Assembly (NCBI RefSeq): GCF_029278605.1
Contig: NZ_CP119572.1
Location: 372,001-436,000 of the forward strand
DNA length: 64,000 nucleotides
Reading direction: 5' to 3'
From: Cupriavidus sp. WKF15
GTDB lineage: Bacteria; Pseudomonadota; Gammaproteobacteria; Burkholderiales; Burkholderiaceae
In this document: positions 1 through 64,000 of the stretch, piece by piece
Layout: the number at the start of each line of letters is the position of its first letter
Numbering within the stretch: position 1 is the stretch's first letter
The notes under the pieces: model-generated
What the model saw: only the letters and a program-made list of their open reading frames with translations
The model's database searches: none
What the model was told of the DNA's origin: nothing
Program-made: the position numbers and the translations under genes

Positions 1-169
1 CGGCTTCCACGTGACCATGGGCGCGATCATGCTGACCGTGGTGCTGATCCGCGTGCTCAAGGGCCACTTCACGCCCGAGCATCACTTCGCGTTCGAAGGC
101 GCCGCCTGGTACTGGCACTTCGTTGACGTGGTGTGGCTGTTCCTCTACGTCGTGGTGTACTGGCTGTAA
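1..169 (+). CDS. ctaE: Cytochrome c oxidase subunit III, C-terminal end (partial)
   Basis: The window opens inside this gene; the reading frame begins at base 2 and stops at 167-169, giving the last 55 residues. These contain the final two membrane-helix regions of COX3, including the family ending with the [19 protein letters not shown] segment. Subunit III is an integral inner-membrane part of the aa3-type terminal oxidase. The downstream SURF1, heme A/O synthase and SCO genes confirm an oxidase cluster. A hairpin terminator follows directly, so ctaE is the last gene of its operon. Confidence 0.95.
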
Positions 170-232
170 GCAGCAGTTTGTCGTACCCGGCGGAAGGCCT
201 GCAGCGCCTTTCGCCGCGGAACCACAAAACAG

Positions 233-274
233 AAGCGCCGCAGGAGGGGAACCAGCCTGCGGCGCTTGTTTTTT
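233..274 (+). terminator. Rho-independent terminator after ctaE
   Basis: Perfect 12-bp inverted repeat (arms 233-244 and 256-267, 11-nt loop) followed by a T-run on the + strand. The left flank is A-rich, so it may also serve the convergent DUF2909 gene. Confidence 0.9.
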
Positions 275-296
275 GCGGTTTCGGGAAACCAGTCGG

Positions 297-506
297 CTAC
301 GGATTCATGCGGATGCCCGTGCTGTGGATCCAGCCCATCCAGTTTGAGAACAGGATGAACAGGAACAGCGCCACCGAGAAGCCCACGCGGAACATCAGCG
401 AGCGCATCATGTTCGGCGTCCTGCCGCGGTCGCGCATCATGAAGAACAGGGCCGAGGCCAGACTGCCGATGATCAGGAGAAAGGCGACGATGATGACAAA
501 GCGCAT
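297..506 (-). CDS. Twin transmembrane protein, DUF2909 family
   Basis: A 69-residue protein with two predicted membrane helices (about residues 3-23 and 43-63) joined by a basic loop containing RDRGRTPNMMRS. Small proteins of this kind occur in the cytochrome oxidase/SURF1 cluster of Burkholderiales, usually on the opposite strand as here. A role in oxidase assembly is suggested only by position; no catalytic residues are visible. Confidence 0.8.
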   Translation of the reverse strand: MRFVIIVAFLLIIGSLASALFFMMRDRGRTPNMMRSLMFRVGFSVALFLFILFSNWMGWIHSTGIRMNP

Positions 507-605
507 GGCGGGGCAGGCTGGCCGCGATACGTGCCGCGGGCTCGTTGGCGGAAAGTGTCATTATCGCACCGCCGGCATGTTGCCGTACGCGCCGGGAGCG
601 GGCCG

Positions 606-1361
606 ATGAAGCCGTGGCGAGCCCTGAGCCCGGTGCCGACTGTCGCGGCCGCGGTGGTGATCGCGGTGACCTGCGCGCTCGGCAACTGGCAGCTCAACCG
701 CGCGCACGAGAAGCTCGCGCGCGCCGAACGTTTGCAGGCGCTGGCCGCGCAACCACCGGTGACGCTGACCACGGCGCCCGCCCGGGGCGACGTGGCCGAG
801 CGCACCGTGCGCGTCACGGGCCGTTTCGACGCGAACCGGACCGTCTTGTTGGATAATCGGCCCCACGGCAATGGCACCGACAGCCGCGCCGGCTTCCTGG
901 TGCTAACGCCCCTGGCGATCCAAGGTGACGGTGGCGCCGCCCGCAGCGTGCTGGTCTTGCGTGGCTGGCTGCCGCGCGATGCCCAGGACCGCACGCGCAT
1001 CGCGCCATTCGCGACGCCGGCCGGCGAGGTCACCATCGAAGGCACGGCACTTGCCGCCGTGCCCAAGGTCTATAGCCTCGGCCAGCCCGCCAGTGCCGAA
1101 GCCGGCCGCAGGATCCGCCAGAACGTGGACCTGGCCGCCTATGCAGCCGAGACCGGCGTGGCGTTGCAGCCGCTCGTGATCGAGCAGCGCACCGACACCG
1201 GCGACGGCCTCGCGCGCGACTGGGCGCCGGCCGATCTCGGGGCCGACCGGCACTACGGCTATGCCTTCCAGTGGTTCGGCCTGGCCGCGCTGACGCTGGT
1301 GCTGGTGATCGTGCTGGGCTGGCGCCGCGCGCGCCGGCTGGCGGCGGCGGGACAACCCTGA
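606..1361 (+). CDS. SURF1 family cytochrome oxidase assembly protein
   Basis: 251 residues with the SURF1 plan: an N-terminal membrane helix (about 10-28) ending in the conserved GNWQLNRAHEK segment, a periplasmic domain, and a C-terminal helix (about 222-242) preceded by GYAFQWFGLA. SURF1 helps insert heme a into oxidase subunit I. A longer in-frame start exists at 531, but 606 is preceded by a GGGAG ribosome-binding site and puts the first helix in the usual place. It heads the surf1-SCOlike-ctaA-ctaB-sco series. Confidence 0.92.
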   Translation: MKPWRALSPVPTVAAAVVIAVTCALGNWQLNRAHEKLARAERLQALAAQPPVTLTTAPARGDVAERTVRVTGRFDANRTVLLDNRPHGNGTDSRAGFLVLTPLAIQGDGGAARSVLVLRGWLPRDAQDRTRIAPFATPAGEVTIEGTALAAVPKVYSLGQPASAEAGRRIRQNVDLAAYAAETGVALQPLVIEQRTDTGDGLARDWAPADLGADRHYGYAFQWFGLAALTLVLVIVLGWRRARRLAAAGQP

Positions 1362-1434
1362 CGGCCATCTGGCCACGGACAACAGGCGCGCGCGATTGCG
1401 CGGGCGCCACGACAAACGAACGACAGACGTACGC

Positions 1435-2091
1435 ATGCCACACCAAGACTCCGCCCCGGCCCCGGCCGGCACGGCATCTCCGCCGGACTCGCGCATCGAC
1501 GCGCGCACGCGCCGCGGCCGCCTCCAGATGCTGCTGCTGTTGCTGGTGTGCGCATCGCCGGTGATCGCGTCCTACCTGACCTTCTACGTGTTCAAGCCGG
1601 CCGGCGGCGCCACCAACTACGGCGCACTGATCGATCCGCAGCGTCCGATGCCGGCCGTGCGCGTCGCCAATGAGCGTGCCGAAGCCGTGCCGCTCGAGAG
1701 CTTTCGCGGCAAGTGGCTGCTGGTGACGACCGATCCGTCGGCCTGCGACGAGGCCTGCGCAAAGAAGCTGTTCACCATCCGCCAGATCCGTGCGGGCCAG
1801 GGCCAGGACCGGGAACGCATCGTGCCGGTCTGGCTGATCACGGATCAAGGCGCCGTCGATGAACGCCTGTCGGCGGCCTACAACGAGCCCTATGCCGGCG
1901 TGCGCTTCCTGCGCATGCCGCCTGACGTGGCACGGCAATGGCTGCCCGCGGCCGAGGGCGGCCGCATCGAAGACACCATCTTCCTGGTCGATCCGCTCGG
2001 CAACCTGATGATGCGCTTCCCGAAAGACCCCGATCCCAAGAAGATGAGCGGCGACCTCAAGAAGCTGCTCCGGGTCTCCCGCATCGGCTGA
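1435..2091 (+). CDS. SCO-like membrane-anchored thioredoxin-fold protein
   Basis: 218 residues: a basic cytoplasmic tail, one membrane helix (about 32-52), then a periplasmic thioredoxin-like domain. The segment TTDPSACDEACAKKL carries a CxxxC motif like the copper site of SCO1/SenC. I see no histidine in the periplasmic domain, so the third copper ligand of true SCO proteins is absent. The protein is probably an oxidase-assembly factor, perhaps redox rather than copper delivery. Start at 1435 is chosen because the upstream in-frame ATG at 1396 adds only an unconserved basic stretch. Confidence 0.75.
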   Translation: MPHQDSAPAPAGTASPPDSRIDARTRRGRLQMLLLLLVCASPVIASYLTFYVFKPAGGATNYGALIDPQRPMPAVRVANERAEAVPLESFRGKWLLVTTDPSACDEACAKKLFTIRQIRAGQGQDRERIVPVWLITDQGAVDERLSAAYNEPYAGVRFLRMPPDVARQWLPAAEGGRIEDTIFLVDPLGNLMMRFPKDPDPKKMSGDLKKLLRVSRIG

Positions 2092-2103
2092 GGGGCGACA
2101 CGC

Positions 2104-3207
2104 ATGCTGCTTCAACTCGCCATCATCGGCGTCCTGATCGCGCTGTTCCCGATCTCGTACGTCCTGGTCCGCGGCGACCGCAACAAGTACCGCAAGCTGG
2201 TCTGGATCACCGCGTTCCTGACGCTGGACCTGATCATGTTCGGCAGCTTTACGCGGCTGACCGATTCCGGCCTCGGCTGCCCGGACTGGCCGGGCTGCTA
2301 CGGCCATTCCAACCCGCACGCGGCCGTGGAGCCGATCCGCGCCGCCGAGACCGCGCTGCCGAGCGGCCCGGTCACGCTGGCCAAGGCGTGGATCGAGATG
2401 ATCCACCGCTATTTCGCCATGGCGGTAGGCGTGCTGATCATCACGCTGATGGTGCTGGCGTGGGTCAAGCGCAGGGAGCTGAAGCAGTCGCCGTGGTTCG
2501 CCACTGGCGTGCTGCTGCTGGTGTGCGTGCAGGGCGCGTTCGGCGCCTTCACGGTGACCATGAAGCTGCAGCCCGTCATCGTCGTCACGCACCTGCTGCT
2601 CGGCATGAGCCTGCTGGCGGCGCTGATCTGGCTTGGGTCGTGCAATGACCCGCCGCATCCCGTGGCGCCGCAGGCCGGGGCACTGCGCTGGCCGGCGCGC
2701 GCGGCACTGCTGCTGCTGGTGATCCAGATCTTCCTGGGCGGATGGGTCAGCACCAACTACGCGGTGATGGCGTGCACCGATTTCCCGCTGTGCAATGGCC
2801 AGCTGGTGCCAGAGATGGATTTCACGCACGGCTTCACGCTATGGCGCCAGCTCGGCATGACGGCTGACGGCGACTACATCCCGCACGCGGCATTGGTGGC
2901 GATCCACTGGGTGCACCGCTGCTTCGCCGTGATCGTGCTGGCCTACCTGGCGTGGTTCGGCCTGCGCGCGCGCAGGCTGGAAGGGCTCGGCGGCGCGTCG
3001 CGCTGGCTGCTGGCCGCGCTGGCGCTGCAGCTTGCCACCGGCCTCTCGAACATCGTGCTCGACTGGCCGCTGGCGGCCGCCGTGCTCCATAACGGTGGCG
3101 CGGCGGTGCTCCTGCTGCTGTTGGTGCGACTCAACTACAATATAGGGCTCGCGACCCGACCCGCCGGCGCTGCCTCCAGCGTGCCGACTGCCGCTCGCGC
3201 CACATGA
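2104..3207 (+). CDS. ctaA: Heme A synthase (COX15/CtaA)
   Basis: 367 residues, about eight membrane helices. It oxidises the C8 methyl of heme O to a formyl group to give heme A for the aa3 oxidase. Family signatures are visible: [21 protein letters not shown] in the first half, MIHRYFAM with a heme-ligand histidine, VVTHLLLG, and in the second half [20 protein letters not shown] and [10 protein letters not shown]. It lies 12 bp after the SCO-like gene and its stop overlaps the ctaB start by 4 bp (ATGA), indicating translational coupling. Confidence 0.97.
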
Positions 3208-4139
3208 AAGACAAACTCCCTCCCGTGGTAACCGCAACACAATCCCATCCCGTGGGCCGGGTGCGTCACCTGGTCCGCCAATATGCCGCCCTGACCAAGC
3301 CGCGCGTGACGCAGCTCGCGGTGTTCTGCGCCATCATCGGCATGTTCCTGGCTACGCCGGGCATGGTGCCCTGGCGCGTGCTGATCGGCGGCGCCGCTGG
3401 CATCTGGCTGCTGGCCGGTGCCGCGTTCGCCATCAATTGCCTGGTCGAGCAGAAGATCGACGCGCTGATGCGCCGCACGGCCTGGCGCCCGTCCGCCACT
3501 GGCGAGATCACCACCACGCAGACGCTGATCTTCTCGGCCGTCCTCGGTGGCGCCGGCATGTGGCTGCTGCACGTGTTCGCCAACGACCTGACGATGTGGC
3601 TGACCTTCGCCACCTTCCTCGGCTATGCCGTCGTCTACACCATCCTGCTCAAGCCGGCCACGCCGCAGAACATCGTGATCGGCGGCTTGTCCGGCGCCAT
3701 GCCCCCGGCGCTTGGCTGGGCGGCGGTGGCCAACGACGTGCCGGCCGAGGCCTGGTTCCTGGTGCTGATCATCTTCACCTGGACCCCGCCGCATTTCTGG
3801 GCGCTGGCGCTGTACCGCCGCGCCGACTACGCCAAGTCCGGGCTGCCGATGCTGCCGATCACGCACGGCGAAAAGTACACGCTGCTCAACATCCTGCTGT
3901 ACACGCTGGTCATGATCGCCGCGACGCTGCTGCCTTTCGTCTACGGCATGAGCGGCTACATCTACCTGGCCAGCGCGCTGGTGCTGGGTGCGTGGTTCCT
4001 GAAGTACTCGTGGACGCTGTACCGCAACTATTCCGACGAACTGGCGCAGCGCACTTTCCGCTTCTCGATCCTGTATCTGTCCATCCTGTTCGCAGCGCTG
4101 CTGGTCGATCACTACTTCAAGTTCGTGCCGCAGCTCTGA
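3204..4139 (+). CDS. ctaB: Protoheme IX farnesyltransferase (heme O synthase)
   Basis: 311 residues with about nine helices, a UbiA-superfamily prenyltransferase that adds a hydroxyethylfarnesyl group to heme b to make heme O, the substrate of CtaA. The two prenyl-diphosphate sites are recognisable: [15 protein letters not shown] and [15 protein letters not shown], with the HFWALAL segment between them. It overlaps ctaA by four bases, consistent with coupled synthesis of heme O and A. Confidence 0.97.
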
Positions 4140-4272
4140 GCGGTACCATGTCCGCGGCCTGCGACATCTTGTCGCGGCCGTGCTGCCGCGGAGCACGGAT
4201 GGGCGATACTGTGTGCTGTCCTCGCCATCGCGGCACCGCAGCCTTGCCGGCGCCCCTGACCTCCAATCTCGC

Positions 4273-4893
4273 ATGACCAAGCCAAGCCAATCCCAGGGGC
4301 TTCTTGCCTCGTTCCGCCGCTTTGCCGCGCTGGCCTTCCTGGCGCTGACCCTTGCCGCCTGCGGCCAGCAGAAGGCCTCGTTCCGTAATGTCGATATCAG
4401 CGGCGGGGCGGACTTCGGCAAGGATTTCTCGCTGACCGACCACAACGGCAAGGTCCGCACGATCGCGGACTTCAAGGGCAAGGTCGTGGTGATGTTCTTC
4501 GGCTACACGCATTGCCCCGATGTCTGCCCGACCACCATGGCCGAGCTGAAGGCGGTGATGGAACAGCTCGGCCCGGACGCCGACAAGGTGCAGGTGCTGT
4601 TCGTCACGGTGGACCCGGAGCGCGACACGCAGGCGCTGCTGGCGCAGTACGTGCCGGCATTCGATCCGCGCTTCCTGGGCATGCGCCCGGCCGATGATGC
4701 CGCGCTGCAGAAGTTGGCGAAGGATTTCAAGGTGTACTACGCGAAGGTGCCGGGTTCTTCGCCGAACAATTACACGATGGATCACTCGGCAGGCAGTTAT
4801 GTGTTCGACACGGAAGGGCGGTTGCGCCTGTTTATCCGTCACGGGCAGGGGCCGGAGCCGATCGCTCACGATATCAAGCAGCTGTTGTCCTGA
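4273..4893 (+). CDS. SCO1/SenC copper chaperone lipoprotein
   Basis: 206 residues. The N-terminus is a lipoprotein signal with lipobox LAAC (about residues 26-29). The mature domain has the thioredoxin fold, the copper-binding motif HCPDVCPTT (CxxxC) and a downstream histidine in MDHSAGSYVFD, so all three Cu ligands are present. It delivers copper to the CuA site of cytochrome oxidase subunit II. The ATG at 4273 is preferred over the in-frame 4180 because it starts just before the signal peptide. Confidence 0.93.
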   Translation: MTKPSQSQGLLASFRRFAALAFLALTLAACGQQKASFRNVDISGGADFGKDFSLTDHNGKVRTIADFKGKVVVMFFGYTHCPDVCPTTMAELKAVMEQLGPDADKVQVLFVTVDPERDTQALLAQYVPAFDPRFLGMRPADDAALQKLAKDFKVYYAKVPGSSPNNYTMDHSAGSYVFDTEGRLRLFIRHGQGPEPIAHDIKQLLS

Positions 4894-4982
4894 GTGGGTC
4901 AGGGATAGAGGGAAGACAGGGGTGGGTTTGTGGCTGTGACTGGCTCGACAACCCCAACCCCACCCCTTCATCCCCACCCCGG

Positions 4983-5016
4983 CAAAAAAAAAGGCCAGTC
5001 CAGAGGACCGACCTTT
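4983..5016 (-). terminator. Terminator downstream of rpoH
   Basis: On the minus strand a stem of nine pairs, two of them G-U (arms 5004-5012 and 4992-5000), with a 3-nt loop is followed by nine T residues, immediately after the rpoH stop. Confidence 0.85.
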
Positions 5017-5051
5017 CACATAGCACATCCGGTTAACCGACCGCCGGGCGC

Positions 5052-5981
5052 TCAGGCAAACGCCTGCAACGCCCCCTTCATCTTCTTCATCGCCGCTGCC
5101 TCGATCTGGCGAATCCGCTCGGCCGACACGCCGAATTCATCCGCCAGCTCATGCAGTGTGGCGCCGCCCGAGCCGTCGTCCTCGACGTTCAGCCAGCGCG
5201 CTTCGATGATGCGGCGGCTGCGCTCGTCCAGGCGCGCCAGCGCGTCTTCCAGGCCCTCGACCTGCATGCGGTCGTGGCGCTTGGCCTCCAGCACGCGCGT
5301 CGGCTCGTTGTGGTTGTCCGCCAGGTAGGCGATCGGGGCGAACTCTTCCTCGCCGTCGTCGACCTGGCCTTCCAGCGCGAGATCACCGCCCGACAGGCGG
5401 GTTTCCATCTCCATCACCTCTTCAGGCTTGACGTTGAGCTCGCGCGCAACGGCTTCGACCTGCTCCGGCGTGAAGGTATGCGCGCCCTGCTTGTGGCTGC
5501 GCAGGTTGAAGAACAGCTTGCGCTGGGCCTTGGTGGTCGCCACCTTGACCATGCGCCAGTTCTTCAGCACATATTCGTGGATCTCGGCCTTGATCCAGTG
5601 CATGGCGTATGACACCAGGCGCACGCCCTGGTCCGGGTTGAAGCGCTTCACGGCCTTCATCAGGCCGATATTGCCTTCCTGGATCAGGTCGGCGTGCGGC
5701 AAGCCATACCCAAGGTACTGGCGTGCGATCGACACCACCAGGCGCAGGTGGGACATCACCAGCTGGCGTGCGGCATCAACGGAATCATGGTCGCGCAATT
5801 CGCGCGCAAGGCGTTGCTCATCCTCGGCGGTGAGCAGCGGGACCCGGTGGACCGCCTGGATATAGCTTTCCAGGTTGCCCACGGTGGCCGGGAAGGTCAA
5901 TGCAAAGCTTCCGGCCTGCTTGGGCGCCGTCGGCAGACGGCTGTTCATCAGGGTTCGGTCGGCAGACAAGACTGCGTTCAC
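5052..5981 (-). CDS. rpoH: Heat-shock sigma factor RpoH (sigma-32)
   Basis: 309 residues. Region 2 shows the core-binding and -10 recognition segment (SHLRLVVSIARQY, DLIQEGNIGLMKAVKRFNP, LVSYAMHWIKAEIHEY), followed by the RpoH box (TKAQRKLFFNLR), then region 4 with a helix-turn-helix near LHELADEFGVSAERIRQIE. It directs RNA polymerase to chaperone and protease genes on heat shock. A GTG start at 5979-5981 is chosen: it lies 9 nt after AGGAG. In-frame ATGs further up (6002 and 6059) lack such a site. A perfect CIRCE lies upstream, indicating HrcA repression. Confidence 0.96.
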   Translation of the reverse strand: MNAVLSADRTLMNSRLPTAPKQAGSFALTFPATVGNLESYIQAVHRVPLLTAEDEQRLARELRDHDSVDAARQLVMSHLRLVVSIARQYLGYGLPHADLIQEGNIGLMKAVKRFNPDQGVRLVSYAMHWIKAEIHEYVLKNWRMVKVATTKAQRKLFFNLRSHKQGAHTFTPEQVEAVARELNVKPEEVMEMETRLSGGDLALEGQVDDGEEEFAPIAYLADNHNEPTRVLEAKRHDRMQVEGLEDALARLDERSRRIIEARWLNVEDDGSGGATLHELADEFGVSAERIRQIEAAAMKKMKGALQAFA

Positions 5982-6328
5982 TATCAGTAGCTCCTTTCGC
6001 ATCCGGCGTTTCGGTTGCCGGCGCGCCGCTCCGGGTAGGAGGGCACAGCATTGCAACACATCTTAGCACTCAAGCCGGGTGAGTGCTAATTGGAGTCCTT
6101 GAGGCCTTGATAGTTCCTGATGATTGTCATCTATCTTTGGATAGCATTGTTTGCATCAGGCTACTTAAGCTGCATATCGGCAGGCCGGATATCCTCGATT
6201 AGAGGCCTGTCGCGCCCCGGGGTTCGCACCGCCCGCCGGAATACTGTGTTGCGCGACCCGCTACACTGACAGTGCTGGCGCGAGCGCGCTACTGCCATCA
6301 AGAGCCTGCCCCACGATCCGGAGGACCT
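5982..6328. other. Divergent rpoH-pirin intergenic region
   Basis: 347 bp between the rpoH GTG and the pirin ATG. Besides the CIRCE and the rpoH ribosome-binding site (AGGAG near 5991-5995) I see no further gene. The A+T-richer stretch 6100-6180 probably holds promoters, but no confident -35/-10 pair stands out. Confidence 0.6.
6063..6089. promoter_or_regulatory. CIRCE operator (HrcA-binding site) upstream of rpoH
   Basis: Exact consensus TTAGCACTC-N9-GAGTGCTAA, arms 6063-6071 and 6081-6089. HrcA binds CIRCE to repress groE/dnaK-type genes; here the inverted repeat lies 82 bp before the rpoH start. A minus-strand promoter-like pair (TTAGCA and TAAGAT, 18 bp apart) is formed by the ends of the element itself, which would place the operator across the promoter; that promoter call is tentative. 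Confidence 0.95.
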
Positions 6329-7204
6329 ATGTCTGCCATCGAACACTTGCTCAAGCCCCATGTGCGGGACCTGGGCGATTTCACCGTGCGTCGCCTGCTG
6401 CCTGCCGGAGCGACCCAGACCGTCGGCCCGTTCATCTTCTTCGACCATATGGGCCCGGTGACGCTGCCTCCAGGCCATGGCGCCGATGTGCGCCCACATC
6501 CACATATCGGCCTCGCCACGGTGACCTACCTGTTCGATGGGGAGATCATGCACCGCGACAGCCTTGGCAGCGAGCAGGTCATCCGCCCCGGCGACGTCAA
6601 CTGGATGACCGCGGGCCACGGCATTGTCCATTCGGAGCGTTCGCCCGAGTCCGTGCGTGAAGCCGGCGCGCGCTTGCATGGCATCCAGACCTGGGTGGCG
6701 CTGCCCAAGGATCACGAAACCGTGGCGCCGTCGTTCTTCCACCATCCAGGCGCCACGCTACCGAAGATCGAGCAGCCGGGCGTGCGCATGACGGTCATTG
6801 CCGGAGATGCCTTTGGCCACACTTCCCCGGTCAAGGTATTCAGCCGCACGCTGTATGTGGCGATCGAACTGGATGCCGGTGCCAGCGTGGAGATCCCGCC
6901 CGAGCATGCCGAGCGGGGCATCTACCCGGTCGACGGCAGTGTGGCGCTCGACGGCGAGGTGCTGCCGGCGGAGCACATGGTCGTGCTGGCGCCAGGCCAG
7001 ACGGTCATGCTGACCGCCACAGCGCCGTCGCGCGTGATGCTGCTCGGCGGCGACCCCACCGACGGCCACCGGTTCATCTTCTGGAACTTCGTGGCCAGCA
7101 GCAAGGAAGCGATCGAGTCCGCTTCGCAGCGTTGGGAGGACGACGCCTTCCCCCATGTTCCCGGCGAGACCGAGCGCATTCCGCTGCCGCCCCGCAAGCC
7201 ATAG
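6329..7204 (+). CDS. Pirin family protein
   Basis: 291 residues, bicupin fold. The N-terminal cupin shows the pirin metal-site pattern: PHPHIGLATVTYLFDGE, then GDVNWMTAGHGIVHSE, giving the histidines and glutamate that bind Fe. The C-terminal cupin follows from about residue 160. Bacterial pirins are metal-binding proteins, some with quercetinase activity or stress roles; the substrate here cannot be told. The ATG at 6329 follows GGAGGA at close spacing. It converges with ybiB with only 7 bp between stops. Confidence 0.88.
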   Translation: MSAIEHLLKPHVRDLGDFTVRRLLPAGATQTVGPFIFFDHMGPVTLPPGHGADVRPHPHIGLATVTYLFDGEIMHRDSLGSEQVIRPGDVNWMTAGHGIVHSERSPESVREAGARLHGIQTWVALPKDHETVAPSFFHHPGATLPKIEQPGVRMTVIAGDAFGHTSPVKVFSRTLYVAIELDAGASVEIPPEHAERGIYPVDGSVALDGEVLPAEHMVVLAPGQTVMLTATAPSRVMLLGGDPTDGHRFIFWNFVASSKEAIESASQRWEDDAFPHVPGETERIPLPPRKP

Positions 7205-7211
7205 GCGCCGC

Positions 7212-8222
7212 TCAGAGCGGGCTGGCCCACGCCACGCGCGTTCCCTGGCGCAGGCATTCCTGGATCGCCCGCACTTGCGTGGCGATCGGGGCAGGTACCG
7301 GCACCGCACCGTCCATCACCTTGCGCGTCCAGGCCGCCGTGTTGGCCACGTCGCTGCCCTGCGGCAGGTCGGGCACATCGGCAATCGAGCCGCTGGTCGG
7401 GTTGACAAGGGTTTGCTGGTGTCCGTCATGCAGCCAGTCAATGCGGCTGCTGCGGCGCGCGTCGGCCACCACCTCGCCTTCGGTGCCGCGCGCCAGCAGT
7501 ACATTGGCGGGCTCATGCGAGAAATAGTCGGTCAGCGTTTCGCGGTACTCTGGGTGCGTATAGCTGTACAGGCGCAGCGCCTGCGCCGGTGAATGCTCAC
7601 CAACCGGTTGCAGCATCTTGGCCACCGTGTGGGACGAATTGCGCAGGCCGATGACATTGCGGCGATCCAGCAACTGCGCCAGCCCCGGCGACAGCACATC
7701 CACGGGCACTACCGCCAGCGGCCCGTTGATGCCATCACCATCGCGCAAGCGCGTGGCGGCTTCGTCGGTGGAGGCGCACAGCGATACGCCGAGCGCCTCG
7801 AACAGGGCCAGGCTGGTTACGCGGCCCTGGAAATCGCGGGAGCCATGCACCAGCACCGGGATCTCCTCGCGCGCCAGCAGCAGGGCCAGCAACGGCACCA
7901 GGTTGGGCTGCTTGCGCGCGCCGTTGTAGCTCGGGATGACCACGACCTGGCGGTCGCCCGGCGCGGCCAGCGGCAGGCAATGCGCGTGCGCGGCCTCGAG
8001 CATGCCGGCCAGTTCGTGCGGGGCTTCGCCCTTGATGCGGTAGGCCATCAACACGGCGCCCAGTTCCAGGTCCGATACGCGGCCGGCCAGCATGGCGTCG
8101 AACAGGGCTTGTGCGTCTTCACGCGGCAGCGCGCGGGCGCCATTCACGCCGCGGCCGATTTCCTTGATATAGCGGGCCGCTGAAAACGGGCCCGCGGCAG
8201 GTGTGGCGTTGGATGTGGTCAT
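7212..8222 (-). CDS. ybiB: YbiB-like protein (TrpD-fold, DNA-binding)
   Basis: 336 residues, homologous in fold to anthranilate phosphoribosyltransferase: an N-terminal helical domain (YIKEIGRGVNGARALPREDAQ) and a nucleotide-binding-like domain with RQVVVIPSYNGARKQPN and GLRNSSHTVAKMLQP. The PRPP-binding glycine motif of true TrpD is not conserved, and E. coli YbiB is described as a nucleic-acid-binding protein rather than an enzyme. It lies 90 bp after the nrtD-like ATPase gene on the same strand, so it may be co-transcribed with the nitrate transporter. Confidence 0.85.
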   Translation of the reverse strand: MTTSNATPAAGPFSAARYIKEIGRGVNGARALPREDAQALFDAMLAGRVSDLELGAVLMAYRIKGEAPHELAGMLEAAHAHCLPLAAPGDRQVVVIPSYNGARKQPNLVPLLALLLAREEIPVLVHGSRDFQGRVTSLALFEALGVSLCASTDEAATRLRDGDGINGPLAVVPVDVLSPGLAQLLDRRNVIGLRNSSHTVAKMLQPVGEHSPAQALRLYSYTHPEYRETLTDYFSHEPANVLLARGTEGEVVADARRSSRIDWLHDGHQQTLVNPTSGSIADVPDLPQGSDVANTAAWTRKVMDGAVPVPAPIATQVRAIQECLRQGTRVAWASPL

Positions 8223-8312
8223 GGGCGAGCGGCGTGGGGTGATTGGAGGTATCGCTTCATGATAGCGGAGCGCCGCCGCCACGCCCATGGAGGCAGGCGC
8301 GTCCGTGGTTGG

Positions 8313-9116
8313 TCAGGCCGCTTCCTGCAGGGCCGGGTTGCGCTGCTTGCGGTAGAGGAAATCCAGCACCGCCGTGCGGCAGGCGTGGTAGTCCTTGTCC
8401 TCGGCCAGCGCCACGCGGTCGCGCGGACGCGGCAGGCCGGCGCTGAGGATCTCGCCGATCGTGGCCGCCGGGCCATTGGTCATCATCACGATGCGATCGG
8501 CCAGCAGCACGGCCTCGTCCACGTCGTGCGTGACCATGACCACGGTGCTGCGGGTCTGCTCCACGATCTTCAGCAAGGCATCCTGCAGGTGCGCGCGCGT
8601 GAGCGCGTCGAGCGCGCCGAACGGCTCGTCCATCAGCAGCACCTTGGGCGCCATGGCCAGCGCGCGCGCAATGCCCACGCGCTGCTTCATGCCGCCCGAG
8701 ATCTCGTGCGGGAACTTGCCCTCCGCGTGGGTCAGGCCCACCAGCGCCAGCGTGTCGTGCGTACGCGCCTTGAGCTGCGCCTTGCTTTCGCTCGCGCCGA
8801 ACACGCGCTCCACGCCCAGATGGACATTGTCGAAGCAGGTCATCCACGGCAGCAGCGAGTGGTTCTGGAACACCACCGCGCGCTCCGGCCCGGGGCCGGC
8901 GATTTCTCTCCCTGCGCAGATCAGCGCACCGGTGGTCGGCGTGGCCAGGCCCGCGACCAGGTTCAGCAGCGTGGACTTGCCGCAGCCTGAATGGCCGATC
9001 AGCGTGATGAACTCCCCCTGCGCGATCTGCAGGTTGATGTCGCGCAGCGCCACGAACGGCCCCTTGCGCGTCCTGAAGGTCTGCCCGACGTTTTCGATGC
9101 TGACGAACTTTTCCAT
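8313..9116 (-). CDS. nrtD: Nitrate/sulfonate-type ABC transporter ATPase
   Basis: 267 residues, a single ABC domain: Walker A GHSGCGKST, Q-loop VVFQNHSLLPWM, signature EISGGMKQRVGIARAL, Walker B VLLMDEPFGALD and H-loop VMVTHDVDEAVLLAD. The EISGGMKQR signature and the long C-terminal DYHACRTAVLDFLYRKQ tail fit the NrtD/SsuB group. It couples ATP hydrolysis to import through the permease encoded just upstream. Nitrate is inferred from the binding protein and nasT context. Confidence 0.9.
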   Translation of the reverse strand: MEKFVSIENVGQTFRTRKGPFVALRDINLQIAQGEFITLIGHSGCGKSTLLNLVAGLATPTTGALICAGREIAGPGPERAVVFQNHSLLPWMTCFDNVHLGVERVFGASESKAQLKARTHDTLALVGLTHAEGKFPHEISGGMKQRVGIARALAMAPKVLLMDEPFGALDALTRAHLQDALLKIVEQTRSTVVMVTHDVDEAVLLADRIVMMTNGPAATIGEILSAGLPRPRDRVALAEDKDYHACRTAVLDFLYRKQRNPALQEAA

Positions 9117-9148
9117 GGCGATTTCCGTTGGGTTTGCGCGCGGTGCAG

Positions 9149-10051
9149 TCAATGGTTGCCGTAGCTGAAGCGACGAGCCAGCGCAAGCAGCGCGTGCTCC
9201 AGCAGCAGGCCGATCACGCCGATCACGAAGATGGCGATGACGATGTGCTCGACCTTCAGGTTGTTCCACTCGTCCCACAGCCAGAAGCCGATGCCGGTAC
9301 CGCCGGTCAGCATCTCCGCGGCGACGATGACCAGCCACGCCGTGCCGATCGACAGCCGTACGCCGGTCAGCATGTACGGCAGCACGGCCGGGAACAGCAC
9401 GCGCGTGAACACCTTCCATTCGGACAGGTCCAGCACGCGCGCCACGTTCAGGTAGTCCTGCGGCACGCGCGTGACGCCCACGGCGGTGTTGATCACCATT
9501 GGCCAGATCGAGCAGATGAAGATGGCCCAGATCGCGGCCGGGTTGGCGGCCTTGAACAGCAGCAGCCCGATCGGCAGCCACGCCAGCGGCGACACCGGCC
9601 GCAGCAGGCTGATCACGGGCGATGCCATCGCGTTCAGGAAGGCGAAGCGCCCGAGGATGAAGCCGGCCGGAATACCAACCAGCGCCGCCAGCCCGAAGCC
9701 TGCAGCCACGCGCGCGAGCGATGCCAGCACGTTCCAGCCGATGCCCTGGTCATTGGGGCCGTTGCGGTAGAAGGGGTCGGTGAACAGCGGCACGGCGGCA
9801 TGCCACGTGGCGCCCGGCGTCGGCAGCGCCGGGATCAGCGTGGCGATACCGTGCCAGGACAGCACGAACAGTGCGAAGCCCATCAGCGGCGGCACACCTT
9901 TGAGCACGAAGGCGCGCAGCGCCTCGCGGCGTTCGGCGCGGCGTGCCTGGGCTTCGATTTCCCGCGCGCGGCGCCGCGCGCGTTCGCTGACATCAGGGTC
10001 GGCCTGCAAGCCGGTGGCGCCTTCCGGCGCGGATCTGGCGATGGCATTCAC
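9149..10051 (-). CDS. nrtB: Nitrate-type ABC transporter permease
   Basis: 300 residues with a charged, arginine-rich cytoplasmic N-terminus and about six membrane helices in a BPD_transp_1 domain; the EAA-like coupling loop appears as NVARVLDLSEWKVFTRVLFPAVLPY. A GTG start at 10049-10051 is chosen because AAGGAG lies 6 nt upstream; an upstream in-frame ATG would overlap the nrtA end. It lies 61 bp after nrtA in the operon nrtA-nrtB-nrtD. Confidence 0.9.
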   Translation of the reverse strand: MNAIARSAPEGATGLQADPDVSERARRRAREIEAQARRAERREALRAFVLKGVPPLMGFALFVLSWHGIATLIPALPTPGATWHAAVPLFTDPFYRNGPNDQGIGWNVLASLARVAAGFGLAALVGIPAGFILGRFAFLNAMASPVISLLRPVSPLAWLPIGLLLFKAANPAAIWAIFICSIWPMVINTAVGVTRVPQDYLNVARVLDLSEWKVFTRVLFPAVLPYMLTGVRLSIGTAWLVIVAAEMLTGGTGIGFWLWDEWNNLKVEHIVIAIFVIGVIGLLLEHALLALARRFSYGNH

Positions 10052-10112
10052 GTCTGGCTCCTTGGTTAAGGGGCAATCGGGACAATCCGAATCGATGGCG
10101 GTGGCCTGCGCG

Positions 10113-11426
10113 TCAGGCCTTGATCTTGAAGCCATCGGCGTAGGCTTTCGGATCCTTGGCGGCATCCCACACCACGCCGTCGATCAGTTTCGCGGTGCGG
10201 AAGTCGCTCTTGGGCAACGGCACCTGCGCCGCGGCGGCGGCCTGCTTGTAGACGTCGATGCGGTTGACCTGTTTCGCCACCGCGAGGTAGTCGGGGTGCG
10301 TCTTGAGCAGCCCCCAGCGCTTGTGCTGCGTCAGGAACCACATGCCATCCGACAGGAACGGGAAGTTGGCCGAGCCGTCCTGGTAGAACTTCATCGAGTC
10401 GGGGTCATCCCAGGTCTTCCCCAGGCCGTTGCTGTAGCGGCCGAGCATGCGGTCCAGGATGATGTCCATGTCGGTGTTGACATAGGACTTGGCGGCAATG
10501 GTCTCGGCGGTCTTGCGGCGGTTCGAAGCCGATGCGTCGATGAACTTGGAGGCGTCAAGGATCGCCGCCACCATCGCGCGCGCCGTGTTCGGGTACTTCT
10601 GCACGAATTCTGCGGTGGTGCCGAGCGTCTTCTCGGGGTGGTCCTTCCAGATCGCCTGCGTGGTTTCCACCGTGAAGCCGATCTTGTCGGCGATGGCGCG
10701 CGCACCCCACGGCTCGCCCACGCAGAAGCCGTCCATATTGCCCACGCGCATATTGGCCACCATCTGCGGCGGCGGCACGGTGATCGCCTTGGCGTCCTGC
10801 ATCGGATTGATGCCGTTGGCGGCCAGCCAGTAGTAGAGCCACATGGCATGCGTGCCGGTCGGGAAGGTCTGGGCGAAGGTGTAGTCGCGCTTTTCCTTGC
10901 TCATCAGCGCCTTCAGGCTGGCGCCGTCCTTCGCACCTTTCTCGGCCAGCTTGGACGACAGCGTGATGGCCTGCCCGTTGTGGTTCAGGTTCATCAGGAC
11001 CGCCATGTCCTTCTTCGGGCCGCCGATGCCGAGCTGCACGCCATAGATCAGACCGTACAGCACGTGGGCAGCGTCGAGTTCGCCATTGACCAGCTTGTCG
11101 CGTACGCCGGCCCAGGAAGCCTCCTTGGTCGGCGTGATCTTGATGCCGTACTTCTTGTCCAGCCCCAGCGTGGCAGCCATTACCACCGAAGCGCAATCGG
11201 TCAGCGGAATGAAGCCGATCCGTACCTCCGGCTTCTCGGGCGCGTCCGAGCCTGCCGCCCAGGCGCCGGAGCGCACCAGCGGATCGACCAGCGTCATCAC
11301 GCTGGCCCCGGCAATGGTGGCCAGTGCGCGGCGGCGTCCGCTGCTGGCTGGGGCCGTATCGGCGGTGGCGAGGTTGGCATCGACCGCAGCGGGCAGAGGC
11401 TTGGCGTTCCTGAGGCGAGAGGGCAT
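10113..11426 (-). CDS. nrtA: Nitrate-binding (NrtA/CmpA-type) substrate-binding protein
   Basis: 437 residues. The N-terminus carries a Tat-like signal (RRRALATIAGASVM, about residues 31-44), so it is exported folded. The mature part matches the NrtA/NasF family: RIGFIPLTDCASVVMA, LDAAHVLYGLIYGVQLGIGG, TFPTGTHAMWLYYWLAANG and FCVGEPWGARA. It should capture nitrate (nitrite and bicarbonate are alternatives in this family) in the periplasm. Signal peptide and operon position argue against it being the cytoplasmic sensor NasS. Expression is controlled by the structured leader upstream. Confidence 0.9.
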   Translation of the reverse strand: MPSRLRNAKPLPAAVDANLATADTAPASSGRRRALATIAGASVMTLVDPLVRSGAWAAGSDAPEKPEVRIGFIPLTDCASVVMAATLGLDKKYGIKITPTKEASWAGVRDKLVNGELDAAHVLYGLIYGVQLGIGGPKKDMAVLMNLNHNGQAITLSSKLAEKGAKDGASLKALMSKEKRDYTFAQTFPTGTHAMWLYYWLAANGINPMQDAKAITVPPPQMVANMRVGNMDGFCVGEPWGARAIADKIGFTVETTQAIWKDHPEKTLGTTAEFVQKYPNTARAMVAAILDASKFIDASASNRRKTAETIAAKSYVNTDMDIILDRMLGRYSNGLGKTWDDPDSMKFYQDGSANFPFLSDGMWFLTQHKRWGLLKTHPDYLAVAKQVNRIDVYKQAAAAAQVPLPKSDFRTAKLIDGVVWDAAKDPKAYADGFKIKA

Positions 11427-11440
11427 TGCTGGGCTCCAAG

Positions 11441-11503
11441 AAGAAAAGGCGTCCCGATCCGCAGCCCGCGTTCGCCAGAAGACGGGGTGCAGCTCAGGAC
11501 GCC
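11441..11503 (-). terminator. Attenuator/terminator in the nrtA leader
   Basis: On the minus strand a 7-bp outer stem GGCGTCC/GGACGCC (11497-11503 with 11448-11454), a 6x6 internal loop, and an inner 8-position helix with one mismatch form a long rod followed by TTTTCTTCTT, 14 nt before the nrtA ATG. Its place after two ANTAR hairpins marks it as the terminator that NasT would relieve. Confidence 0.85.
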
Positions 11504-11521
11504 GTTGTCCGGGGCGTAGCG

Positions 11522-11574
11522 CGGCCCGCGTTGGCCGTGCCCGCCTGAATTGTGATCGGCCCTCGTTGGCCGAT
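11522..11574 (-). promoter_or_regulatory. Dual-hexaloop ANTAR target RNA (NasT antitermination element)
   Basis: Two hairpins on the minus strand. The first (11574-11555) has a perfect 7-bp stem ATCGGCC/GGCCGAT and loop AACGAG; the second (11537-11522) a 5-bp stem CGGCC/GGCCG and loop AACGCG. Both loops are six nucleotides with A at position 1 and G at position 4, the known recognition pattern for ANTAR proteins. They are 17 nt apart, as in other ANTAR targets, and precede the terminator. The ANTAR protein NasT is encoded next door. Confidence 0.93.
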
Positions 11575-11584
11575 GTGCGAATAA

Positions 11585-11600
11585 CGCAATCGCTATGCCA
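11585..11600 (-). promoter_or_regulatory. Sigma-54 promoter for nrtABD
   Basis: Minus strand reads TGGCATAGCGATTGCG, with invariant GG and GC separated by exactly 10 bp (consensus TGGCACG-N4-TTGC). With C at -12 (11586), the start site falls at about 11574, the first base of the first ANTAR hairpin. This agreement between two independent predictions raises confidence. Confidence 0.75.
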
Positions 11601-11743
11601 GGCGCTTGCGAGGCCTGGAAAGTCCGCCCAGCGGCCGAATCCGCGAATAAAAGTGGGGTTTGGGACGAGTCATGCCCCGCCGGCCACGCAAGCCGGGCCG
11701 GGCGGGAGCGCCATGGTTGAGGACCGGCGCCAGTTTTGTGCAT

Positions 11744-11760
11744 TGCACCAGCCGCGTGCC
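11744..11760. promoter_or_regulatory. Putative NtrC enhancer site upstream of nrtA
   Basis: TGCACC-AGCCG-CGTGCC on the + strand matches the NtrC pattern TGCACC-N5-GGTGCA: one perfect half and one with two changes, with core GCAC-N7-GTGC (minus strand). It is centred about 178 bp upstream of the predicted sigma-54 start, a normal enhancer distance. Confidence 0.55.
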
Positions 11761-11783
11761 GCGGCCGCACCGCGCGCGGATGC

Positions 11784-12437
11784 TCAGCCCATCACGTCGA
11801 TCACGCGCTGGGCTGCGTCCACGAGCTTCAGTCCACGTTCCATGGCCATGCTGCGCAGGCGCTTGTAGGCTTCGTCCTCGCTGATGCCGCGCGCCTGCAT
11901 CAGCAGCCCCTTGGCGCGTTCGACCACCTTGCGCTCGACGAGCTTGAGGCGCGTGGCGTCGAGCTCGGCGCGCAACTGCTGGTCGAGCTCGAAGCGGGCG
12001 TAGGCAACGTCCAGCACGGTCTTGACACGTTCGGCGCGCAGGCCATCGACGATATAGGCCGTGATGCCGGCCGACAGCGCGGCCTTGATGCGCTGCGCGT
12101 CGTCGTTGTCGGTGAACAGCACGATCGGGCGCGGCGCGTGCTGCGTGGACACGCACACGTGCTCCACGGTGTCGCGCGCGGCGGACTCGGAAGCGATGAT
12201 GATCAGGTCCGGCTGGCTCGCCGCGATGACGTCGGGCAGGCGCAGGTCGGCATCCACGGTCTGGATGTCGGTGAAGCCGGTGCTGATCAGCCCGCCGCGG
12301 ATGGTCTCGACGTTGAGCGGGTCGGCATCATGCGGATCGCGCACCAGCAGGATGCGCAGCGTGCGGGTGCCCGCTGCGGAGCCCCGCGGGGGCTGGCTGG
12401 ACTGGCTTGGCGAGGGGGGCGGATGGCGGCGAGTCAT
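11784..12437 (-). CDS. nasT: NasT-type ANTAR antiterminator response regulator
   Basis: 217 residues: a receiver-like domain (about 22-140) followed by a coiled linker and the C-terminal ANTAR RNA-binding domain ([30 protein letters not shown]). The receiver position expected to carry the phospho-acceptor Asp reads [11 protein letters not shown], so the acceptor seems lost, as fits control by a partner rather than by phosphorylation. It should bind the hexaloop hairpins of the nrtA leader and block termination. The usual partner NasS is not adjacent. The start at 12437 removes an unconserved upstream extension. Confidence 0.9.
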
Positions 12438-12653
12438 GGCTATCGTGGGTTGCCTCGCGTGATGCAAGATTCGCGCCGGGTATGCGTTCCGGCACGACCG
12501 CTGGCACATTGCGGGCTTACCCGCATTCACTGTATGCCGCCGTACGCAGGCCGGCGGGCAGGTGTATGCTGTTGCCCTGCTGCGCCCGGGGGTGTCTGCT
12601 GGCGACGCCGCTCATCCGCGCGCAGGAATATCAGAACAAGTCTGGAGAGATGC

Positions 12654-13355
12654 ATGACCGAATTCGTTTTTGCCCCGCCGGCACCCGTTGGCGTGCCCGT
12701 GCGCGGCAGCAACGCAAGCTTCCCCGTGCGCCGCGTGTACTGCGTGGGCCGCAACTATGCCGCCCACGCCCGCGAAATGGGCTCGGACCCGGACCGCGAG
12801 CCGCCGTTCTTCTTCTGCAAGCCGTCGGACGCAGTCAGCTACGTAGCGGATGGCACCGAGGGCACCTTCCCGTACCCGCCGGGCACCAGCAACGTCCACT
12901 ATGAAGTGGAAATGGTCGTGGCGATCGGCAAGGGCGGCAAGGACATCCCGGTGGAACAGGCCGCCAGCCATGTGTTCGGCTACGCCGTGGGCCTGGATAT
13001 GACGCGCCGCGACCTGCAGAACGAATCGAAGAAGACCGGCCGCCCCTGGGAGACCGGCAAGGCATTCGACCACTCGGCGCCGATCGGCCCGATCGTGCCG
13101 GTATCGGCCGTCGGCCATCCCGAAAAGGGCGAAGTCACGCTGTCCGTCAACGGCGTGGAAAAGCAGCGCGGCGACCTGGCCGACCTGATCTGGTCGGTGC
13201 CGGAAATGGTGTCGTACCTGTCGAAGCTGTTCGAGCTGCAGCCCGGCGACGTCATCTTCAGCGGCACGCCCGAGGGCGTGGGCCCGGTGGTCAAGGGCGA
13301 TGTCATGCAGTGCCACGTCGGCGGCGTGGGCGACCTGACCATCAAGGTGGTCTGA
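12654..13355 (+). CDS. Fumarylacetoacetate hydrolase (FAH) family protein
   Basis: 233 residues of the FAH fold. Metal ligands are visible: the E-x-E pair in [11 protein letters not shown] and the aspartate in [11 protein letters not shown]; a conserved start [15 protein letters not shown] and the end [15 protein letters not shown] match the YcgM-like acylpyruvate hydrolase/FAHD1 group. Its stop is 4 bp before maleylacetoacetate isomerase, so a fumarylpyruvate or fumarylacetoacetate hydrolase acting after that isomerase (gentisate or homogentisate-type route) is likely. Start chosen after GGAGA. Confidence 0.88.
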
Positions 13356-13359
13356 GCCG

Positions 13360-14007
13360 ATGAAGCTCTACAGTTACTTCCGCAGCTCGGCGTCCTACCG
13401 CGTGCGCATTGCGCTGGAGCTCAAGGGCCTGCCGTATGACTACGTGCCGGTGCACCTGCTCAAGGACGGCGGCCAGCAACTGCTGCCCGAGTTCCGCGCG
13501 GTGAACCCGGACGGGCTGGTGCCTGCGCTGGTGCTGGACGACGGCCAGGTGCTGCAGCAGTCCGTAGCCATGATCGAGTACCTGGACGAGGTCCATCCCG
13601 AGCCGAAGCTGCTGCCCGGCAATGCCCTGGATCGCGCCTACGTGCGCGGCCTGGCGCTGGAGGTTGCCTGCGAGATCCATCCGCTGAACAACCTGCGCGT
13701 GCTGAAGTACATCAAGCGCACGCTGGGCGTCGCCGACGAGGCCAAGGACGCGTGGTACCGGCACTGGATCGAACTGGGCTTTGCCTCGGTCGAGGCCAAC
13801 CTGGAACGCCAGGGCAAGGCCGGCCGCTTCTGCTTCGGCGACACGCCGACGCTCGCCGACCTCTGCCTGGTGCCGCAGGTCTTCAATGCGCAGCGCTTCA
13901 ATATCGACGTGAGCCGCTACCCGACCATCGCGCGGATCCAGCAAGCGTGCATGGAACTGCCGGCGTTCCAGAAGGCGCAGCCGAAGGAGCAGCCGGACGC
14001 GGAGTGA
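13360..14007 (+). CDS. maiA: Maleylacetoacetate/maleylpyruvate isomerase (zeta-class GST)
   Basis: 215 residues with an N-terminal thioredoxin-like GST domain and C-terminal helical domain. The zeta-class signature SSASYRVRIALELKGL (catalytic Ser plus glutathione contacts) and DGQVLQQSVAMIEYLDE are clear. It performs a glutathione-dependent cis-trans isomerisation of maleylacetoacetate (or maleylpyruvate), giving the substrate for the FAH-family hydrolase encoded 4 bp upstream. Confidence 0.93.
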   Translation: MKLYSYFRSSASYRVRIALELKGLPYDYVPVHLLKDGGQQLLPEFRAVNPDGLVPALVLDDGQVLQQSVAMIEYLDEVHPEPKLLPGNALDRAYVRGLALEVACEIHPLNNLRVLKYIKRTLGVADEAKDAWYRHWIELGFASVEANLERQGKAGRFCFGDTPTLADLCLVPQVFNAQRFNIDVSRYPTIARIQQACMELPAFQKAQPKEQPDAE

Positions 14008-14024
14008 TGCGCCGGCTCCGCCAT

Positions 14025-14056
14025 GAAAAACGCCCCGGTCTTGCCGGGGCGTTCTG
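14025..14056. terminator. Bidirectional terminator between maiA and ftsY
   Basis: Perfect 10-bp inverted repeat AACGCCCCGG/CCGGGGCGTT (14029-14038, 14044-14053) with a 5-nt loop, flanked by an A-run on the left and a short T-rich tail on the right; it separates two convergent genes. Confidence 0.85.
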
Positions 14057-14074
14057 TTATTGGGGGCGACGCAA

Positions 14075-15193
14075 TCAGCCGAGCAGCGCGTCGGCGAATT
14101 CTTCGGCCTTGAACGGCTGCAGGTCTTCCACCTTCTCGCCGACACCGATGAAGTAGACCGGGACCGGGCGCTGGCGTGCAATCGCCGCCAGGATGCCGCC
14201 CTTGGCCGTACCGTCGAGCTTGGTCACGATCAGGCCGGTCAGCCCGAGCGCGTCGTCGAACGCGCGCGTCTGCGCCAGCGCGTTCTGGCCGGTGTTGGCA
14301 TCGATCACCAGCAGGACCTCGTGCGGGGCCGTGGGCATGGCCTTGCTGATCACGCGCTTGACCTTCTTGAGTTCTTCCATCAGGTGCAGCTGCGTGGGCA
14401 GGCGTCCGGCGGTGTCGGCCATCACGATGTCGATCCCGCGCGCGCGCGCCGCATTGACCGCGTCGAAGATCACCGCGGCCGGGTCGCCGCTTTCCTGCGC
14501 CACCACGGTCACGTTGTTGCGCTCGCCCCAGATGGTGAGCTGCTCGCGCGCGGCGGCGCGGAAGGTATCGCCGGCGGCCAGCAGCACGGACTGGCCGTAG
14601 TGCTGGAAGTGCTTGCACAGCTTGCCGATGCTTGTGGTCTTGCCGGCGCCATTGACGCCCGCGATCATCATCACCAGCGGCTGCTCGCGGCCCAGCGCCA
14701 TGGTCTTTTCCAGCGGGCGCAGCAGCTGGATCAGCAGGTCGCGCAGCGCGGCCTTGACGCCCTCGGCCGTTTCGATGCGCTCGTTGCGTACGCGCTTGCG
14801 CAGTTCGCCGAGCAGGTATTCGGTCGCTTCCACGCCGGCGTCGGCCATCAACAGGGCGGTTTCCAGCTCCTCGAACAGGGCTTCGTCGACCTTCATGCCG
14901 ACAAACAGCGTGCTGATGTTGCGGCTGGTCTTGGACAGGCCGGTGCGCAGGCGCTGCATCCAGCCGCGGCGCGCTTCAGCCGTTTGCGCCGGCGCCGGGG
15001 TCAGCTCCAGGTCCTCGAGCGCGGCCGGGGCAGCAGTCACGACCGCTGCGGGAGCCGGGGCCAGGGACTGGGCCGGATCGGCTTTGGGGGAGGGTGCCGG
15101 GGTGGGAGCCGGGGTGGGAGCCGGGGCAGCAGCGGGCGGTTCTGCCGGCGCAGGAGCGGGCTCGGCCTTGCGCTTCTTCCAGAAACTAAACAT
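14075..15193 (-). CDS. ftsY: Signal recognition particle receptor FtsY
   Basis: 372 residues: a short basic start, an acidic/Ala-Pro-rich A domain with a repeated APTPAP stretch (about 15-60), then the NG GTPase domain: G1 [14 protein letters not shown], the DTFRAAAREQL insertion, G3 DTAGRLP, G4 TKLDGTAKGG, ending with GEKVEDLQPF. It docks SRP-bound ribosomes at the inner membrane. It is divergent from the M16 peptidase pair, a common betaproteobacterial arrangement. The 15-bp DNA repeats in the N-terminal part are a likely length-variable tract. Confidence 0.97.
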   Translation of the reverse strand: MFSFWKKRKAEPAPAPAEPPAAAPAPTPAPTPAPSPKADPAQSLAPAPAAVVTAAPAALEDLELTPAPAQTAEARRGWMQRLRTGLSKTSRNISTLFVGMKVDEALFEELETALLMADAGVEATEYLLGELRKRVRNERIETAEGVKAALRDLLIQLLRPLEKTMALGREQPLVMMIAGVNGAGKTTSIGKLCKHFQHYGQSVLLAAGDTFRAAAREQLTIWGERNNVTVVAQESGDPAAVIFDAVNAARARGIDIVMADTAGRLPTQLHLMEELKKVKRVISKAMPTAPHEVLLVIDANTGQNALAQTRAFDDALGLTGLIVTKLDGTAKGGILAAIARQRPVPVYFIGVGEKVEDLQPFKAEEFADALLG

Positions 15194-15294
15194 TGGGGAA
15201 AGGGGTCAATACCCCGTCAGGATCGGCCGCCGTCCGGCGGCGTCGTTAATCATCAAGGTCTTACGCAATCTTCCGGCACGCCACCAGCCTCTCG

Positions 15295-15324
15295 TTGTGG
15301 TGCGCGCCTGCTATTGCGTATAGT
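15295..15324 (+). promoter_or_regulatory. Putative sigma-70 promoter for the M16 peptidase genes
   Basis: TTGTGG (15295-15300), 18-bp spacer, TATAGT (15319-15324) on the + strand, 64 bp before the M16 start codon. A palindrome follows at the expected transcript start. Confidence 0.45.
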
Positions 15325-15337
15325 TCGTAACACAGCG

Positions 15338-15357
15338 GATTCATGGATACATGAATC
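15338..15357. promoter_or_regulatory. 20-bp palindrome GATTCATG-N4-CATGAATC
   Basis: Perfect 8-bp arms (15338-15345, 15350-15357) with a 4-nt centre, in the ftsY-M16 divergent region just after the putative start site. It looks like a dimeric repressor operator; the regulator is unknown. Confidence 0.5.
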
Positions 15358-15387
15358 GATCGGCAAAATTCTAGCAGACGGGGTTGC

Positions 15388-16908
15388 ATGGACCATTGCA
15401 CAGTCGTGACCGGAACGGGCGGCGCCCGCCCTGAACCCTTCGCCACCCATGCCGGGGGCCGGGCGTCCCTGCTACGCCTGGCCAGACGGGCATTGCCCGT
15501 CTTGTTGCTGGCCGCAATGCCATGGTCGGCCAGCGCCGAGGCCGAGCGCACGGTCGCTTCGCCGATGCCGTCCGGGCAGACTGCCCCGGTCGGCGCTACG
15601 GCCCAGGGCACCACGGAATACCGCTTGTCCAACGGCTTGCGCCTGATCGTCAAGGAAGACCACCGGGCGCCCACGGTGGCGCACCAGATCTGGTACCGCG
15701 TCGGCGGCGTCGACGAAGTCAGCGGCACCACGGGCGTCGCCCACATGCTCGAGCACATGATGTTCAAGGGCACGCCCAAGGTCGGCGTGGGCGAGTTCTC
15801 CAAGCAGGTCGCGGCGCTTGGCGGGCGCGAGAACGCCATGACCAACCGCGACTTCACCCTGTACTACCAGCAGATCAGCAAGCAGTACCTGCCGAGGATG
15901 ATGGAGCTGGAGGCCGACCGCATGGTCAACCTCATCTTCAACCAGGGCGAGTTCGATCGCGAGATGAAGGTCGTGATGGAGGAGCGCCGCCTGCGCACCG
16001 ACGACTCGGCGCGCGGCACGGTCTACGAGCAGCTGCTCGCTGCCGTCTATGTCGCCGCGCCCTACCGGCATCCGGTGATCGGCTGGATGGACGACCTCGT
16101 CAATATGCGCCTGGACGACGTCCAGGCCTGGTACCGCAGCTGGTACGTGCCCAACAATGCCATCGTGATCGTCACCGGCGACGTCAACCCGGCCGAAGTC
16201 CGGGCCATGGCCGAACGCTACTACGGCAAGCTCAAGCCGCGCACGCTGCCGCTGCGCAAGGAACAGGCCGATCCGCCGCAGATCGGCATCAAGCGCATCT
16301 GGGTCAAGGCCCCGGCCGAGAACCCGTACATGGTGATGGCCTACAAGGTGCCGCGCCTGCGCGACGTGGAAAAGGATGTCGATCCGTACGCGCTGGAAGT
16401 GCTGGCCGCCGTCCTCAACGGCTACGACAACGCGCGCCTGACACGCGAGCTGGTGCGCGAGCAGCGCCTGGCCGACGACGTCAACGTCGGCTACGACAGC
16501 ATCAACCGGGGCAACTCCCTGTTCGTGCTCGACGGCACGCCGGCCGATGGCCATACCACCGAGCAGATCGAGGCGGCGCTGCGCGAGGAGATCCAGCGCA
16601 TCGCCAGGAACGGCGTCTCGCCCGAGGAGCTCAAGCGCGTCAAGGCGCAGGTCGTGGCCAGCCAGATCTACAAGCGCGATTCCGTGTTTGGCCAGGGCAT
16701 GGAAATCGGCGTGGCGGAGATCTCCGACATCTCGTGGCGCAATATTGACAGGGTTCTCGACAAGGTCAAGGAAGTCACCCCGGCCCAAGTGCAGGCCGTT
16801 GCCGCGAAGTACTTCACGGACGACAACCTGACCGTGGCCACGCTGTTGCCGCAGCCGATCGATCCGAACAAGCCCAAGGCCAAGGCCCCCGAAGGCCTGC
16901 GCCACTGA
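15388..16908 (+). CDS. M16 zinc peptidase, catalytic partner
   Basis: 506 residues with a signal sequence (about 28-50, VLLLAAMPWSASA) and two M16 domains. The first has the inverted zinc motif HMLEH (HxxEH) and the downstream glutamate in MKVVMEERRLR, so it is catalytically complete. Exported proteins of this type in Gram-negatives act in the periplasm on peptides. It is followed 10 bp later by a second M16 protein without the zinc motif, the usual active/inactive heterodimer arrangement. The exact start is uncertain because the region ahead of the signal peptide is long. Confidence 0.9.
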   Translation: MDHCTVVTGTGGARPEPFATHAGGRASLLRLARRALPVLLLAAMPWSASAEAERTVASPMPSGQTAPVGATAQGTTEYRLSNGLRLIVKEDHRAPTVAHQIWYRVGGVDEVSGTTGVAHMLEHMMFKGTPKVGVGEFSKQVAALGGRENAMTNRDFTLYYQQISKQYLPRMMELEADRMVNLIFNQGEFDREMKVVMEERRLRTDDSARGTVYEQLLAAVYVAAPYRHPVIGWMDDLVNMRLDDVQAWYRSWYVPNNAIVIVTGDVNPAEVRAMAERYYGKLKPRTLPLRKEQADPPQIGIKRIWVKAPAENPYMVMAYKVPRLRDVEKDVDPYALEVLAAVLNGYDNARLTRELVREQRLADDVNVGYDSINRGNSLFVLDGTPADGHTTEQIEAALREEIQRIARNGVSPEELKRVKAQVVASQIYKRDSVFGQGMEIGVAEISDISWRNIDRVLDKVKEVTPAQVQAVAAKYFTDDNLTVATLLPQPIDPNKPKAKAPEGLRH

Positions 16909-16918
16909 AGATCCACGC

Positions 16919-18307
16919 ATGTATTTATCCAAGATGAGCGAGATGAGCGAGATGAGCGAGAAGACCATTGCTTCGCCGCGCGCGCTGCGCCGGCTGGCTG
17001 GCGCGGCCCTGGGCGCGCTGGTGCTCCTGGCCGCGCACGGCGCGCTGGCCGCTATTCCGATCGAACACTGGACTGCCTCAACCGGGGCGCAGGTGTTCTA
17101 CGTGCACAGCCCGTCGATCCCGATGCTGGATATCAATGTCGACTTCGACGCCGGCAGCCGCTATGACCCTGCCGGCAAGGCCGGCCTGGCCACGCTCGCG
17201 GCGGCGCTGCTTGACAAGGGTGCGGCCGCGCGCAACGGCCAACCGGCGCGCGACGAGGCGCAGATTGCCGACGCCTTTGCCGACACCGGCGCCGTCTTCG
17301 GCGGCGCGGCTGGTGGTGACCGCGGCGGCATTGGCATGCGCACGCTGACCGCGCAGCCGGAGCTCGACCAGTCCGTGGCGCTGGCCATGCAGCTGGTGCA
17401 GGCGCCGACCTATCCGGACGCCGTAGTGGGCCGCGAGAAGCAGCGCCTGATCAGTGCCATCCGCGAAGCCGATGCCAAGCCAGGCGTGATCGCTGACAAG
17501 GCGCTGGCCAAGGCGATGTATCCGGGCCACCCGTACGGCGTGTCGGCCACGGCGGCCTCGGTGGAGTCGATCTCGCGCGATGACATCGTCAAGTTCTGGC
17601 GCGACAACTACGGCGCATCGCGCGCGGTGGTCACGCTGATCGGCGCGATCGACCGCAAGCAGGCCGAGGCGATTGCCGAGAAGCTGACCAGCGGACTGCC
17701 GCAGGGCAGCCCAGCCCCGACCATGCCGCAGGTACAGATGACGATCCCGGCCAGCGAGCAGCGGGTGCCGCACCCGGCCCAGCAGGCCGCGGTGGTGACC
17801 GGCCAGCCGTCCATGGCACGCGGCGACCCGGATTACTTTGCGCTGCTGGTGGGCAACTACGTGCTCGGCGGCGGTGGTTTCAGCTCGCGCCTGACGGATG
17901 AAGTGCGGGAGAAGCGCGGACTCACCTACGGCGTGGATAGCTACTTTGCGCCGTCCAAGCAGCCGGGGCCGTTCGGTATCAGCCTGCAGACCAAGAAGGA
18001 GCAGACCAGCGAGGCACTCGCGCTGGTGCGGCAGGTACTGGCCCGCTTCGTCGCCGAAGGCCCGACCGACGCGGAGCTCAAGGCCGCCAAGGACAACCTG
18101 GTCAACGGCTTTCCCCTGCGTATCGACAGCAACCGCAAGCTGCTGACCAATGTGGCCAATATCGGCTGGTACGGGCTGCCGCTCGACTACCTGGACACAT
18201 GGACTGCTCAGGTCGGCAAGGTCACGCGTCAGCAGGTGAGGGCGGCATTCGGGCGCCACGTCCATCCAGACGCCATGGCTACGGTAATTGTCGGCGGCCC
18301 GGAATGA
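16919..18307 (+). CDS. M16 peptidase-like protein, non-catalytic partner
   Basis: 462 residues, signal peptide (about 24-43) then two M16 domains. At the position of HxxEH the sequence reads GLATLAAALLDKG, so zinc ligands are missing, but the substrate-binding R...Y pair is kept in EKRGLTYGVDSY. It should pair with the active subunit encoded upstream. The start lies at or within a triple 9-bp repeat ATGAGCGAG (16934-16960) that offers four in-frame ATG codons (16919, 16934, 16943, 16952); I give the first. Confidence 0.88.
   Translation: MYLSKMSEMSEMSEKTIASPRALRRLAGAALGALVLLAAHGALAAIPIEHWTASTGAQVFYVHSPSIPMLDINVDFDAGSRYDPAGKAGLATLAAALLDKGAAARNGQPARDEAQIADAFADTGAVFGGAAGGDRGGIGMRTLTAQPELDQSVALAMQLVQAPTYPDAVVGREKQRLISAIREADAKPGVIADKALAKAMYPGHPYGVSATAASVESISRDDIVKFWRDNYGASRAVVTLIGAIDRKQAEAIAEKLTSGLPQGSPAPTMPQVQMTIPASEQRVPHPAQQAAVVTGQPSMARGDPDYFALLVGNYVLGGGGFSSRLTDEVREKRGLTYGVDSYFAPSKQPGPFGISLQTKKEQTSEALALVRQVLARFVAEGPTDAELKAAKDNLVNGFPLRIDSNRKLLTNVANIGWYGLPLDYLDTWTAQVGKVTRQQVRAAFGRHVHPDAMATVIVGGPE
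16934..16960 (+). repeat. Three 9-bp tandem repeats (ATGAGCGAG) at a start codon
   Basis: Three exact copies encoding Met-Ser-Glu each, within the first 14 codons of the non-catalytic M16 gene. Copy change would alter the number of alternative start codons but keep the frame. Confidence 0.9.
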
Positions 18308-18389
18308 ACTCGGGCCTTTTGGGGCCTGTCGCACCCGTTGTGCCCTGAACGGCACTGGCCGAACCGCCGACAGGCTCTACAATCACGGG

Positions 18390-19034
18390 ATGAATTCGCG
18401 TTCCCGATCTCCATCGCCCGCCGCGAGCGGGCGATCGTCTTCTCCGGCGCCGCGCCAGGCGCCGTCCCAGGTCCGTATCATCGGTGGCCGCTGGAAGCGC
18501 ACGCTGCTGCCGGTGCCCGACGCGCAGGGGCTGCGGCCCACGCCTGACCGCGTGCGTGAAACCCTGTTCAACTGGCTGGGGCAGGACTTGTCGGGGTTTG
18601 CATGCCTGGACATGTTCGCGGGTTCCGGCGCACTCGGCTTCGAGGCTGCCTCGCGCGGTGCCGAAGCCGTCACGCTGGTGGAGTTCAACCCGCGTGTCGC
18701 CAAGCAATTGCGAGACAACCAGTATCGGCTCGACGCCGCCCAGATGCGCGTGATGCAAGGTGATGCGTTCGCCATTGCCGCCCAGATGCCGGACGCCAGC
18801 TTTGACGTGATCTTCCTGGACCCGCCCTTCGCCGAAGACTGGCTGCGGCCGGCGCTGGAGCATGCCGCGCGGCTGTTGAGACCCGGCGGCGCCGTGTACG
18901 TGGAGACGGACCGATCGCTGACCGGCGCGGATGCACCGGTGCCGGCGTCGCTGGAAATCGTCCGCCAGGCGCGTGCCGGCGCGGTGCATTTTCACCTGCT
19001 GCGGCATCGCGGCGCTGACGGCGCCGAGGCCTGA
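18390..19034 (+). CDS. rsmD: 16S rRNA (guanine-966 N2)-methyltransferase
   Basis: 214 residues of the RsmD family: start of domain VRIIGGRWKRTLLPV, SAM-binding LDMFAGSGALGFEAASRGA, and catalytic motif IV FLDPPF. It methylates G966 of 16S rRNA in assembled 30S subunits. A Ser/Pro/Ala-rich leader of about 27 residues precedes the domain. The ATG at 18390 is preferred over 18288, which would overlap the upstream gene. It precedes coaD as in many proteobacteria. Confidence 0.93.
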   Translation: MNSRSRSPSPAASGRSSSPAPRQAPSQVRIIGGRWKRTLLPVPDAQGLRPTPDRVRETLFNWLGQDLSGFACLDMFAGSGALGFEAASRGAEAVTLVEFNPRVAKQLRDNQYRLDAAQMRVMQGDAFAIAAQMPDASFDVIFLDPPFAEDWLRPALEHAARLLRPGGAVYVETDRSLTGADAPVPASLEIVRQARAGAVHFHLLRHRGADGAEA

Positions 19035-19055
19035 CACAGGCGCGCGTTGCGGTAG

Positions 19056-20024
<969 letters not shown>

Positions 20025-20052
20025 CACGTTGGCGCCTCGGCGTACTCGCAGC

Positions 20053-20080
20053 AAAAAACCCGCCGGAAGGCGGGTTTTTT
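20053..20080. terminator. Bidirectional terminator after the ferredoxin gene
   Basis: Six A, stem CCCGCC/GGCGGG (20059-20064 with 20069-20074), four-base loop GGAA, six T. It separates the convergent ferredoxin and pth genes. Confidence 0.92.
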
Positions 20081-20092
20081 GTTGGCCGGGGA

Positions 20093-20689
20093 TCAGCGCG
20101 TCGTGTGCAGCGCCATCATTGCGCGCTCGGACTCTCCGCGTGCCAGCAGGCCCAGCGGGTCAACGCAGCGGTCGATGGCTTCGTCGATCGCCTGCTGCTC
20201 TTCCTTGCGCGGTGGCTTGAGCACGAAGCTGACGACATCCTCGCGGCCTGCGCCGGCGCCGCCGGGCAGGTTGCGCGGATGGCCCACGCCCAGGCGCAGG
20301 CGCCAGAACTCCTGCGTGGTCAGGTGGGCGGCAATATCCTTCAGGCCGTTGTGGCCGCCCGCGCCGCCGCCGCGCTTGAGCTTGGCGGCGCCCGGCGGCA
20401 GGTCCATCTCATCGTGCGCGACGACAATTTCGTCGGGCAGGATTTTGTAGAAGCGGGCCAGCGAGACCACGGCCAGGCCGGACCGGTTCATGAACGTGGA
20501 CGGCTTGAGCAGCCAGATGTCCTGGTCCCACAGGCGTGCGCGCCCGGCCAGGCCGTGAAAGCGGCCTTCGACGCGCAGCGTAGTGCCGCCCATGCGGGCA
20601 AGCTGGTCCACCAACCAGAAGCCAGCGTTGTGGCGGGTAGCCTCGTATTCCGCGCCGGGATTGCCGAGGCCGACGATGAGCTTGATCAT
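20093..20689 (-). CDS. pth: Peptidyl-tRNA hydrolase
   Basis: 198 residues. Pth cleaves peptidyl-tRNA released from stalled ribosomes. Motifs: [18 protein letters not shown] with the catalytic His, [10 protein letters not shown], and HDEMDLPPG with the catalytic Asp, then [12 protein letters not shown]. The start at 20689 is the family start ([12 protein letters not shown]); the longer frame to 20746 adds only a proline-rich tail. Last gene of the ispE-tRNA-prs-rplY-pth series. Confidence 0.97.
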
Positions 20690-20751
20690 GCGATGAACTG
20701 GTTTGGATGGCGGCGGGGGCGCTGTCGCCCTGCAGGCGCCAAGCATACGCC

Positions 20752-20785
20752 AAAAAAAACCGCCGGCATGACCGGCGGTTCTTTC
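20752..20785. terminator. Terminator after rplY
   Basis: Perfect 9-bp stem AACCGCCGG/CCGGCGGTT (20758-20766, 20772-20780) with a 5-nt loop; minus-strand readout ends in eight T. It lies between rplY and pth. Confidence 0.88.
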
Positions 20786-20838
20786 CGTCTTGCTGCCAGG
20801 CCGCGGTGCGGTCTGGCAACTCGGGCAGCTTAGGTTGC

Positions 20839-21456
20839 TTAGGCAGCCGGCGTTTCGCCTTCGCCTTCAGCAGCGCCTTCGGCAGCCGAAGCGGCACCAG
20901 CCGGCAGCGAGATGCTGGCGATGGCCGGGTTTTCGTCGCCGTGGGTCACGACGGTCACGCCCTTCGGCAGCTTCAGGTCAGCCAGGTGCAGGGTCTGGCC
21001 CAGTTCCATCGTGCCGACGTCCACTTCGATGAACTCAGGCAGGTCGGCCGGCAGGCACGACACTTCCAGGTCATTGACGATGTGGTTGACCAGGCCGTGG
21101 CCCAGCTTCACGCCAGGAGCGGTTTCCTGGTTCATGAAGTGCAGGGGCACCTTGACGTGGATCTTTTCCGAGGCCGACACGCGCTGGAAATCGACGTGCA
21201 GCACCATCGGCTTGAACGGGTGCATCTGGAATGCGCGCAGCAGGGCCTTTTCCGACTTGCCGGCAACTTCCAGGTCCAGGATCGACGAGTGGAAGGCTTC
21301 CTTCTTCAGGGCGTGCCACAGTGCGTTGTGATCCAGTTCGATCATCTTCGGGTCGGCGGCGCCGCCGTAGATGATGCCGGGGGTCTTGCCCGAATTGCGC
21401 AGGCGGCGGCTCGCACCCGTTCCCTGTACGCTACGCTCGAAAGCGACTACTTTCAT
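20839..21456 (-). CDS. rplY: 50S ribosomal protein L25 (Ctc-type)
   Basis: 205 residues: N-terminal 5S rRNA-binding L25 domain ([19 protein letters not shown], then [10 protein letters not shown]) and the C-terminal TL5/Ctc domain, ending in an Ala/Glu-rich tail. It binds 5S rRNA in the large subunit. It follows prs, the standard betaproteobacterial order. Confidence 0.97.
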
Positions 21457-21535
21457 GATGACTCCAAAGTAAGAAGGCTGTCCGCGACCAGACAGCCCTG
21501 TTGTGGCGCAATCGAAACCGATGCGCCGGTCACAT

Positions 21536-21569
21536 CACGCCGGTCGTCGGAATATCCGCAACCGGCGTG
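21536..21569 (-). other. Stem-loop between prs and rplY
   Basis: Perfect 9-bp inverted repeat CACGCCGGT/ACCGGCGTG (21536-21544, 21561-21569) with a 16-nt loop and no T-run. It lies in the 131-bp intercistronic gap and could tune the ratio of the two messages. Confidence 0.5.
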
Positions 21570-21587
21570 GCAAAGCCGAACATTCTA

Positions 21588-22541
<954 letters not shown>

Positions 22542-22577
22542 TCGGGGCACCTGTCTTGCTGCTGGGGGAGCTTGGTG

Positions 22578-22622
22578 TCACCGGCGAGGCCGGTGACTGA
22601 TACTGAGTGTCGTAACGACACT
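22578..22622 (-). other. Two stem-loops between tRNA-Gln and prs
   Basis: Perfect hairpins AGTGTCG-N3-CGACACT (22606-22622) and TCACCGGC-N3-GCCGGTGA (22578-22596). The first starts 12 nt after the tRNA CCA end. No T-run follows either, so they may be processing or stabilising structures in the prs leader rather than terminators. Confidence 0.6.
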
Positions 22623-22634
22623 ATAGGAATGTAA

Positions 22635-22711
22635 TGGCAGGGGAAGAAGGATTCGAACCTTCGAATGCCGGAATCAAAATCCGGTGCCTTGACCAACTTG
22701 GCGACTCCCCT
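22635..22711 (-). tRNA. tRNA-Gln (anticodon TTG)
   Basis: Minus-strand cloverleaf: acceptor AGGGGAG pairs with TTCCCCT (one G-U), D-arm GCCAAGTTGGTCAAGGC, anticodon stem CCGGA/TCCGG around loop TTTTGAT (anticodon TTG), T-arm GAAGG-TTCGAAT-CCTTC, encoded CCA at 22635-22637. It sits between ispE and prs, a conserved position in betaproteobacteria. Confidence 0.97.
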
Positions 22712-22770
22712 ACACAACCTTGCCGTTCTTCGTGGTACCTGACTGCAATACCGCGCCGAACGATAACTTG

Positions 22771-23649
22771 CTATGCGAACGCTGCGAGCGGGTGATGTGC
22801 CAGACTACGCACACACCTGCCATCCCACTCGGGAGGCAACCGCTTCAGGACCTGCTGCGCCGTCTGCTCGTCGGGAAAACGTGCAAACACGCAGGCTCCG
22901 GAGCCGGTCATCCTTGCATGCTGATTGAACTGCTTCAGCCATTCAAGGGCTCGGGCAACTTCGCCGAACTTCGCTGTTGCTATCGCTTCCAGGTCGTTGC
23001 GACCGAAAGAGAATTTGTTTGTGCAAGCAGCGAAGACCGCAATTATGGAGAGGGGTGTGTCCCTTGTCAAGCACTCATCCGAAAAAATTTCAGCGGTCGG
23101 TACGTGTTGCTTCGGGTGGACGATCACGAACCAGCTATCCGGCAGCTCCACGGGCGTCAGTTCTTCGCCCACGCCTTCGGCGAAGGCGTTCTCCCCGAAT
23201 ACGAAGACCGGCACGTCCGCACCCAGCGTCAGCCCGATTCGCATCAGCTCCGCGCGCGGCAGGCCAAGCCCCCACAGGCGGTTGAGCGCGAGCAGCGTGG
23301 TGGCCGCGTCGGATGAGCCGCCGCCGATGCCACCGCCCATCGGCAGGATCTTGTCGATTTCGATGTCGGCGCCGTAGCGCGTACCGGTCGCCTGCTGTAG
23401 CGCACGCGCGGCGCGTACGACGAGATCGGTCTGCGGCGGCACGCCCGGGATGTCGGTGACGCGCGTCACGACGCCGTCGTCGCGGCGCCGGAAATGCAGG
23501 GTGTCGCACCAGTCCACGAGCTGGAACACGGTCTGCAGCGTGTGGTAGCCATCCGGGCGCCGGCCCGTGACATGCAGGAACAGGTTGAGCTTGGCCGGGG
23601 CCGGGCAATCGCGCAGTTCCGGCGGCGGCAGCTTGATGGTTTCGGTCAA
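22771..23649 (-). CDS. ispE: 4-diphosphocytidyl-2-C-methyl-D-erythritol kinase
   Basis: 292 residues of the GHMP kinase family; fourth step of the MEP route to isoprenoids. Visible: [26 protein letters not shown] at the start, ATP-binding [18 protein letters not shown], and [14 protein letters not shown] near the end. It overlaps the lolB stop by four bases (ATGA), so the two are translationally coupled. Confidence 0.97.
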
Positions 23650-24260
23650 GGTGTTTCCTCCGGGTCGATCACGAGCTTGACCGACAGCGGCGTGGGGCCG
23701 CTGTCGCGCTCCAGGTCGATGCGGCGCGGCCGCGCCGCGGCTGTCTGCGTGCCGGGGGGCGCGTCCTGCCAGGCCACGTAGCGCACGCTCCAGCCATCCT
23801 GGGCCAGTGTGGCAAGGCGGCCCTGGGCATCGCGCGTGGCGCTGGCCGGACGGCCGGCCGACGGGCGGCCGTGCAGCCAGTCGCGCATGCCGGCCACCGG
23901 CAGCGCAAAGCCGAGCGCCTCCTCGAGCAGGCTGTCGACTTCGGGCGCGTTGCGTGGCGGCTTGTTGGGCAGGTCGAGCGTCGCGCCCGATGGCGTGGCG
24001 GTGACGACGGCCAGCGTCTGGCCCAGCGGCGACAGTAGGTCAAGGCGCACGTTGCGGCCCTGTTCCTCCCAGCGGAAGTTGCCCTGTACGCCTTCGTCGC
24101 GGCCATAGCGGACGTAGTTTGCGGAAAAGCGGCCGGTGTAGTGACGGCTTGCGGCGGTCTCGCCCGCATCGAAGCTGCGCGAAGGCGCTACGCTGGCGCA
24201 GGCTGCCAGCAGCATGGGTGCGCCAAGGCAAAGCAGGGCCAGGCGGCGGGATCGGTTCAT
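23646..24260 (-). CDS. lolB: Outer-membrane lipoprotein insertion receptor LolB
   Basis: 204 residues with a lipoprotein signal and lipobox LAAC, followed by the LolB beta-barrel core ([42 protein letters not shown]). LolB receives lipoproteins from LolA and inserts them in the outer membrane. A start three codons earlier (24269) is possible. The lolB-ispE order is conserved in this group. Confidence 0.92.
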
Positions 24261-24277
24261 GGTTGGCATTCAGGAAA

Positions 24278-24304
24278 GCGGGCTGCCCTGGTGGGGCAGC
24301 CCGC
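24278..24304 (-). other. 11-bp stem-loop between the TPR gene and lolB
   Basis: Perfect stem GCGGGCTGCCC/GGGCAGCCCGC with a 5-nt loop in the intercistronic gap; only TTT follows on the minus strand, so it is a weak terminator, attenuator or mRNA-stability element. Confidence 0.6.
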
Positions 24305-24342
24305 GACAGATGGCACGGCCAGTCGCACGGACAGGCCTGGGC

Positions 24343-26187
24343 CTATTTGGACAGCAGCACGTTGTAGCGGCGCAGGGTGTCGACCAGGGTTTCGTTCTCC
24401 GGCTCGATCTTGGCGGCTTCGGTCCATGTCTTGCGGGCTTCGTCGCGCTCGCCGAGCTGCCACAGCACTTCGCCCAGGTGCGCGCCGATCTCGGCCTCGG
24501 GGGCCTTGGCATAGGCGTTCTTGAGCAGTTCCGCCGCCGGCTGCAGCTCGCCCATACGGAATTTCACCCAGGCCAGGCTATCCATGATGTATGGATCATC
24601 GGGCCCGAGTTCGGAGGCGCGCTCGAGCAACTTGCGCGCTTCGGGCAGGCGCACGTTGCGGTCGGCCAGCGAGTAGCCGAGCGCGTTGTACCCCTGTTTC
24701 TGCTCAGGCTGCAGCGCGATCACGCGCCGCAGGCCCTTTTCCATGCTGTCGTAGCGCTTCAGGCGCTCGTCCAGCATGGCCAGCTCGTAGATCCAGTCCG
24801 CATTGTCCGGCTCGGCCGTGATGCGTTCGTCGAGCAGCTTGCGCGCGCGGTCGTAGGACTTGGTCTCCATCAGCGTGGCGACTTCGGCCTGGCGGATGGC
24901 CATCATGCGCTGCGCGCGCTGGGCCGGATCGGAGATGTCCTCGGCGTCGCTGAGCATGTCGCCGAAGATGGCCTGGGCATCGTCGAGCTTGCCCATGCGC
25001 GCGAGCAACTGCGCGCGCTTGGCCGCGGCGGCCGGAGCCAGGCGGCTGTCCTCGATGCGTTCCAGCCACTGGATCGCACCCGCGTAGTCCTTGCGCTCTT
25101 CGGCAATCTGCGCCAGGTACTGGAAGGCGATGTCCGGATTGGCCGTCGGCACCTTCTCGGCGAGCTGCAGGTACTCCTTCAGGTATTGCTCGGCTTCGCC
25201 AAACTCCCTGGCCTGGAGGCTGGTCAGGCCCAGTGCGAGCGGCACGCGCGGGTCGTTTGGCGCGACCTTGCGCAGCGTCTCGAACTCCTGGCGCGCCGCC
25301 GGCATGTCGTTGCGCATCAGGTACAGGCGCGCCAGCGTGATATGCCCGCTGACGGACTGCGGCGATTTGTCGAGGAAGCGCCGCAGGCCGGCAATGGCCT
25401 GAGCGGGCTCGTTCTCGGCGCGCAATTCGGCCGCCATCAGCGCCGCGGGCTCGAAGTCGGGGCGCAGCCGCAGCGCTTCGTCCAGCGCCGCGAGCGCGGC
25501 GGGCATGTTGCCGGCGATCTCCTGCGCCCGGGCAATCGCAAGCTGGGTTTCCGGCAAGCGCGCGTCGTCCCGGGTCAGGTCTTGCAGCAACGAAGCCGCG
25601 CCGGCCGGGTCGCTCGTGCGCGACATCTGCTGCTGAAGCTGGAGGATGCTCTCGGCACGATGGCTGGCGGGCACGCCGGCCAGTTGCTGGGCCAGCAGCG
25701 GCCGTGCTTCGGTCCAGCGGCCATTGAGCACCAGCAGGGTCGACAGCACCTGCCGCGCTGCCGGCGAGCCCGGCGCGATGTCGCTCCACAGCCGCGCGGC
25801 ATCGAGCGCCTGCTGCGGGATGCGCGCATTGAAGGCGATCTCCGTCGCCCGCTGGGCGAAGCGCGGGTCGCGCGTGGAGCGCGCCAGTTCGACATAGGTA
25901 CGGTAGGCCGGTCCCACCAGTCCGCGTTGCAGCGAGATTTCGGCGGCCATCACGCTGTACATGATGTCGCCAGTGAGCGGCACGTTCGGCAGCGTGACGC
26001 CGGCCGGTGCCTTGTCGGCCTGCGCCGGGGCGGCCTGGACCGCGCCGATCGCGGCAAGCGCCAGGCAGGCGGCCGCGGTCAGGGACCGGAGGTGGCGCCT
26101 GGCGCTGGCCTGCGCGGGAAAGTTCGCGCGGCCCGGGACAGCGTTCGCAGCGGGTCTCGCAACGGGATCCGGAAAAAGTTCCGACAT
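24343..26187 (-). CDS. Exported tetratricopeptide-repeat protein
   Basis: 614 residues. A long N-terminal leader includes a signal-like hydrophobic stretch ending AAIGAVQAAPA (about 35-54). The rest is alpha-helical with many TPR units, for example in DARLPETQLAIARAQEIAGN, DPRVPLALGLTSLQAREFGEAE and QGYNALGYSLADRNVRLPEA. It probably acts as a periplasmic scaffold for an envelope complex. It precedes lolB and ispE on the same strand, which hints at an envelope function, but no specific partner can be named. Confidence 0.88.
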   Translation of the reverse strand: MSELFPDPVARPAANAVPGRANFPAQASARRHLRSLTAAACLALAAIGAVQAAPAQADKAPAGVTLPNVPLTGDIMYSVMAAEISLQRGLVGPAYRTYVELARSTRDPRFAQRATEIAFNARIPQQALDAARLWSDIAPGSPAARQVLSTLLVLNGRWTEARPLLAQQLAGVPASHRAESILQLQQQMSRTSDPAGAASLLQDLTRDDARLPETQLAIARAQEIAGNMPAALAALDEALRLRPDFEPAALMAAELRAENEPAQAIAGLRRFLDKSPQSVSGHITLARLYLMRNDMPAARQEFETLRKVAPNDPRVPLALGLTSLQAREFGEAEQYLKEYLQLAEKVPTANPDIAFQYLAQIAEERKDYAGAIQWLERIEDSRLAPAAAAKRAQLLARMGKLDDAQAIFGDMLSDAEDISDPAQRAQRMMAIRQAEVATLMETKSYDRARKLLDERITAEPDNADWIYELAMLDERLKRYDSMEKGLRRVIALQPEQKQGYNALGYSLADRNVRLPEARKLLERASELGPDDPYIMDSLAWVKFRMGELQPAAELLKNAYAKAPEAEIGAHLGEVLWQLGERDEARKTWTEAAKIEPENETLVDTLRRYNVLLSK

Positions 26188-26326
26188 GTGATGATTGCTC
26201 CGGCGCGCTCAGGTGTTCGAATGATAGGGGCATTGTAGCCTGCCGCTACAATGCGCTGCTTGCCGGCGCAGCCATGCGGGCGCGCTGCCGGCAGGAGTTT
26301 GGAGCGGTAACCAACGGAGAGGTTCG

Positions 26327-27181
26327 ATGCCTGAATTGCCGGAGGTCGAAGTGACCCGGCGCGGCCTGCTGCCGCATGTGGTGGGGCGGCGTATTGCCGA
26401 CGTGACGGTGCGCCACCGGGGCCTGCGCTGGCCGGTCGAGGACGACCTGGAGGCGCGCCTGGCCGGACGCCTGGTGCGGCGTATCGAACGGCGCGGCAAG
26501 TACCTGCTGCTGGAGTGTGTCGACGAAGTTACGGGCGATGCCGGCTGGCTGCTGGTTCACCTGGGCATGACCGGGACCTTGCGCGTGCTGCCGGATGCGC
26601 CGCCCGCCGGCGCCCACGACCACCTGGATCTGGTGCTGGATGACGCCGGCACCAGCCGCATCGTGCTGCGCTTTCGCGATCCGCGCCGTTTCGGCGCGGT
26701 GCTCTGGAGCCCGTTGAGCGAGGCCATGCTGCCCGGGCACCCATTGCTGCGCGGGCTCGGCATTGAGCCGTTTGATCCGCATTTCGACGGTGGCTGGCTG
26801 CACCGGCATACGCGCGGGCGCTCCGCCGCGATCAAGACAGTATTGCTGGCCGGTACGATCGTGGTCGGCGTGGGCAACATCTACGCTTCGGAAAGCCTGT
26901 TCCGTGCGGGCATCCGCCCGACCACGCCGGCTGGCCGGCTGAGCCTGGCGCGCTGCGAGCGGCTGGCGCTGGCCGTGCGCGAAACCCTGGCGCAGGCGAT
27001 CGAACGCGGTGGCAGTACGCTGCGCGACTTTGTCGGCAGCGACGGCGCCAGCGGCTATTTCCAGCTCGACTGCTTTGTCTACGACCGCGCCGGGGAGCCC
27101 TGTCGTGTCTGTGGCACGCCGGTACGGCAGATCGTCCAGGGTCAGCGTTCGACCTTCTACTGCACGCACTGCCAGCACTGA
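26327..27181 (+). CDS. mutM: Formamidopyrimidine-DNA glycosylase
   Basis: 284 residues. MutM removes 8-oxoguanine and FaPy lesions and cuts the backbone by beta/delta elimination. Catalytic PELPEVE start (Pro2, Glu3), the conserved lysine in RRGKYLLLE, the [13 protein letters not shown] helix-two-turn-helix segment, and a C-terminal zinc finger CRVCGTPV...FYCTHC are all present. MutY is encoded 2.3 kb downstream on the same strand with a dynamin-like gene in between. Confidence 0.97.
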
Positions 27182-27392
27182 AACGCGGAGTCTCAGGGGA
27201 GGTCGGAAGGCCGCGCCGCTCCTGCGTCGATGGCTCGGCGCAACACTCTCCTGCCAAGGGACGCGAATTCCACAAAAGCGCCCCGGAAACCTGTATCTTG
27301 TGCGCAGACATAAAAAGTTACAAAAACGCACCCGCTTGCAAAGTCGGCACTTGCGCCAGATTGCCGGACAGGAACCCAGCCGAACCGCCGCC

Positions 27393-29345
27393 ATGACAAC
27401 GCTCGCACACCAATTTGAACAATATGGCGCCTGGAGAACCGGGGTACTCCAGGCGCTGGCCGAATTCCAGTCGTGGCTGCAGCAGCACGAGCTCTACGAT
27501 GCGACGGCCGAAGAGCGCGTGCAGCGCATCCAGAACGTGCTGCGCAGCGACCGGCTTAAGGTCGCCTTTATTGCCGAGTTCTCGCGCGGCAAGAGCGAAC
27601 TGATCAACGCTATCTTCTTCGCCGACTACGGGCGCCGCATCCTGCCGTCGTCGGCGGGACGCACCACCATGTGCCCGACGGAGCTGCGCTACGACGAGCA
27701 CGAGCCGCCCAGCATCCGCCTGCTGCCGATCGAAACCCGGCTGCAGGAGGCCTCGACCGCGGATTTCCTCGAAGCGGGCACGTCCGCGTCGCACTGGCAT
27801 TCGGTGCCGCTCGACCCATCGTCGCCCGAGGGGATGCTGGCCGCGTTCCAGCATGTGGTCGAGACCATCCGCGTGCCGCCGGCCCAGGCCGAAGCGCTGG
27901 GCCTGTACCACGAGGAAGATCCCGATGCCGCCTACGCGGTGGATGCCGAAGGCATGGTCGAGATCTCGCGCTGGCGCCACGCGGTCATCAATTTCCCGCA
28001 TCCGCTGCTGCGCCAGGGGCTGGTCATTCTCGATACGCCGGGGCTGAACGCGATCGGCACCGAGCCTGAGCTGACGCTGCGCCTGATCCCGGATGCACAC
28101 GTGGTGGTGTTCGTGCTGGCCGCGGACGCCGGCGTGACCAAGAGCGATCTGGAACTCTGGCGCGGGCACGTAGGCGCAGGCCATCGGCGCGGCTGCCTGG
28201 CCGTGCTCAACAAGATCGACGGCCTGTGGGACCCGCTGAAGTCGCAGGCCGAGATCGCGAAGGAGATCTCGGGCCAGGTCACCTCGACGGCGCAAGTGCT
28301 CGGCATCGAGCAGGGGCGCGTCTATCCGGTGTCGGCGCAGAAGGGCCTGGTGGCGAAGGTCACGCATGACCAGACGCTGCTGGCACGCAGTGGCCTGCCG
28401 CATTTCGAGCACGTGCTGTCCGACCAGCTGATCCCGCGCCGGCGCGAGATCGTGGCCGACCAGGTCCACCGCGCGGTGCAGGACATGTCGCGCGGCGCGC
28501 AGCAGCTGCTGCAGAGCCGCCGCCGCGACATCGTCGAGCAGCTGTTCGAGCTGCGCGGCCTGCGCGGCAAGAACCACGCGATGGTCAAGCACATGCTGCT
28601 GCGCGTGCAGAGCGAGAAGGAAGAGTTCGAACAGAGCATCAGCAAGTTCCAGGCCTTGCGCCTGGTGTTCGGCCGCCACAGCGCCGACATCATCAAGAGC
28701 CTGCAACTGCGCGACGTGCGCCGCACCATGCGCACCGCGCGCGAGCAGATGAAGGAGCGATTCTTCTCGCGCGGCCTGCGCGAAGACATGGACGCGCTGT
28801 TCGCGCAGCTCACCACGCTGATCACCGACGCCGACAACAAGATCAGCCAGCTGCACCAGCTCATCGACAGCATGTACCGGCGCTTCAACGCCGAGCACGG
28901 CTTCACGCTGCCCGCGCCGATGCAGTTCGTGACCACGCGCTATGTCGCCGAACTCACCGAGATCCTGCAACTCGTCCAATCGCACTTCGGCGCGGTCAGC
29001 ATGCTGACGCGTTCGCGGCCGAACCTGGTGCAGGGGGCGTTCGATACCATGGCCAGCCGCGTGCTGGAGAATTTCCGCGACCTGAACCGCGATATCGAAG
29101 TCTGGCTCAAGTCCGTGATGACGCCGCTGGAGGCGCAGGTGCGCGAGCACCAGAAGCAGCTGCGCCGCCGCGTGGATTCGATCGAACGCATCCACGAGGC
29201 TACCGACACGCTGGAAAGCCGCATCGCCGACCTGGAGGAGGTGCTCAATGGCCTGGATGAGCGCAGCGGGCGCATCGAGGCCCATGCCCTGCGCATCGTC
29301 CGTCCCGAGGCTGACACCGAAGGCGCGCAACTGGCCGTGGCCTGA
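27393..29345 (+). CDS. Dynamin-family GTPase (bacterial dynamin-like protein)
   Basis: 650 residues. N-terminal GTPase domain: G1 AEFSRGKSELINAIF (about 52-66; the first Gly of GxxxxGKS is Ala), G2 threonines in AGRTTMCPTELRY, G3 ILDTPGLNAIG, G4 VLNKIDGLWD. From about residue 340 the protein is almost entirely helical and charged, with heptad-like stretches resembling the dynamin stalk. Two moderately hydrophobic stretches near the middle could be a membrane-contact paddle. Bacterial dynamins remodel or protect membranes. The longer in-frame ORF back to 27009 overlaps mutM and is rejected. Confidence 0.88.
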   Translation: MTTLAHQFEQYGAWRTGVLQALAEFQSWLQQHELYDATAEERVQRIQNVLRSDRLKVAFIAEFSRGKSELINAIFFADYGRRILPSSAGRTTMCPTELRYDEHEPPSIRLLPIETRLQEASTADFLEAGTSASHWHSVPLDPSSPEGMLAAFQHVVETIRVPPAQAEALGLYHEEDPDAAYAVDAEGMVEISRWRHAVINFPHPLLRQGLVILDTPGLNAIGTEPELTLRLIPDAHVVVFVLAADAGVTKSDLELWRGHVGAGHRRGCLAVLNKIDGLWDPLKSQAEIAKEISGQVTSTAQVLGIEQGRVYPVSAQKGLVAKVTHDQTLLARSGLPHFEHVLSDQLIPRRREIVADQVHRAVQDMSRGAQQLLQSRRRDIVEQLFELRGLRGKNHAMVKHMLLRVQSEKEEFEQSISKFQALRLVFGRHSADIIKSLQLRDVRRTMRTAREQMKERFFSRGLREDMDALFAQLTTLITDADNKISQLHQLIDSMYRRFNAEHGFTLPAPMQFVTTRYVAELTEILQLVQSHFGAVSMLTRSRPNLVQGAFDTMASRVLENFRDLNRDIEVWLKSVMTPLEAQVREHQKQLRRRVDSIERIHEATDTLESRIADLEEVLNGLDERSGRIEAHALRIVRPEADTEGAQLAVA

Positions 29346-29371
29346 TCCCGGGCTGGCCGGTATATCATGTG

Positions 29372-29401
29372 GCGCCGCCTCTGTGCGGCGCTTTTTCTTT
29401 T
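29372..29401 (+). terminator. Terminator after the dynamin-like gene
   Basis: Stem GCGCCGC/GCGGCGC (29372-29378, 29385-29391) with a 6-nt loop, followed by TTTTTCTTTT. It implies that mutY has its own promoter or depends on read-through. Confidence 0.85.
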
Positions 29402-29449
29402 GCGTGGCCCATTTGCCTGCCACGCCATCCACGCGCCCGATTGTCCCCG

Positions 29450-30628
29450 ATGCCCCGCAAGTCCGCCCCCGCAGTCTCGTCCGCCAACGCCGTCGCCGTG
29501 CCGCCCGACATCCAGGTTCCCGCCGGCTTCGGCGCGCGCGTGGTCGACTGGCAGCGCATGCACGGCCGGCATGACCTGCCTTGGCAGAACACGCGCGATC
29601 CATACCGGATCTGGCTTTCGGAGATCATGCTGCAGCAGACGCAGGTGAGCGCGGTCATCGACTACTTCCAGCGCTTCGTCGCGCAGCTACCGACGGTGCA
29701 GGCGCTGGCCGCCGCGCCGGCCGACCAGGTGATGGCGCTGTGGGCGGGGCTGGGCTACTACTCGCGCGCGCGCAACCTGCACCGCTGCGCCATGCAGGTC
29801 GTCAGCGACCATGGGGGCCGGTTTCCGACCGATCCCGCCGTGCTGGCCACGTTGCCGGGCATTGGCCGCTCCACCGCCGCGGCGGTCGCAGCCTTCAGTG
29901 CCGGCGTGCGGTCCCCGATCCTGGACGGCAACGTCAAGCGTGTCTTTGCGCGCTTCTTCGGCATTCACGGCCACCCGGGCGAGCGTGCCATCGAGAAACG
30001 CATGTGGGAGCTGGCCGAGGCCGCGCTGCCCGCAGCGGGGCCGCGCCAGGCTGACGATATGGTGGCCTACACGCAGGGCCTGATGGATCTTGGAGCGACC
30101 GTCTGTTCGCGCGGCAAGCCGGCATGTCTGGCCGATGGCGCGGCGTGCCCGCTGTCGGCGGACTGCGTGGCGCGCCGCGATGGCCTGACCGCTACGCTGC
30201 CGACCCCCAAGCCACGCGCAGCGGTGCCGGAGCGAAGCACCGTGATGGTCATGCTGCGCCATGGGCGCGACGTGCTGCTGCAGTTGCGCCCGGACAGCGG
30301 TGTCTGGGGCGGTTTGTGGAGCCTGCCGGAGATGCCGGTGGCAACGGTGCCGTTCGACGCGGAACTCGCGGAGGAGGACGCGCTGGGCTATGCGCGAGCG
30401 TTCGGCGAACCGTCGCGCGCCGACCTGGCCGGCGAGCTGGTCCATGTCTTCACGCATTTCCGGCTGCTGATCCGCGCGATCCGGGTCGACATGGCGGCGC
30501 TGTCGCTGCGCGAACCGGATTCCGGGCCGGCGCAACGATGGCTGTCGCTCGACGATCTCGACGCGCTTGGCACGCCAGCACCGGTGCGCAAGCTGCTCGA
30601 GACGCAGGCCCGCGGCGGCCTGTTCTGA
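29450..30628 (+). CDS. mutY: A/G-specific adenine glycosylase
   Basis: 392 residues. MutY removes adenine mispaired with 8-oxoguanine. Catalytic Glu in LSEIMLQQTQV, helix-hairpin-helix LPGIGRSTAAAVAAF, catalytic Asp in ILDGNVKRVFARF, an iron-sulfur cysteine set and a C-terminal NUDIX-like 8-oxoG recognition domain (from about 275; WGGLWSLPEMP, VFTHFRLLIR). The cysteine spacing reads C-x6-C-x6-C-x5-C instead of the textbook C-x6-C-x2-C-x5-C. The start at 29450 avoids overlapping the terminator. Confidence 0.95.
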   Translation: MPRKSAPAVSSANAVAVPPDIQVPAGFGARVVDWQRMHGRHDLPWQNTRDPYRIWLSEIMLQQTQVSAVIDYFQRFVAQLPTVQALAAAPADQVMALWAGLGYYSRARNLHRCAMQVVSDHGGRFPTDPAVLATLPGIGRSTAAAVAAFSAGVRSPILDGNVKRVFARFFGIHGHPGERAIEKRMWELAEAALPAAGPRQADDMVAYTQGLMDLGATVCSRGKPACLADGAACPLSADCVARRDGLTATLPTPKPRAAVPERSTVMVMLRHGRDVLLQLRPDSGVWGGLWSLPEMPVATVPFDAELAEEDALGYARAFGEPSRADLAGELVHVFTHFRLLIRAIRVDMAALSLREPDSGPAQRWLSLDDLDALGTPAPVRKLLETQARGGLF

Positions 30629-30647
30629 CGCCGCCGCAGCCAACTCG

Positions 30648-31310
30648 CTACACCATGTGGTGCTGCCGCATGTAGCGGTGCACGATCTCGATGCGCATGC
30701 CCGCATCGGGCAGCTCCATCAGCATCTGCTTGGCCTTGAGCGGCACCGGCAGCAGTTCGCACAGGCGGTTGGTGACCCAGCTCGGGTCGTCCCACAGGTA
30801 GGGTTCGGCGAACGGCATGCGGTCGGGCTGCTCGGCATGCAGCCGCGTGACGATCCGGCGCAGCACTGACAGGCATTCGCCCAGCAGTTCGAGCTTGCAG
30901 TCGATGATGTCGGCGGGCAGCAACTCGACGCTTGCCACGAGCAGCCCGTCGTCACGCTTGCGGTGCTCAAGCACGCGGAAGCGCTGTCGGCCGCGCGTTT
31001 CGATCAGCAGCACGCCAAGCTGCTCCATGTTGCAATCGACGATTTCGGCCAGGCAACCGATCGATTCCGGCACGGTTTGCTTGCCAGGCTGCGCAACTTC
31101 CTCGCCACTGGCAATCAGGCAGACGCCGAACGGCGCTGCATCGCGCAGGCAATTGCGCACCATGTCCACATAGCGCTTCTCGAAAACGCGCAGCGGCAGG
31201 CGGCCATCCGGGAATAGCACCGTGTGCAGTGGAAAGAGGGGCAGGTCATCCAGCGTCGGCGGCGTCGCGTCGACGGGAGTGGTGTGACGGAGAAGGTCTG
31301 TCGAGGACAT
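30648..31310 (-). CDS. Lon N-terminal-domain (LON substrate-binding) protein
   Basis: 220 residues consisting of a stand-alone Lon substrate-binding domain: DLPLFPLHTVLFPDGRLPLRVFEKRY at residues 22-47 and FGVCLIASGEE are typical. No AAA+ or protease domain is present. Such proteins are thought to be adaptors or chaperone-like, but no function is established. It lies 114 bp after rapZ on the same strand and converges with mutY. Confidence 0.85.
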   Translation of the reverse strand: MSSTDLLRHTTPVDATPPTLDDLPLFPLHTVLFPDGRLPLRVFEKRYVDMVRNCLRDAAPFGVCLIASGEEVAQPGKQTVPESIGCLAEIVDCNMEQLGVLLIETRGRQRFRVLEHRKRDDGLLVASVELLPADIIDCKLELLGECLSVLRRIVTRLHAEQPDRMPFAEPYLWDDPSWVTNRLCELLPVPLKAKQMLMELPDAGMRIEIVHRYMRQHHMV

Positions 31311-31424
31311 GCGATGGCTGGCGTTCCACTGGATCGGGGAAACCGGCCGCCGGATCGGGTGCGGCGACCGCCATGGCTGCCAGGGCTTGACTTGCCTGGC
31401 GGCACCGTAGGGCCACGCAGGCGG

Positions 31425-32309
31425 CTATGCTGCCGGTGCGAGCTCGCGGTGTCTTACCAGCACATTACCATGCGCGCGGAAATAGTTGGCGAGCCTTTCC
31501 GCAATATAGACCGAACGGTGCTGTCCGCCGGTGCAGCCGATGGCCACGGTCAGGTAGCTGCGGTTGTCCGCAATGAAACTCGGCAGCCACTTTTCGACAT
31601 AGGCGCGGATGTCTTCGGCCATCGCCAGCACCATCGGCTGGGCCTGGAGGAAGTCGATTACCGGGCCGTCGCGGCCGGTCAGCGGGCGCAGCGCGAGGTC
31701 GTAGTACGGGTTGGGCAGCGAACGCACGTCGAAGACCAGGTCGGCATCGCTGGGTACGCCGTGCTTGAAGCCGAACGACTCGAACAGCAGCGTGAGTCGC
31801 TGGCTGTCTTCGCGGATCAGCTCCTTGATCCAGCTGCGCAGGGTATTGGTGCGCACGTTGCTGGTGTCGATGCGGTGCGCGGACTCGGCCAGCGGGCTCA
31901 GCAGTTCGCGCTCCATCTCGATGGCTTCCATCAGCGCGCGGTCGTTGAACGCCGGATCGCCTTCGGTGCCCGGCGCGCCGTTGGTCAGGATCGACAGCGG
32001 GTGCCGGCGCCGCGTTTCCGAATAGCGCTGCACCAGCGCATCGGTGCTTGCCGTCAGGAACACGACTTCGACCTGATGGGTCTCGGCCAGTTCGCGAACC
32101 GTGTCGGGCAGGTGGTCCAGCGATTCGCGGCTGCGAATGTCGGTGGCCACGCCAAGGTGCGTATAGCCCTCGGCCGCAAGGTAGCGGGCCAGGTCGGGGA
32201 TGAATTGGGCCGGCAGGTTATCGACGCAGTAGTAGCCTGCATCTTCAAGCACGTTCAGTGCGACGGATTTGCCGGAGCCGGAGATGCCGGTGATGAGGAT
32301 GATGCGCAT
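31425..32309 (-). CDS. rapZ: RNase adapter RapZ / P-loop nucleotide-binding protein
   Basis: 294 residues. Walker [13 protein letters not shown] at residues 8-19, the [16 protein letters not shown] segment, and the C-terminal domain with [18 protein letters not shown] and [17 protein letters not shown]. In enterobacteria RapZ senses glucosamine-6-phosphate and guides RNase E to GlmZ; here the sRNA link is unproven. The ATG at 32309 is the family start. A psiF-like gene separates it from hprK. Confidence 0.93.
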
Positions 32310-32365
32310 AGCATGGAGAGCATAGCATCCGGAGGTGGCCACGTCATGACAGTGGCCTCTCCACG

Positions 32366-32397
32366 CAAAAATGGCGAACCGCCCGGTTCGCCATTCT
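32366..32397 (-). terminator. Terminator after the psiF-like gene
   Basis: Perfect 11-bp stem AATGGCGAACC/GGTTCGCCATT (32370-32380, 32385-32395) with a 4-nt loop; minus-strand readout continues into TTTTTG. Confidence 0.85.
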
Positions 32398-32416
32398 GGT
32401 CAGCATCGGCAGCTGA

Positions 32417-32788
32417 TTACTTCGACAGGCATTCCTTCATGAACGCCTTGTAATCGTCGCCCTTCTTGCCCTTGCCTTCCTTGCTGCAGGCCGACATCTT
32501 TTCCTGCTGGGTCTTGGTCGGCTGCACGCCCTTGGCCGAAAGGCACTGCTTCATGAAGGCCTTGCGATCGTCGCCTTTCTTGTCGCCAGCCTGGTCGTTG
32601 CAGTCCTTCATCTTCTGCTGCTGCGCGGTGGGAGCCTTTGCGGCGGATGCGGGCGCGGCCTTGGGCGCCGCGGCCGGAGCAGCAGGCGTTGCCGGGGTGG
32701 CGGGCGTTGCCGGGGTGGCCGGCTGGGCAAAGGCGCCGGTGGCCAGCAACGGCGTCACCAGCACACACATCGCGATCAGTTTCTTCAT
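32417..32788 (-). CDS. PsiF-repeat periplasmic protein
   Basis: 123 residues: signal peptide (MKKLIAMCVLVTPLLATGAFA), an Ala-Thr-Pro repeat linker built of PAT units, then two PsiF repeats (QQKMKDCNDQAGDKKGDDRK... and QEKMSACSKEGKGKKGDDYK...) each with two cysteines. The E. coli psiF gene is phosphate-starvation inducible; the function is unknown. The gene has its own terminator and a possible operator, so it looks like a separate unit placed between hprK and rapZ. Start 32788 begins the signal peptide. Confidence 0.85.
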   Translation of the reverse strand: MKKLIAMCVLVTPLLATGAFAQPATPATPATPATPAAPAAAPKAAPASAAKAPTAQQQKMKDCNDQAGDKKGDDRKAFMKQCLSAKGVQPTKTQQEKMSACSKEGKGKKGDDYKAFMKECLSK

Positions 32789-32908
32789 GCTTGCTCTCCT
32801 GGCTGTGGAAAACTTCGTGGCCGCATTTTCGCCAGCCAACGGCGGGCGCTGCGGCTACGGACTGGGCTCGATGCCCATTACAGCACAAAACGAGGCATAT
32901 CCCCACCG

Positions 32909-32928
32909 CGTTGACTTATTTGTCAACG
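32909..32928. promoter_or_regulatory. Palindrome CGTTGAC-N6-GTCAACG upstream of the psiF-like gene
   Basis: Perfect 7-bp arms (32909-32915, 32922-32928), 120 bp before the psiF-like start. The minus strand reads TTGACA across one arm, a -35-like hexamer, but no good -10 lies at the right distance. Probably an operator; the regulator is unknown. Confidence 0.45.
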
Positions 32929-32975
32929 CCGATGTAAGCAATTGAAAACGTGCCGCGGCTTGTCGCGATCGCCGC

Positions 32976-33947
32976 TCAGAGCAGGCGGCCCTGTCCGCGC
33001 GAGACCGCGTCGGCCTGCATTGCGGCGCGCTGGCGGTCCATGAAGTCGCGCAGGGTATCGATGCCGCGCAGGCGCAGGATGGTGTTGCGCACGGCGGCCT
33101 CGACCAGCACGGCGAGGTTTCGGCCGGCCGCCACCTGGATCTTGACCATATGGATTGGCAGGCCCAGCACGTCGAGGTACTGGGAGTCGAGCGGCAGGCG
33201 TTCGAACTCGCCGTCGTTGCGGCGCACCAGCTGGACCACCAGCTTCATCTTCATCTTCCGCCGCACGGCGGTCTCGCCGAAGATGGTCTTGATGTCGAGC
33301 AGGCCCAGGCCGCGCACTTCCAGCAGGTTCTGCAGCAGCGGCGGGCAGCGGCCTTCAATGAAATCGGGCCCCAGGCGCACGAAATCCACCGCATCGTCGG
33401 CGACCAGGCCGTGACCGCGCGAGATCAGTTCCAGGCCGAGCTCGCTCTTGCCGAGACCCGACTCGCCCATGATCAGCACGCCCATGCCCAGGATGTCGAG
33501 GAACACGCCGTGCATGGTCACGCGCGGCGCGGAAATGCGCGACAGGTAAAGCCGCAGGTGGTCGATCACCGCCGCCGAGGAGACCGGCGTGGTGAACAGC
33601 GGCGTGGACGAGCGCGTGCAGCGCAGCTCCAGGTCCGGCGGCGGTTCCATGCCGTCGGCCACCACCAGGAACGGCGGCTCGAGCAGGATCAGCTCGCCCA
33701 TCTGGCGCTTGCGGGTCTCGTCGTCCAGGCGCTGGTAATAGGTGATCTCGGGCTTGCCCAGCACCTGGATCCGGTTCGGGTGGATCAGGTTCAGGTGGCC
33801 AACCAGGTCCGCGGCCGAGGTAGCCTCGCGGGCAAACTCCACGTCGAAGGCGCGATCCGCACCCTCCAGGCCAGCCACCCACGAGAGTTTGATGTCGGCT
33901 GCGTTGTCGTCGAAGATCGACTGGGAGGTGACGCCGGTGAGTTCCAT
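32976..33947 (-). CDS. hprK: HPr kinase/phosphorylase
   Basis: 323 residues: N-terminal regulatory domain, then a C-terminal kinase domain with Walker [17 protein letters not shown], the capping [12 protein letters not shown] segment and the HprK signature [16 protein letters not shown]. It phosphorylates and dephosphorylates a serine on HPr. In betaproteobacteria it belongs to an incomplete, regulatory PTS along with PtsN. It lies 74 bp after ptsN. Confidence 0.96.
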
Positions 33948-34021
33948 GCGGTATGACTTTCGGAGCGGGGACCGTGCCGGACTTTACGGTTGTCCGGTCT
34001 GTTGCCAGCCCAGGGGGAGGA

Positions 34022-34477
34022 TCAGGGATGCCACTGCGTCAGGAGTTCGTGAACCGCGTCCGGCGTGGCCAGCGTTGCCAGGCCTTCGCGCATGTCGCGA
34101 TCCGATAGCAGCTGGGCAATTTCGGAAAGGATTTCGAGGTGCTGCTGCGTGGCCTGTTCCGGCACCAGCAAGAAGATCAGCAGCGAGACCGGCTTGCCGT
34201 CCGGCGATTCGAACGGAATCGGCTCCGCCAGCCGCATGAAGGCAGCCAGCGGTTGCTTCAGACCCTTGATGCGTCCATGCGGAATGGCCACGCCCGCGCC
34301 CAGGCCGGTTGAACCCAGCGACTCGCGCGCGAACAGGTTGTCGGTCACGGTCGCCCGCGCCACGCCATGATTGTTCTCGAACAGGAGCCCGGCTTGCTCG
34401 AAGACACGCTTCTTGCTGGTGACGCTGACGTCGAGTTTGATGTTGCCGGGTGGCAGCAGTTTGGCCAAACGATTCAT
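34022..34477 (-). CDS. ptsN: PTS nitrogen-regulatory EIIA
   Basis: 151 residues, a single EIIA-2 domain with the phosphorylated histidine in GVAIPHGRIKGL (about residue 68) and LLIFLLVPEQATQQHLEILSEIA. It links phosphoenolpyruvate flux to nitrogen, potassium and stress control; here it sits between hpf/rpoN and hprK. The ATG at 34477 (MNRLAKLLPPG) matches the family; the upstream open frame to 34705 is not conserved-looking. Confidence 0.95.
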   Translation of the reverse strand: MNRLAKLLPPGNIKLDVSVTSKKRVFEQAGLLFENNHGVARATVTDNLFARESLGSTGLGAGVAIPHGRIKGLKQPLAAFMRLAEPIPFESPDGKPVSLLIFLLVPEQATQQHLEILSEIAQLLSDRDMREGLATLATPDAVHELLTQWHP

Positions 34478-34870
34478 GGGCGATGCGAGGATTTCAGTTA
34501 GCAGGCAGATCGGACTGCTCAGCCCGGAAACGAAGCAGGGCCGGATTGCGGCGAGGCCATGGTTTGCCAGGCGTTCGGCCATTAGTTCGGCCATTATAGA
34601 GCAGCGTCTCCCCTGTTCTTGTGCAATGCAGCGCCGGTCCCTGTAGGTCCCGGCCCGTGCTGGTGCCGCCGCACCAGGGTAGGGCGGGCGCACCGGAGTC
34701 GCCACCGGCTATGTCTTGGAGAGCATACACCGTGCGGCGCCAGTTGCGAACACTTGTGCCAGCGGCCCGGGCAAGGCTGTGGCCGCGGATGCAAAAAAGC
34801 CGCGCTACATGGCGCGGCTTGCTTTTATCAGTCCCTTTTTGAGGGCCAGCCTAACGACTGGCAGGCATGA
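34478..34870. other. hpf-ptsN intergenic region
   Basis: 393 bp with no convincing gene. It contains the hpf terminator at 34793-34826; the remainder to the ptsN start is GC-rich and should hold a separate ptsN promoter, which I could not define. Confidence 0.55.
34793..34826 (-). terminator. Terminator after hpf
   Basis: Perfect 9-bp stem AAGCCGCGC/GCGCGGCTT (34798-34806, 34812-34820) with a 5-nt loop; minus-strand readout ends in a T-run. It separates hpf from ptsN. Confidence 0.88.
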
Positions 34871-35224
34871 TCATTGCTGCTGTAATTGTGACTCGGCCAT
34901 CTGGTACTTGACCGCTTCGCGGTCGTGGCCTTGCACGCGGTCCTTGTAGCGAATCACCTGGCGGTCCAGCTTGTCGACGAGTGCGTCGATGGCCGCATAC
35001 AGGTCTTCGTGGTGGGCTTCGACAAAGATGTCCTTGCCCCGGAGGTGCAGATTGATTTCCGCGTACTGCCGCCTGTCCTTTTCCTTGTGATTGTCGACTG
35101 AGAGTAGCACGCTGACGCCAATGACTTGATCGAAATGCCTGACGATACGCTCCAGCTTCGTTTCCACGTACTCACGCAGAGGGGGCGTGATGTCCAGGTG
35201 GTGTCCACTGATCTTGAAGTTCAT
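34871..35224 (-). CDS. hpf: Ribosome hibernation promoting factor
   Basis: 117 residues of the short HPF/RaiA type: [24 protein letters not shown], central [21 protein letters not shown] and [17 protein letters not shown]. It binds the 30S decoding centre and promotes 100S dimers in stationary phase. Directly downstream of rpoN, the classical arrangement. Confidence 0.95.
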
Positions 35225-35273
35225 AGCGCTTCTCCTTCTGAAAGAGCTGCACCAGGCAGGCGGTGCAACTCGG

Positions 35274-36752
35274 CTACAAAGTCTTGCGGAGATTGACAGC
35301 AGGGATCTTCAGGGCTTCGCGATACTTGGCGACGGTACGGCGCGCGACGACGAAGCCTTGTTCACCCAGCAATTCGGCAATTCGGCTGTCGGAAAGAGGA
35401 CTCCTCGGGTCTTCGGCTCCTATAAGTTGCTTGATCAAGGCGCGGATGGCCGTTGATGAAGCCGCGCCACCAGTTTCGGTGGACACGTGGCTGCCGAAAA
35501 AGTACTTCAGTTCGAAAGTACCCATTGGCGTTGCCATGTATTTATTAGTCGTCACCCGGGATATGGTTGACTCGTGTAATCCCAGTGTATCGGCAATCTC
35601 CCGCAAAACCAAGGGGCGCATCGCGATTTCGCCATGCGTGAAAAAGTTCTTCTGACGTTCGACAATTGCCTGCGAAACTCGCAGGATCGTGTCGAACCTT
35701 TGCTGGATATTCTTGATCAGCCAGCGCGCTTCCTGCAGCTTCTGCTGCAGGCCGGCCGCGCCGGACTCTCCCTTGGCTCCGCGCAGGATCTGCGCATACA
35801 TATCGTTGATGCGCAGGCGCGGCATCACGTCCGGGTTGAGCTGCGCGATCCATCCGCCGCCGCCCTTGCGCACGAACACGTCCGGCACCACGAAGTCGGC
35901 TTCGGGGCGGCTGTACGCGTGGCCCGGATATGGCGCGAGCGAGCGGATCAATTCGTGGGCGGCCTTGAGCGCCGCTTCGTCCACCTGCAGTGCTTTTTTC
36001 AACCGCGTGTAGTCGCGCACGGCAAGCAGTTCCAGGTGATGGTTGACGATCGACAATGCCAGCTCGCGCTGCGGGTGCTGCAGCCGGCGCAGCTGCAGGG
36101 TCAGGCATTCGGCGGCATTGCGCGCGCCTACGCCGGGCGGGTCGAAGCTTTGCAGCAGCGCGAGTATGGCCTGCACTTCCTCGACCTCGAATTCGAGTTC
36201 CTCGGGCAGCTCGGCGCAGATCTCCTCTAGCGACGCGCTCAGGTAGCCGTCGTCGTCGAGCGATTCGATCAGGAAGATCGCGAGCCCCTTGTCACGTGTA
36301 GAGATCTTCAGCGGCGCGAGCTGTTCCATCAGGTGTTCGCGCAGGGTGGGCTCGGCATCGCGCAACTGCATGGGCGTCTTCTCGTCGTCATCGCCCTGCG
36401 GGCGCCGCGCGAAATCGTCCAGGCTCCAGTCGCTGCCGTAATCGTCGCCACCGCTGTCACTGTAGCCTTCTTCATCTGCGCCCGCGCCGTTGGCGTTTGC
36501 TTCGCCATTGCCCTGCGGTTCCGCTGGTGCGGGTGCCGGTGCGCTCTGCAGATTGACCGAGCCGTCCGCAGCCACGCGCAGCGGGCTTTCGATCCAGTCG
36601 TTCTCGCGCTCGAGCAGCGGGTTTTCGGTCAGGGCCTGCTCGACTTCCTGCTGCAGTTCCAGCGTGGAAAGCTGCAGCAGCCGGATCGACTGCTGCAATT
36701 GCGGCGTGAGGGCAAGATGCTGGGAGAGGCGGAGCTGTAGCGACGGTTTCAT
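35274..36752 (-). CDS. rpoN: RNA polymerase sigma-54 factor
   Basis: 492 residues. Region I is Gln/Leu-rich ([35 protein letters not shown]), region II acidic (about 60-130), then the core-binding domain, the helix-turn-helix [20 protein letters not shown] and the RpoN box [10 protein letters not shown] near the C-terminus. It transcribes from -24/-12 promoters with AAA+ activators such as NtrC. At least two good sigma-54 promoters occur in this window (nrtA, amino-acid binding protein). Confidence 0.97.
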
Positions 36753-36852
36753 GCGACCTATTCTATGCGCATCTTCCCGTTGTTGGAACGGAAATTGCTA
36801 TCGCTGATGCTGCCTGATCGTCTCTGCCAAGGGGACAGTTTCTGCCCCGGCT

Positions 36853-37653
36853 TCACATGCGGAAGTTCTCGCCCAGATAGACGCGACGCACCGACTCGTT
36901 GGCGATGATGTCTTCGGGCTGGCCCGCTGCGAGTACGGTGCCTTCGCTGATGATATACGCGTGGTCGCAGATGCCGAGCGTTTCGCGCACATTGTGGTCG
37001 GTGATCAGCACGCCGATGTTGCGTGCCTTGAGGAAGCTGACGATGCGCTGGATCTCGCCGACCGCGATCGGGTCCACGCCGGCAAATGGCTCGTCGAGCA
37101 GGATGAAGCGCGGCGACGATGCCAGCGCGCGCGCGATTTCCACACGGCGGCGCTCACCGCCCGACAGCGACAGCGCGGGATTGTTGCGCAGGTGGGCGAT
37201 CTGCAGGTCGTCGAGCAGCGTATCGAGGCGGCGGTCGATCTCGGCCTTGGGCAGCGCCTTGCCGTTTTCGAGCTGGAGCTCCAGCACCGCGCGGATGTTC
37301 TCTTCCACATTGAGCTTGCGGAACACCGAAGCTTCCTGCGGCAGGTAGGACAGGCCCATGCGCGCACGCTCGTGGATGGCCAGGCCGCTGATGTGCTTGC
37401 CGTCGAGCACGATATCGCCCTCGTCCAGCGCCACCAGGCCCACGATCATGTAGAACGACGTGGTCTTGCCCGCGCCGTTCGGACCGAGCAGGCCCACGAC
37501 CTCGCCGCTTTTCACGTCGAGCGACACGTCCTTCACCACCGTGCGCGACCCGTAGCGCTTCTTCAGGTGGCGCACGACCATCGTGCTGCTGTCGGCACGG
37601 CCGTCGTTGGCGGCGGAAGCGGACGTGGGGGCGAGCATTGCGGTATCGATCAT
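36853..37653 (-). CDS. lptB: LPS export ABC transporter ATPase LptB
   Basis: 266 residues. Walker [21 protein letters not shown]-loop [12 protein letters not shown], signature [17 protein letters not shown] and Walker [14 protein letters not shown] are typical of LptB. It powers extraction of LPS from the inner membrane with LptFG. The N-terminus is about 20 residues longer than usual; an internal ATG (residue 25, [11 protein letters not shown]) may be the true start. It lies between lptA and rpoN. Confidence 0.96.
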
Positions 37654-37682
37654 GGTGGCGGTGGTGCGCTCGGGCGCGTAAT

Positions 37683-38324
37683 TCAGGGCTTGCTGGACGG
37701 CGCGGGCGCCGGCTTCAGGTCGAGTGGCGGGGCGGCGGCCGCACCGCTAGCTTGCTGGCGCGGCGAGAGCACTGCGCGCACGCGTCCCGACGGGTTGCCG
37801 GCCGAGGTGTTGTCACCGCCGCCGGCAGCTGTGTAGAACTCGTTGCGGCTGTCGTAGGTCAGCACCGCGCCACGGATCTCGTCGACCAGCTTGGCGCCCT
37901 GCAGGCGGGCCATGCGGGCGTGGCCGATCAGCTTGGACATTTCCTGCTTGCCGTCGTACTCGATGCGATCGCCCCAGCCGTCCATGTACTCGTCCACGCC
38001 TTCACGCTTCTGCCGGATATAGGCCTGCTTGCCGGCCTTGGCCGTGGCCACCGCGAACTGGTAGCCCTCGGGATCGGTGCGGATCTCGGCCGCGTCCGAC
38101 TTCAGCACCATGGTGCCCTTGGTCAGGATCACGTTGCCCGTCAGCGTGTAGATCTGCTTGACGTCGTCGTAGCTGGCGTTGTCGGCTTCCAGGACCAGCG
38201 GCTTGTCCCGGTCCGCGCGTTCGGCATGGGCGCCCAGCGGCGCCAGCACGGCAAGCGTGGTCGCCACGGCCAGCAGCAACGGGGAGGCGCGCCGGCGGGA
38301 CAAGGTCGTCAGGGAAGCAATCAT
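37683..38324 (-). CDS. lptA: LPS transport periplasmic protein LptA
   Basis: 213 residues: signal peptide (about 12-34, ending APLGAHA), then the OstA/LptA beta-jellyroll ([33 protein letters not shown]) and a Pro/Ala-rich tail. It bridges the periplasm for LPS. Lies 29 bp before lptB and 87 bp after lptC. Confidence 0.93.
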
Positions 38325-38411
38325 GTTGGCAAGAGTCGCAGGAAGGCGGAGGTTCAGGCGCGGTGCTCAGGTCCGCGGTGCCGCCCCGTGGTGCGCGGGC
38401 GGCTGTTGTTG

Positions 38412-39038
38412 TCAGGATCCCGGGGTCCGGGTGGGCGCACCGGTAATGATGGTGCCGCGTACGTTGCCCAGCAATTGTACTTCGCGGGTAACGTTGTTGA
38501 AGATCAGCCCGTTGGCGGTCATGAGCGACGGGCCGCGCGTGAGCTTCACGGCCTTGTCGGTCTTGACAATGTCGTCATTGACCAGGACCCGGAAGTACTC
38601 CGAGGCGGCCGTCATCAGCGGGTCCTTGGCTGCGTCGGCGCCTTGTTGCCGCTCGACGAAGCCGTTGCCGTACAGGTCGATGACCGAGCCTTCGGCATTC
38701 ATGTTGCCGCGATCGGCGCGCACGCTCACCGGCGGGCGGTCAGGCTGGTAGGCGCGCATGGCGGGACGGGTCACTTCGTAGGACTGATCGTCGCCGAAGT
38801 GGACCATCTTGTCGCCGGTGAAGCGCATCTTGGTACTGCCGTCCTGCGCGAGCTCGGTGGCCGAGAAGCGTTCCATGTAGTAGTCGGGCTCGTGCTTGCG
38901 TACGGTCGGCGCCTTGGTGCCTTCCTGCTGCGTATTGATCTGCACCAGCCAGAACGTGCTGCCGGCCACCACTGCCATCAGCAGCAGCGGCAGCAGCCGC
39001 AACACGATCCCGGTGAGGGAAGACAGGAGAGCCTGCAT
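38412..39038 (-). CDS. lptC: LPS export protein LptC
   Basis: 208 residues: one N-terminal membrane helix (about 10-31), then the LptC periplasmic domain (HEPDYYMERFSATELAQDG, MRFTGDKMVHFGDDQSYEV, GVFDLYGNGF-like region). It passes LPS from LptBFG to LptA. It starts only 25 bp after the kdsD stop, leaving no room for kdsC. Confidence 0.92.
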   Translation of the reverse strand: MQALLSSLTGIVLRLLPLLLMAVVAGSTFWLVQINTQQEGTKAPTVRKHEPDYYMERFSATELAQDGSTKMRFTGDKMVHFGDDQSYEVTRPAMRAYQPDRPPVSVRADRGNMNAEGSVIDLYGNGFVERQQGADAAKDPLMTAASEYFRVLVNDDIVKTDKAVKLTRGPSLMTANGLIFNNVTREVQLLGNVRGTIITGAPTRTPGS

Positions 39039-39063
39039 GGTGTCGTTGCGTGCGCGCCGGGGT

Positions 39064-40047
39064 TCAGATGACCTTGGCCCGGGTCAGGTCGTGGATGTGC
39101 AGCGCGCCCACCAGGCGCCCGTCATGGTCGACCACCAGCAACTGGTTGATGCGGTTGGCTTCCATGACCTGCACGGCTTCGACGGCGAGCTGGTCTTCAT
39201 GGATCACGTGCGGGTTGCGGTGCATCACCTCGCCGATCGGCACGGTCTTCCAGTCGCGCGGGGTTTCCAGCAGGCGGCGCAGGTCGCCGTCGGTGAACAC
39301 GCCGATGGCAACGCCGTCCGGGTCGACCACCGCGGTCATGGCCATGCCCTTGCGCGTGATCTCCATCAGTGCCTGGGCCAGCGGCGTGTTCTCGCGGACT
39401 TCAGGCACGGCATTGCCGGTTCGCATGACATCGCGCACGTGGGTCAGCAGCTTGCGGCCGAGCGCGCCGCCGGGGTGCGAGCGGGCGAAGTCTTCCTCGC
39501 CGAAGCCGCGCGCATCGAGTACCGCCACCGCCAGCGCGTCGCCAAGCGCCAGCGCCGCGGTCGTGCTCGCCGTCGGCGCCAGGTTCAGCGGGCAGGCCTC
39601 CTGTTCCACGCCGGCGTCGAGATGCACGTCCGCCAGCTTGGCCAGGTTCGATTCCGGGTTGCCGGTGATCGAGATCAGCCGGGCGCCGATGCGCTTGACG
39701 ATCGGGATGATCGACAGCAGCTCGCCGGTCTCGCCGGAATTGGAGAACGCGATCAGCACATCGTCGCGCGTGACCATGCCCAGGTCGCCGTGGCTGGCTT
39801 CGGCCGGATGCACGAAGAACGACGGCGTACCGGTGGAGGCCAGCGTGGCGGCGACCTTGCGGCCGATATGGCCGGACTTGCCGATGCCGGACACCACGAC
39901 ACGTCCGCTGCACTGGAGGACGAGCTGCACGGCATGCGCGAAGTCGGCGGTCAGGCGCCCGGAAAGCGCGGCGACCGCGTCGGCTTCAATCTGGAGGGTA
40001 CTGCGGGCGAGCCGGAGTGCTCGATCCGCATCGAAATTGGCTATCAT
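39064..40047 (-). CDS. kdsD: Arabinose-5-phosphate isomerase (KdsD/KpsF)
   Basis: 327 residues: N-terminal SIS domain (VVVSGIGKSGHIGRKVAATLASTG, FVHPAEASHGDLGMV, AFSNSGETGEL) and two C-terminal CBS domains (MRTGNAVPEVRENTPLAQAL, IGEVMHRNPHVIHEDQLAVEA). It converts ribulose-5-P to arabinose-5-P, the first step to Kdo. Divergent from the CPA2 antiporter. The longer in-frame extension upstream is rejected as it runs into the antiporter promoter region. Confidence 0.96.
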   Translation of the reverse strand: MIANFDADRALRLARSTLQIEADAVAALSGRLTADFAHAVQLVLQCSGRVVVSGIGKSGHIGRKVAATLASTGTPSFFVHPAEASHGDLGMVTRDDVLIAFSNSGETGELLSIIPIVKRIGARLISITGNPESNLAKLADVHLDAGVEQEACPLNLAPTASTTAALALGDALAVAVLDARGFGEEDFARSHPGGALGRKLLTHVRDVMRTGNAVPEVRENTPLAQALMEITRKGMAMTAVVDPDGVAIGVFTDGDLRRLLETPRDWKTVPIGEVMHRNPHVIHEDQLAVEAVQVMEANRINQLLVVDHDGRLVGALHIHDLTRAKVI

Positions 40048-40181
40048 GGCGACGAAGTATACCAACGAATGCGGCGACGCCCGGGCTGTCCCGGCGAGCG
40101 CCGCGCTTGCCGTGTTCCGCCGGCAGGGCGCCCGTGCCGGGGCACAGCCGGCTGCCCTGGCCGGTTCATCCTGAGCGTCCG

Positions 40182-42161
40182 ATGCATTCTCCGCTGGAAC
40201 TGACCCTGGTGCTGCTGGCTGCCGCCGTCTTCGGCGTGGTCGCGTTCCGCATGCTGCAGCTGCCACCCATGCTCGGTTACCTGGCGGTCGGCATCCTGAT
40301 CGGCCCGCATGCGATGGGCCTGGCCAGCGACACAGCCCAGACAAAGTACCTGGCCGAGTTCGGCGTGGTCTTCCTGATGTTCTCGATCGGCCTGGAGTTC
40401 AACCTCAGCAAGCTGCGCGCCATGAAACGGCTCGTGTTCGGGCTGGGCGGCTCCCAGGTGGCGCTGTCGATGCTGGCCGTGGTGCCGGCGAGCTGGCTGT
40501 TCAACTGGCTGTTTCCCTTGTCGTGGCAGGCGTCGGTGGCGCTCGGCGGGGCGCTGGCCATGTCGTCCACGGCGATCGTCTCGAAGATGCTGGCCGAGCG
40601 CATGGAGCTGGAAAGCGAGCACGGCCGCAACATCATCAGCGTGCTGCTGTTCCAGGACCTGGCCGTGGTGCCGCTGCTGATCGTGATCCCGGCGCTGTCG
40701 CGCGACCCGGGCGACCTGGCCGTGGCGCTGGGCATGGCCACGGCCAAGATCGCCGTGGCGCTGGGCGCGATCTTCTTCCTGGGCCAGCGCCTGATGAGCC
40801 GCTGGTTCCACGTGGTGGCGGCGCGGCGGTCGCAGGAGCTGTTCATGCTGAACCTGCTGCTGGTCACCCTCGGCATGGCCGCGCTGACCGAGCGGCTGGG
40901 CCTGTCGATGGCGCTGGGCGCGTTCATGGCCGGCATGCTGATCTCGGAGACGCCGTACCGGCATCAGGTGGAAGAGGACATCAAGCCCTTCCGCGATGTG
41001 CTGCTGGGGTTGTTCTTCGTCACCATCGGCATGCTGCTCAATATCCAGGTGGTGCTGGAGCACGCATGGCTGGTGTTGATGCTGCTGGTCGTGCCGATCC
41101 TGTTCAAGCTGGTGCTGATCGCCGTACTGGCAAGGCTATTCGGCTCGCGCCAGGGGGTGGCGATCCGTACCGGCCTTGGGCTGGCGCAGGCCGGCGAATT
41201 CGGCTTCGTGCTGCTCAACCAGATCGACGGGCTGAACCTCGTGGATCCGGTGCTGATCCAGGTGATCCTGGCGTCGATGCTGCTGTCGATGCTGGCCGCG
41301 CCATTCCTGATCCAGTACAGCGACGCCATTGTGCTGCGCTTTGCCGCGAACGAATGGCTGATGCAATCGCTGAACATGACGCGCATTGCCGCGCAAAGCC
41401 TGCAGACTGAGAAGCACGCCATCATCTGCGGCTACGGGCGCAGCGGCCAGAACCTGGCCCATATGCTCGAGCGCGAGGGCATCACCTACGTGGCCCTCGA
41501 CCTGGATCCGGACCGCGTGCGCGACGCCGCCGCGGCGGGGGACACGGTGGTCTATGGCGACGCCGGCCGGCGCGAGGCGCTGATTGCCGCGGGTATCCAC
41601 CGTGCCGCGGCGATCATCGTCACCTACGCCAACACGCCGTCCGCGCTCAAGGTGCTGCACCACGTGCAGGAGCTGGCGCCGGCACTGCCGGTGATCGTGC
41701 GCACGGTCGACGATTCGGAACTTGACACGCTGCAGAAGGCCGGCGCCACCGAGGTCGTGCCTGAGATCATCGAAGGCAGCCTGATGCTGGCGTCACATGC
41801 GCTGGTGCTGCTCGGGGTGCCCATGCGGCATGTTCTGCGCGGCGTACAGGAAGCGCGTGACGCGCGCTATAGCCTGTTGCGCGGCTACTTCCACGGCCGC
41901 GACGATGAGGAGGACATGGTCGAGCGCGAGACAGTGCGGCTGCACTCGGTGTCGCTCGGGCCGGCGGCGACGTCGGTGGGCCGGCGCATCGGCGCGCTGG
42001 GGCTGGAGCGGATCGGCGCCGAGGTCACGGCCGTGCGCCGCCGGGGCATCCGCGCCTTCGACCCGGAGCCGGACACGGTGCTCGAAGCCGGCGATATCGT
42101 CGTGCTGCGCGGCACGCCCGAGGCGCTGGAGGCGGCGGAGACGCGGATCCTCAGCGACTGA
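40182..42161 (+). CDS. CPA2-family cation/proton antiporter (KefB/KefC-like)
   Basis: 659 residues. An N-terminal Na+/H+ exchanger domain with 12-13 helices (to about 385), including VVFLMFSIGLEFNLSKLRAM and QDLAVVPLL, is followed by a TrkA-N/RCK Rossmann domain (HAIICGYGRSGQNLAHMLE, with GxGxxG) and a C-terminal TrkA-C-like domain (LGPAATSVGRRIGALGLERIG). Such proteins export K+ or Na+ in exchange for protons under nucleotide or thiol control. The start 40182 follows the last upstream in-frame ATG choice that gives a normal N-terminus. Confidence 0.92.
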   Translation: MHSPLELTLVLLAAAVFGVVAFRMLQLPPMLGYLAVGILIGPHAMGLASDTAQTKYLAEFGVVFLMFSIGLEFNLSKLRAMKRLVFGLGGSQVALSMLAVVPASWLFNWLFPLSWQASVALGGALAMSSTAIVSKMLAERMELESEHGRNIISVLLFQDLAVVPLLIVIPALSRDPGDLAVALGMATAKIAVALGAIFFLGQRLMSRWFHVVAARRSQELFMLNLLLVTLGMAALTERLGLSMALGAFMAGMLISETPYRHQVEEDIKPFRDVLLGLFFVTIGMLLNIQVVLEHAWLVLMLLVVPILFKLVLIAVLARLFGSRQGVAIRTGLGLAQAGEFGFVLLNQIDGLNLVDPVLIQVILASMLLSMLAAPFLIQYSDAIVLRFAANEWLMQSLNMTRIAAQSLQTEKHAIICGYGRSGQNLAHMLEREGITYVALDLDPDRVRDAAAAGDTVVYGDAGRREALIAAGIHRAAAIIVTYANTPSALKVLHHVQELAPALPVIVRTVDDSELDTLQKAGATEVVPEIIEGSLMLASHALVLLGVPMRHVLRGVQEARDARYSLLRGYFHGRDDEEDMVERETVRLHSVSLGPAATSVGRRIGALGLERIGAEVTAVRRRGIRAFDPEPDTVLEAGDIVVLRGTPEALEAAETRILSD

Positions 42162-42187
42162 ACGGATCCGCAGACGCCTGAAAGCGG

Positions 42188-42571
42188 CTAGTGCGCCGCA
42201 CCGGACGGTGCCTCCACCCACGACGGCGGCAGGCTGTCCAGCACCGAGCGCGCATCAAGCGAGCCGATCGGAACGCCGGCATCGGCAGGAATGCGGCCCT
42301 TGCCTTGCAGCATCAGGTAGCGCAGGCAGCACACACGCAGGAACGATGAAAAATTGCCGGCCACGGCCTCGTCACCGCGATGCGTGGTCAGTTCGTCATG
42401 CAGCCGGGTGATGAGCTGGTTGACGGTCATGCCGTCGCGCTGCGCCAGCTCGTCGAGCACTTCCCAGAACAGGTTTTCGAGCCGGATGCTGGTGGCAACG
42501 CCGTGCAGCCGCAGCGATCGCGCCTGGCACGCGTAGGACTGCGGGTTGGCGCGGATAAAGATCTCACACAT
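42188..42571 (-). CDS. Ribbon-helix-helix domain protein
   Basis: 127 residues. The segment GVATSIRLENLFWEVLDELAQRDGMTVNQLITRLHDEL (about 25-62) matches a ribbon-helix-helix DNA-binding domain (RHH_4 type): a beta strand with S-I-R-L followed by two helices. The rest has no recognised domain. GGGAG lies 5 nt before the ATG. It could be a small transcription factor; targets are unknown. It converges with the CPA2 antiporter. Confidence 0.75.
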   Translation of the reverse strand: MCEIFIRANPQSYACQARSLRLHGVATSIRLENLFWEVLDELAQRDGMTVNQLITRLHDELTTHRGDEAVAGNFSSFLRVCCLRYLMLQGKGRIPADAGVPIGSLDARSVLDSLPPSWVEAPSGAAH

Positions 42572-42628
42572 CGTAACTCCCGTGCTGGCGGCGCTGGCCA
42601 GTGCCGGCCGCGCCGTGATCGGAAGCCT

Positions 42629-43207
42629 CTAATGTACGATCCGCGTCCCCAGCACGGCAAGGAACTGGGCCAGCCACGCGGGATGGGCGGGCCAGGCTGG
42701 CGCCGTCACGAGGTTGCCGTCGGTGTGGGCCTGGTCGACCGGGATATCCGCATACTTGCCGCCGGCCAGCTTCACTTCCGGCGCGCAGGCGGGGTAGGCG
42801 GAGCAGGCGCGGCCTTCCAGCGCGCCCGCGGCGGCCAGCAACTGCGCGCCGTGGCAGACCGCCGCGATGGGTTTGCCGGCGCCGGCAAAGTGCTGCACGA
42901 TCTCCAGCACGCGCGCGTTCAGGCGCAGGTATTCCGGGGCGCGTCCGCCGGGGATGACCAGGGCGTCATAGGCAGCCGGGTCGATCTCGGCAAAAGTCGC
43001 GTTGAGCGCGAAGTTGTGGCCGCGCTTTTCGGTGTAGGTCTGGTCGCCTTCGAAATCGTGGATGGCGGTGGCGCAACTGTCGCCAGCCTTCTTGTCCGGG
43101 CATACCGCGTGCACGGTGTGGCCCACCATCTGCAGTGCCTGGAACGGGACCATCGTTTCGTAGTCTTCGGCGAAGTCGCCCACCAGCATCAGAATCTTCT
43201 TTGCCAT
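42629..43207 (-). CDS. DJ-1/PfpI family protein
   Basis: 192 residues. A DJ-1/PfpI fold with the nucleophile elbow [15 protein letters not shown] (Cys-His) and the [11 protein letters not shown] motif with acidic partner. Family members include proteases, glyoxalases and deglycases; activity here cannot be assigned. Overlapping GTG/ATG starts occur at 43210 and 43207; the ATG, 6 nt after AGGAG, is chosen. Confidence 0.88.
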
Positions 43208-43381
43208 CACGGTCTCCTGTATGGTTACGGGTGTTCGGCCGGGCCTGTCGGGCCCGGCATGGCACCGGCAGGGCCATTTTGCGGGCGGCCCGCGCGGCCC
43301 GGGTGGTAACCCGTTACCGCAGTTGCCGCCCGGCCGGCGTTTCCGGAGCGCCCGTGGCGCAACCTACCTTTCACGATTTCC

Positions 43382-43954
43382 ATGGCAGATTTCATCATCC
43401 AGTCCCCCGACCTTGGCGACGTCACAGGCTACCTGCGCGATCGCATCCGTACCGTGCCGGACTGGCCGTTGCCCGGTGTGCAGTTCCGCGACATTACGCC
43501 GCTGCTGCAAAACCCCAAGACCCTGCGCGTGCTGATCGACGTCTTCGTGCACCGCTACATGGACGCACAGCTCGACCTGGTCGCGGGCATCGACGCGCGC
43601 GGCTTCATCCTTGGCGCCATCGTCGCGTATGAACTGAACCTTGGCTTCGTGCCGATCCGCAAGAAGGGCAAGCTGCCGTTCCAGACCGTGGCCGAGGAGT
43701 ACGAGCTCGAATACGGCAGCGCCACGGTCGAGATCCACGCCGATGCCTGCAAGCCGGGCGACCGCGTGCTGCTGGTCGACGACCTGATCGCCACCGGCGG
43801 CACCATGATGGCCGGACGCAAGCTGCTGGAGCGTCTTGGCGCCACGGTGGTGGAGGGTGCCGCGATCGTGGACCTGCCCGAGCTGGGCGGCTCGCGCCTG
43901 CTGCAGGACGGCGGGCTGCCGCTGTTCACGGTGTGCCGGTTCGACGGCCACTGA
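43382..43954 (+). CDS. apt: Adenine phosphoribosyltransferase
   Basis: 190 residues. It salvages adenine with PRPP to AMP. Motifs: [33 protein letters not shown], the flexible loop [20 protein letters not shown], and the PRPP loop [17 protein letters not shown]. Downstream 52 bp lies a LysE family gene. Confidence 0.96.
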
Positions 43955-44006
43955 TCTGGCCGAGCGCTGATGCGCCGGCCGCCCGATCCATTCCGACGGA
44001 GATCCC

Positions 44007-44618
44007 ATGCCCGACTTGCTGCTGTTCCTGGTGACCTCGATCGCCATCACCCTCGCTCCCGGCCCCGACAACCTGCAGGTGCTGGCGCGCGGCATGGCGC
44101 AGGGCCGGCGCGCGGGCGTGGTGGCCGCGCTCGGGTTTGCGGTTGGCTGCCTGTTCCACACGATGATCGCCGCGGTCGGGCTGGCGGCGGTCTTGCGTTC
44201 GTCGCCGCTGGCGTTCCAGCTGATCAAGTATGCGGGCGCCGCCTACCTGATCTGGATCGGCATCCAGGCGCTGCGCGCCAGGGGCGGGCTGGCGCAAGGG
44301 GCCGACGTGGCCGCGGTGCCGCTGCGCAAGGTGTTCCGCCAGAGCGTGCTGGGCAACATGATGAACCCGAAGGTCACGCTGTTCTTCCTGGTGTTCCTGC
44401 CGCAGTTCGTGCGCGCGGACGCCGCGCACCCGGCGCTGCAGTTCGTGCTGCTGGGCCTGGTGTTCATGCTGCAGACCGCCGTGGTGTTCTCGCTGTTCGG
44501 CTTGTGCGCGGGCTGGCTCGGCGCGTGGCTGCGCAGGCGTCCGGCCACCGGCCGCTGGCTGGACCGCGCGGCCGGGGCGATTTTCGTCGGCCTCGGCATC
44601 AAGGTCGCGCTGCCCTGA
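44007..44618 (+). CDS. LysE family amino-acid exporter
   Basis: 203 residues with about six helices; typical RhtB/LysE start LLLFLVTSIAITLAPGPDNLQVLARGMAQGRRAGV and LGNMMNPKVTLFFLVFLPQFV. It exports amino acids or their analogues; the substrate is unknown. Probably co-transcribed with apt. Confidence 0.9.
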   Translation: MPDLLLFLVTSIAITLAPGPDNLQVLARGMAQGRRAGVVAALGFAVGCLFHTMIAAVGLAAVLRSSPLAFQLIKYAGAAYLIWIGIQALRARGGLAQGADVAAVPLRKVFRQSVLGNMMNPKVTLFFLVFLPQFVRADAAHPALQFVLLGLVFMLQTAVVFSLFGLCAGWLGAWLRRRPATGRWLDRAAGAIFVGLGIKVALP

Positions 44619-44751
44619 ACGGGGGCTTGGCCCTCGCGCCCGCGGCGTTGCCCCGCCCCCGGGGCGGGCGCATAATGAGCCCTTGACAACAACATGATGA
44701 CCGGGCGGAGCCTCCGAGCTGTAGCCGACACCGGTCACACAGGGGCGCACA

Positions 44752-46443
44752 ATGGGCGTACTTCTGCATCTTCTTTCCGGCGTGGCCCTGCTTGTCTGGG
44801 GCACGAACATCGTCAAGGTCGGGATCCTGCGCGTCTACGGCGCCAATCTCCGGCACGTACTCTCGACCAGCGTCGCCAACCGCTTCACCGCCTTCCTGGC
44901 CGGGCTGGGCGTTACCGGGCTGGTCCAGAGCAGCAACGCCACCGCCGTCATCGTCAGTTCCTTCGTGGGCCAGGGCCTGATCGCCGTGGCGCCGGCACTG
45001 GCCATCATGCTTGGCGCCAATGTGGGCACCGCGGTCATGGTGCAGGTCTTCTCGCTGGATCTGTCCTGGCTGTCGCCGCTGCTGATCTTCGTCGGCGTGA
45101 TCCTTCACCTGTCCTGGAAGGGCAGCAAGCCGGGCCACGTCGGCCGCGTGCTGATCGGACTGGGCCTGATCACGCTGGCGCTCGAACTGATCTCGATCGC
45201 GACGCGCCCCATGGTGCAGGCCGCGGGCGTCAAGGTGCTGTTCGGCACGCTGACCGGCGACGCGGCGCTGGACATGCTGATCGGGGCGTTCCTGACCATC
45301 CTCTGCTATTCAAGCCTGGCCGTGGTGCTGTTCTGCGGCGCGCTGGCCTCGGCCGGCGTGGTGTCGATCCCTGTGGCGCTCGCGCTCGTGCTCGGCGCCA
45401 ATCTCGGGTCCGGCATCTCGGCGCTGCTGACGACGTCGGGCAACAACCAGCCCGGCAAGCGCGTCACGCTCGGCAACCTGCTGTCGCGGCTGCTTGGCTG
45501 CCTGGTCGCCTTGCCGTTCCTGACCGAGGCGGAGAGCCTGCTCGCGCTGATCGACCATGACCCGCAGCGCCTGATCGTCAATTTCCATCTGCTGTTCAAT
45601 GTGGCGTTGGCCGTGCTGCTGCTGGGCGCGACAGGGCCGCTGGCCAGGCTGTGCGAAGCGGTGCTGCCGGGACGCAACACCGGCGAAAGCCAGGTCACGC
45701 CGCGCCATCTCGATCCCGCCGCATTGCCCACGCCGACACTCGCGCTGGCCAACGCCGCACGCGAGGTGCTGCGCATTGGCGACCGCATCGAGCAGATGCT
45801 CGACAACATGCTGCGCGTGCTGCGCACCAACGACGCCAAGCTGGCGACCGCCACCTGCCGCATCGACAACGAGGTGGACGACCTCTACACCGCCATCAAG
45901 CTCTACCTGACCCGCATCAGCCTGGAAGCGCTGGATGAGCGCGACGGGCAGCGCTGGACGGAGATCATCTCGCTGACCATCAACCTCGAACACGCGGGCG
46001 ACATCATCGAGCGGGTGCTGGTCGATGCCAAGGAAAAGAAGATTGCCCACAACCTGATGTTCTCCGAGGCGGGCATGCAGGAAATCGCCGAGATGCACGC
46101 GCGGCTCGTGGCCAATCTCCGGCTCGGCCTGTCGGTGTTCCTCAACGGCGATCTCAAGAGCGCGCAGACGCTGATGGCCGAGAAGGCCAACTTCCGCGAA
46201 CTCGAGCAGAAATACGCGCGCACCCACCTGCAGCGCGTGGCCGTGCAGACCGCGGAAAGCGTGGAAACCAGTTCGCTGCACCTGGACGTGATCAGCGAGC
46301 TCAAGCGCCTGAACTCGCTGTTCTGCGCGACCGCCTACCCGGTGCTCGAGCTGGCCGGCGTGCTGAACCGCAGCCGCATGAAGGAAGACGACGCTTCGGG
46401 CGCTCCGCCGGTGCAGCAACTGAGTGCTGCGGCGCGGCGGTGA
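44752..46443 (+). CDS. Na/Pi cotransporter family protein with PhoU-like domain
   Basis: 563 residues. About eight helices in two repeats; the first repeat has the QSSNATAVIVSSFVGQGL motif typical of Na/Pi (NptA/SLC34-type) transporters, while the second repeat reads LCYSSLAVVLF, so its QSS motif is altered. From about residue 335 a PhoU-like helical domain (REVLRIGDRIEQMLDNMLRV) follows, suggesting phosphate-sensitive regulation. Likely phosphate or anion transport in the inner membrane. Confidence 0.9.
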   Translation: MGVLLHLLSGVALLVWGTNIVKVGILRVYGANLRHVLSTSVANRFTAFLAGLGVTGLVQSSNATAVIVSSFVGQGLIAVAPALAIMLGANVGTAVMVQVFSLDLSWLSPLLIFVGVILHLSWKGSKPGHVGRVLIGLGLITLALELISIATRPMVQAAGVKVLFGTLTGDAALDMLIGAFLTILCYSSLAVVLFCGALASAGVVSIPVALALVLGANLGSGISALLTTSGNNQPGKRVTLGNLLSRLLGCLVALPFLTEAESLLALIDHDPQRLIVNFHLLFNVALAVLLLGATGPLARLCEAVLPGRNTGESQVTPRHLDPAALPTPTLALANAAREVLRIGDRIEQMLDNMLRVLRTNDAKLATATCRIDNEVDDLYTAIKLYLTRISLEALDERDGQRWTEIISLTINLEHAGDIIERVLVDAKEKKIAHNLMFSEAGMQEIAEMHARLVANLRLGLSVFLNGDLKSAQTLMAEKANFRELEQKYARTHLQRVAVQTAESVETSSLHLDVISELKRLNSLFCATAYPVLELAGVLNRSRMKEDDASGAPPVQQLSAAARR

Positions 46444-46444
46444 G

Positions 46445-46930
46445 CTACAGCTTGTAGCCGAACCTGCGCAGCAGCTCTCGCCGCTCCTTGATATCGGCAT
46501 CCGTCTCGATGCCGAGCGGCGAGGCGCCATCGACCACGCCCAGCACGGCACGGCCGCCATCGGTCTGCGCGATGATGACCTCGGCCGGGTTGGCTGTCGC
46601 ACAGTAGATCCGGCAGACTTCCGGCACCGCGCGCACAGCGCCGAGCACATTGACGGGGAAGAACCCGTCGCCCAGGAAGATGAAAAACGAGTGGCCGGCC
46701 CCGACCGTGCGGGCGTTCTCGCAGGCGAGATCGATCAGCGCCTCGTCGTTGCCCGACCAGCGCACCAGCCGCTTGCCGGAAGCCTCGCAGAATGCCAGCC
46801 CGAAGCGGATGCCGGGCACGGTGCCGACCAGCGCCTCATGCAGGTCTTCCACGGTCTTGATGAAGTGCGACTGGCCGAAGATGAAGTTGGTCGCTTCCGG
46901 CTTGGTGACCGGTACCGACAGGAGTTCCAT
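46445..46930 (-). CDS. Adenosine-specific kinase-like protein (PF04008 family)
   Basis: 161 residues matching the PF04008 family: VTKPEATNFIFGQSHFIKTVEDLHEALV, FGLAFCEASGKRLVRWSGND and FFPVNVLGAVRAVPEVCRIYCATANP. One archaeal member binds adenosine and gave the family its kinase name; the cellular role in bacteria is unsettled. Its stop abuts the Na/Pi gene stop. Confidence 0.85.
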   Translation of the reverse strand: MELLSVPVTKPEATNFIFGQSHFIKTVEDLHEALVGTVPGIRFGLAFCEASGKRLVRWSGNDEALIDLACENARTVGAGHSFFIFLGDGFFPVNVLGAVRAVPEVCRIYCATANPAEVIIAQTDGGRAVLGVVDGASPLGIETDADIKERRELLRRFGYKL

Positions 46931-47036
46931 GGCGGGCCTCCATGTGTTGGCGGCGACGGCCGTCGTGGCCGTCCTTGCCGTTCATGGTAGGCACTGCGGT
47001 ACCGAATGCAAGCCGTTGCAGCCGTCCCTCAGCGCT

Positions 47037-49901
<2,865 letters not shown>

Positions 49902-50294
49902 ATGCCGAAAAGTCGTCGCCGGGCAGGCCGCCGGTCGGTGCTGTGCGCATGGACAGGTCGGTCTAACGGAAATCCCAAACTGAAATGCAGGTGCCTCACA
50001 CGCCATCTTTGGGCGCCGCCGCAGGTCGTTCGGGCCGCCGCGAACCGCCGGGGATGCGCGCGCCGACGGTTGCCCGGTGCGGGCAGGTGACCCGGAAAGC
50101 GCGGAGAAGCAAACCTGTTAATATACCGAACTTCGGTTTCCCGGGTTGCCTGCGCTAGGCGCGCACCAGTGGGAGCCGGGCCGAATGCCGCGCTTGCCTG
50201 GTCGACCGGGATGGCAACTTCCGCCCCGGGTACCGATCGAAACAGCCATTGCCGCCAGCGCCGGCAGCCAGCCTGACCCATTCCCACGATCGCC
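49902..50294. other. Divergent uvrA-MFS intergenic region
   Basis: 393 bp, mostly GC-rich, with an AT-rich patch near 50112-50126 (CTGTTAATATACC) that may hold promoter elements. The patch resembles one half of a LexA box but lacks the second half. No gene seen. Confidence 0.5.
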
Positions 50295-51545
50295 ATGTCG
50301 CCGATCCCGTCTTCTTCCCCGGATGCCGCCGTTGCCGGCGATTCCAAAACCGTGCCCCAGCGCGAACGCATGACGCGTACCGAGATGCGTGCCAGCCTCT
50401 CGCTGGCCAGCATTTTCGCGCTGCGCATGCTGGGCCTGTTCCTGATCCTGCCGGTCTTTGCGGAGTACGCGCGCGGCCTGCCCGATGGCCATGACGCCCA
50501 GCGCGTCGGGCTGGCCATGGGCATCTACGGCCTGATGCAGGCTTTCCTGCACATTCCGCTTGGCTGGCTGTCGGACCGCGTCGGCCGCAAGCCGGTCATG
50601 GTGGCCGGCCTGCTGCTGTTCGTGGCCGGCGGCCTGGTGGCCGCGTTTTCGCACACGCTGTTTGGCATCACCGTGGGCCGCGCATTGCAGGGCGCCGGCG
50701 CGATTTCCGCCGCCATCACCGCTTGCATCGCCGACCTGACGCGCGAACGCCACCGTACCAAGGCCATGGCCATGGTCGGCGGCAGCATCGGACTGACCTT
50801 CGCGCTGTCGCTGGTAATTGCCTCGCCGCTGCTGCACGCCATTGGCATGCCGGGAATCTTCGCGCTGATGTCGGTGCTGGGCGCAGTGGCAATCGTCGTA
50901 ACGCTGTTCGTGGTGCCGAGCCCGCCGCCGCCGCATCCGGTACGGCTGCCGTTCCGCCAGGTACTGCTCAATCCGGACCTGGTGCGCCTGAACGTCGGCG
51001 TGCTGGCGCTTCACGCCTCGCAGGTCGCCATGTTCATGGTGGTGCCCGCCATGCTGGCCGACGCGGGCATGCCGCTCGACCAGCACTGGAAGGTCTACCT
51101 GCCTGTGGTGCTGGTGTCCTTCGTGCTGATGCTCGCGCCGATGATGGCCGCGGAGCGCTATGGCCGCGTGCGGCCCGTGCTGCTGAGCGCCGTGGGGCTG
51201 ATGACGGCGGTCCAGTTGCTGTTCGCCGCCGTGCATGGCCTGTGGGCCATCGTCGTGGTCCTGCTGTTGTTCTTTGTCGCCTTCAACGTGCTGGAGGCCA
51301 TGCAGCCTTCGCTGGTCTCGCGCTACGCGGCTGCCTCGCGCGGCGCGGCGCTCGGCGTGTACAACACCACGCAGGCGCTGGGTCTCTTCCTTGGAGGCGT
51401 GGTGGGGGGCTGGCTGCTCAAGCACGAAGGCCGCAGTGCCGTGTTCGTCGGCTGTGCGGTGGTGCTTCTGGTCTGGCTTATAATCGCCTGGAGCATGAAA
51501 CCGCCGCCGGCCAGGGGGCAGGCGAGTGCGCAGGCAACAGCCTGA
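50295..51545 (+). CDS. MFS transporter
   Basis: 416 residues with 12 predicted helices. MFS motif A appears as LGWLSDRVGRKPVM between helices 2 and 3, and helix 5 has the motif C-like GGSIGLTFALSLVIASPL of drug/proton antiporters. Likely an exporter of the multidrug or metabolite type; no substrate can be read. An internal ATG at 50370 is a possible alternative start. Confidence 0.88.
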   Translation: MSPIPSSSPDAAVAGDSKTVPQRERMTRTEMRASLSLASIFALRMLGLFLILPVFAEYARGLPDGHDAQRVGLAMGIYGLMQAFLHIPLGWLSDRVGRKPVMVAGLLLFVAGGLVAAFSHTLFGITVGRALQGAGAISAAITACIADLTRERHRTKAMAMVGGSIGLTFALSLVIASPLLHAIGMPGIFALMSVLGAVAIVVTLFVVPSPPPPHPVRLPFRQVLLNPDLVRLNVGVLALHASQVAMFMVVPAMLADAGMPLDQHWKVYLPVVLVSFVLMLAPMMAAERYGRVRPVLLSAVGLMTAVQLLFAAVHGLWAIVVVLLLFFVAFNVLEAMQPSLVSRYAAASRGAALGVYNTTQALGLFLGGVVGGWLLKHEGRSAVFVGCAVVLLVWLIIAWSMKPPPARGQASAQATA

Positions 51546-51779
51546 CGCGGTGCCAGCCGCATCACTTTGCAACAGATTCTGGCCAAATATGGCCTAGCAT
51601 GACCGCGCTTCCCGACTAGTCTGGCCGGGGGCGCGTTATTCGTTTACGTTGTCGCTTTTGCAGTCGTCGCAGTCGTCGCCCACGCGGTAGCCGCACCTGC
51701 AGCAATCCGGTTCAAACTACTACTTACGAGCGTATGCCACGCTTTTCAGCACAGCGCGTGGCTTTTGGAGAACATTCAC

Positions 51780-52322
51780 ATGGCATCGGTCAATAAAGTC
51801 ATTCTCGTCGGCAATCTGGGCGCGGACCCGGAAACCCGCTACATGCCCAGCGGCGACGCCGTGACCAACCTGCGCCTGGCGACCACCGACCGCTACAAGG
51901 ACAAGCAGAGCGGCGAGATGAAGGAAGCCACCGAGTGGCACCGCGTCTCGATGTTCGGCAAGCTTGCCGAAATTGCTGCCCAGTACCTGCGCAAAGGCTC
52001 GGCAGTCTATATCGAGGGCCGCATCCGCACCCGCAAGTGGCAGGACCAGAGCGGCCAGGACAAGTACAGCACCGAAATCGTCGCCGAACAGATGCAGATG
52101 CTGGGCGGTCGTCAGAGCGCCGGCGGTGGCGGCGATGAAGGCGGTTACGGTGGCGGCGGTGGTGGCGGTGGCTACAGCCGTGAATCGTCGGGCGGCGGCT
52201 ACGGCGGCCGCGGCCAGGGCGGCGCTGGCCAGGGCGGTGGCGGCCAGCAAGGCGGCGCGCGCCGTCAGCAGCAGGCGCCGTCGAACGGGTTCGAGGATAT
52301 GGATGACGATATTCCGTTCTAA
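51780..52322 (+). CDS. ssb: Single-stranded DNA-binding protein
   Basis: 180 residues: OB-fold ([61 protein letters not shown]), a Gly/Gln-rich flexible linker with long glycine runs, and the acidic C-terminal tip MDDDIPF that recruits repair and replication partners. Start at 51780 skips five upstream codons. Confidence 0.97.
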
Positions 52323-52331
52323 GGCGGAATG

Positions 52332-52370
52332 AACAAGAATCCGTAAGTTTTGCTTGTCAGGATTCTTGTT
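52332..52370 (+). terminator. First stem-loop after ssb
   Basis: Perfect 11-bp inverted repeat AACAAGAATCC/GGATTCTTGTT (52332-52342, 52360-52370), 17-nt loop. No strong T-run, so it may act with the second terminator. Confidence 0.65.
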
Positions 52371-52392
52371 AAGTTATTGATTGATAGTGAGG

Positions 52393-52429
52393 CGCGAGGA
52401 TGAAACGTAAGTTTTGCCTCGCGTTTTTG
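52393..52429 (+). terminator. Second terminator after ssb
   Basis: Stem CGCGAGG/CCTCGCG (52393-52399, 52417-52423) followed by TTTTT. Its loop shares the 12-mer CGTAAGTTTTGC with the loop of the first stem-loop. Confidence 0.85.
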
Positions 52430-52543
52430 TTGGTGGGGCCGGAATAAGAAGAACGACAAAAAAGTAAGATTCGTGTGTGGATGCGCTGCTGGTGAGCGCC
52501 AGCACATCAGCCCACGCTTGAGAATCGAGCCAGCAATGACGGC

Positions 52544-52792
52544 TCACAAGGCCAGACGGTTGCTCGTCTTTGGCCTATCTACCGCAGGCGGAAACACACG
52601 CCAGCAGCCATCATCATGCCGAAAGAAGAACAACGCGCGTAAATCGGACTGTTGCGTGGTCTCGACGCATACGTAGCGCCGCCGGCCCGAGAGGGTACGA
52701 CTAAATTCAACTACATGGACCGACGCCGTGTGGCTAGGCGCGAGCCATTTTTCGACCTGAAAGCGCAACGAATGCTCATTTGTGCTTTTCAT
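52544..52792 (-). CDS. Small hypothetical protein
   Basis: 82 residues starting MKSTNEHSLRFQVEKWL, after a strong GGAGG ribosome-binding site. Not recognised as any named family. It contains VHVVEFSRT, RRYVCVETTQQSDLRALFFF and a DDGCWRVFPP segment, suggesting a compact folded domain with two cysteines and no signal or membrane helix. It is isolated between ssb and an SDR gene. The lower-GC flank and isolated position hint at accessory origin. Confidence 0.55.
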   Translation of the reverse strand: MKSTNEHSLRFQVEKWLAPSHTASVHVVEFSRTLSGRRRYVCVETTQQSDLRALFFFRHDDGCWRVFPPAVDRPKTSNRLAL

Positions 52793-53165
52793 GTCCCCCT
52801 CCATCACCCGGTTCTTGCTTTTCACAGCGCTCCAGAGGCCCCAAGGCTTATTCAGAATCGCCTATGGGACTCCGCTGCGCTGCAATGCGCCTCATGCTTC
52901 ACCATGAGTCGCAATTAATCTTGAGAAAGCACTTTAAGTCTAGGCTAGAACCTTCCGCCTCTACGCATCGTTTTGGGAAATAGCAACAGCGAGAGGGATG
53001 CGTGTTACGCGCATCAAGGATGCTAGTGCTGATGCATCGCAGTATGTCCGACTGACTACAAAAACGGCTAACCTTCATAGAAGGTTGACCCGCGCGCTTA
53101 GCGCGCAGCCGGCTCGGTACTGTGGGCCATTCACTACCGCTCATCATCCGTTATCAGGAGGACGT
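52793..53165. other. Lower-GC intergenic region before the SDR gene
   Basis: 373 bp without a credible gene. It holds two small hairpins: AACCTT-N5-AAGGTT (53070-53086) and a GC palindrome GCGCGCT-N-AGCGCGC (53092-53106), then the AGGAGG ribosome-binding site of the SDR gene near 53156-53162. Composition is visibly less GC-rich than the surroundings. Confidence 0.6.
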
Positions 53166-53762
53166 ATGCGCATCCTGGTCATTGGAGCCTCAGGGCTTCT
53201 AGGGAAAGAAATTACGGCTCTATTGTCGGAAGAGCATGACGTTGTAGCGGCCAGTCGTAGCTCTCCGAGGGTCTCGGTGGACATCTCCGACAAGCAGTCG
53301 ATTCTGGCGATGTACAAGCAACTGGGTACGGTCGACGCCGTGGTCTGCGTAGGTGGCACTGCGAAATTCGCACCGCTGGACGTCCTGACTGACGATGATT
53401 TTGCATTCAGCCTGGCCAACAAGCTGATGGGGCAAGTCAATCTCGTCCGGTATGGGGTTCCATACATCTCCCAGGGCGGGTCGGTTACGCTCACCAGTGG
53501 TACTCTCGCCCAGCATCCAATGCTTGGTGGTGCTGCAGTGAGCACCGTGAACGCCGGCATCGAGGCGTTCGGGCGGGCCGCGGCGCTTGAATTGCAAGGC
53601 AAGGTCCGCGTGAACGTCGTCAGCCCCGGATGGGTGTGGGAAACGCTCGAAGCGATGGGACGCGATACCGCAAAGGGTGTTCGGGCGGCGGTGGTCGCAC
53701 GGGTTTACCAGAAATGTATTCTGGAGGACATTACCGGACAGGTGGTGTCAGTTACCCACTGA
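53166..53762 (+). CDS. Short-chain dehydrogenase-like protein
   Basis: 198 residues, a short Rossmann protein: RILVIGASGLLGKEIT gives the GxSGxxG nucleotide site, DISDKQSILAMYKQLG and VVCVGGTAKFAPLD follow. At the usual catalytic YxxxK the sequence reads VSTVN, so the Tyr-Lys pair is missing, though the Ser in TLTSGTLA is kept. This is typical of a subgroup of short SDRs with unknown substrate. AGGAGG precedes the ATG by 4 nt. Confidence 0.82.
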   Translation: MRILVIGASGLLGKEITALLSEEHDVVAASRSSPRVSVDISDKQSILAMYKQLGTVDAVVCVGGTAKFAPLDVLTDDDFAFSLANKLMGQVNLVRYGVPYISQGGSVTLTSGTLAQHPMLGGAAVSTVNAGIEAFGRAAALELQGKVRVNVVSPGWVWETLEAMGRDTAKGVRAAVVARVYQKCILEDITGQVVSVTH

Positions 53763-53825
53763 ATCGCAGTGTCCGCGCGGCACTCCAGGCGTCAACGTTT
53801 CCTGAATCCCTGTGGGGGCGCTCTC

Positions 53826-54134
53826 ATGCAAGCAGATGGCAGCGACGCGCCCATCGAGACGCGGCTGGTACGCGTCCATGGTCGTGTGCGGGGTATCGGC
53901 TATCGGGAGGCGTGCGTGCACCGGGCCCATGAGCTGGGGGTTACCGGTTGGGTCCGCAATCGCATGGACGATACGGTAGAGGCAATGCTTCAGGGCTCGC
54001 CAGAGCAGCTCGCCGACATGTGCGGTTGGTTGAGTGAGGGCATGTCGGCAGCGCTTGTGGAAGAGCTTGAAGTGACTGAAGTGAAGCCACCGTTTGCGCG
54101 CTTTGACCGGTTTGAACGCTTGGCCACCCTGTAA
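53826..54134 (+). CDS. Acylphosphatase
   Basis: 102 residues. It hydrolyses acyl phosphates. The signature region RVHGRVRGIGYREACVHRAHELG with the catalytic Arg in GYR and the catalytic Asn in GWVRNRMDD are present. The canonical GxVQGVxYR reads GRVRGIGYR. An earlier in-frame start (53769) adds 19 residues but is less typical. Downstream is a strong terminator. Confidence 0.9.
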   Translation: MQADGSDAPIETRLVRVHGRVRGIGYREACVHRAHELGVTGWVRNRMDDTVEAMLQGSPEQLADMCGWLSEGMSAALVEELEVTEVKPPFARFDRFERLATL

Positions 54135-54573
54135 GGGCATTCGTGCACCGTGTCGTTGACGGCTTCCGTCGCGCTTCGCTGCGGGCTGGGCAGGCGCTCA
54201 AGCGAAAGGACAGGAGAACAAGGCGCCACCGACCAGCGCTGGAGGTCGCTGTCCGTTCCCTCGCTTAGTGTTACAAGGAGCCCGCGAATTGCAGGCTCTT
54301 TTTTTTGTCAGCATGGCTTCCTGCAGTGGATCGCGCGCAGGATCCACGCCTCAGGCAGGCGGCGCGGTGGCCACCAGTGGCGCTTCAGTCCCCTTCACGC
54401 ACGTCATCTACGTGTTTTCCCCGGTGCGGCGACATGCCCCGTGTAAGAAGCAGGTAAGGGGCAGGTCGTACCTTATCGTCACGGACCGGGACTGAGACCA
54501 CCACGCACGCGCTGGTTGGCGCATGCACTGTCAGTCCACGGCAAGCCCGTAGCACGAATGGCAGGAGACAAAG
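54135..54573. other. Intergenic region before the acetate symporter pair
   Basis: 439 bp with the acylphosphatase terminator and, beyond it, no clear gene or RNA. The stretch 54440-54570 should contain the promoter of the DUF485-actP pair, but no confident -35/-10 or -24/-12 was found. Confidence 0.55.
54277..54308 (+). terminator. Terminator after the acylphosphatase gene
   Basis: Stem GAGCCCGC/GCAGGCTC with one mismatch (about 54278-54285 and 54291-54298), followed by eight or more T. Confidence 0.82.
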
Positions 54574-54879
54574 ATGAATGAAGAACTGGTCGCAAGACTG
54601 AAGGCGAACCCCACGTACCGCGAGCTTGTGCACAAGCGCTCGCGGCTGGGATGGGCGCTGACCGCGGTGATGCTCGTGATCTACTACGGGTACGTGCTGC
54701 TCATCGCCTTCGACAAGGAACTCCTTGCCGCCAAGACCGGCGCAGGCGTGATGACGTGGGGCATGCCGATCGGCCTGTTCGTGATTCTCTTCACCGTTGT
54801 CATCACCGGGCTCTATGTGCGCCATGCCAACCGCGCCTATGACGAACTGACCGAGCAGATCAAGCGGGAGGTGGCATGA
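54574..54879 (+). CDS. yjcH: DUF485 small membrane protein (YjcH-like)
   Basis: 101 residues with two membrane helices (about 25-45 and 62-82) and the DUF485 start [16 protein letters not shown]. Genes of this family precede actP and are co-transcribed with the acetate permease; the stop overlaps the actP start by 4 bp (ATGA). Function as a symporter accessory is inferred from linkage. Confidence 0.92.
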
Positions 54880-56537
54880 AAGCGAACCACGCAATCCTTG
54901 CCGGCAGCACGCTGCTGCTTTCGACGGCCGCACTGGCGGCCGGCGGCGACATGGGACAGGCAGTCCGCCAGCCGACCAACTGGACCGCCATCGGCATGTT
55001 CGTGCTGTTCGTGATCGGCACGCTGTTCATCACCAAGTGGGCGGCCAAGCGGACCACCTCGGCCGCCGCGTTCTACACCGGCGGTGGCGGCATCACCGGC
55101 TTCCAGAACGGCCTGGCAATCGCCGGCGACTTCATGTCTGCGGCCTCGTTCCTGGGCATTTCCGCGGCGGTCTATGCCAACGGCTATGACGGGCTGATCT
55201 ATTCGATCGGCTTCCTGGTCGGCTGGCCCGTCATCACCTTCCTGATGGCCGAACGGCTGCGCAACCTGGGCCGCTTCACGTTCGCCGACGTCGCGGCGTA
55301 CCGCTTCAAGCAGGCACCGATCCGCGCGTTCGCGGCGTCGGGCACGCTGGTGGTGGTGGCGTTCTACCTGATCGCGCAGATGGTCGGCGCGGGCCAGCTC
55401 ATCAAGCTGCTGTTCGGCCTGGAGTACTGGGTCGCGGTGGTGATCGTCGGCGCGCTGATGATGGTGTACGTGCTGTTCGGCGGCATGACCGCCACCACGT
55501 GGGTGCAGATCATCAAGGCCGGCCTGCTGCTGGGCGGCGCCACCTTCATGGCCTTCATGGTGCTGGCCCAGTATCACTTCAGCCCCGAGGCGCTGTTCGC
55601 CAAGGCGGTCGAGGTCCATGCCAAGAAGGACTCGATCATGAGCCCGGGCAACTTCATCAAGGACCCGATCTCGGCGATCTCGTTCGGCATTGCGCTGATG
55701 TTCGGCACGGCCGGCCTGCCGCATATCCTGATGCGCTTCTTCACCGTGCCCAATGCCAAGGAAGCGCGCAAGTCGGTGTTCTGGGCGACCACGTGGATCG
55801 GCTACTTCTACATCCTGACGTTCATCATCGGCTTCGGCGCGATCGTGCTGGTCGGGACCAACGCTAGCTTCCAGGACGGCAGCGGCAAGCTGCTCGGCGG
55901 CGTCAACATGGCGGCGGTGCACCTGGCCAGCGCGGTCGGCGGCAATGTGTTCCTCGGCTTCATCTCGGCCGTGGCGTTCGCGACGATCCTGGCGGTCGTG
56001 GCCGGCCTGACCCTCGCCGGCGCCTCGGCCGTGTCGCATGACCTGTACGCCACCGTCTTCAAGCACGGCAAGGCGACCAGTTCGATGGAGCTGCGCGTCT
56101 CGCGCATCACGACCATCATCCTCGGCCTCGTCGCCGTGGTGCTGGGCATCGTGTTCGAGAAGCAGAACATCGCGTTCATGGTGTCGCTCGCGTTCGCTGT
56201 CGCGGCGTCGGCCAACTTCCCGGTGTTGTTCATGTCGGTGCTGTGGAAGGGCTGCACCACGCGCGGCGCGACCATCGGCGGTTTCCTCGGCCTGCTGTCG
56301 GCGGTCGTGCTGACGGTCCTGTCGCAAGCGGTCTGGGTGGACGTGTTCCACTTCAAGGATGCGCCGTTCCCATACACCTCGCCCGCGCTGTTCTCGATGA
56401 CCATCGGTTTCCTTGGCATCTGGATCTTCTCGCTGGCCGACAAGTCCGCACGCGCTCGCGTGGACATGGCTGGCTTCGAGGCACAAGAGCTGCGCTCGGA
56501 GACCGGGATCGGAGCAGGCGAGGCAACCGCGCACTAA
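54876..56537 (+). CDS. actP: Cation/acetate symporter ActP
   Basis: 553 residues, sodium:solute symporter family with about 13 helices; signal-like N-terminus ends in LAAGGDMG. Family segments: [44 protein letters not shown], and [30 protein letters not shown]. It imports acetate and similar short acids with Na+. It overlaps the DUF485 gene by four bases. Three tandem 10-bp repeats span its stop codon. Confidence 0.95.
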
Positions 56538-56560
56538 ATCGCACTAAGTCGCACTTAGTC
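56531..56560. repeat. Three tandem 10-bp repeats at the actP stop
   Basis: Units GCACTAAATC, GCACTAAGTC, GCACTTAGTC (56531-56560). The actP TAA lies in the first. The last two form an inverted repeat CTAAG-N5-CTTAG. Confidence 0.8.
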
Positions 56561-56692
56561 GCGGCAACTTGCGGGGCGTCTGCTATCTTGGATCGAGGAT
56601 CCGCAACGCCCCGCCGTCGGCATGCACCAGGCAATGCGGGCGCAGGCCCCGCGCGCAACCGACGACGCCGGTGGCCACTTCTGAACACAGCA

Positions 56693-56710
56693 CAGGCCCC
56701 GCGGGGCCTG
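56693..56710. promoter_or_regulatory. Palindrome CAGGCCCC-GC-GGGGCCTG before the cupin gene
   Basis: Perfect 18-bp palindrome ending 21 bp before the cupin ATG. An 11-bp direct copy of its left side (CAGGCCCCGCG) lies exactly 50 bp upstream at 56643-56653. Confidence 0.45.
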
Positions 56711-56731
56711 CGCTGCCGGAGGCCGCCAACC

Positions 56732-57193
56732 ATGAAGCCGCAACCCTTCGCAGTGACTCCCGACGCGCATGCGCGCGCGCTTAACGTAGTCGGCGAGAAG
56801 ATCACGGTGCTGGCACCCAATACCGCCACGCAGGGCTACGAGGTGTTCCTGCAACAGGGTGAAGAGGGCAGCGGACCTCCGCCGCACTGCCACGACTGGG
56901 ACGAGTCGTTCTACGTCACACGCGGCACGATCGACATTGGCTATGACGACCAGGTCATCACGGCCACGGCCGGCACGTTCGTGCACGTACCAGCAGGCAC
57001 CATGCATCACTTCCGCTTCGGGCCAGGCGGTGGCGAGATGATTTCCATCACCAGCCAGGGCGGACGCGCATCCCGCCTGTTCACCCGCATCGACGAGGAA
57101 ATCCCGCCGGGCGAGCCAGATATCGCCAAGCTGCTCGCGGTGGCGAGCGAGTGCGGGGTGACGGTCGCCGCGGGCGGTTCGCCGCACGCCTGA
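56732..57193 (+). CDS. Cupin-domain protein
   Basis: 153 residues, a single cupin_2 domain. Metal ligands: PPPHCHDWDESFYVTRG (H-x-H plus E) and the second motif PAGTMHHFRFGPG. Small cupins may be metal-dependent enzymes or sensors; no activity can be assigned. It stands alone after actP and 35 bp before the next gene. Confidence 0.85.
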   Translation: MKPQPFAVTPDAHARALNVVGEKITVLAPNTATQGYEVFLQQGEEGSGPPPHCHDWDESFYVTRGTIDIGYDDQVITATAGTFVHVPAGTMHHFRFGPGGGEMISITSQGGRASRLFTRIDEEIPPGEPDIAKLLAVASECGVTVAAGGSPHA

Positions 57194-57228
57194 CCGGCAG
57201 CCCGCCGCAGACATCGGGGGATTGCCCA

Positions 57229-58482
57229 GTGAAGAATTGGCTTGCGGTGGGGGTGGTAATGATTGCCGCGCTGCTGTCGACGGCGGCGGGTGCCGCGGAC
57301 TTCGGCAGCAAGGGTGGGCCCGAGCCCGCCAATGTCGGGGAGATTGCCGATCGCCTGCGCGCGGACCCCTATGACCTGGAGCTGTTGATCAGCTTCGGCA
57401 CTTCCAAGGGCGGTTCAGCCGGCCACATTGCGCTGGCGATCCGTGACCAGGCGCCGGGCGACGACCTCGTCTACTCGGCCAACTTCTATGCCGACCGTGA
57501 CCGCAAGCACGCGGCAGGCTATTACACCGATGACCTGATGGTGGCCATCCCGAAGCGGGAATACCTGTTCGGGACGGTCTCGTCGGTTGCGCCGACCGCC
57601 GCGTTCGGCCTGGACTTCGGCGAGATCTACAAGCGCTCGGTGATCGGCGTGCGCGTGCGCGGCGTGCCGGCGCGCGACAAGGAAGCCCTGGCCGCCTACT
57701 TCAGGCGCATCAACGACGACTTTCACCGGCGTGCCAGGAACACCGAGTACCACCGGGGCGAAATCCGCTATGACTACTTGCGCCTCAACTGTGCCAAGAC
57801 CATTGGCGCGGCATTCCGCTATGGCGCAGGCTACAAGGACCTGGAGGTCACGAGCGCCAGGCTGCTGTCCGGGCGCCGGGTGGTGGCGGCCGCCACGGCC
57901 AACGTCCCGACCGAGATGGCGATGAAGCTCATCCGCGAGTGGGGAACACGCGGGTACGGCATGGATGTCGTGCTGTACAAGAAATACGGCGGTTCGACCT
58001 ATGTGGATCCGCTGGAGGAGGAGAAGGTGGCCTTCAAGGACTTGCCCAATCGCTTTCCTTCGGTCCTGTCGCTGGATTTCCGCAGGGAGCAGGGCGCCTA
58101 CAAGGACTTCGACAACCTGTATGCGATGTACCTGCTGTACAACCTTGGCCGGTACAGCGTGCGTGTCAACGCGCAGACGCTGCGGCTCGAGATCGAGCAG
58201 GAGAAGGCACCGATGGCCTACACCGAGGCCGCCGAGCTCGCCAGGCGCAATGCCAGGTCCGACAGCAGGAATTTCCGTCGCGGTGTCCTGTTCCGGCCGC
58301 TTGGCACCAGCATCGGGGAGACGCCGGACAACACACATCTTTATGACTTCTCCGCGGGGGGTGCCGACAGCGGCCAGATGCCGGGCGTTGCCGATGTTGC
58401 GCGGCTGGCGGATTCGATCGCCACGCAGGTGACCGCGGCGAGCACGGAAGAAGGGTGGCTGCCGGCTGCCGCCGGCAACTGA
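57229..58482 (+). CDS. Secreted protein with papain-like/DUF4105-type fold
   Basis: 417 residues with a signal peptide (about 1-22, ending AGAADF). The segment GGSAGHIALAIRDQ and a later YDYLRLNCAKTIGAAF place a His before an Asn-Cys motif, the order seen in circularly permuted NlpC/P60 and DUF4105 proteins (cysteine peptidase-like or amidase-like). No other domain recognised; the C-terminal third is unlike known families to me. The start is GTG at 57229; there is no good alternative ATG. Confidence 0.72.
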   Translation: MKNWLAVGVVMIAALLSTAAGAADFGSKGGPEPANVGEIADRLRADPYDLELLISFGTSKGGSAGHIALAIRDQAPGDDLVYSANFYADRDRKHAAGYYTDDLMVAIPKREYLFGTVSSVAPTAAFGLDFGEIYKRSVIGVRVRGVPARDKEALAAYFRRINDDFHRRARNTEYHRGEIRYDYLRLNCAKTIGAAFRYGAGYKDLEVTSARLLSGRRVVAAATANVPTEMAMKLIREWGTRGYGMDVVLYKKYGGSTYVDPLEEEKVAFKDLPNRFPSVLSLDFRREQGAYKDFDNLYAMYLLYNLGRYSVRVNAQTLRLEIEQEKAPMAYTEAAELARRNARSDSRNFRRGVLFRPLGTSIGETPDNTHLYDFSAGGADSGQMPGVADVARLADSIATQVTAASTEEGWLPAAAGN

Positions 58483-58584
58483 ACACAGTTCGGACGCCGG
58501 CGGGGTGCTCGCGCGTTGCGTGCATCAGAGGGCACACCCGGGCTTCCTGAAAGCGTGTGCGGCGATTTGTGACTAAGCTGGTAG

Positions 58585-58600
58585 TGGCTGTCCGCTTGCA
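58585..58600 (+). promoter_or_regulatory. Possible sigma-54 promoter upstream of the RcnB-like gene
   Basis: TGGCTGTCCGCTTGCA on the + strand: GG and GC are 10 bp apart and the TTGCA half is perfect, but three bases of the -24 element differ from consensus. Predicted start near 58611, 26 bp before the ATG. Weak. Confidence 0.35.
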
Positions 58601-58636
58601 CCGGCAGTTCGGTTTTCCGTACGCAAGGAGATCACC

Positions 58637-58966
58637 ATGAAGACAAAAAAAGCGCTACCCGCGCTGTTGCTGATCGCTGGCGTCCTGACGGCTTCCGCCA
58701 GCTTTGCCCAGCACAAGGGCAAGTCGAAGATGGCCGAGCCCGCGCCGGCCTCTGCTGCTGCCACGTCGCCCTACATGCAGGTCCAGGAATGGAAGAAGGG
58801 CGATCGCCTGCCCACCGAGTTCCGCGACAGGCAGTATGTGATCGATGACTGGAAGCAATACAGCCTGCCGGCGCCGCGCAAGGGCACGCACTGGGTTGGT
58901 GTCGGTGCGAACTACTACCTGGTGGCGCCCAATGGGGTGATCCAGCAGGTAGGCGCCGGAAGCTGA
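58637..58966 (+). CDS. RcnB-family periplasmic protein
   Basis: 109 residues: signal peptide (about 1-24, ASFAQ), a short Ala/Pro linker and an RcnB-like domain (VQEWKKGDRLPTEFRDRQYVIDDW, YSLPAPRKGTHWVGVGANYYLVAPNGVIQQV). E. coli RcnB helps nickel/cobalt homeostasis; here metal specificity is unknown. Ribosome-binding site AAGGAG lies about 9 nt upstream. Followed by a strong terminator. Confidence 0.87.
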   Translation: MKTKKALPALLLIAGVLTASASFAQHKGKSKMAEPAPASAAATSPYMQVQEWKKGDRLPTEFRDRQYVIDDWKQYSLPAPRKGTHWVGVGANYYLVAPNGVIQQVGAGS

Positions 58967-59002
58967 CCCCGATCGCGGCACCTTCGTCCTCCTGCAATAA
59001 AG

Positions 59003-59037
59003 AAGCCGCCCGCGCTGACCTGCGCGGGCGGCTTTTT
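59003..59037. terminator. Bidirectional terminator after the RcnB-like gene
   Basis: Perfect 13-bp stem (59003-59015 with 59022-59034), 6-nt loop, then TTT on the + strand. It separates two convergent genes. Confidence 0.92.
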
Positions 59038-59058
59038 CCTTCACGTTCCGGCAGAGCG

Positions 59059-59307
59059 TCAGATGCCGAGGATCTTCTTCGCTTCGAGCAGCGACTTCAT
59101 GGCTTCGTCATGCTGGCCGGCCTTGTGGTAGGCCTCGCCTTCGGCGCGCAGCTTCTGCACGCGCGCAGCGTCTTGCGGCGACAGCGCCGGCTTGGTCGAG
59201 AGCTTGGCGTCGATGGCCTTCATCTCGTTGGGGCAGTTGTGGGCCAGGGCAAGGGTGCTGGCGCCAGCCAGCAGGATTGCCGTGAGGATAGAAAGAGTCT
59301 TGCGCAC
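59059..59307 (-). CDS. Small exported hypothetical protein
   Basis: 82 residues: signal peptide (about 1-22, LALA-H) followed by a short helical domain (HNCPNEMKAIDAKL, LSPQDAARVQKLRAEGEAYHKAG) like a single TPR-related hairpin. Not assigned to a named family. Convergent with the RcnB-like gene. Confidence 0.75.
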   Translation of the reverse strand: MRKTLSILTAILLAGASTLALAHNCPNEMKAIDAKLSTKPALSPQDAARVQKLRAEGEAYHKAGQHDEAMKSLLEAKKILGI

Positions 59308-59565
59308 ATTCCCTCCCGTTCATGAGGTTGGGAAATCCAGCATAGTCCATGCACGCCAGCGGCGCCTGCGGTGCTACAGCAAGGTGCGCCGGCAGCCATT
59401 CCGCTGCTATGTTGGAGAACCCGTACTGGCCCGCATCATCCCGACCGCCCCGACCGCGCATCGAATCCTCCGCCGAGCATTATTCACTGGCCTTGCTGTG
59501 CGCCGCCTGTACGCAGTAAGGCACCCGCCAGACCAGTGTTCCATCCAATCCCAGGCAAAACAAGC

Positions 59566-59590
59566 GTTTCATGGTAATCCATTATGGAAC
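59566..59590. promoter_or_regulatory. Inverted repeat GTTTCAT-N11-ATGGAAC
   Basis: 7-bp arms with one mismatch (59566-59572, 59584-59590), overlapping the -24 element. The same half-site recurs near the aminotransferase promoter, making an RpiR-regulator operator possible. Confidence 0.4.
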
Positions 59591-59600
59591 AATTGTTGCT
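59585..59600 (+). promoter_or_regulatory. Sigma-54 promoter for the amino-acid binding protein
   Basis: TGGAACAATTGTTGCT: GG and GC spaced by 10 bp, close to TGGCACG-N4-TTGCT. The predicted start at about 59611 leaves a 51-nt leader. Confidence 0.68.
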
Positions 59601-59661
59601 AGCCGCCTAGCATCCCATCACCCCGACGGCGAATCCGGAATTCGCCATTCAAGGAGCTATC

Positions 59662-60570
59662 ATGAACGCCGTGAAATTCACCTGCCTGGGTCTCGCCTTG
59701 ACCGCTGCCCTGACCGCGGGCACCGCGCTGGCCGTTGATGTTGCGAGCAGCCCGACGCTAAGCAAGATCAAATCGTCCGGAACCATCGCCATCGGCCACC
59801 GCACGTCGTCGATCCCGTTCTCGTACTACGACAGCAACCAGAAGGTGATCGGCTTCTCGCAGGATCTCTGCGACCGCGTGGTGAATGAGGTGAAGAAGCA
59901 GACCGGCGTGCCCAACCTGCAGGTCCGCATGGTGCCGGTCACGTCGCAGAACCGCATCTCGCTCGTGCAGAACGGCACGGTGGACCTGGAGTGCGGCGTT
60001 ACCACCAACCTGAAGTCGCGCCAGGAGCAGGTGGCGTTCTCGACCACGTTCTTCGTGGCCGGCACCCGGTTGCTGGTGAAGAAGGGCAGCCCCGTGCATG
60101 ACTTCTCCGACCTGTCCGGCAAGGCGGTGGTCACCAATGCGGGTACGACCTCGGAACGCATCCTGCGCCGCCTGAACGACGAGAAGAAGGCCAATATCAC
60201 GATCCAGAGCGCCAAGGACTACGGCGAATCATTCCTGATCCTGCAGTCGGGACGCGTGGCCGCGTTCATGATGGATGACGTGCTGCTGTCCGGCGCGCGC
60301 ACGCTGGCGCCGAATCCGGCCGAATGGGTGGTGGTCGGCACGCCGCAGTCGTTCGAGGCCTACGGCTTCATGATGCGCAAGGACGATCCGGGGTTCAAGC
60401 AGCTGGTCGACGGCGTGCTGACCGGCCTGATGAAGAGCGGCGAGATCAACACGCTCTACGACAAGTGGTTCCTCAAGCCCGTGCCGCCCAAGAACATCAA
60501 CTTCGAGTTCCCGATGAGCGAGCCGGTGAAGAAGGCCTACGCCAACCCGAACGACCAGGCGTTCGAGTAA
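59662..60570 (+). CDS. Amino-acid ABC transporter substrate-binding protein (GltI-like)
   Basis: 302 residues: signal peptide (to about residue 25, GTALAVD), then a type-II periplasmic binding fold: SGTIAIGHRTSSIPFSYYDS, IGFSQDLCDRVVNEVKKQTG, RISLVQNGTVDLECGVTTN and SESFLILQSGRV-like region. Closest in character to glutamate/aspartate binding proteins. No permease or ATPase gene follows, so it is an orphan subunit sharing a transporter encoded elsewhere. Its sigma-54 promoter suggests nitrogen or carbon control. Confidence 0.9.
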   Translation: MNAVKFTCLGLALTAALTAGTALAVDVASSPTLSKIKSSGTIAIGHRTSSIPFSYYDSNQKVIGFSQDLCDRVVNEVKKQTGVPNLQVRMVPVTSQNRISLVQNGTVDLECGVTTNLKSRQEQVAFSTTFFVAGTRLLVKKGSPVHDFSDLSGKAVVTNAGTTSERILRRLNDEKKANITIQSAKDYGESFLILQSGRVAAFMMDDVLLSGARTLAPNPAEWVVVGTPQSFEAYGFMMRKDDPGFKQLVDGVLTGLMKSGEINTLYDKWFLKPVPPKNINFEFPMSEPVKKAYANPNDQAFE

Positions 60571-60577
60571 GCGGTGG

Positions 60578-61471
60578 TCAGTCGCGGTCGGCCCGCACGT
60601 AGGCGCCGGCGCGGTGCAGTTCGCCTTCTGCCTGTTCCAGCGCACGGATGGCGCCCTTGCCTTTGCGTGCGAGGAGCTGCTCCACCAGCGCTTCGACCGT
60701 GGCGATGCCGGCCGTGATCGACGGGAAGAACGACGGGCTTTCCACCGAGAACAGCAGCGTGCAGTCGGCGGCCAGCGCGATCGGCGCGACCGAGCTGTCG
60801 GTCAGCGCCACGACCTTGCAGCCGGCCTCGCGCGCGGCGCTGGCCACGCGGATGATCTCCTGCGAATACGGCGCAAAGCTGATCACCAGCACCGCGTCGC
60901 GCGGGCCAAAGGCGCGCAGCTCCATCTCCAGGCTCCCCGCATCGCCGCGCACCAGTTGCACGGTGCTGCGGAACAGCCGGTAGACGTAGTGGAACGTGTA
61001 GGCAATCGGGAAGCATGAGCGGAACCCGGCCACATGCACGCTGGCTGCGGCGGACAGCAGCTCGGCGGCGGCCTGCAGGGCCTTCTCGTTGCCCGCGCCG
61101 ATCTGGTCGAGATTGTTGTGCTGGGCTTCCAGCATCTCGCCGAGCATCCGGCTCGTGCCGCCATCGCGCACCACCTTGCGGGCCCGGCGTGCATAGGGCT
61201 GCGAACTGCCGCGCAGGGCGTCGACGAACAGTTCGCGCAAGCCCTGCCAGCCTTCGAAACCCAGATGCTGCGACAGCCGCACGAGCGTGGCCGGCTGCAC
61301 CCCCGCGCTCACCGCGATCTTGCGCATCGACAACACCGGCACATCCTGCGGATGGTCCAGCAGGTAGCGCGCGCCGCTCTGGAATTGCACGCTCAGCGTT
61401 TGAAAGCTGGCGCGCAGCCGGGCCTGCAAGGCATCCAGGTCTTCTGGCGGGGTGATGCTGGGCGACGACAT
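60578..61471 (-). CDS. MurR/RpiR family transcriptional regulator
   Basis: 297 residues: N-terminal helix-turn-helix_6 domain (VLSMRKIAVSAGVQPATLVRLSQHLGFEGWQGLRELF) and C-terminal SIS sugar-phosphate-type ligand domain (ASVHVAGFRSCFPIAYTFHYV, DAVLVISFAPYSQEIIRVA). It converges with the amino-acid binding-protein gene (7 bp apart) and is divergent from the aminotransferase, whose promoter it probably regulates. ATG at 61471 chosen as a compact start. Confidence 0.88.
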   Translation of the reverse strand: MSSPSITPPEDLDALQARLRASFQTLSVQFQSGARYLLDHPQDVPVLSMRKIAVSAGVQPATLVRLSQHLGFEGWQGLRELFVDALRGSSQPYARRARKVVRDGGTSRMLGEMLEAQHNNLDQIGAGNEKALQAAAELLSAAASVHVAGFRSCFPIAYTFHYVYRLFRSTVQLVRGDAGSLEMELRAFGPRDAVLVISFAPYSQEIIRVASAAREAGCKVVALTDSSVAPIALAADCTLLFSVESPSFFPSITAGIATVEALVEQLLARKGKGAIRALEQAEGELHRAGAYVRADRD

Positions 61472-61620
61472 TGATGCTCCGGATTGAGGTCGTAACGATT
61501 GTTGCACAGGCGGCGCGGCCCGACATCACCCGGTCGCGTGGCCCGTTATGCACCAGGGCCGGCGCCAAGCGTCCCATCGGCCGCCCGCGGTAGATTCATT
61601 CGATTCTTTTATCGGTAACG

Positions 61621-61638
61621 ATGAAACATACGTTGCAT
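61621..61638. promoter_or_regulatory. Inverted repeat overlapping the aminotransferase promoter
   Basis: ATGAAAC-N4-GTTGCAT: 7-bp arms with one mismatch, directly over the -35 hexamer. Shares the ATGAAAC/GTTTCAT half-site with 59566-59590. Candidate operator for the divergent RpiR regulator. Confidence 0.45.
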
Positions 61639-61662
61639 ATCACCGCGCCTTCTCCTTATACT
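61633..61662 (+). promoter_or_regulatory. Putative promoter of the class III aminotransferase
   Basis: TTGCAT (61633-61638), 18-bp spacer, TATACT (61657-61662). The distance to the ATG at 61769 is about 105 bp. Confidence 0.55.
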
Positions 61663-61768
61663 TTCCGATAGCCGCGCTGCCGGCTGGCTATATATCGACC
61701 ATCTGGTCCGGAACCTGTATGTCGGCGGCGCGTTGCCCAATTCCTCCTTTATTGCAGGAACGATCGCC

Positions 61769-63094
61769 ATGACTCACGTCTTTCATCGCAATCCGCGCCA
61801 GACCTTGCCTGTCGCGGTCGCCGGCAGCGGCATCGAGCTGGTCGACAGCGAAGGCCGTCGCTACCTCGACGCCTCCGGCGGCGCGGCGGTGTCATCGCTG
61901 GGCCATGGCCACCCGCGCGTGATCGCGGCGATCAAGGCGCAGCTCGACACCATCGCCTACGCGCACACCTCGTTCTTCACCACGGAGGTGTCCGAGACGC
62001 TCGCGCAGACGCTGGCGCAGGCCGCGCCCGGCGACCTCGATCATGTCTACTTTGTTTCTGGCGGTTCCGAGGCGGTCGAGGCCGCGCTCAAGCTCGCGCG
62101 CCAGTATTTCGTTGAACTGGGGCAGGGCAGCCGCCGCCATTTCATCGCGCGGCGCCAGAGCTATCACGGCAATACGCTCGGCGCGCTGGCCATCGGCGGC
62201 AATGCGTGGCGCCGCGAGCCGTTCCTGCCGCTGCTGGTGCCGGCGCACCATGTGTCGCCGTGCTATGCCTACCGCGACCAGGCGGCCGGCGAGACCGACC
62301 ATCAGTACGCACAACGGCTGGCCGACGAACTGGAGGCCAAGATCCTGGAACTCGGCCCCGTGAGCGTGGCGGCCTTTGTCGCAGAAACCGTGGTCGGTGC
62401 CACGGCCGGTGCCGTGCCGCCGGTGGCGGACTACCTCAAGCGCATCCGCGCCGTGTGCGACAAGTACGGCGTGCTGCTGATCCTGGACGAGGTCATGTCC
62501 GGCATGGGGCGCACCGGCTATCTCTTTGCCTGCGAGGAGGACGGCGTGGTGCCCGACATCGTCACCATTGCCAAGGGTCTCGGCGGCGGCTACCAGCCGA
62601 TCGGCGCGATGATCTCCACGCGCCGGATCTACGACACCATCGTGGCCGGCAGCGGCTTCTTCCAGCACGGCCACACGTATATCGGCCATGCCACCGCATG
62701 CGCGGCTGCGCTGGCCGTCCAGCGCACCATTGCCGAAGACAAGCTGCTGGCCAATGTGCGCGAGCGCGGCGAGCAGCTGCGCGCGCGCCTGCGCGAGGCG
62801 CTTGGCAGTCATCCGAATGTTGGCGACATCCGCGGCCGTGGCTTGTTCGTCGGCGTGGAATTCGTTGCCGACCGCGTCAGCAAGGCCACGCTCGACCCCA
62901 AGCTCAAGACCCACGCGAAGCTGAAGGCCGCGGCGATGCAGAACGGCCTGCTGGTCTATCCGATGGGCGGCACTGTCGATGGCGTCAACGGCGACCACGT
63001 GCTGTTCGCACCGCCGTTCATCTGCACGGCGCGGGACATTGACGAGATCGTCGAGCGGTTTGCGGGGGCGGTTGCGGCTGTCTTGCCGACGTAA
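61769..63094 (+). CDS. Class III aminotransferase
   Basis: 441 residues. PLP-dependent fold-type I aminotransferase of the omega/class III group: YFVSGGSEAVEAALKLARQ, the RRQSYHGNTLGALAIGG segment, the DEVMSGMGRTGYLFACEE motif and the PLP-lysine segment VTIAKGLGGGYQPIGAM. The amino donor is unknown; neighbours suggest amino-acid catabolism. The ATG at 61769 follows CAGGA by 9 nt. Confidence 0.92.
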   Translation: MTHVFHRNPRQTLPVAVAGSGIELVDSEGRRYLDASGGAAVSSLGHGHPRVIAAIKAQLDTIAYAHTSFFTTEVSETLAQTLAQAAPGDLDHVYFVSGGSEAVEAALKLARQYFVELGQGSRRHFIARRQSYHGNTLGALAIGGNAWRREPFLPLLVPAHHVSPCYAYRDQAAGETDHQYAQRLADELEAKILELGPVSVAAFVAETVVGATAGAVPPVADYLKRIRAVCDKYGVLLILDEVMSGMGRTGYLFACEEDGVVPDIVTIAKGLGGGYQPIGAMISTRRIYDTIVAGSGFFQHGHTYIGHATACAAALAVQRTIAEDKLLANVRERGEQLRARLREALGSHPNVGDIRGRGLFVGVEFVADRVSKATLDPKLKTHAKLKAAAMQNGLLVYPMGGTVDGVNGDHVLFAPPFICTARDIDEIVERFAGAVAAVLPT

Positions 63095-63176
63095 CTACGC
63101 CGGGATTGTGATGCTGCGGCGACATGGGTGGTCTGTCTTGTAGCCGCAACGCCGCGTCGTCGGCATAGCAATTTCT

Positions 63177-63205
63177 TTGACCCTTGCAAAAGCGTGGCTT
63201 ACACT
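63177..63205 (+). promoter_or_regulatory. Sigma-70 promoter for the pilin cluster
   Basis: TTGACC (63177-63182), 17-bp spacer, TACACT (63200-63205). Start expected near 63212, ahead of the pilin genes. Confidence 0.65.
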
Positions 63206-63359
63206 TCGCGCCATAGCGCTGGAAATAGGTCATCCGGCACATAATAAGCATCGGAGCGCGAGCATGGGACATAGAAGCCCTGCAGTGCGACACGACAGCA
63301 GGGTCAAGTTTTTAGGGCTGTCGTTTCGGGTCATAGGGGAATATCGGTCTTCCACTGGC

Positions 63360-63809
63360 ATGCGATGCCGGTGCGGGCATGCGCGTTCGCGTCATGCCAG
63401 GCCGGCGTTCGGGTTCACGCTGATCGAGCTGATGATCACGGTGGCGATCATCGCCATCCTGGCCACCATCGCGTATCCCTCCTACACGCAGTACGTCATC
63501 CGCAGCAACCGCTCTGCTGCGCAGAGTTTCATACTGGGCGTTGCCAACCAGCAGGAACAGTACAGCCTGGACGCCCGCCAGTACGCGACCACGCTGACGA
63601 CGCTTGGTGTCACGGTCCCTTCGGAGGTTTCCCGCAACTACGCCGTCACGCTGACTGCGAACAATGCGGCGACACCGCCCACCTATACCGTCACCGCCAC
63701 GCCCACTGGCGGCCAGCTCGCCAGTGACACGAATTGTTTGGCACTGACGGTGGACCAGACCGGCACCAAGGGCATCAGCGGTCCGGGGCCCCTGACAAGT
63801 TGCTGGTGA
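63360..63809 (+). CDS. Type IV pilin-like protein (PilE group)
   Basis: 149 residues with a short basic leader, the prepilin cleavage site FG-FTLIELM and a hydrophobic N-terminal helix (MITVAIIAILATIAYPSYTQYVIRSNRS), then a pilin globular domain with two Cys (TNCLALTV and LTSCW) likely forming the D-loop disulfide. A minor or major pilin assembled by the PilD/PilB system. The start is uncertain: 63264 (after GGAG) would give a 49-residue leader and 181 residues in all. Confidence 0.85.
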   Translation: MRCRCGHARSRHARPAFGFTLIELMITVAIIAILATIAYPSYTQYVIRSNRSAAQSFILGVANQQEQYSLDARQYATTLTTLGVTVPSEVSRNYAVTLTANNAATPPTYTVTATPTGGQLASDTNCLALTVDQTGTKGISGPGPLTSCW

Positions 63810-63815
63810 GCGGCC

Positions 63816-64000
63816 ATGATCTTTTTCAAATGCCTTTCACCAGCGTCCAGGCGGAGCTGCGGCTTCACGCTCATCGAACTGATGACCACGGTGCTTATCG
63901 CGGCCATTCTGCTGTCCGCCGGTACGCCCTACTTCAGAGATTTCATACTGGGCCAGCGGATACGTGCAGCGGCTTCCGATCTGGCATCCAGCCTGGTCTA
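63816..64000 (+). CDS. GspH/FimT-family pseudopilin (partial, runs off the window)
   Basis: At least 61 residues visible: MIFFKCLSPASRRSCG, the cleavage site CG-FTLIELM and helix TTVLIAAILLSAGTPYFRDFILGQRIRAAASDLASSL. The PYFRDFILGQRIRAAASDL pattern is typical of FimT/GspH minor pilins, which prime pilus assembly. Starts 6 bp after the pilin stop, so a pilin/minor-pilin operon continues beyond the window. Confidence 0.88.
   Translation, partial: MIFFKCLSPASRRSCGFTLIELMTTVLIAAILLSAGTPYFRDFILGQRIRAAASDLASSLV

Follow-up and report, generated by a model that had tools for sequence, protein, structure and literature searches.

On the minus strand of the window (the whole stretch of 64,000 nucleotides of Cupriavidus sp. 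WKF15 that was analysed), the nasT gene (11784..12434) is followed, in this order, by two NtrC-like dyads, a σ54-type promoter element, three hairpins called here H1, H2 and H3, an intrinsic terminator and the nrtABC genes. nrtA (10113..11426) encodes a nitrate-binding protein of the NrtA/NasS family (match to the NrtA structure, PDB entry 2g29, E 4.6e-81), the N-terminus of which bears, as judged by eye, a Tat-like signal (SGRRRALATIAGASVMTL...AWAAG). nrtB (9149..10051) and nrtC (8313..9113) encode the permease and the ATPase of a nitrate ABC transporter (TIGR01183 and TIGR01184, respectively, both above cut-off). NasT-type antiterminators combine a receiver-like domain lacking the phosphorylated aspartate with an ANTAR domain, and the 216-residue product of nasT has this make-up. 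A Pfam search returns its ANTAR domain (PF03861, E 3.9e-19), as expected from the sequence-only reading, which had placed a nasT ANTAR gene next to the leader; the same search gives no match for the receiver domain. In the PDB, NasT matches EutV (6wsh, E 7e-16) and NasR (4akk, E 3.7e-7). The alignment with EutV spans both the receiver and the ANTAR domains, and by eye an alanine of NasT stands at the aspartate of the EutV LMDIQMP motif. This is the only ANTAR protein encoded in the genome, and its gene adjoins the leader.

Between nasT and the leader, a best-site scan with what we take to be the NtrC consensus places two dyads on the minus strand, GGCACGCGGCTGGTGCA (11744..11760) and TGCACAAAACTGGCGCC (11726..11742), 18 bp apart. 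Over 53 leaders of the genus the mean best score is 10.7 out of 14, compared with 8.5 in shuffled sequences; the two best sites are 18 bp apart in 29 of these 53 leaders, at a varying distance from the promoter. The promoter element itself, TGGCATAGCGATTGC (11586..11600, minus strand), matches the σ54 −24/−12 consensus as we assume it to be. The corresponding motif [TC]GGCA-N6-TTGC lies upstream in all 53 genus leaders having H3; its invariance in the leader alignment is due to the selection of the leaders by that very match. The predicted first base of the transcript would be the first base of H1. The functional region thus reaches upstream of the span considered initially (11427..11574), to the promoter at 11600-11586. 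Simple scans for promoters (a σ70 rule) and terminators (hairpin loops of 3-8 only) found none.

The three hairpins of the leader each display a hexaloop with an adenine at position 1 and a guanine at position 4 (A1/G4). H1 (AUCGGCC-AACGAG-GGCCGAU, 11555..11574, minus strand) is the putative P1-like recruitment hairpin, H2 (CGGCC-AACGCG-GGCCG, 11522..11537, minus strand) is extended by an outer stem (11545-11513), and H3 (GGAC-AACGGC-GUCC, 11497..11510, minus strand) corresponds to P2, the likely antiterminator. The gaps between core stems are 17 nt (H1-H2), 11 nt (H2-H3) and 44 nt (H1-H3). The terminator (11438..11503, minus strand) pairs 11503-11494 with 11457-11448, with an additional inner stem, and ends in a T-rich tail (TTTTCTTCTT, 11447-11438), followed by the nrtA ATG at 11426. 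CTGGCGAA is found in its inner loop (11460-11490) in 36 of the 53 leaders of the genus.

The sequence-only reading had correctly located the AACGAG and AACGCG hairpins (11574-11555 and 11537-11522), 17 nt apart, and the long terminator hairpin with its T-run just before nrtA. It described them as a complete two-hexaloop switch, however, and so overlooked H3, which was revealed by sub-threshold alignments to the narK RNA and P11 families, whose GAC-A..G..-GUC box sits there. The 5′ arm of the terminator is the 3′ half of H3, with GGCGUCC common to both, whereas H1 and H2 neither overlap the terminator nor share any sequence with it. Since H3 overlaps the terminator, it would be the hairpin that a bound protein has to hold, i.e. 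the antiterminator. The proposal that NasT blocks termination through the hairpins consequently keeps the logic of the family on its side, but with H3, not H1 or H2, as the competing hairpin. The search pattern proposed from the two upstream loops (GGCCAACGNGGGCC) has two exact matches in the window and three with at most one mismatch (0.45 expected; one of 100 shuffles had at least three); it is nevertheless too narrow for the genus, because at position 6 the H1 loop has G in only 7 of 52 leaders and C in 42 of 52.

The 154-nt leader folds more stably than all of 200 dinucleotide shuffles (z −3.5). The 358-nt stretch up to nasT is less striking (z −2.2, with four of 100 shuffles equally stable). 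The minimum free energy, reached by the terminated fold, is −74.7 kcal/mol, compared with −64.9 kcal/mol when H3 is enforced. When prefixes of growing length are folded, H3 is part of the best fold at 78-90 and again at 114-120 nt, is outcompeted by other pairings at 96-108 nt and is absent from 126 nt on, being displaced once the 3′ arm of the terminator has been synthesized.

We compared this leader with its counterparts in the genus, bearing in mind that the counts come from related species and are not independent. Among 60 sampled Cupriavidus genomes, 57 have an nrtA orthologue (G004 and G011 gave no match and G057 one of only 25%), and 56 leaders were compared, that of G048 being left out. 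H3 is kept in 53 of the 56; in the other three (L051, L052 and L053) the leader is lost or decayed. Of the 53 leaders having H3, 52 show by script an H1 hairpin of at least 4 bp with an A1/G4 hexaloop, H1 being masked by a mismatch in the 53rd (L026), and all 52 loops chosen by stem read AACG. An H2 hairpin with an A1/G4 hexaloop and at least 3 bp is present in 47 of the 53; three leaders (L018, L034 and L047) have A1/G4 with an uninterrupted stem of only 2 bp beside the loop, and three (L030, L048 and L061) lack A1/G4 in H2 while keeping H1 and H3. Of 50 H2 loops selected by their stems only, 47 have A1 and 48 have G4, positions 5 and 6 being free. As to the spacings, the distance from the promoter to the H1 loop is 33 nt in 44 of 52 leaders (32-36 nt elsewhere) and the loop-to-loop distance between H2 and H3 is 24-27 nt in 47 leaders, compared with 33-70 nt between H1 and H2 (a value of 27 nt was discounted, as it stems from the wrongly placed H1 of L026). 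H1 is thus locked to the promoter and H2 to H3, and drift is confined to the spacer between H1 and H2.

Covariation was assessed on 52 aligned leaders (L014 was dropped, having no T-run by script, and L061 entered shortened). Changes on both sides are seen in 7 of 16 pairs, compared with 3.7 in shuffles, and in 3 of the 5 pairs of H2; the covariation score is 0.141, compared with at most 0.069 for slid structures, and the terminator stem also shows covariation. One of the five measures, further pair types, did not rise above shuffles (101 of 500 as high). H3 is invariant, as expected if it serves two folds, and so has no covariation support of its own. The expectation that related genomes would preserve the hairpin pairs and loop positions A1 and G4 is therefore borne out across the genus.

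A second leader of the same type lies in the same genome upstream of narK-nirB (G000:C2:228143-228245) and matches RF03032 (E 1.2e-4, 35.8 bits) under the gathering threshold. It has a σ54-type promoter, H1, an identical H3 box and a terminator, but its middle hairpin lacks an A1/G4 hexaloop. Among the 30 narK leaders compared of the 57 found in the genus, none has a middle A1/G4 hexaloop, compared with 47 of 53 nrtA leaders, and none of seven narK leaders from other genera has one; in letter-shuffled spacers such a hexaloop occurs at the H2 register in 1.3% of cases. The H1 stem is free of mismatches over at least 4 bp in 10 of the 30 genus narK leaders, the other 20 showing by eye 3 bp followed by a mismatch. 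Conservation of A1 and G4 in H2, with positions 5 and 6 free, is the mark that ANTAR recognition leaves; we therefore favour H2 as a putative third NasT site over a role as a spacer.

Genome-wide searches were also made. A model of H2-H3 (R1) built from 40 of the 53 leaders (nine duplicates and L014, L030, L048 and L061 being excluded) retrieves the nrtA leader at E 9e-15 and the narK leader at E 0.096, with others at E 0.005-0.02. The H3 box alone is uninformative without its partner hairpins (56 matches, compared with 64 for the reversed control). RF03032 has 12 matches at E ≤10, including both leaders; at this threshold it also matches in 13 of 14 control genomes. Five of the matches (C2:2269053, C2:1800935, C1:3200643, C2:1621175 and C2:2323684) have no σ54-type element and were judged to be due to chance; A1/G4 hexaloops number two, separated by 78 nt, in C1:3200643 and at most one in each of the other four.

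Beyond the genus, NasT is matched (E ≤1e-20) in 170 of 249 genomes of the family, and 38 loci of relatives were examined for leaders. The 13 loci of a group that clusters with Ralstonia in the nrtA tree (g24) have a nasT-nrtA leader, with two compact hexaloops 22 nt apart in 12 of them. Three other loci (L104, L107 and L108) have H1 and H3; in L105 (g17), H1 and H2 keep A1/G4 and, by eye, the H3/P2 loop reads GACGGC and has lost A1; no leader was seen at the loci of L106 and L109. In L106, from the same genus as L105, the NrtA homologue has no signal visible by eye. We then classified by rule the best 80 of at least 585 named betaproteobacterial nrtA loci (a stricter terminator rule, since replaced, had left 39 of the 80 unclassified). 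Among these best 80, 12 have three hexaloops, 13 have H1 and P2, 10 have the compact pair, 14 have the middle hairpin and P2 with a long 5′ part, and 13 have P2 with other elements; six have the promoter without P2 and 12 have no promoter. The three-hexaloop class comprises two Cupriavidus loci and others that include Rhodoferax, Paracidovorax and Acidovorax (L219 being placed there by a weak H1), and such leaders recur in Comamonadaceae. Of 31 hand-picked Comamonadaceae-like loci with a promoter, 23 show a hairpin with a hexaloop where H1 would be, with A1/G4 in 13 of the 23 and without it in 10. The hairpin that carries the upstream hexaloop thus differs with lineage: it is the first, the second, or each of the two. 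Neither H1 nor H2 is universally required, as H2 lacks A1/G4 in 3 of 53 genus leaders and some Comamonadaceae have an H1 without A1.

In four Cupriavidus genomes (G036, G008, G057 and G004) NasT has no match and a NIT-ANTAR (NasR-like) protein is present instead (genes at L253 1634-2959, L254 2352-3836, L255 1744-3072 and L256 1584-3050), which looks like an exchange of regulator with the leader type retained; the survey of ANTAR proteins covered 11 of the 60 genomes. G008 has an additional AmiR-like protein (AmiR_N and ANTAR; L257 1792-2499). The nrtA leaders of G036 and G008 have lost the H2 hexaloop, so that loss of this loop is found in 2 of 2 leaders with a NasR-like regulator, compared with 1 of 51 (Fisher p 0.002). 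This is no proof of a link: the tree joins the two genomes as sisters (support moderate, 86/90), and a single event may account for both losses.

Our search for the transporter showed that NrtB (E ≤1e-60) is missing in 8 of the 60 genomes (G004, G011, G015, G019, G031, G033, G047 and G057). G004 and G057 have neither an nrtA orthologue nor a NasT match, and have the NIT-ANTAR regulator. G011, which has no nrtA match, is a genome only 54% complete. In G047 the nrtA match (G047:C369:101893-103122) stops at residue 408, through an insertion, a break or an assembly fault. In the remaining four, G015, G019, G031 and G033, the genes follow one another as nasT-nrtA-ybiB without intervening nrtB or nrtC, the absence of nrtC referring to these loci (L243, L244, L245 and L249), and NrtA is 78-83% identical. 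All three hexaloops are kept in G015 (L050), the position of which in the tree is unsettled. G019, G031 and G033 form one clade, in which the nasT-nrtA leader is lost or decayed and the narK leaders keep H3, with a mismatched CCAACG hairpin by eye. In three of the nasT-nrtA-ybiB genomes (L051-L053) the Tat-like signal looks decayed by eye.

What the analysis shows directly is that there are three hairpins, that they are conserved at set distances and that H3 overlaps the terminator; binding of NasT, an order of binding and control by nitrogen and nitrate are inferred. We consider it probable that the nrtA leader is a NasT-controlled antitermination leader with three ANTAR-type hexaloops. The assignment to the ANTAR target family, with antitermination by NasT in response to nitrate, had been made from the first reading and is well supported, the sole ANTAR protein of the genome adjoining the leader and a second leader lying at narK-nirB. 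Under nitrogen limitation the polymerase would start at the σ54/NtrC-type promoter and transcribe H1 first; H1 and then H2 would serve as recruitment hairpins for NasT. With NasT on the RNA as H3 emerges, H3 would be held and the 5′ arm of the terminator occupied, allowing read-through into nrtABC. Without NasT, the terminator, about 10 kcal/mol more stable, would replace H3 and transcription would stop just before the start codon.

We may wonder whether all three hexaloops take part. A switch made of H1 and H3, with H2 as a spacer hairpin that brings H1 near H3 and carries A1/G4 by coincidence, would resemble the narK-nirB leader, with its non-hexaloop middle hairpin between H1 and H3, and would suit the three nrtA leaders that dropped A1/G4 in H2 yet retain H1 and H3. 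It leaves unexplained why A1 and G4 of H2 persist while other positions vary, why the middle hexaloop is frequent in nrtA leaders and absent from narK leaders, and why the H2-H3 register is fixed, and we regard it as improbable. Still harder to credit is a switch made of H2 and H3 in canonical register, with H1 as a hairpin that stabilizes the 5′ end or as a DNA operator at the start of the transcript. The H2-H3 spacing is indeed near that of the compact two-hexaloop leaders, H1 begins at the predicted start of the transcript, and the Comamonadaceae-like loci include 5′ hairpins kept without A1/G4; against it stand the invariance of AACG in the H1 loops of the genus and the narK leaders, in which, at a nearly equal distance from the promoter, no upstream A1/G4 hexaloop exists besides H1. 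The three-hexaloop reading is the one that we retain.

As to the signal, passages of PMC3795266 describe, for the systems studied there, that NasS restrains NasT until nitrate arrives. The expectation that NasT would act when nitrate is present thus presupposes a NasS. Searches of the genome with NrtA (E ≤1e-3) and with a profile of nine NasS proteins brought up no separate one, NrtA being the only full match to the profile (next, partial matches at E 7.7e-6 and 0.006); a separate cytoplasmic NasS without signal peptide is thus not seen here. In all of 18 sampled loci with a NasT 37-43% identical, an NrtA homologue follows nasT directly, and the 12 N-termini inspected show by eye no Tat-like signal, as expected of nasS. 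As no separate NasS was found, the likely candidate for a nitrate sensor restraining NasT is NrtA, a NasS homologue encoded downstream, and from these comparisons we give even chances to the idea that it doubles in this role. With its Tat-like signal, NrtA could sense nitrate in the cytoplasm only from a pool awaiting export. Tat substrates fold before export, which makes such a cytoplasmic pool plausible. That NasT acts without any NasS-type sensor, either constitutively or in response to some other signal sensed by its receiver-like domain, would agree with the lack of a separate NasS among our matches and with the Tat-like signal of NrtA, and c-di-GMP is said to bind NasT in Pseudomonas putida (in passages of a 2026 review, PMC12830290). 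We find this rather unlikely: 4 of 60 genomes have lost the transporter yet retain nrtA next to nasT, which argues that NrtA serves NasT, and the two genomes with NIT-ANTAR and neither NasT nor nrtB (G004 and G057) have no nrtA orthologue.

In a tree of NrtA and NasS rooted on a single long-branch paralogue, and sampled without alpha- or gammaproteobacterial NasS, the branches of betaproteobacterial NrtA enclose the cytoplasmic NasS of the sampled Burkholderiaceae. We tentatively suggest, as something short of an even bet, a closed circuit in which NrtA, waiting folded in the cytoplasm, restrains NasT, and NasT activates nrtABC through a leader in which two recruitment hexaloops in series, the first of them at the extreme 5′ end of the RNA, precede one antiterminator hexaloop. 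If this is true, the sensor would be made behind its own switch, with uptake, sensing and feedback in one protein, and the extra hexaloop would tune the nrtA leader apart from the two-hexaloop narK-nirB leader under the same NasT. The nasT-nrtA pattern also makes it possible to test how the binding protein of a transporter turns into the sensor of an antitermination system, or already is one.

The leader shares with the dual-hexaloop ANTAR RNAs (eut of EutV, Klebsiella nasF and Pseudomonas amiE) the A1/G4 hexaloops, the overlap of P2 with the terminator and an ANTAR protein. Hairpins with A1/G4 hexaloops, of which at least two define such targets, number three in the window and are conserved in the genus, the first locked to the promoter and the second to P2, in contrast to the pair of the known RNAs. 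In the model set out in parts of PMC3369931, PMC3369936 and PMC8934654, P2 shares sequence with the terminator and the two are mutually exclusive; H3 shows this overlap, which marks the attenuator subclass in the passages concerned of PMC3369931, and the text of that paper mentions hits in Burkholderia. A passage of PMC8164766 gives 2-25 nt for the linker between stems, a range that includes H1-H2 (17) and H2-H3 (11) but not H1-H3 (44). A weak Rfam match to the Burkholderia sRNA ncS035 was set aside: ncS35 lies between terpene cyclase and hypothetical genes, and the words 'nitrate' and 'ANTAR' are absent from the main text of PMC5760752.

Against two Rfam families, the leader scores 18.2 bits for the narK RNA (RF03032, gathering 43.2) and 16.9 bits for P11 (RF00625, gathering 70), far below both thresholds. 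The P2 box of both aligned consensuses (window 11599-11448) is the same as that of the nrtA leader, which differs in having an additional hexaloop. RF03032 also starts with a σ54-like GGCAC-N5-UUGC and has a CCAACG loop; its consensus shows two A1/G4 hexaloops by eye. From this likeness, the narK RNA and P11 look like NasT-type leaders, and a strict search of the open-licence literature found no paper linking the narK RNA to ANTAR. In the same literature, without supplements, no paper on three-hairpin ANTAR or NasT leaders was recognizable by title or abstract.

With the NasS-NasT leaders (Paracoccus denitrificans nasA, Bradyrhizobium nosR and Pseudomonas nirBD) the system has in common a NasT-type regulator, nitrate genes and hairpins in a leader ahead of the structural genes; NtrC or σ54 input is reported for some of them in passages of PMC5424462 and PMC12830290. 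It differs in having, behind its own leader, a Tat-signalled NrtA where the sampled related genera have nasS. The way in which a single ANTAR dimer engages two hairpins is still debated; a crystal-structure paper (PMC8934654) argues that a dimer can hold no more than one hexaloop at once, P1 being the recruiter. Lineages that differ in which of the two upstream hairpins bears a hexaloop, or in whether both do, with P2 well conserved, offer ready tests of this model. The NasT/ANTAR antitermination leader is a known type; what is new here is the presence of three hexaloops instead of the usual two.
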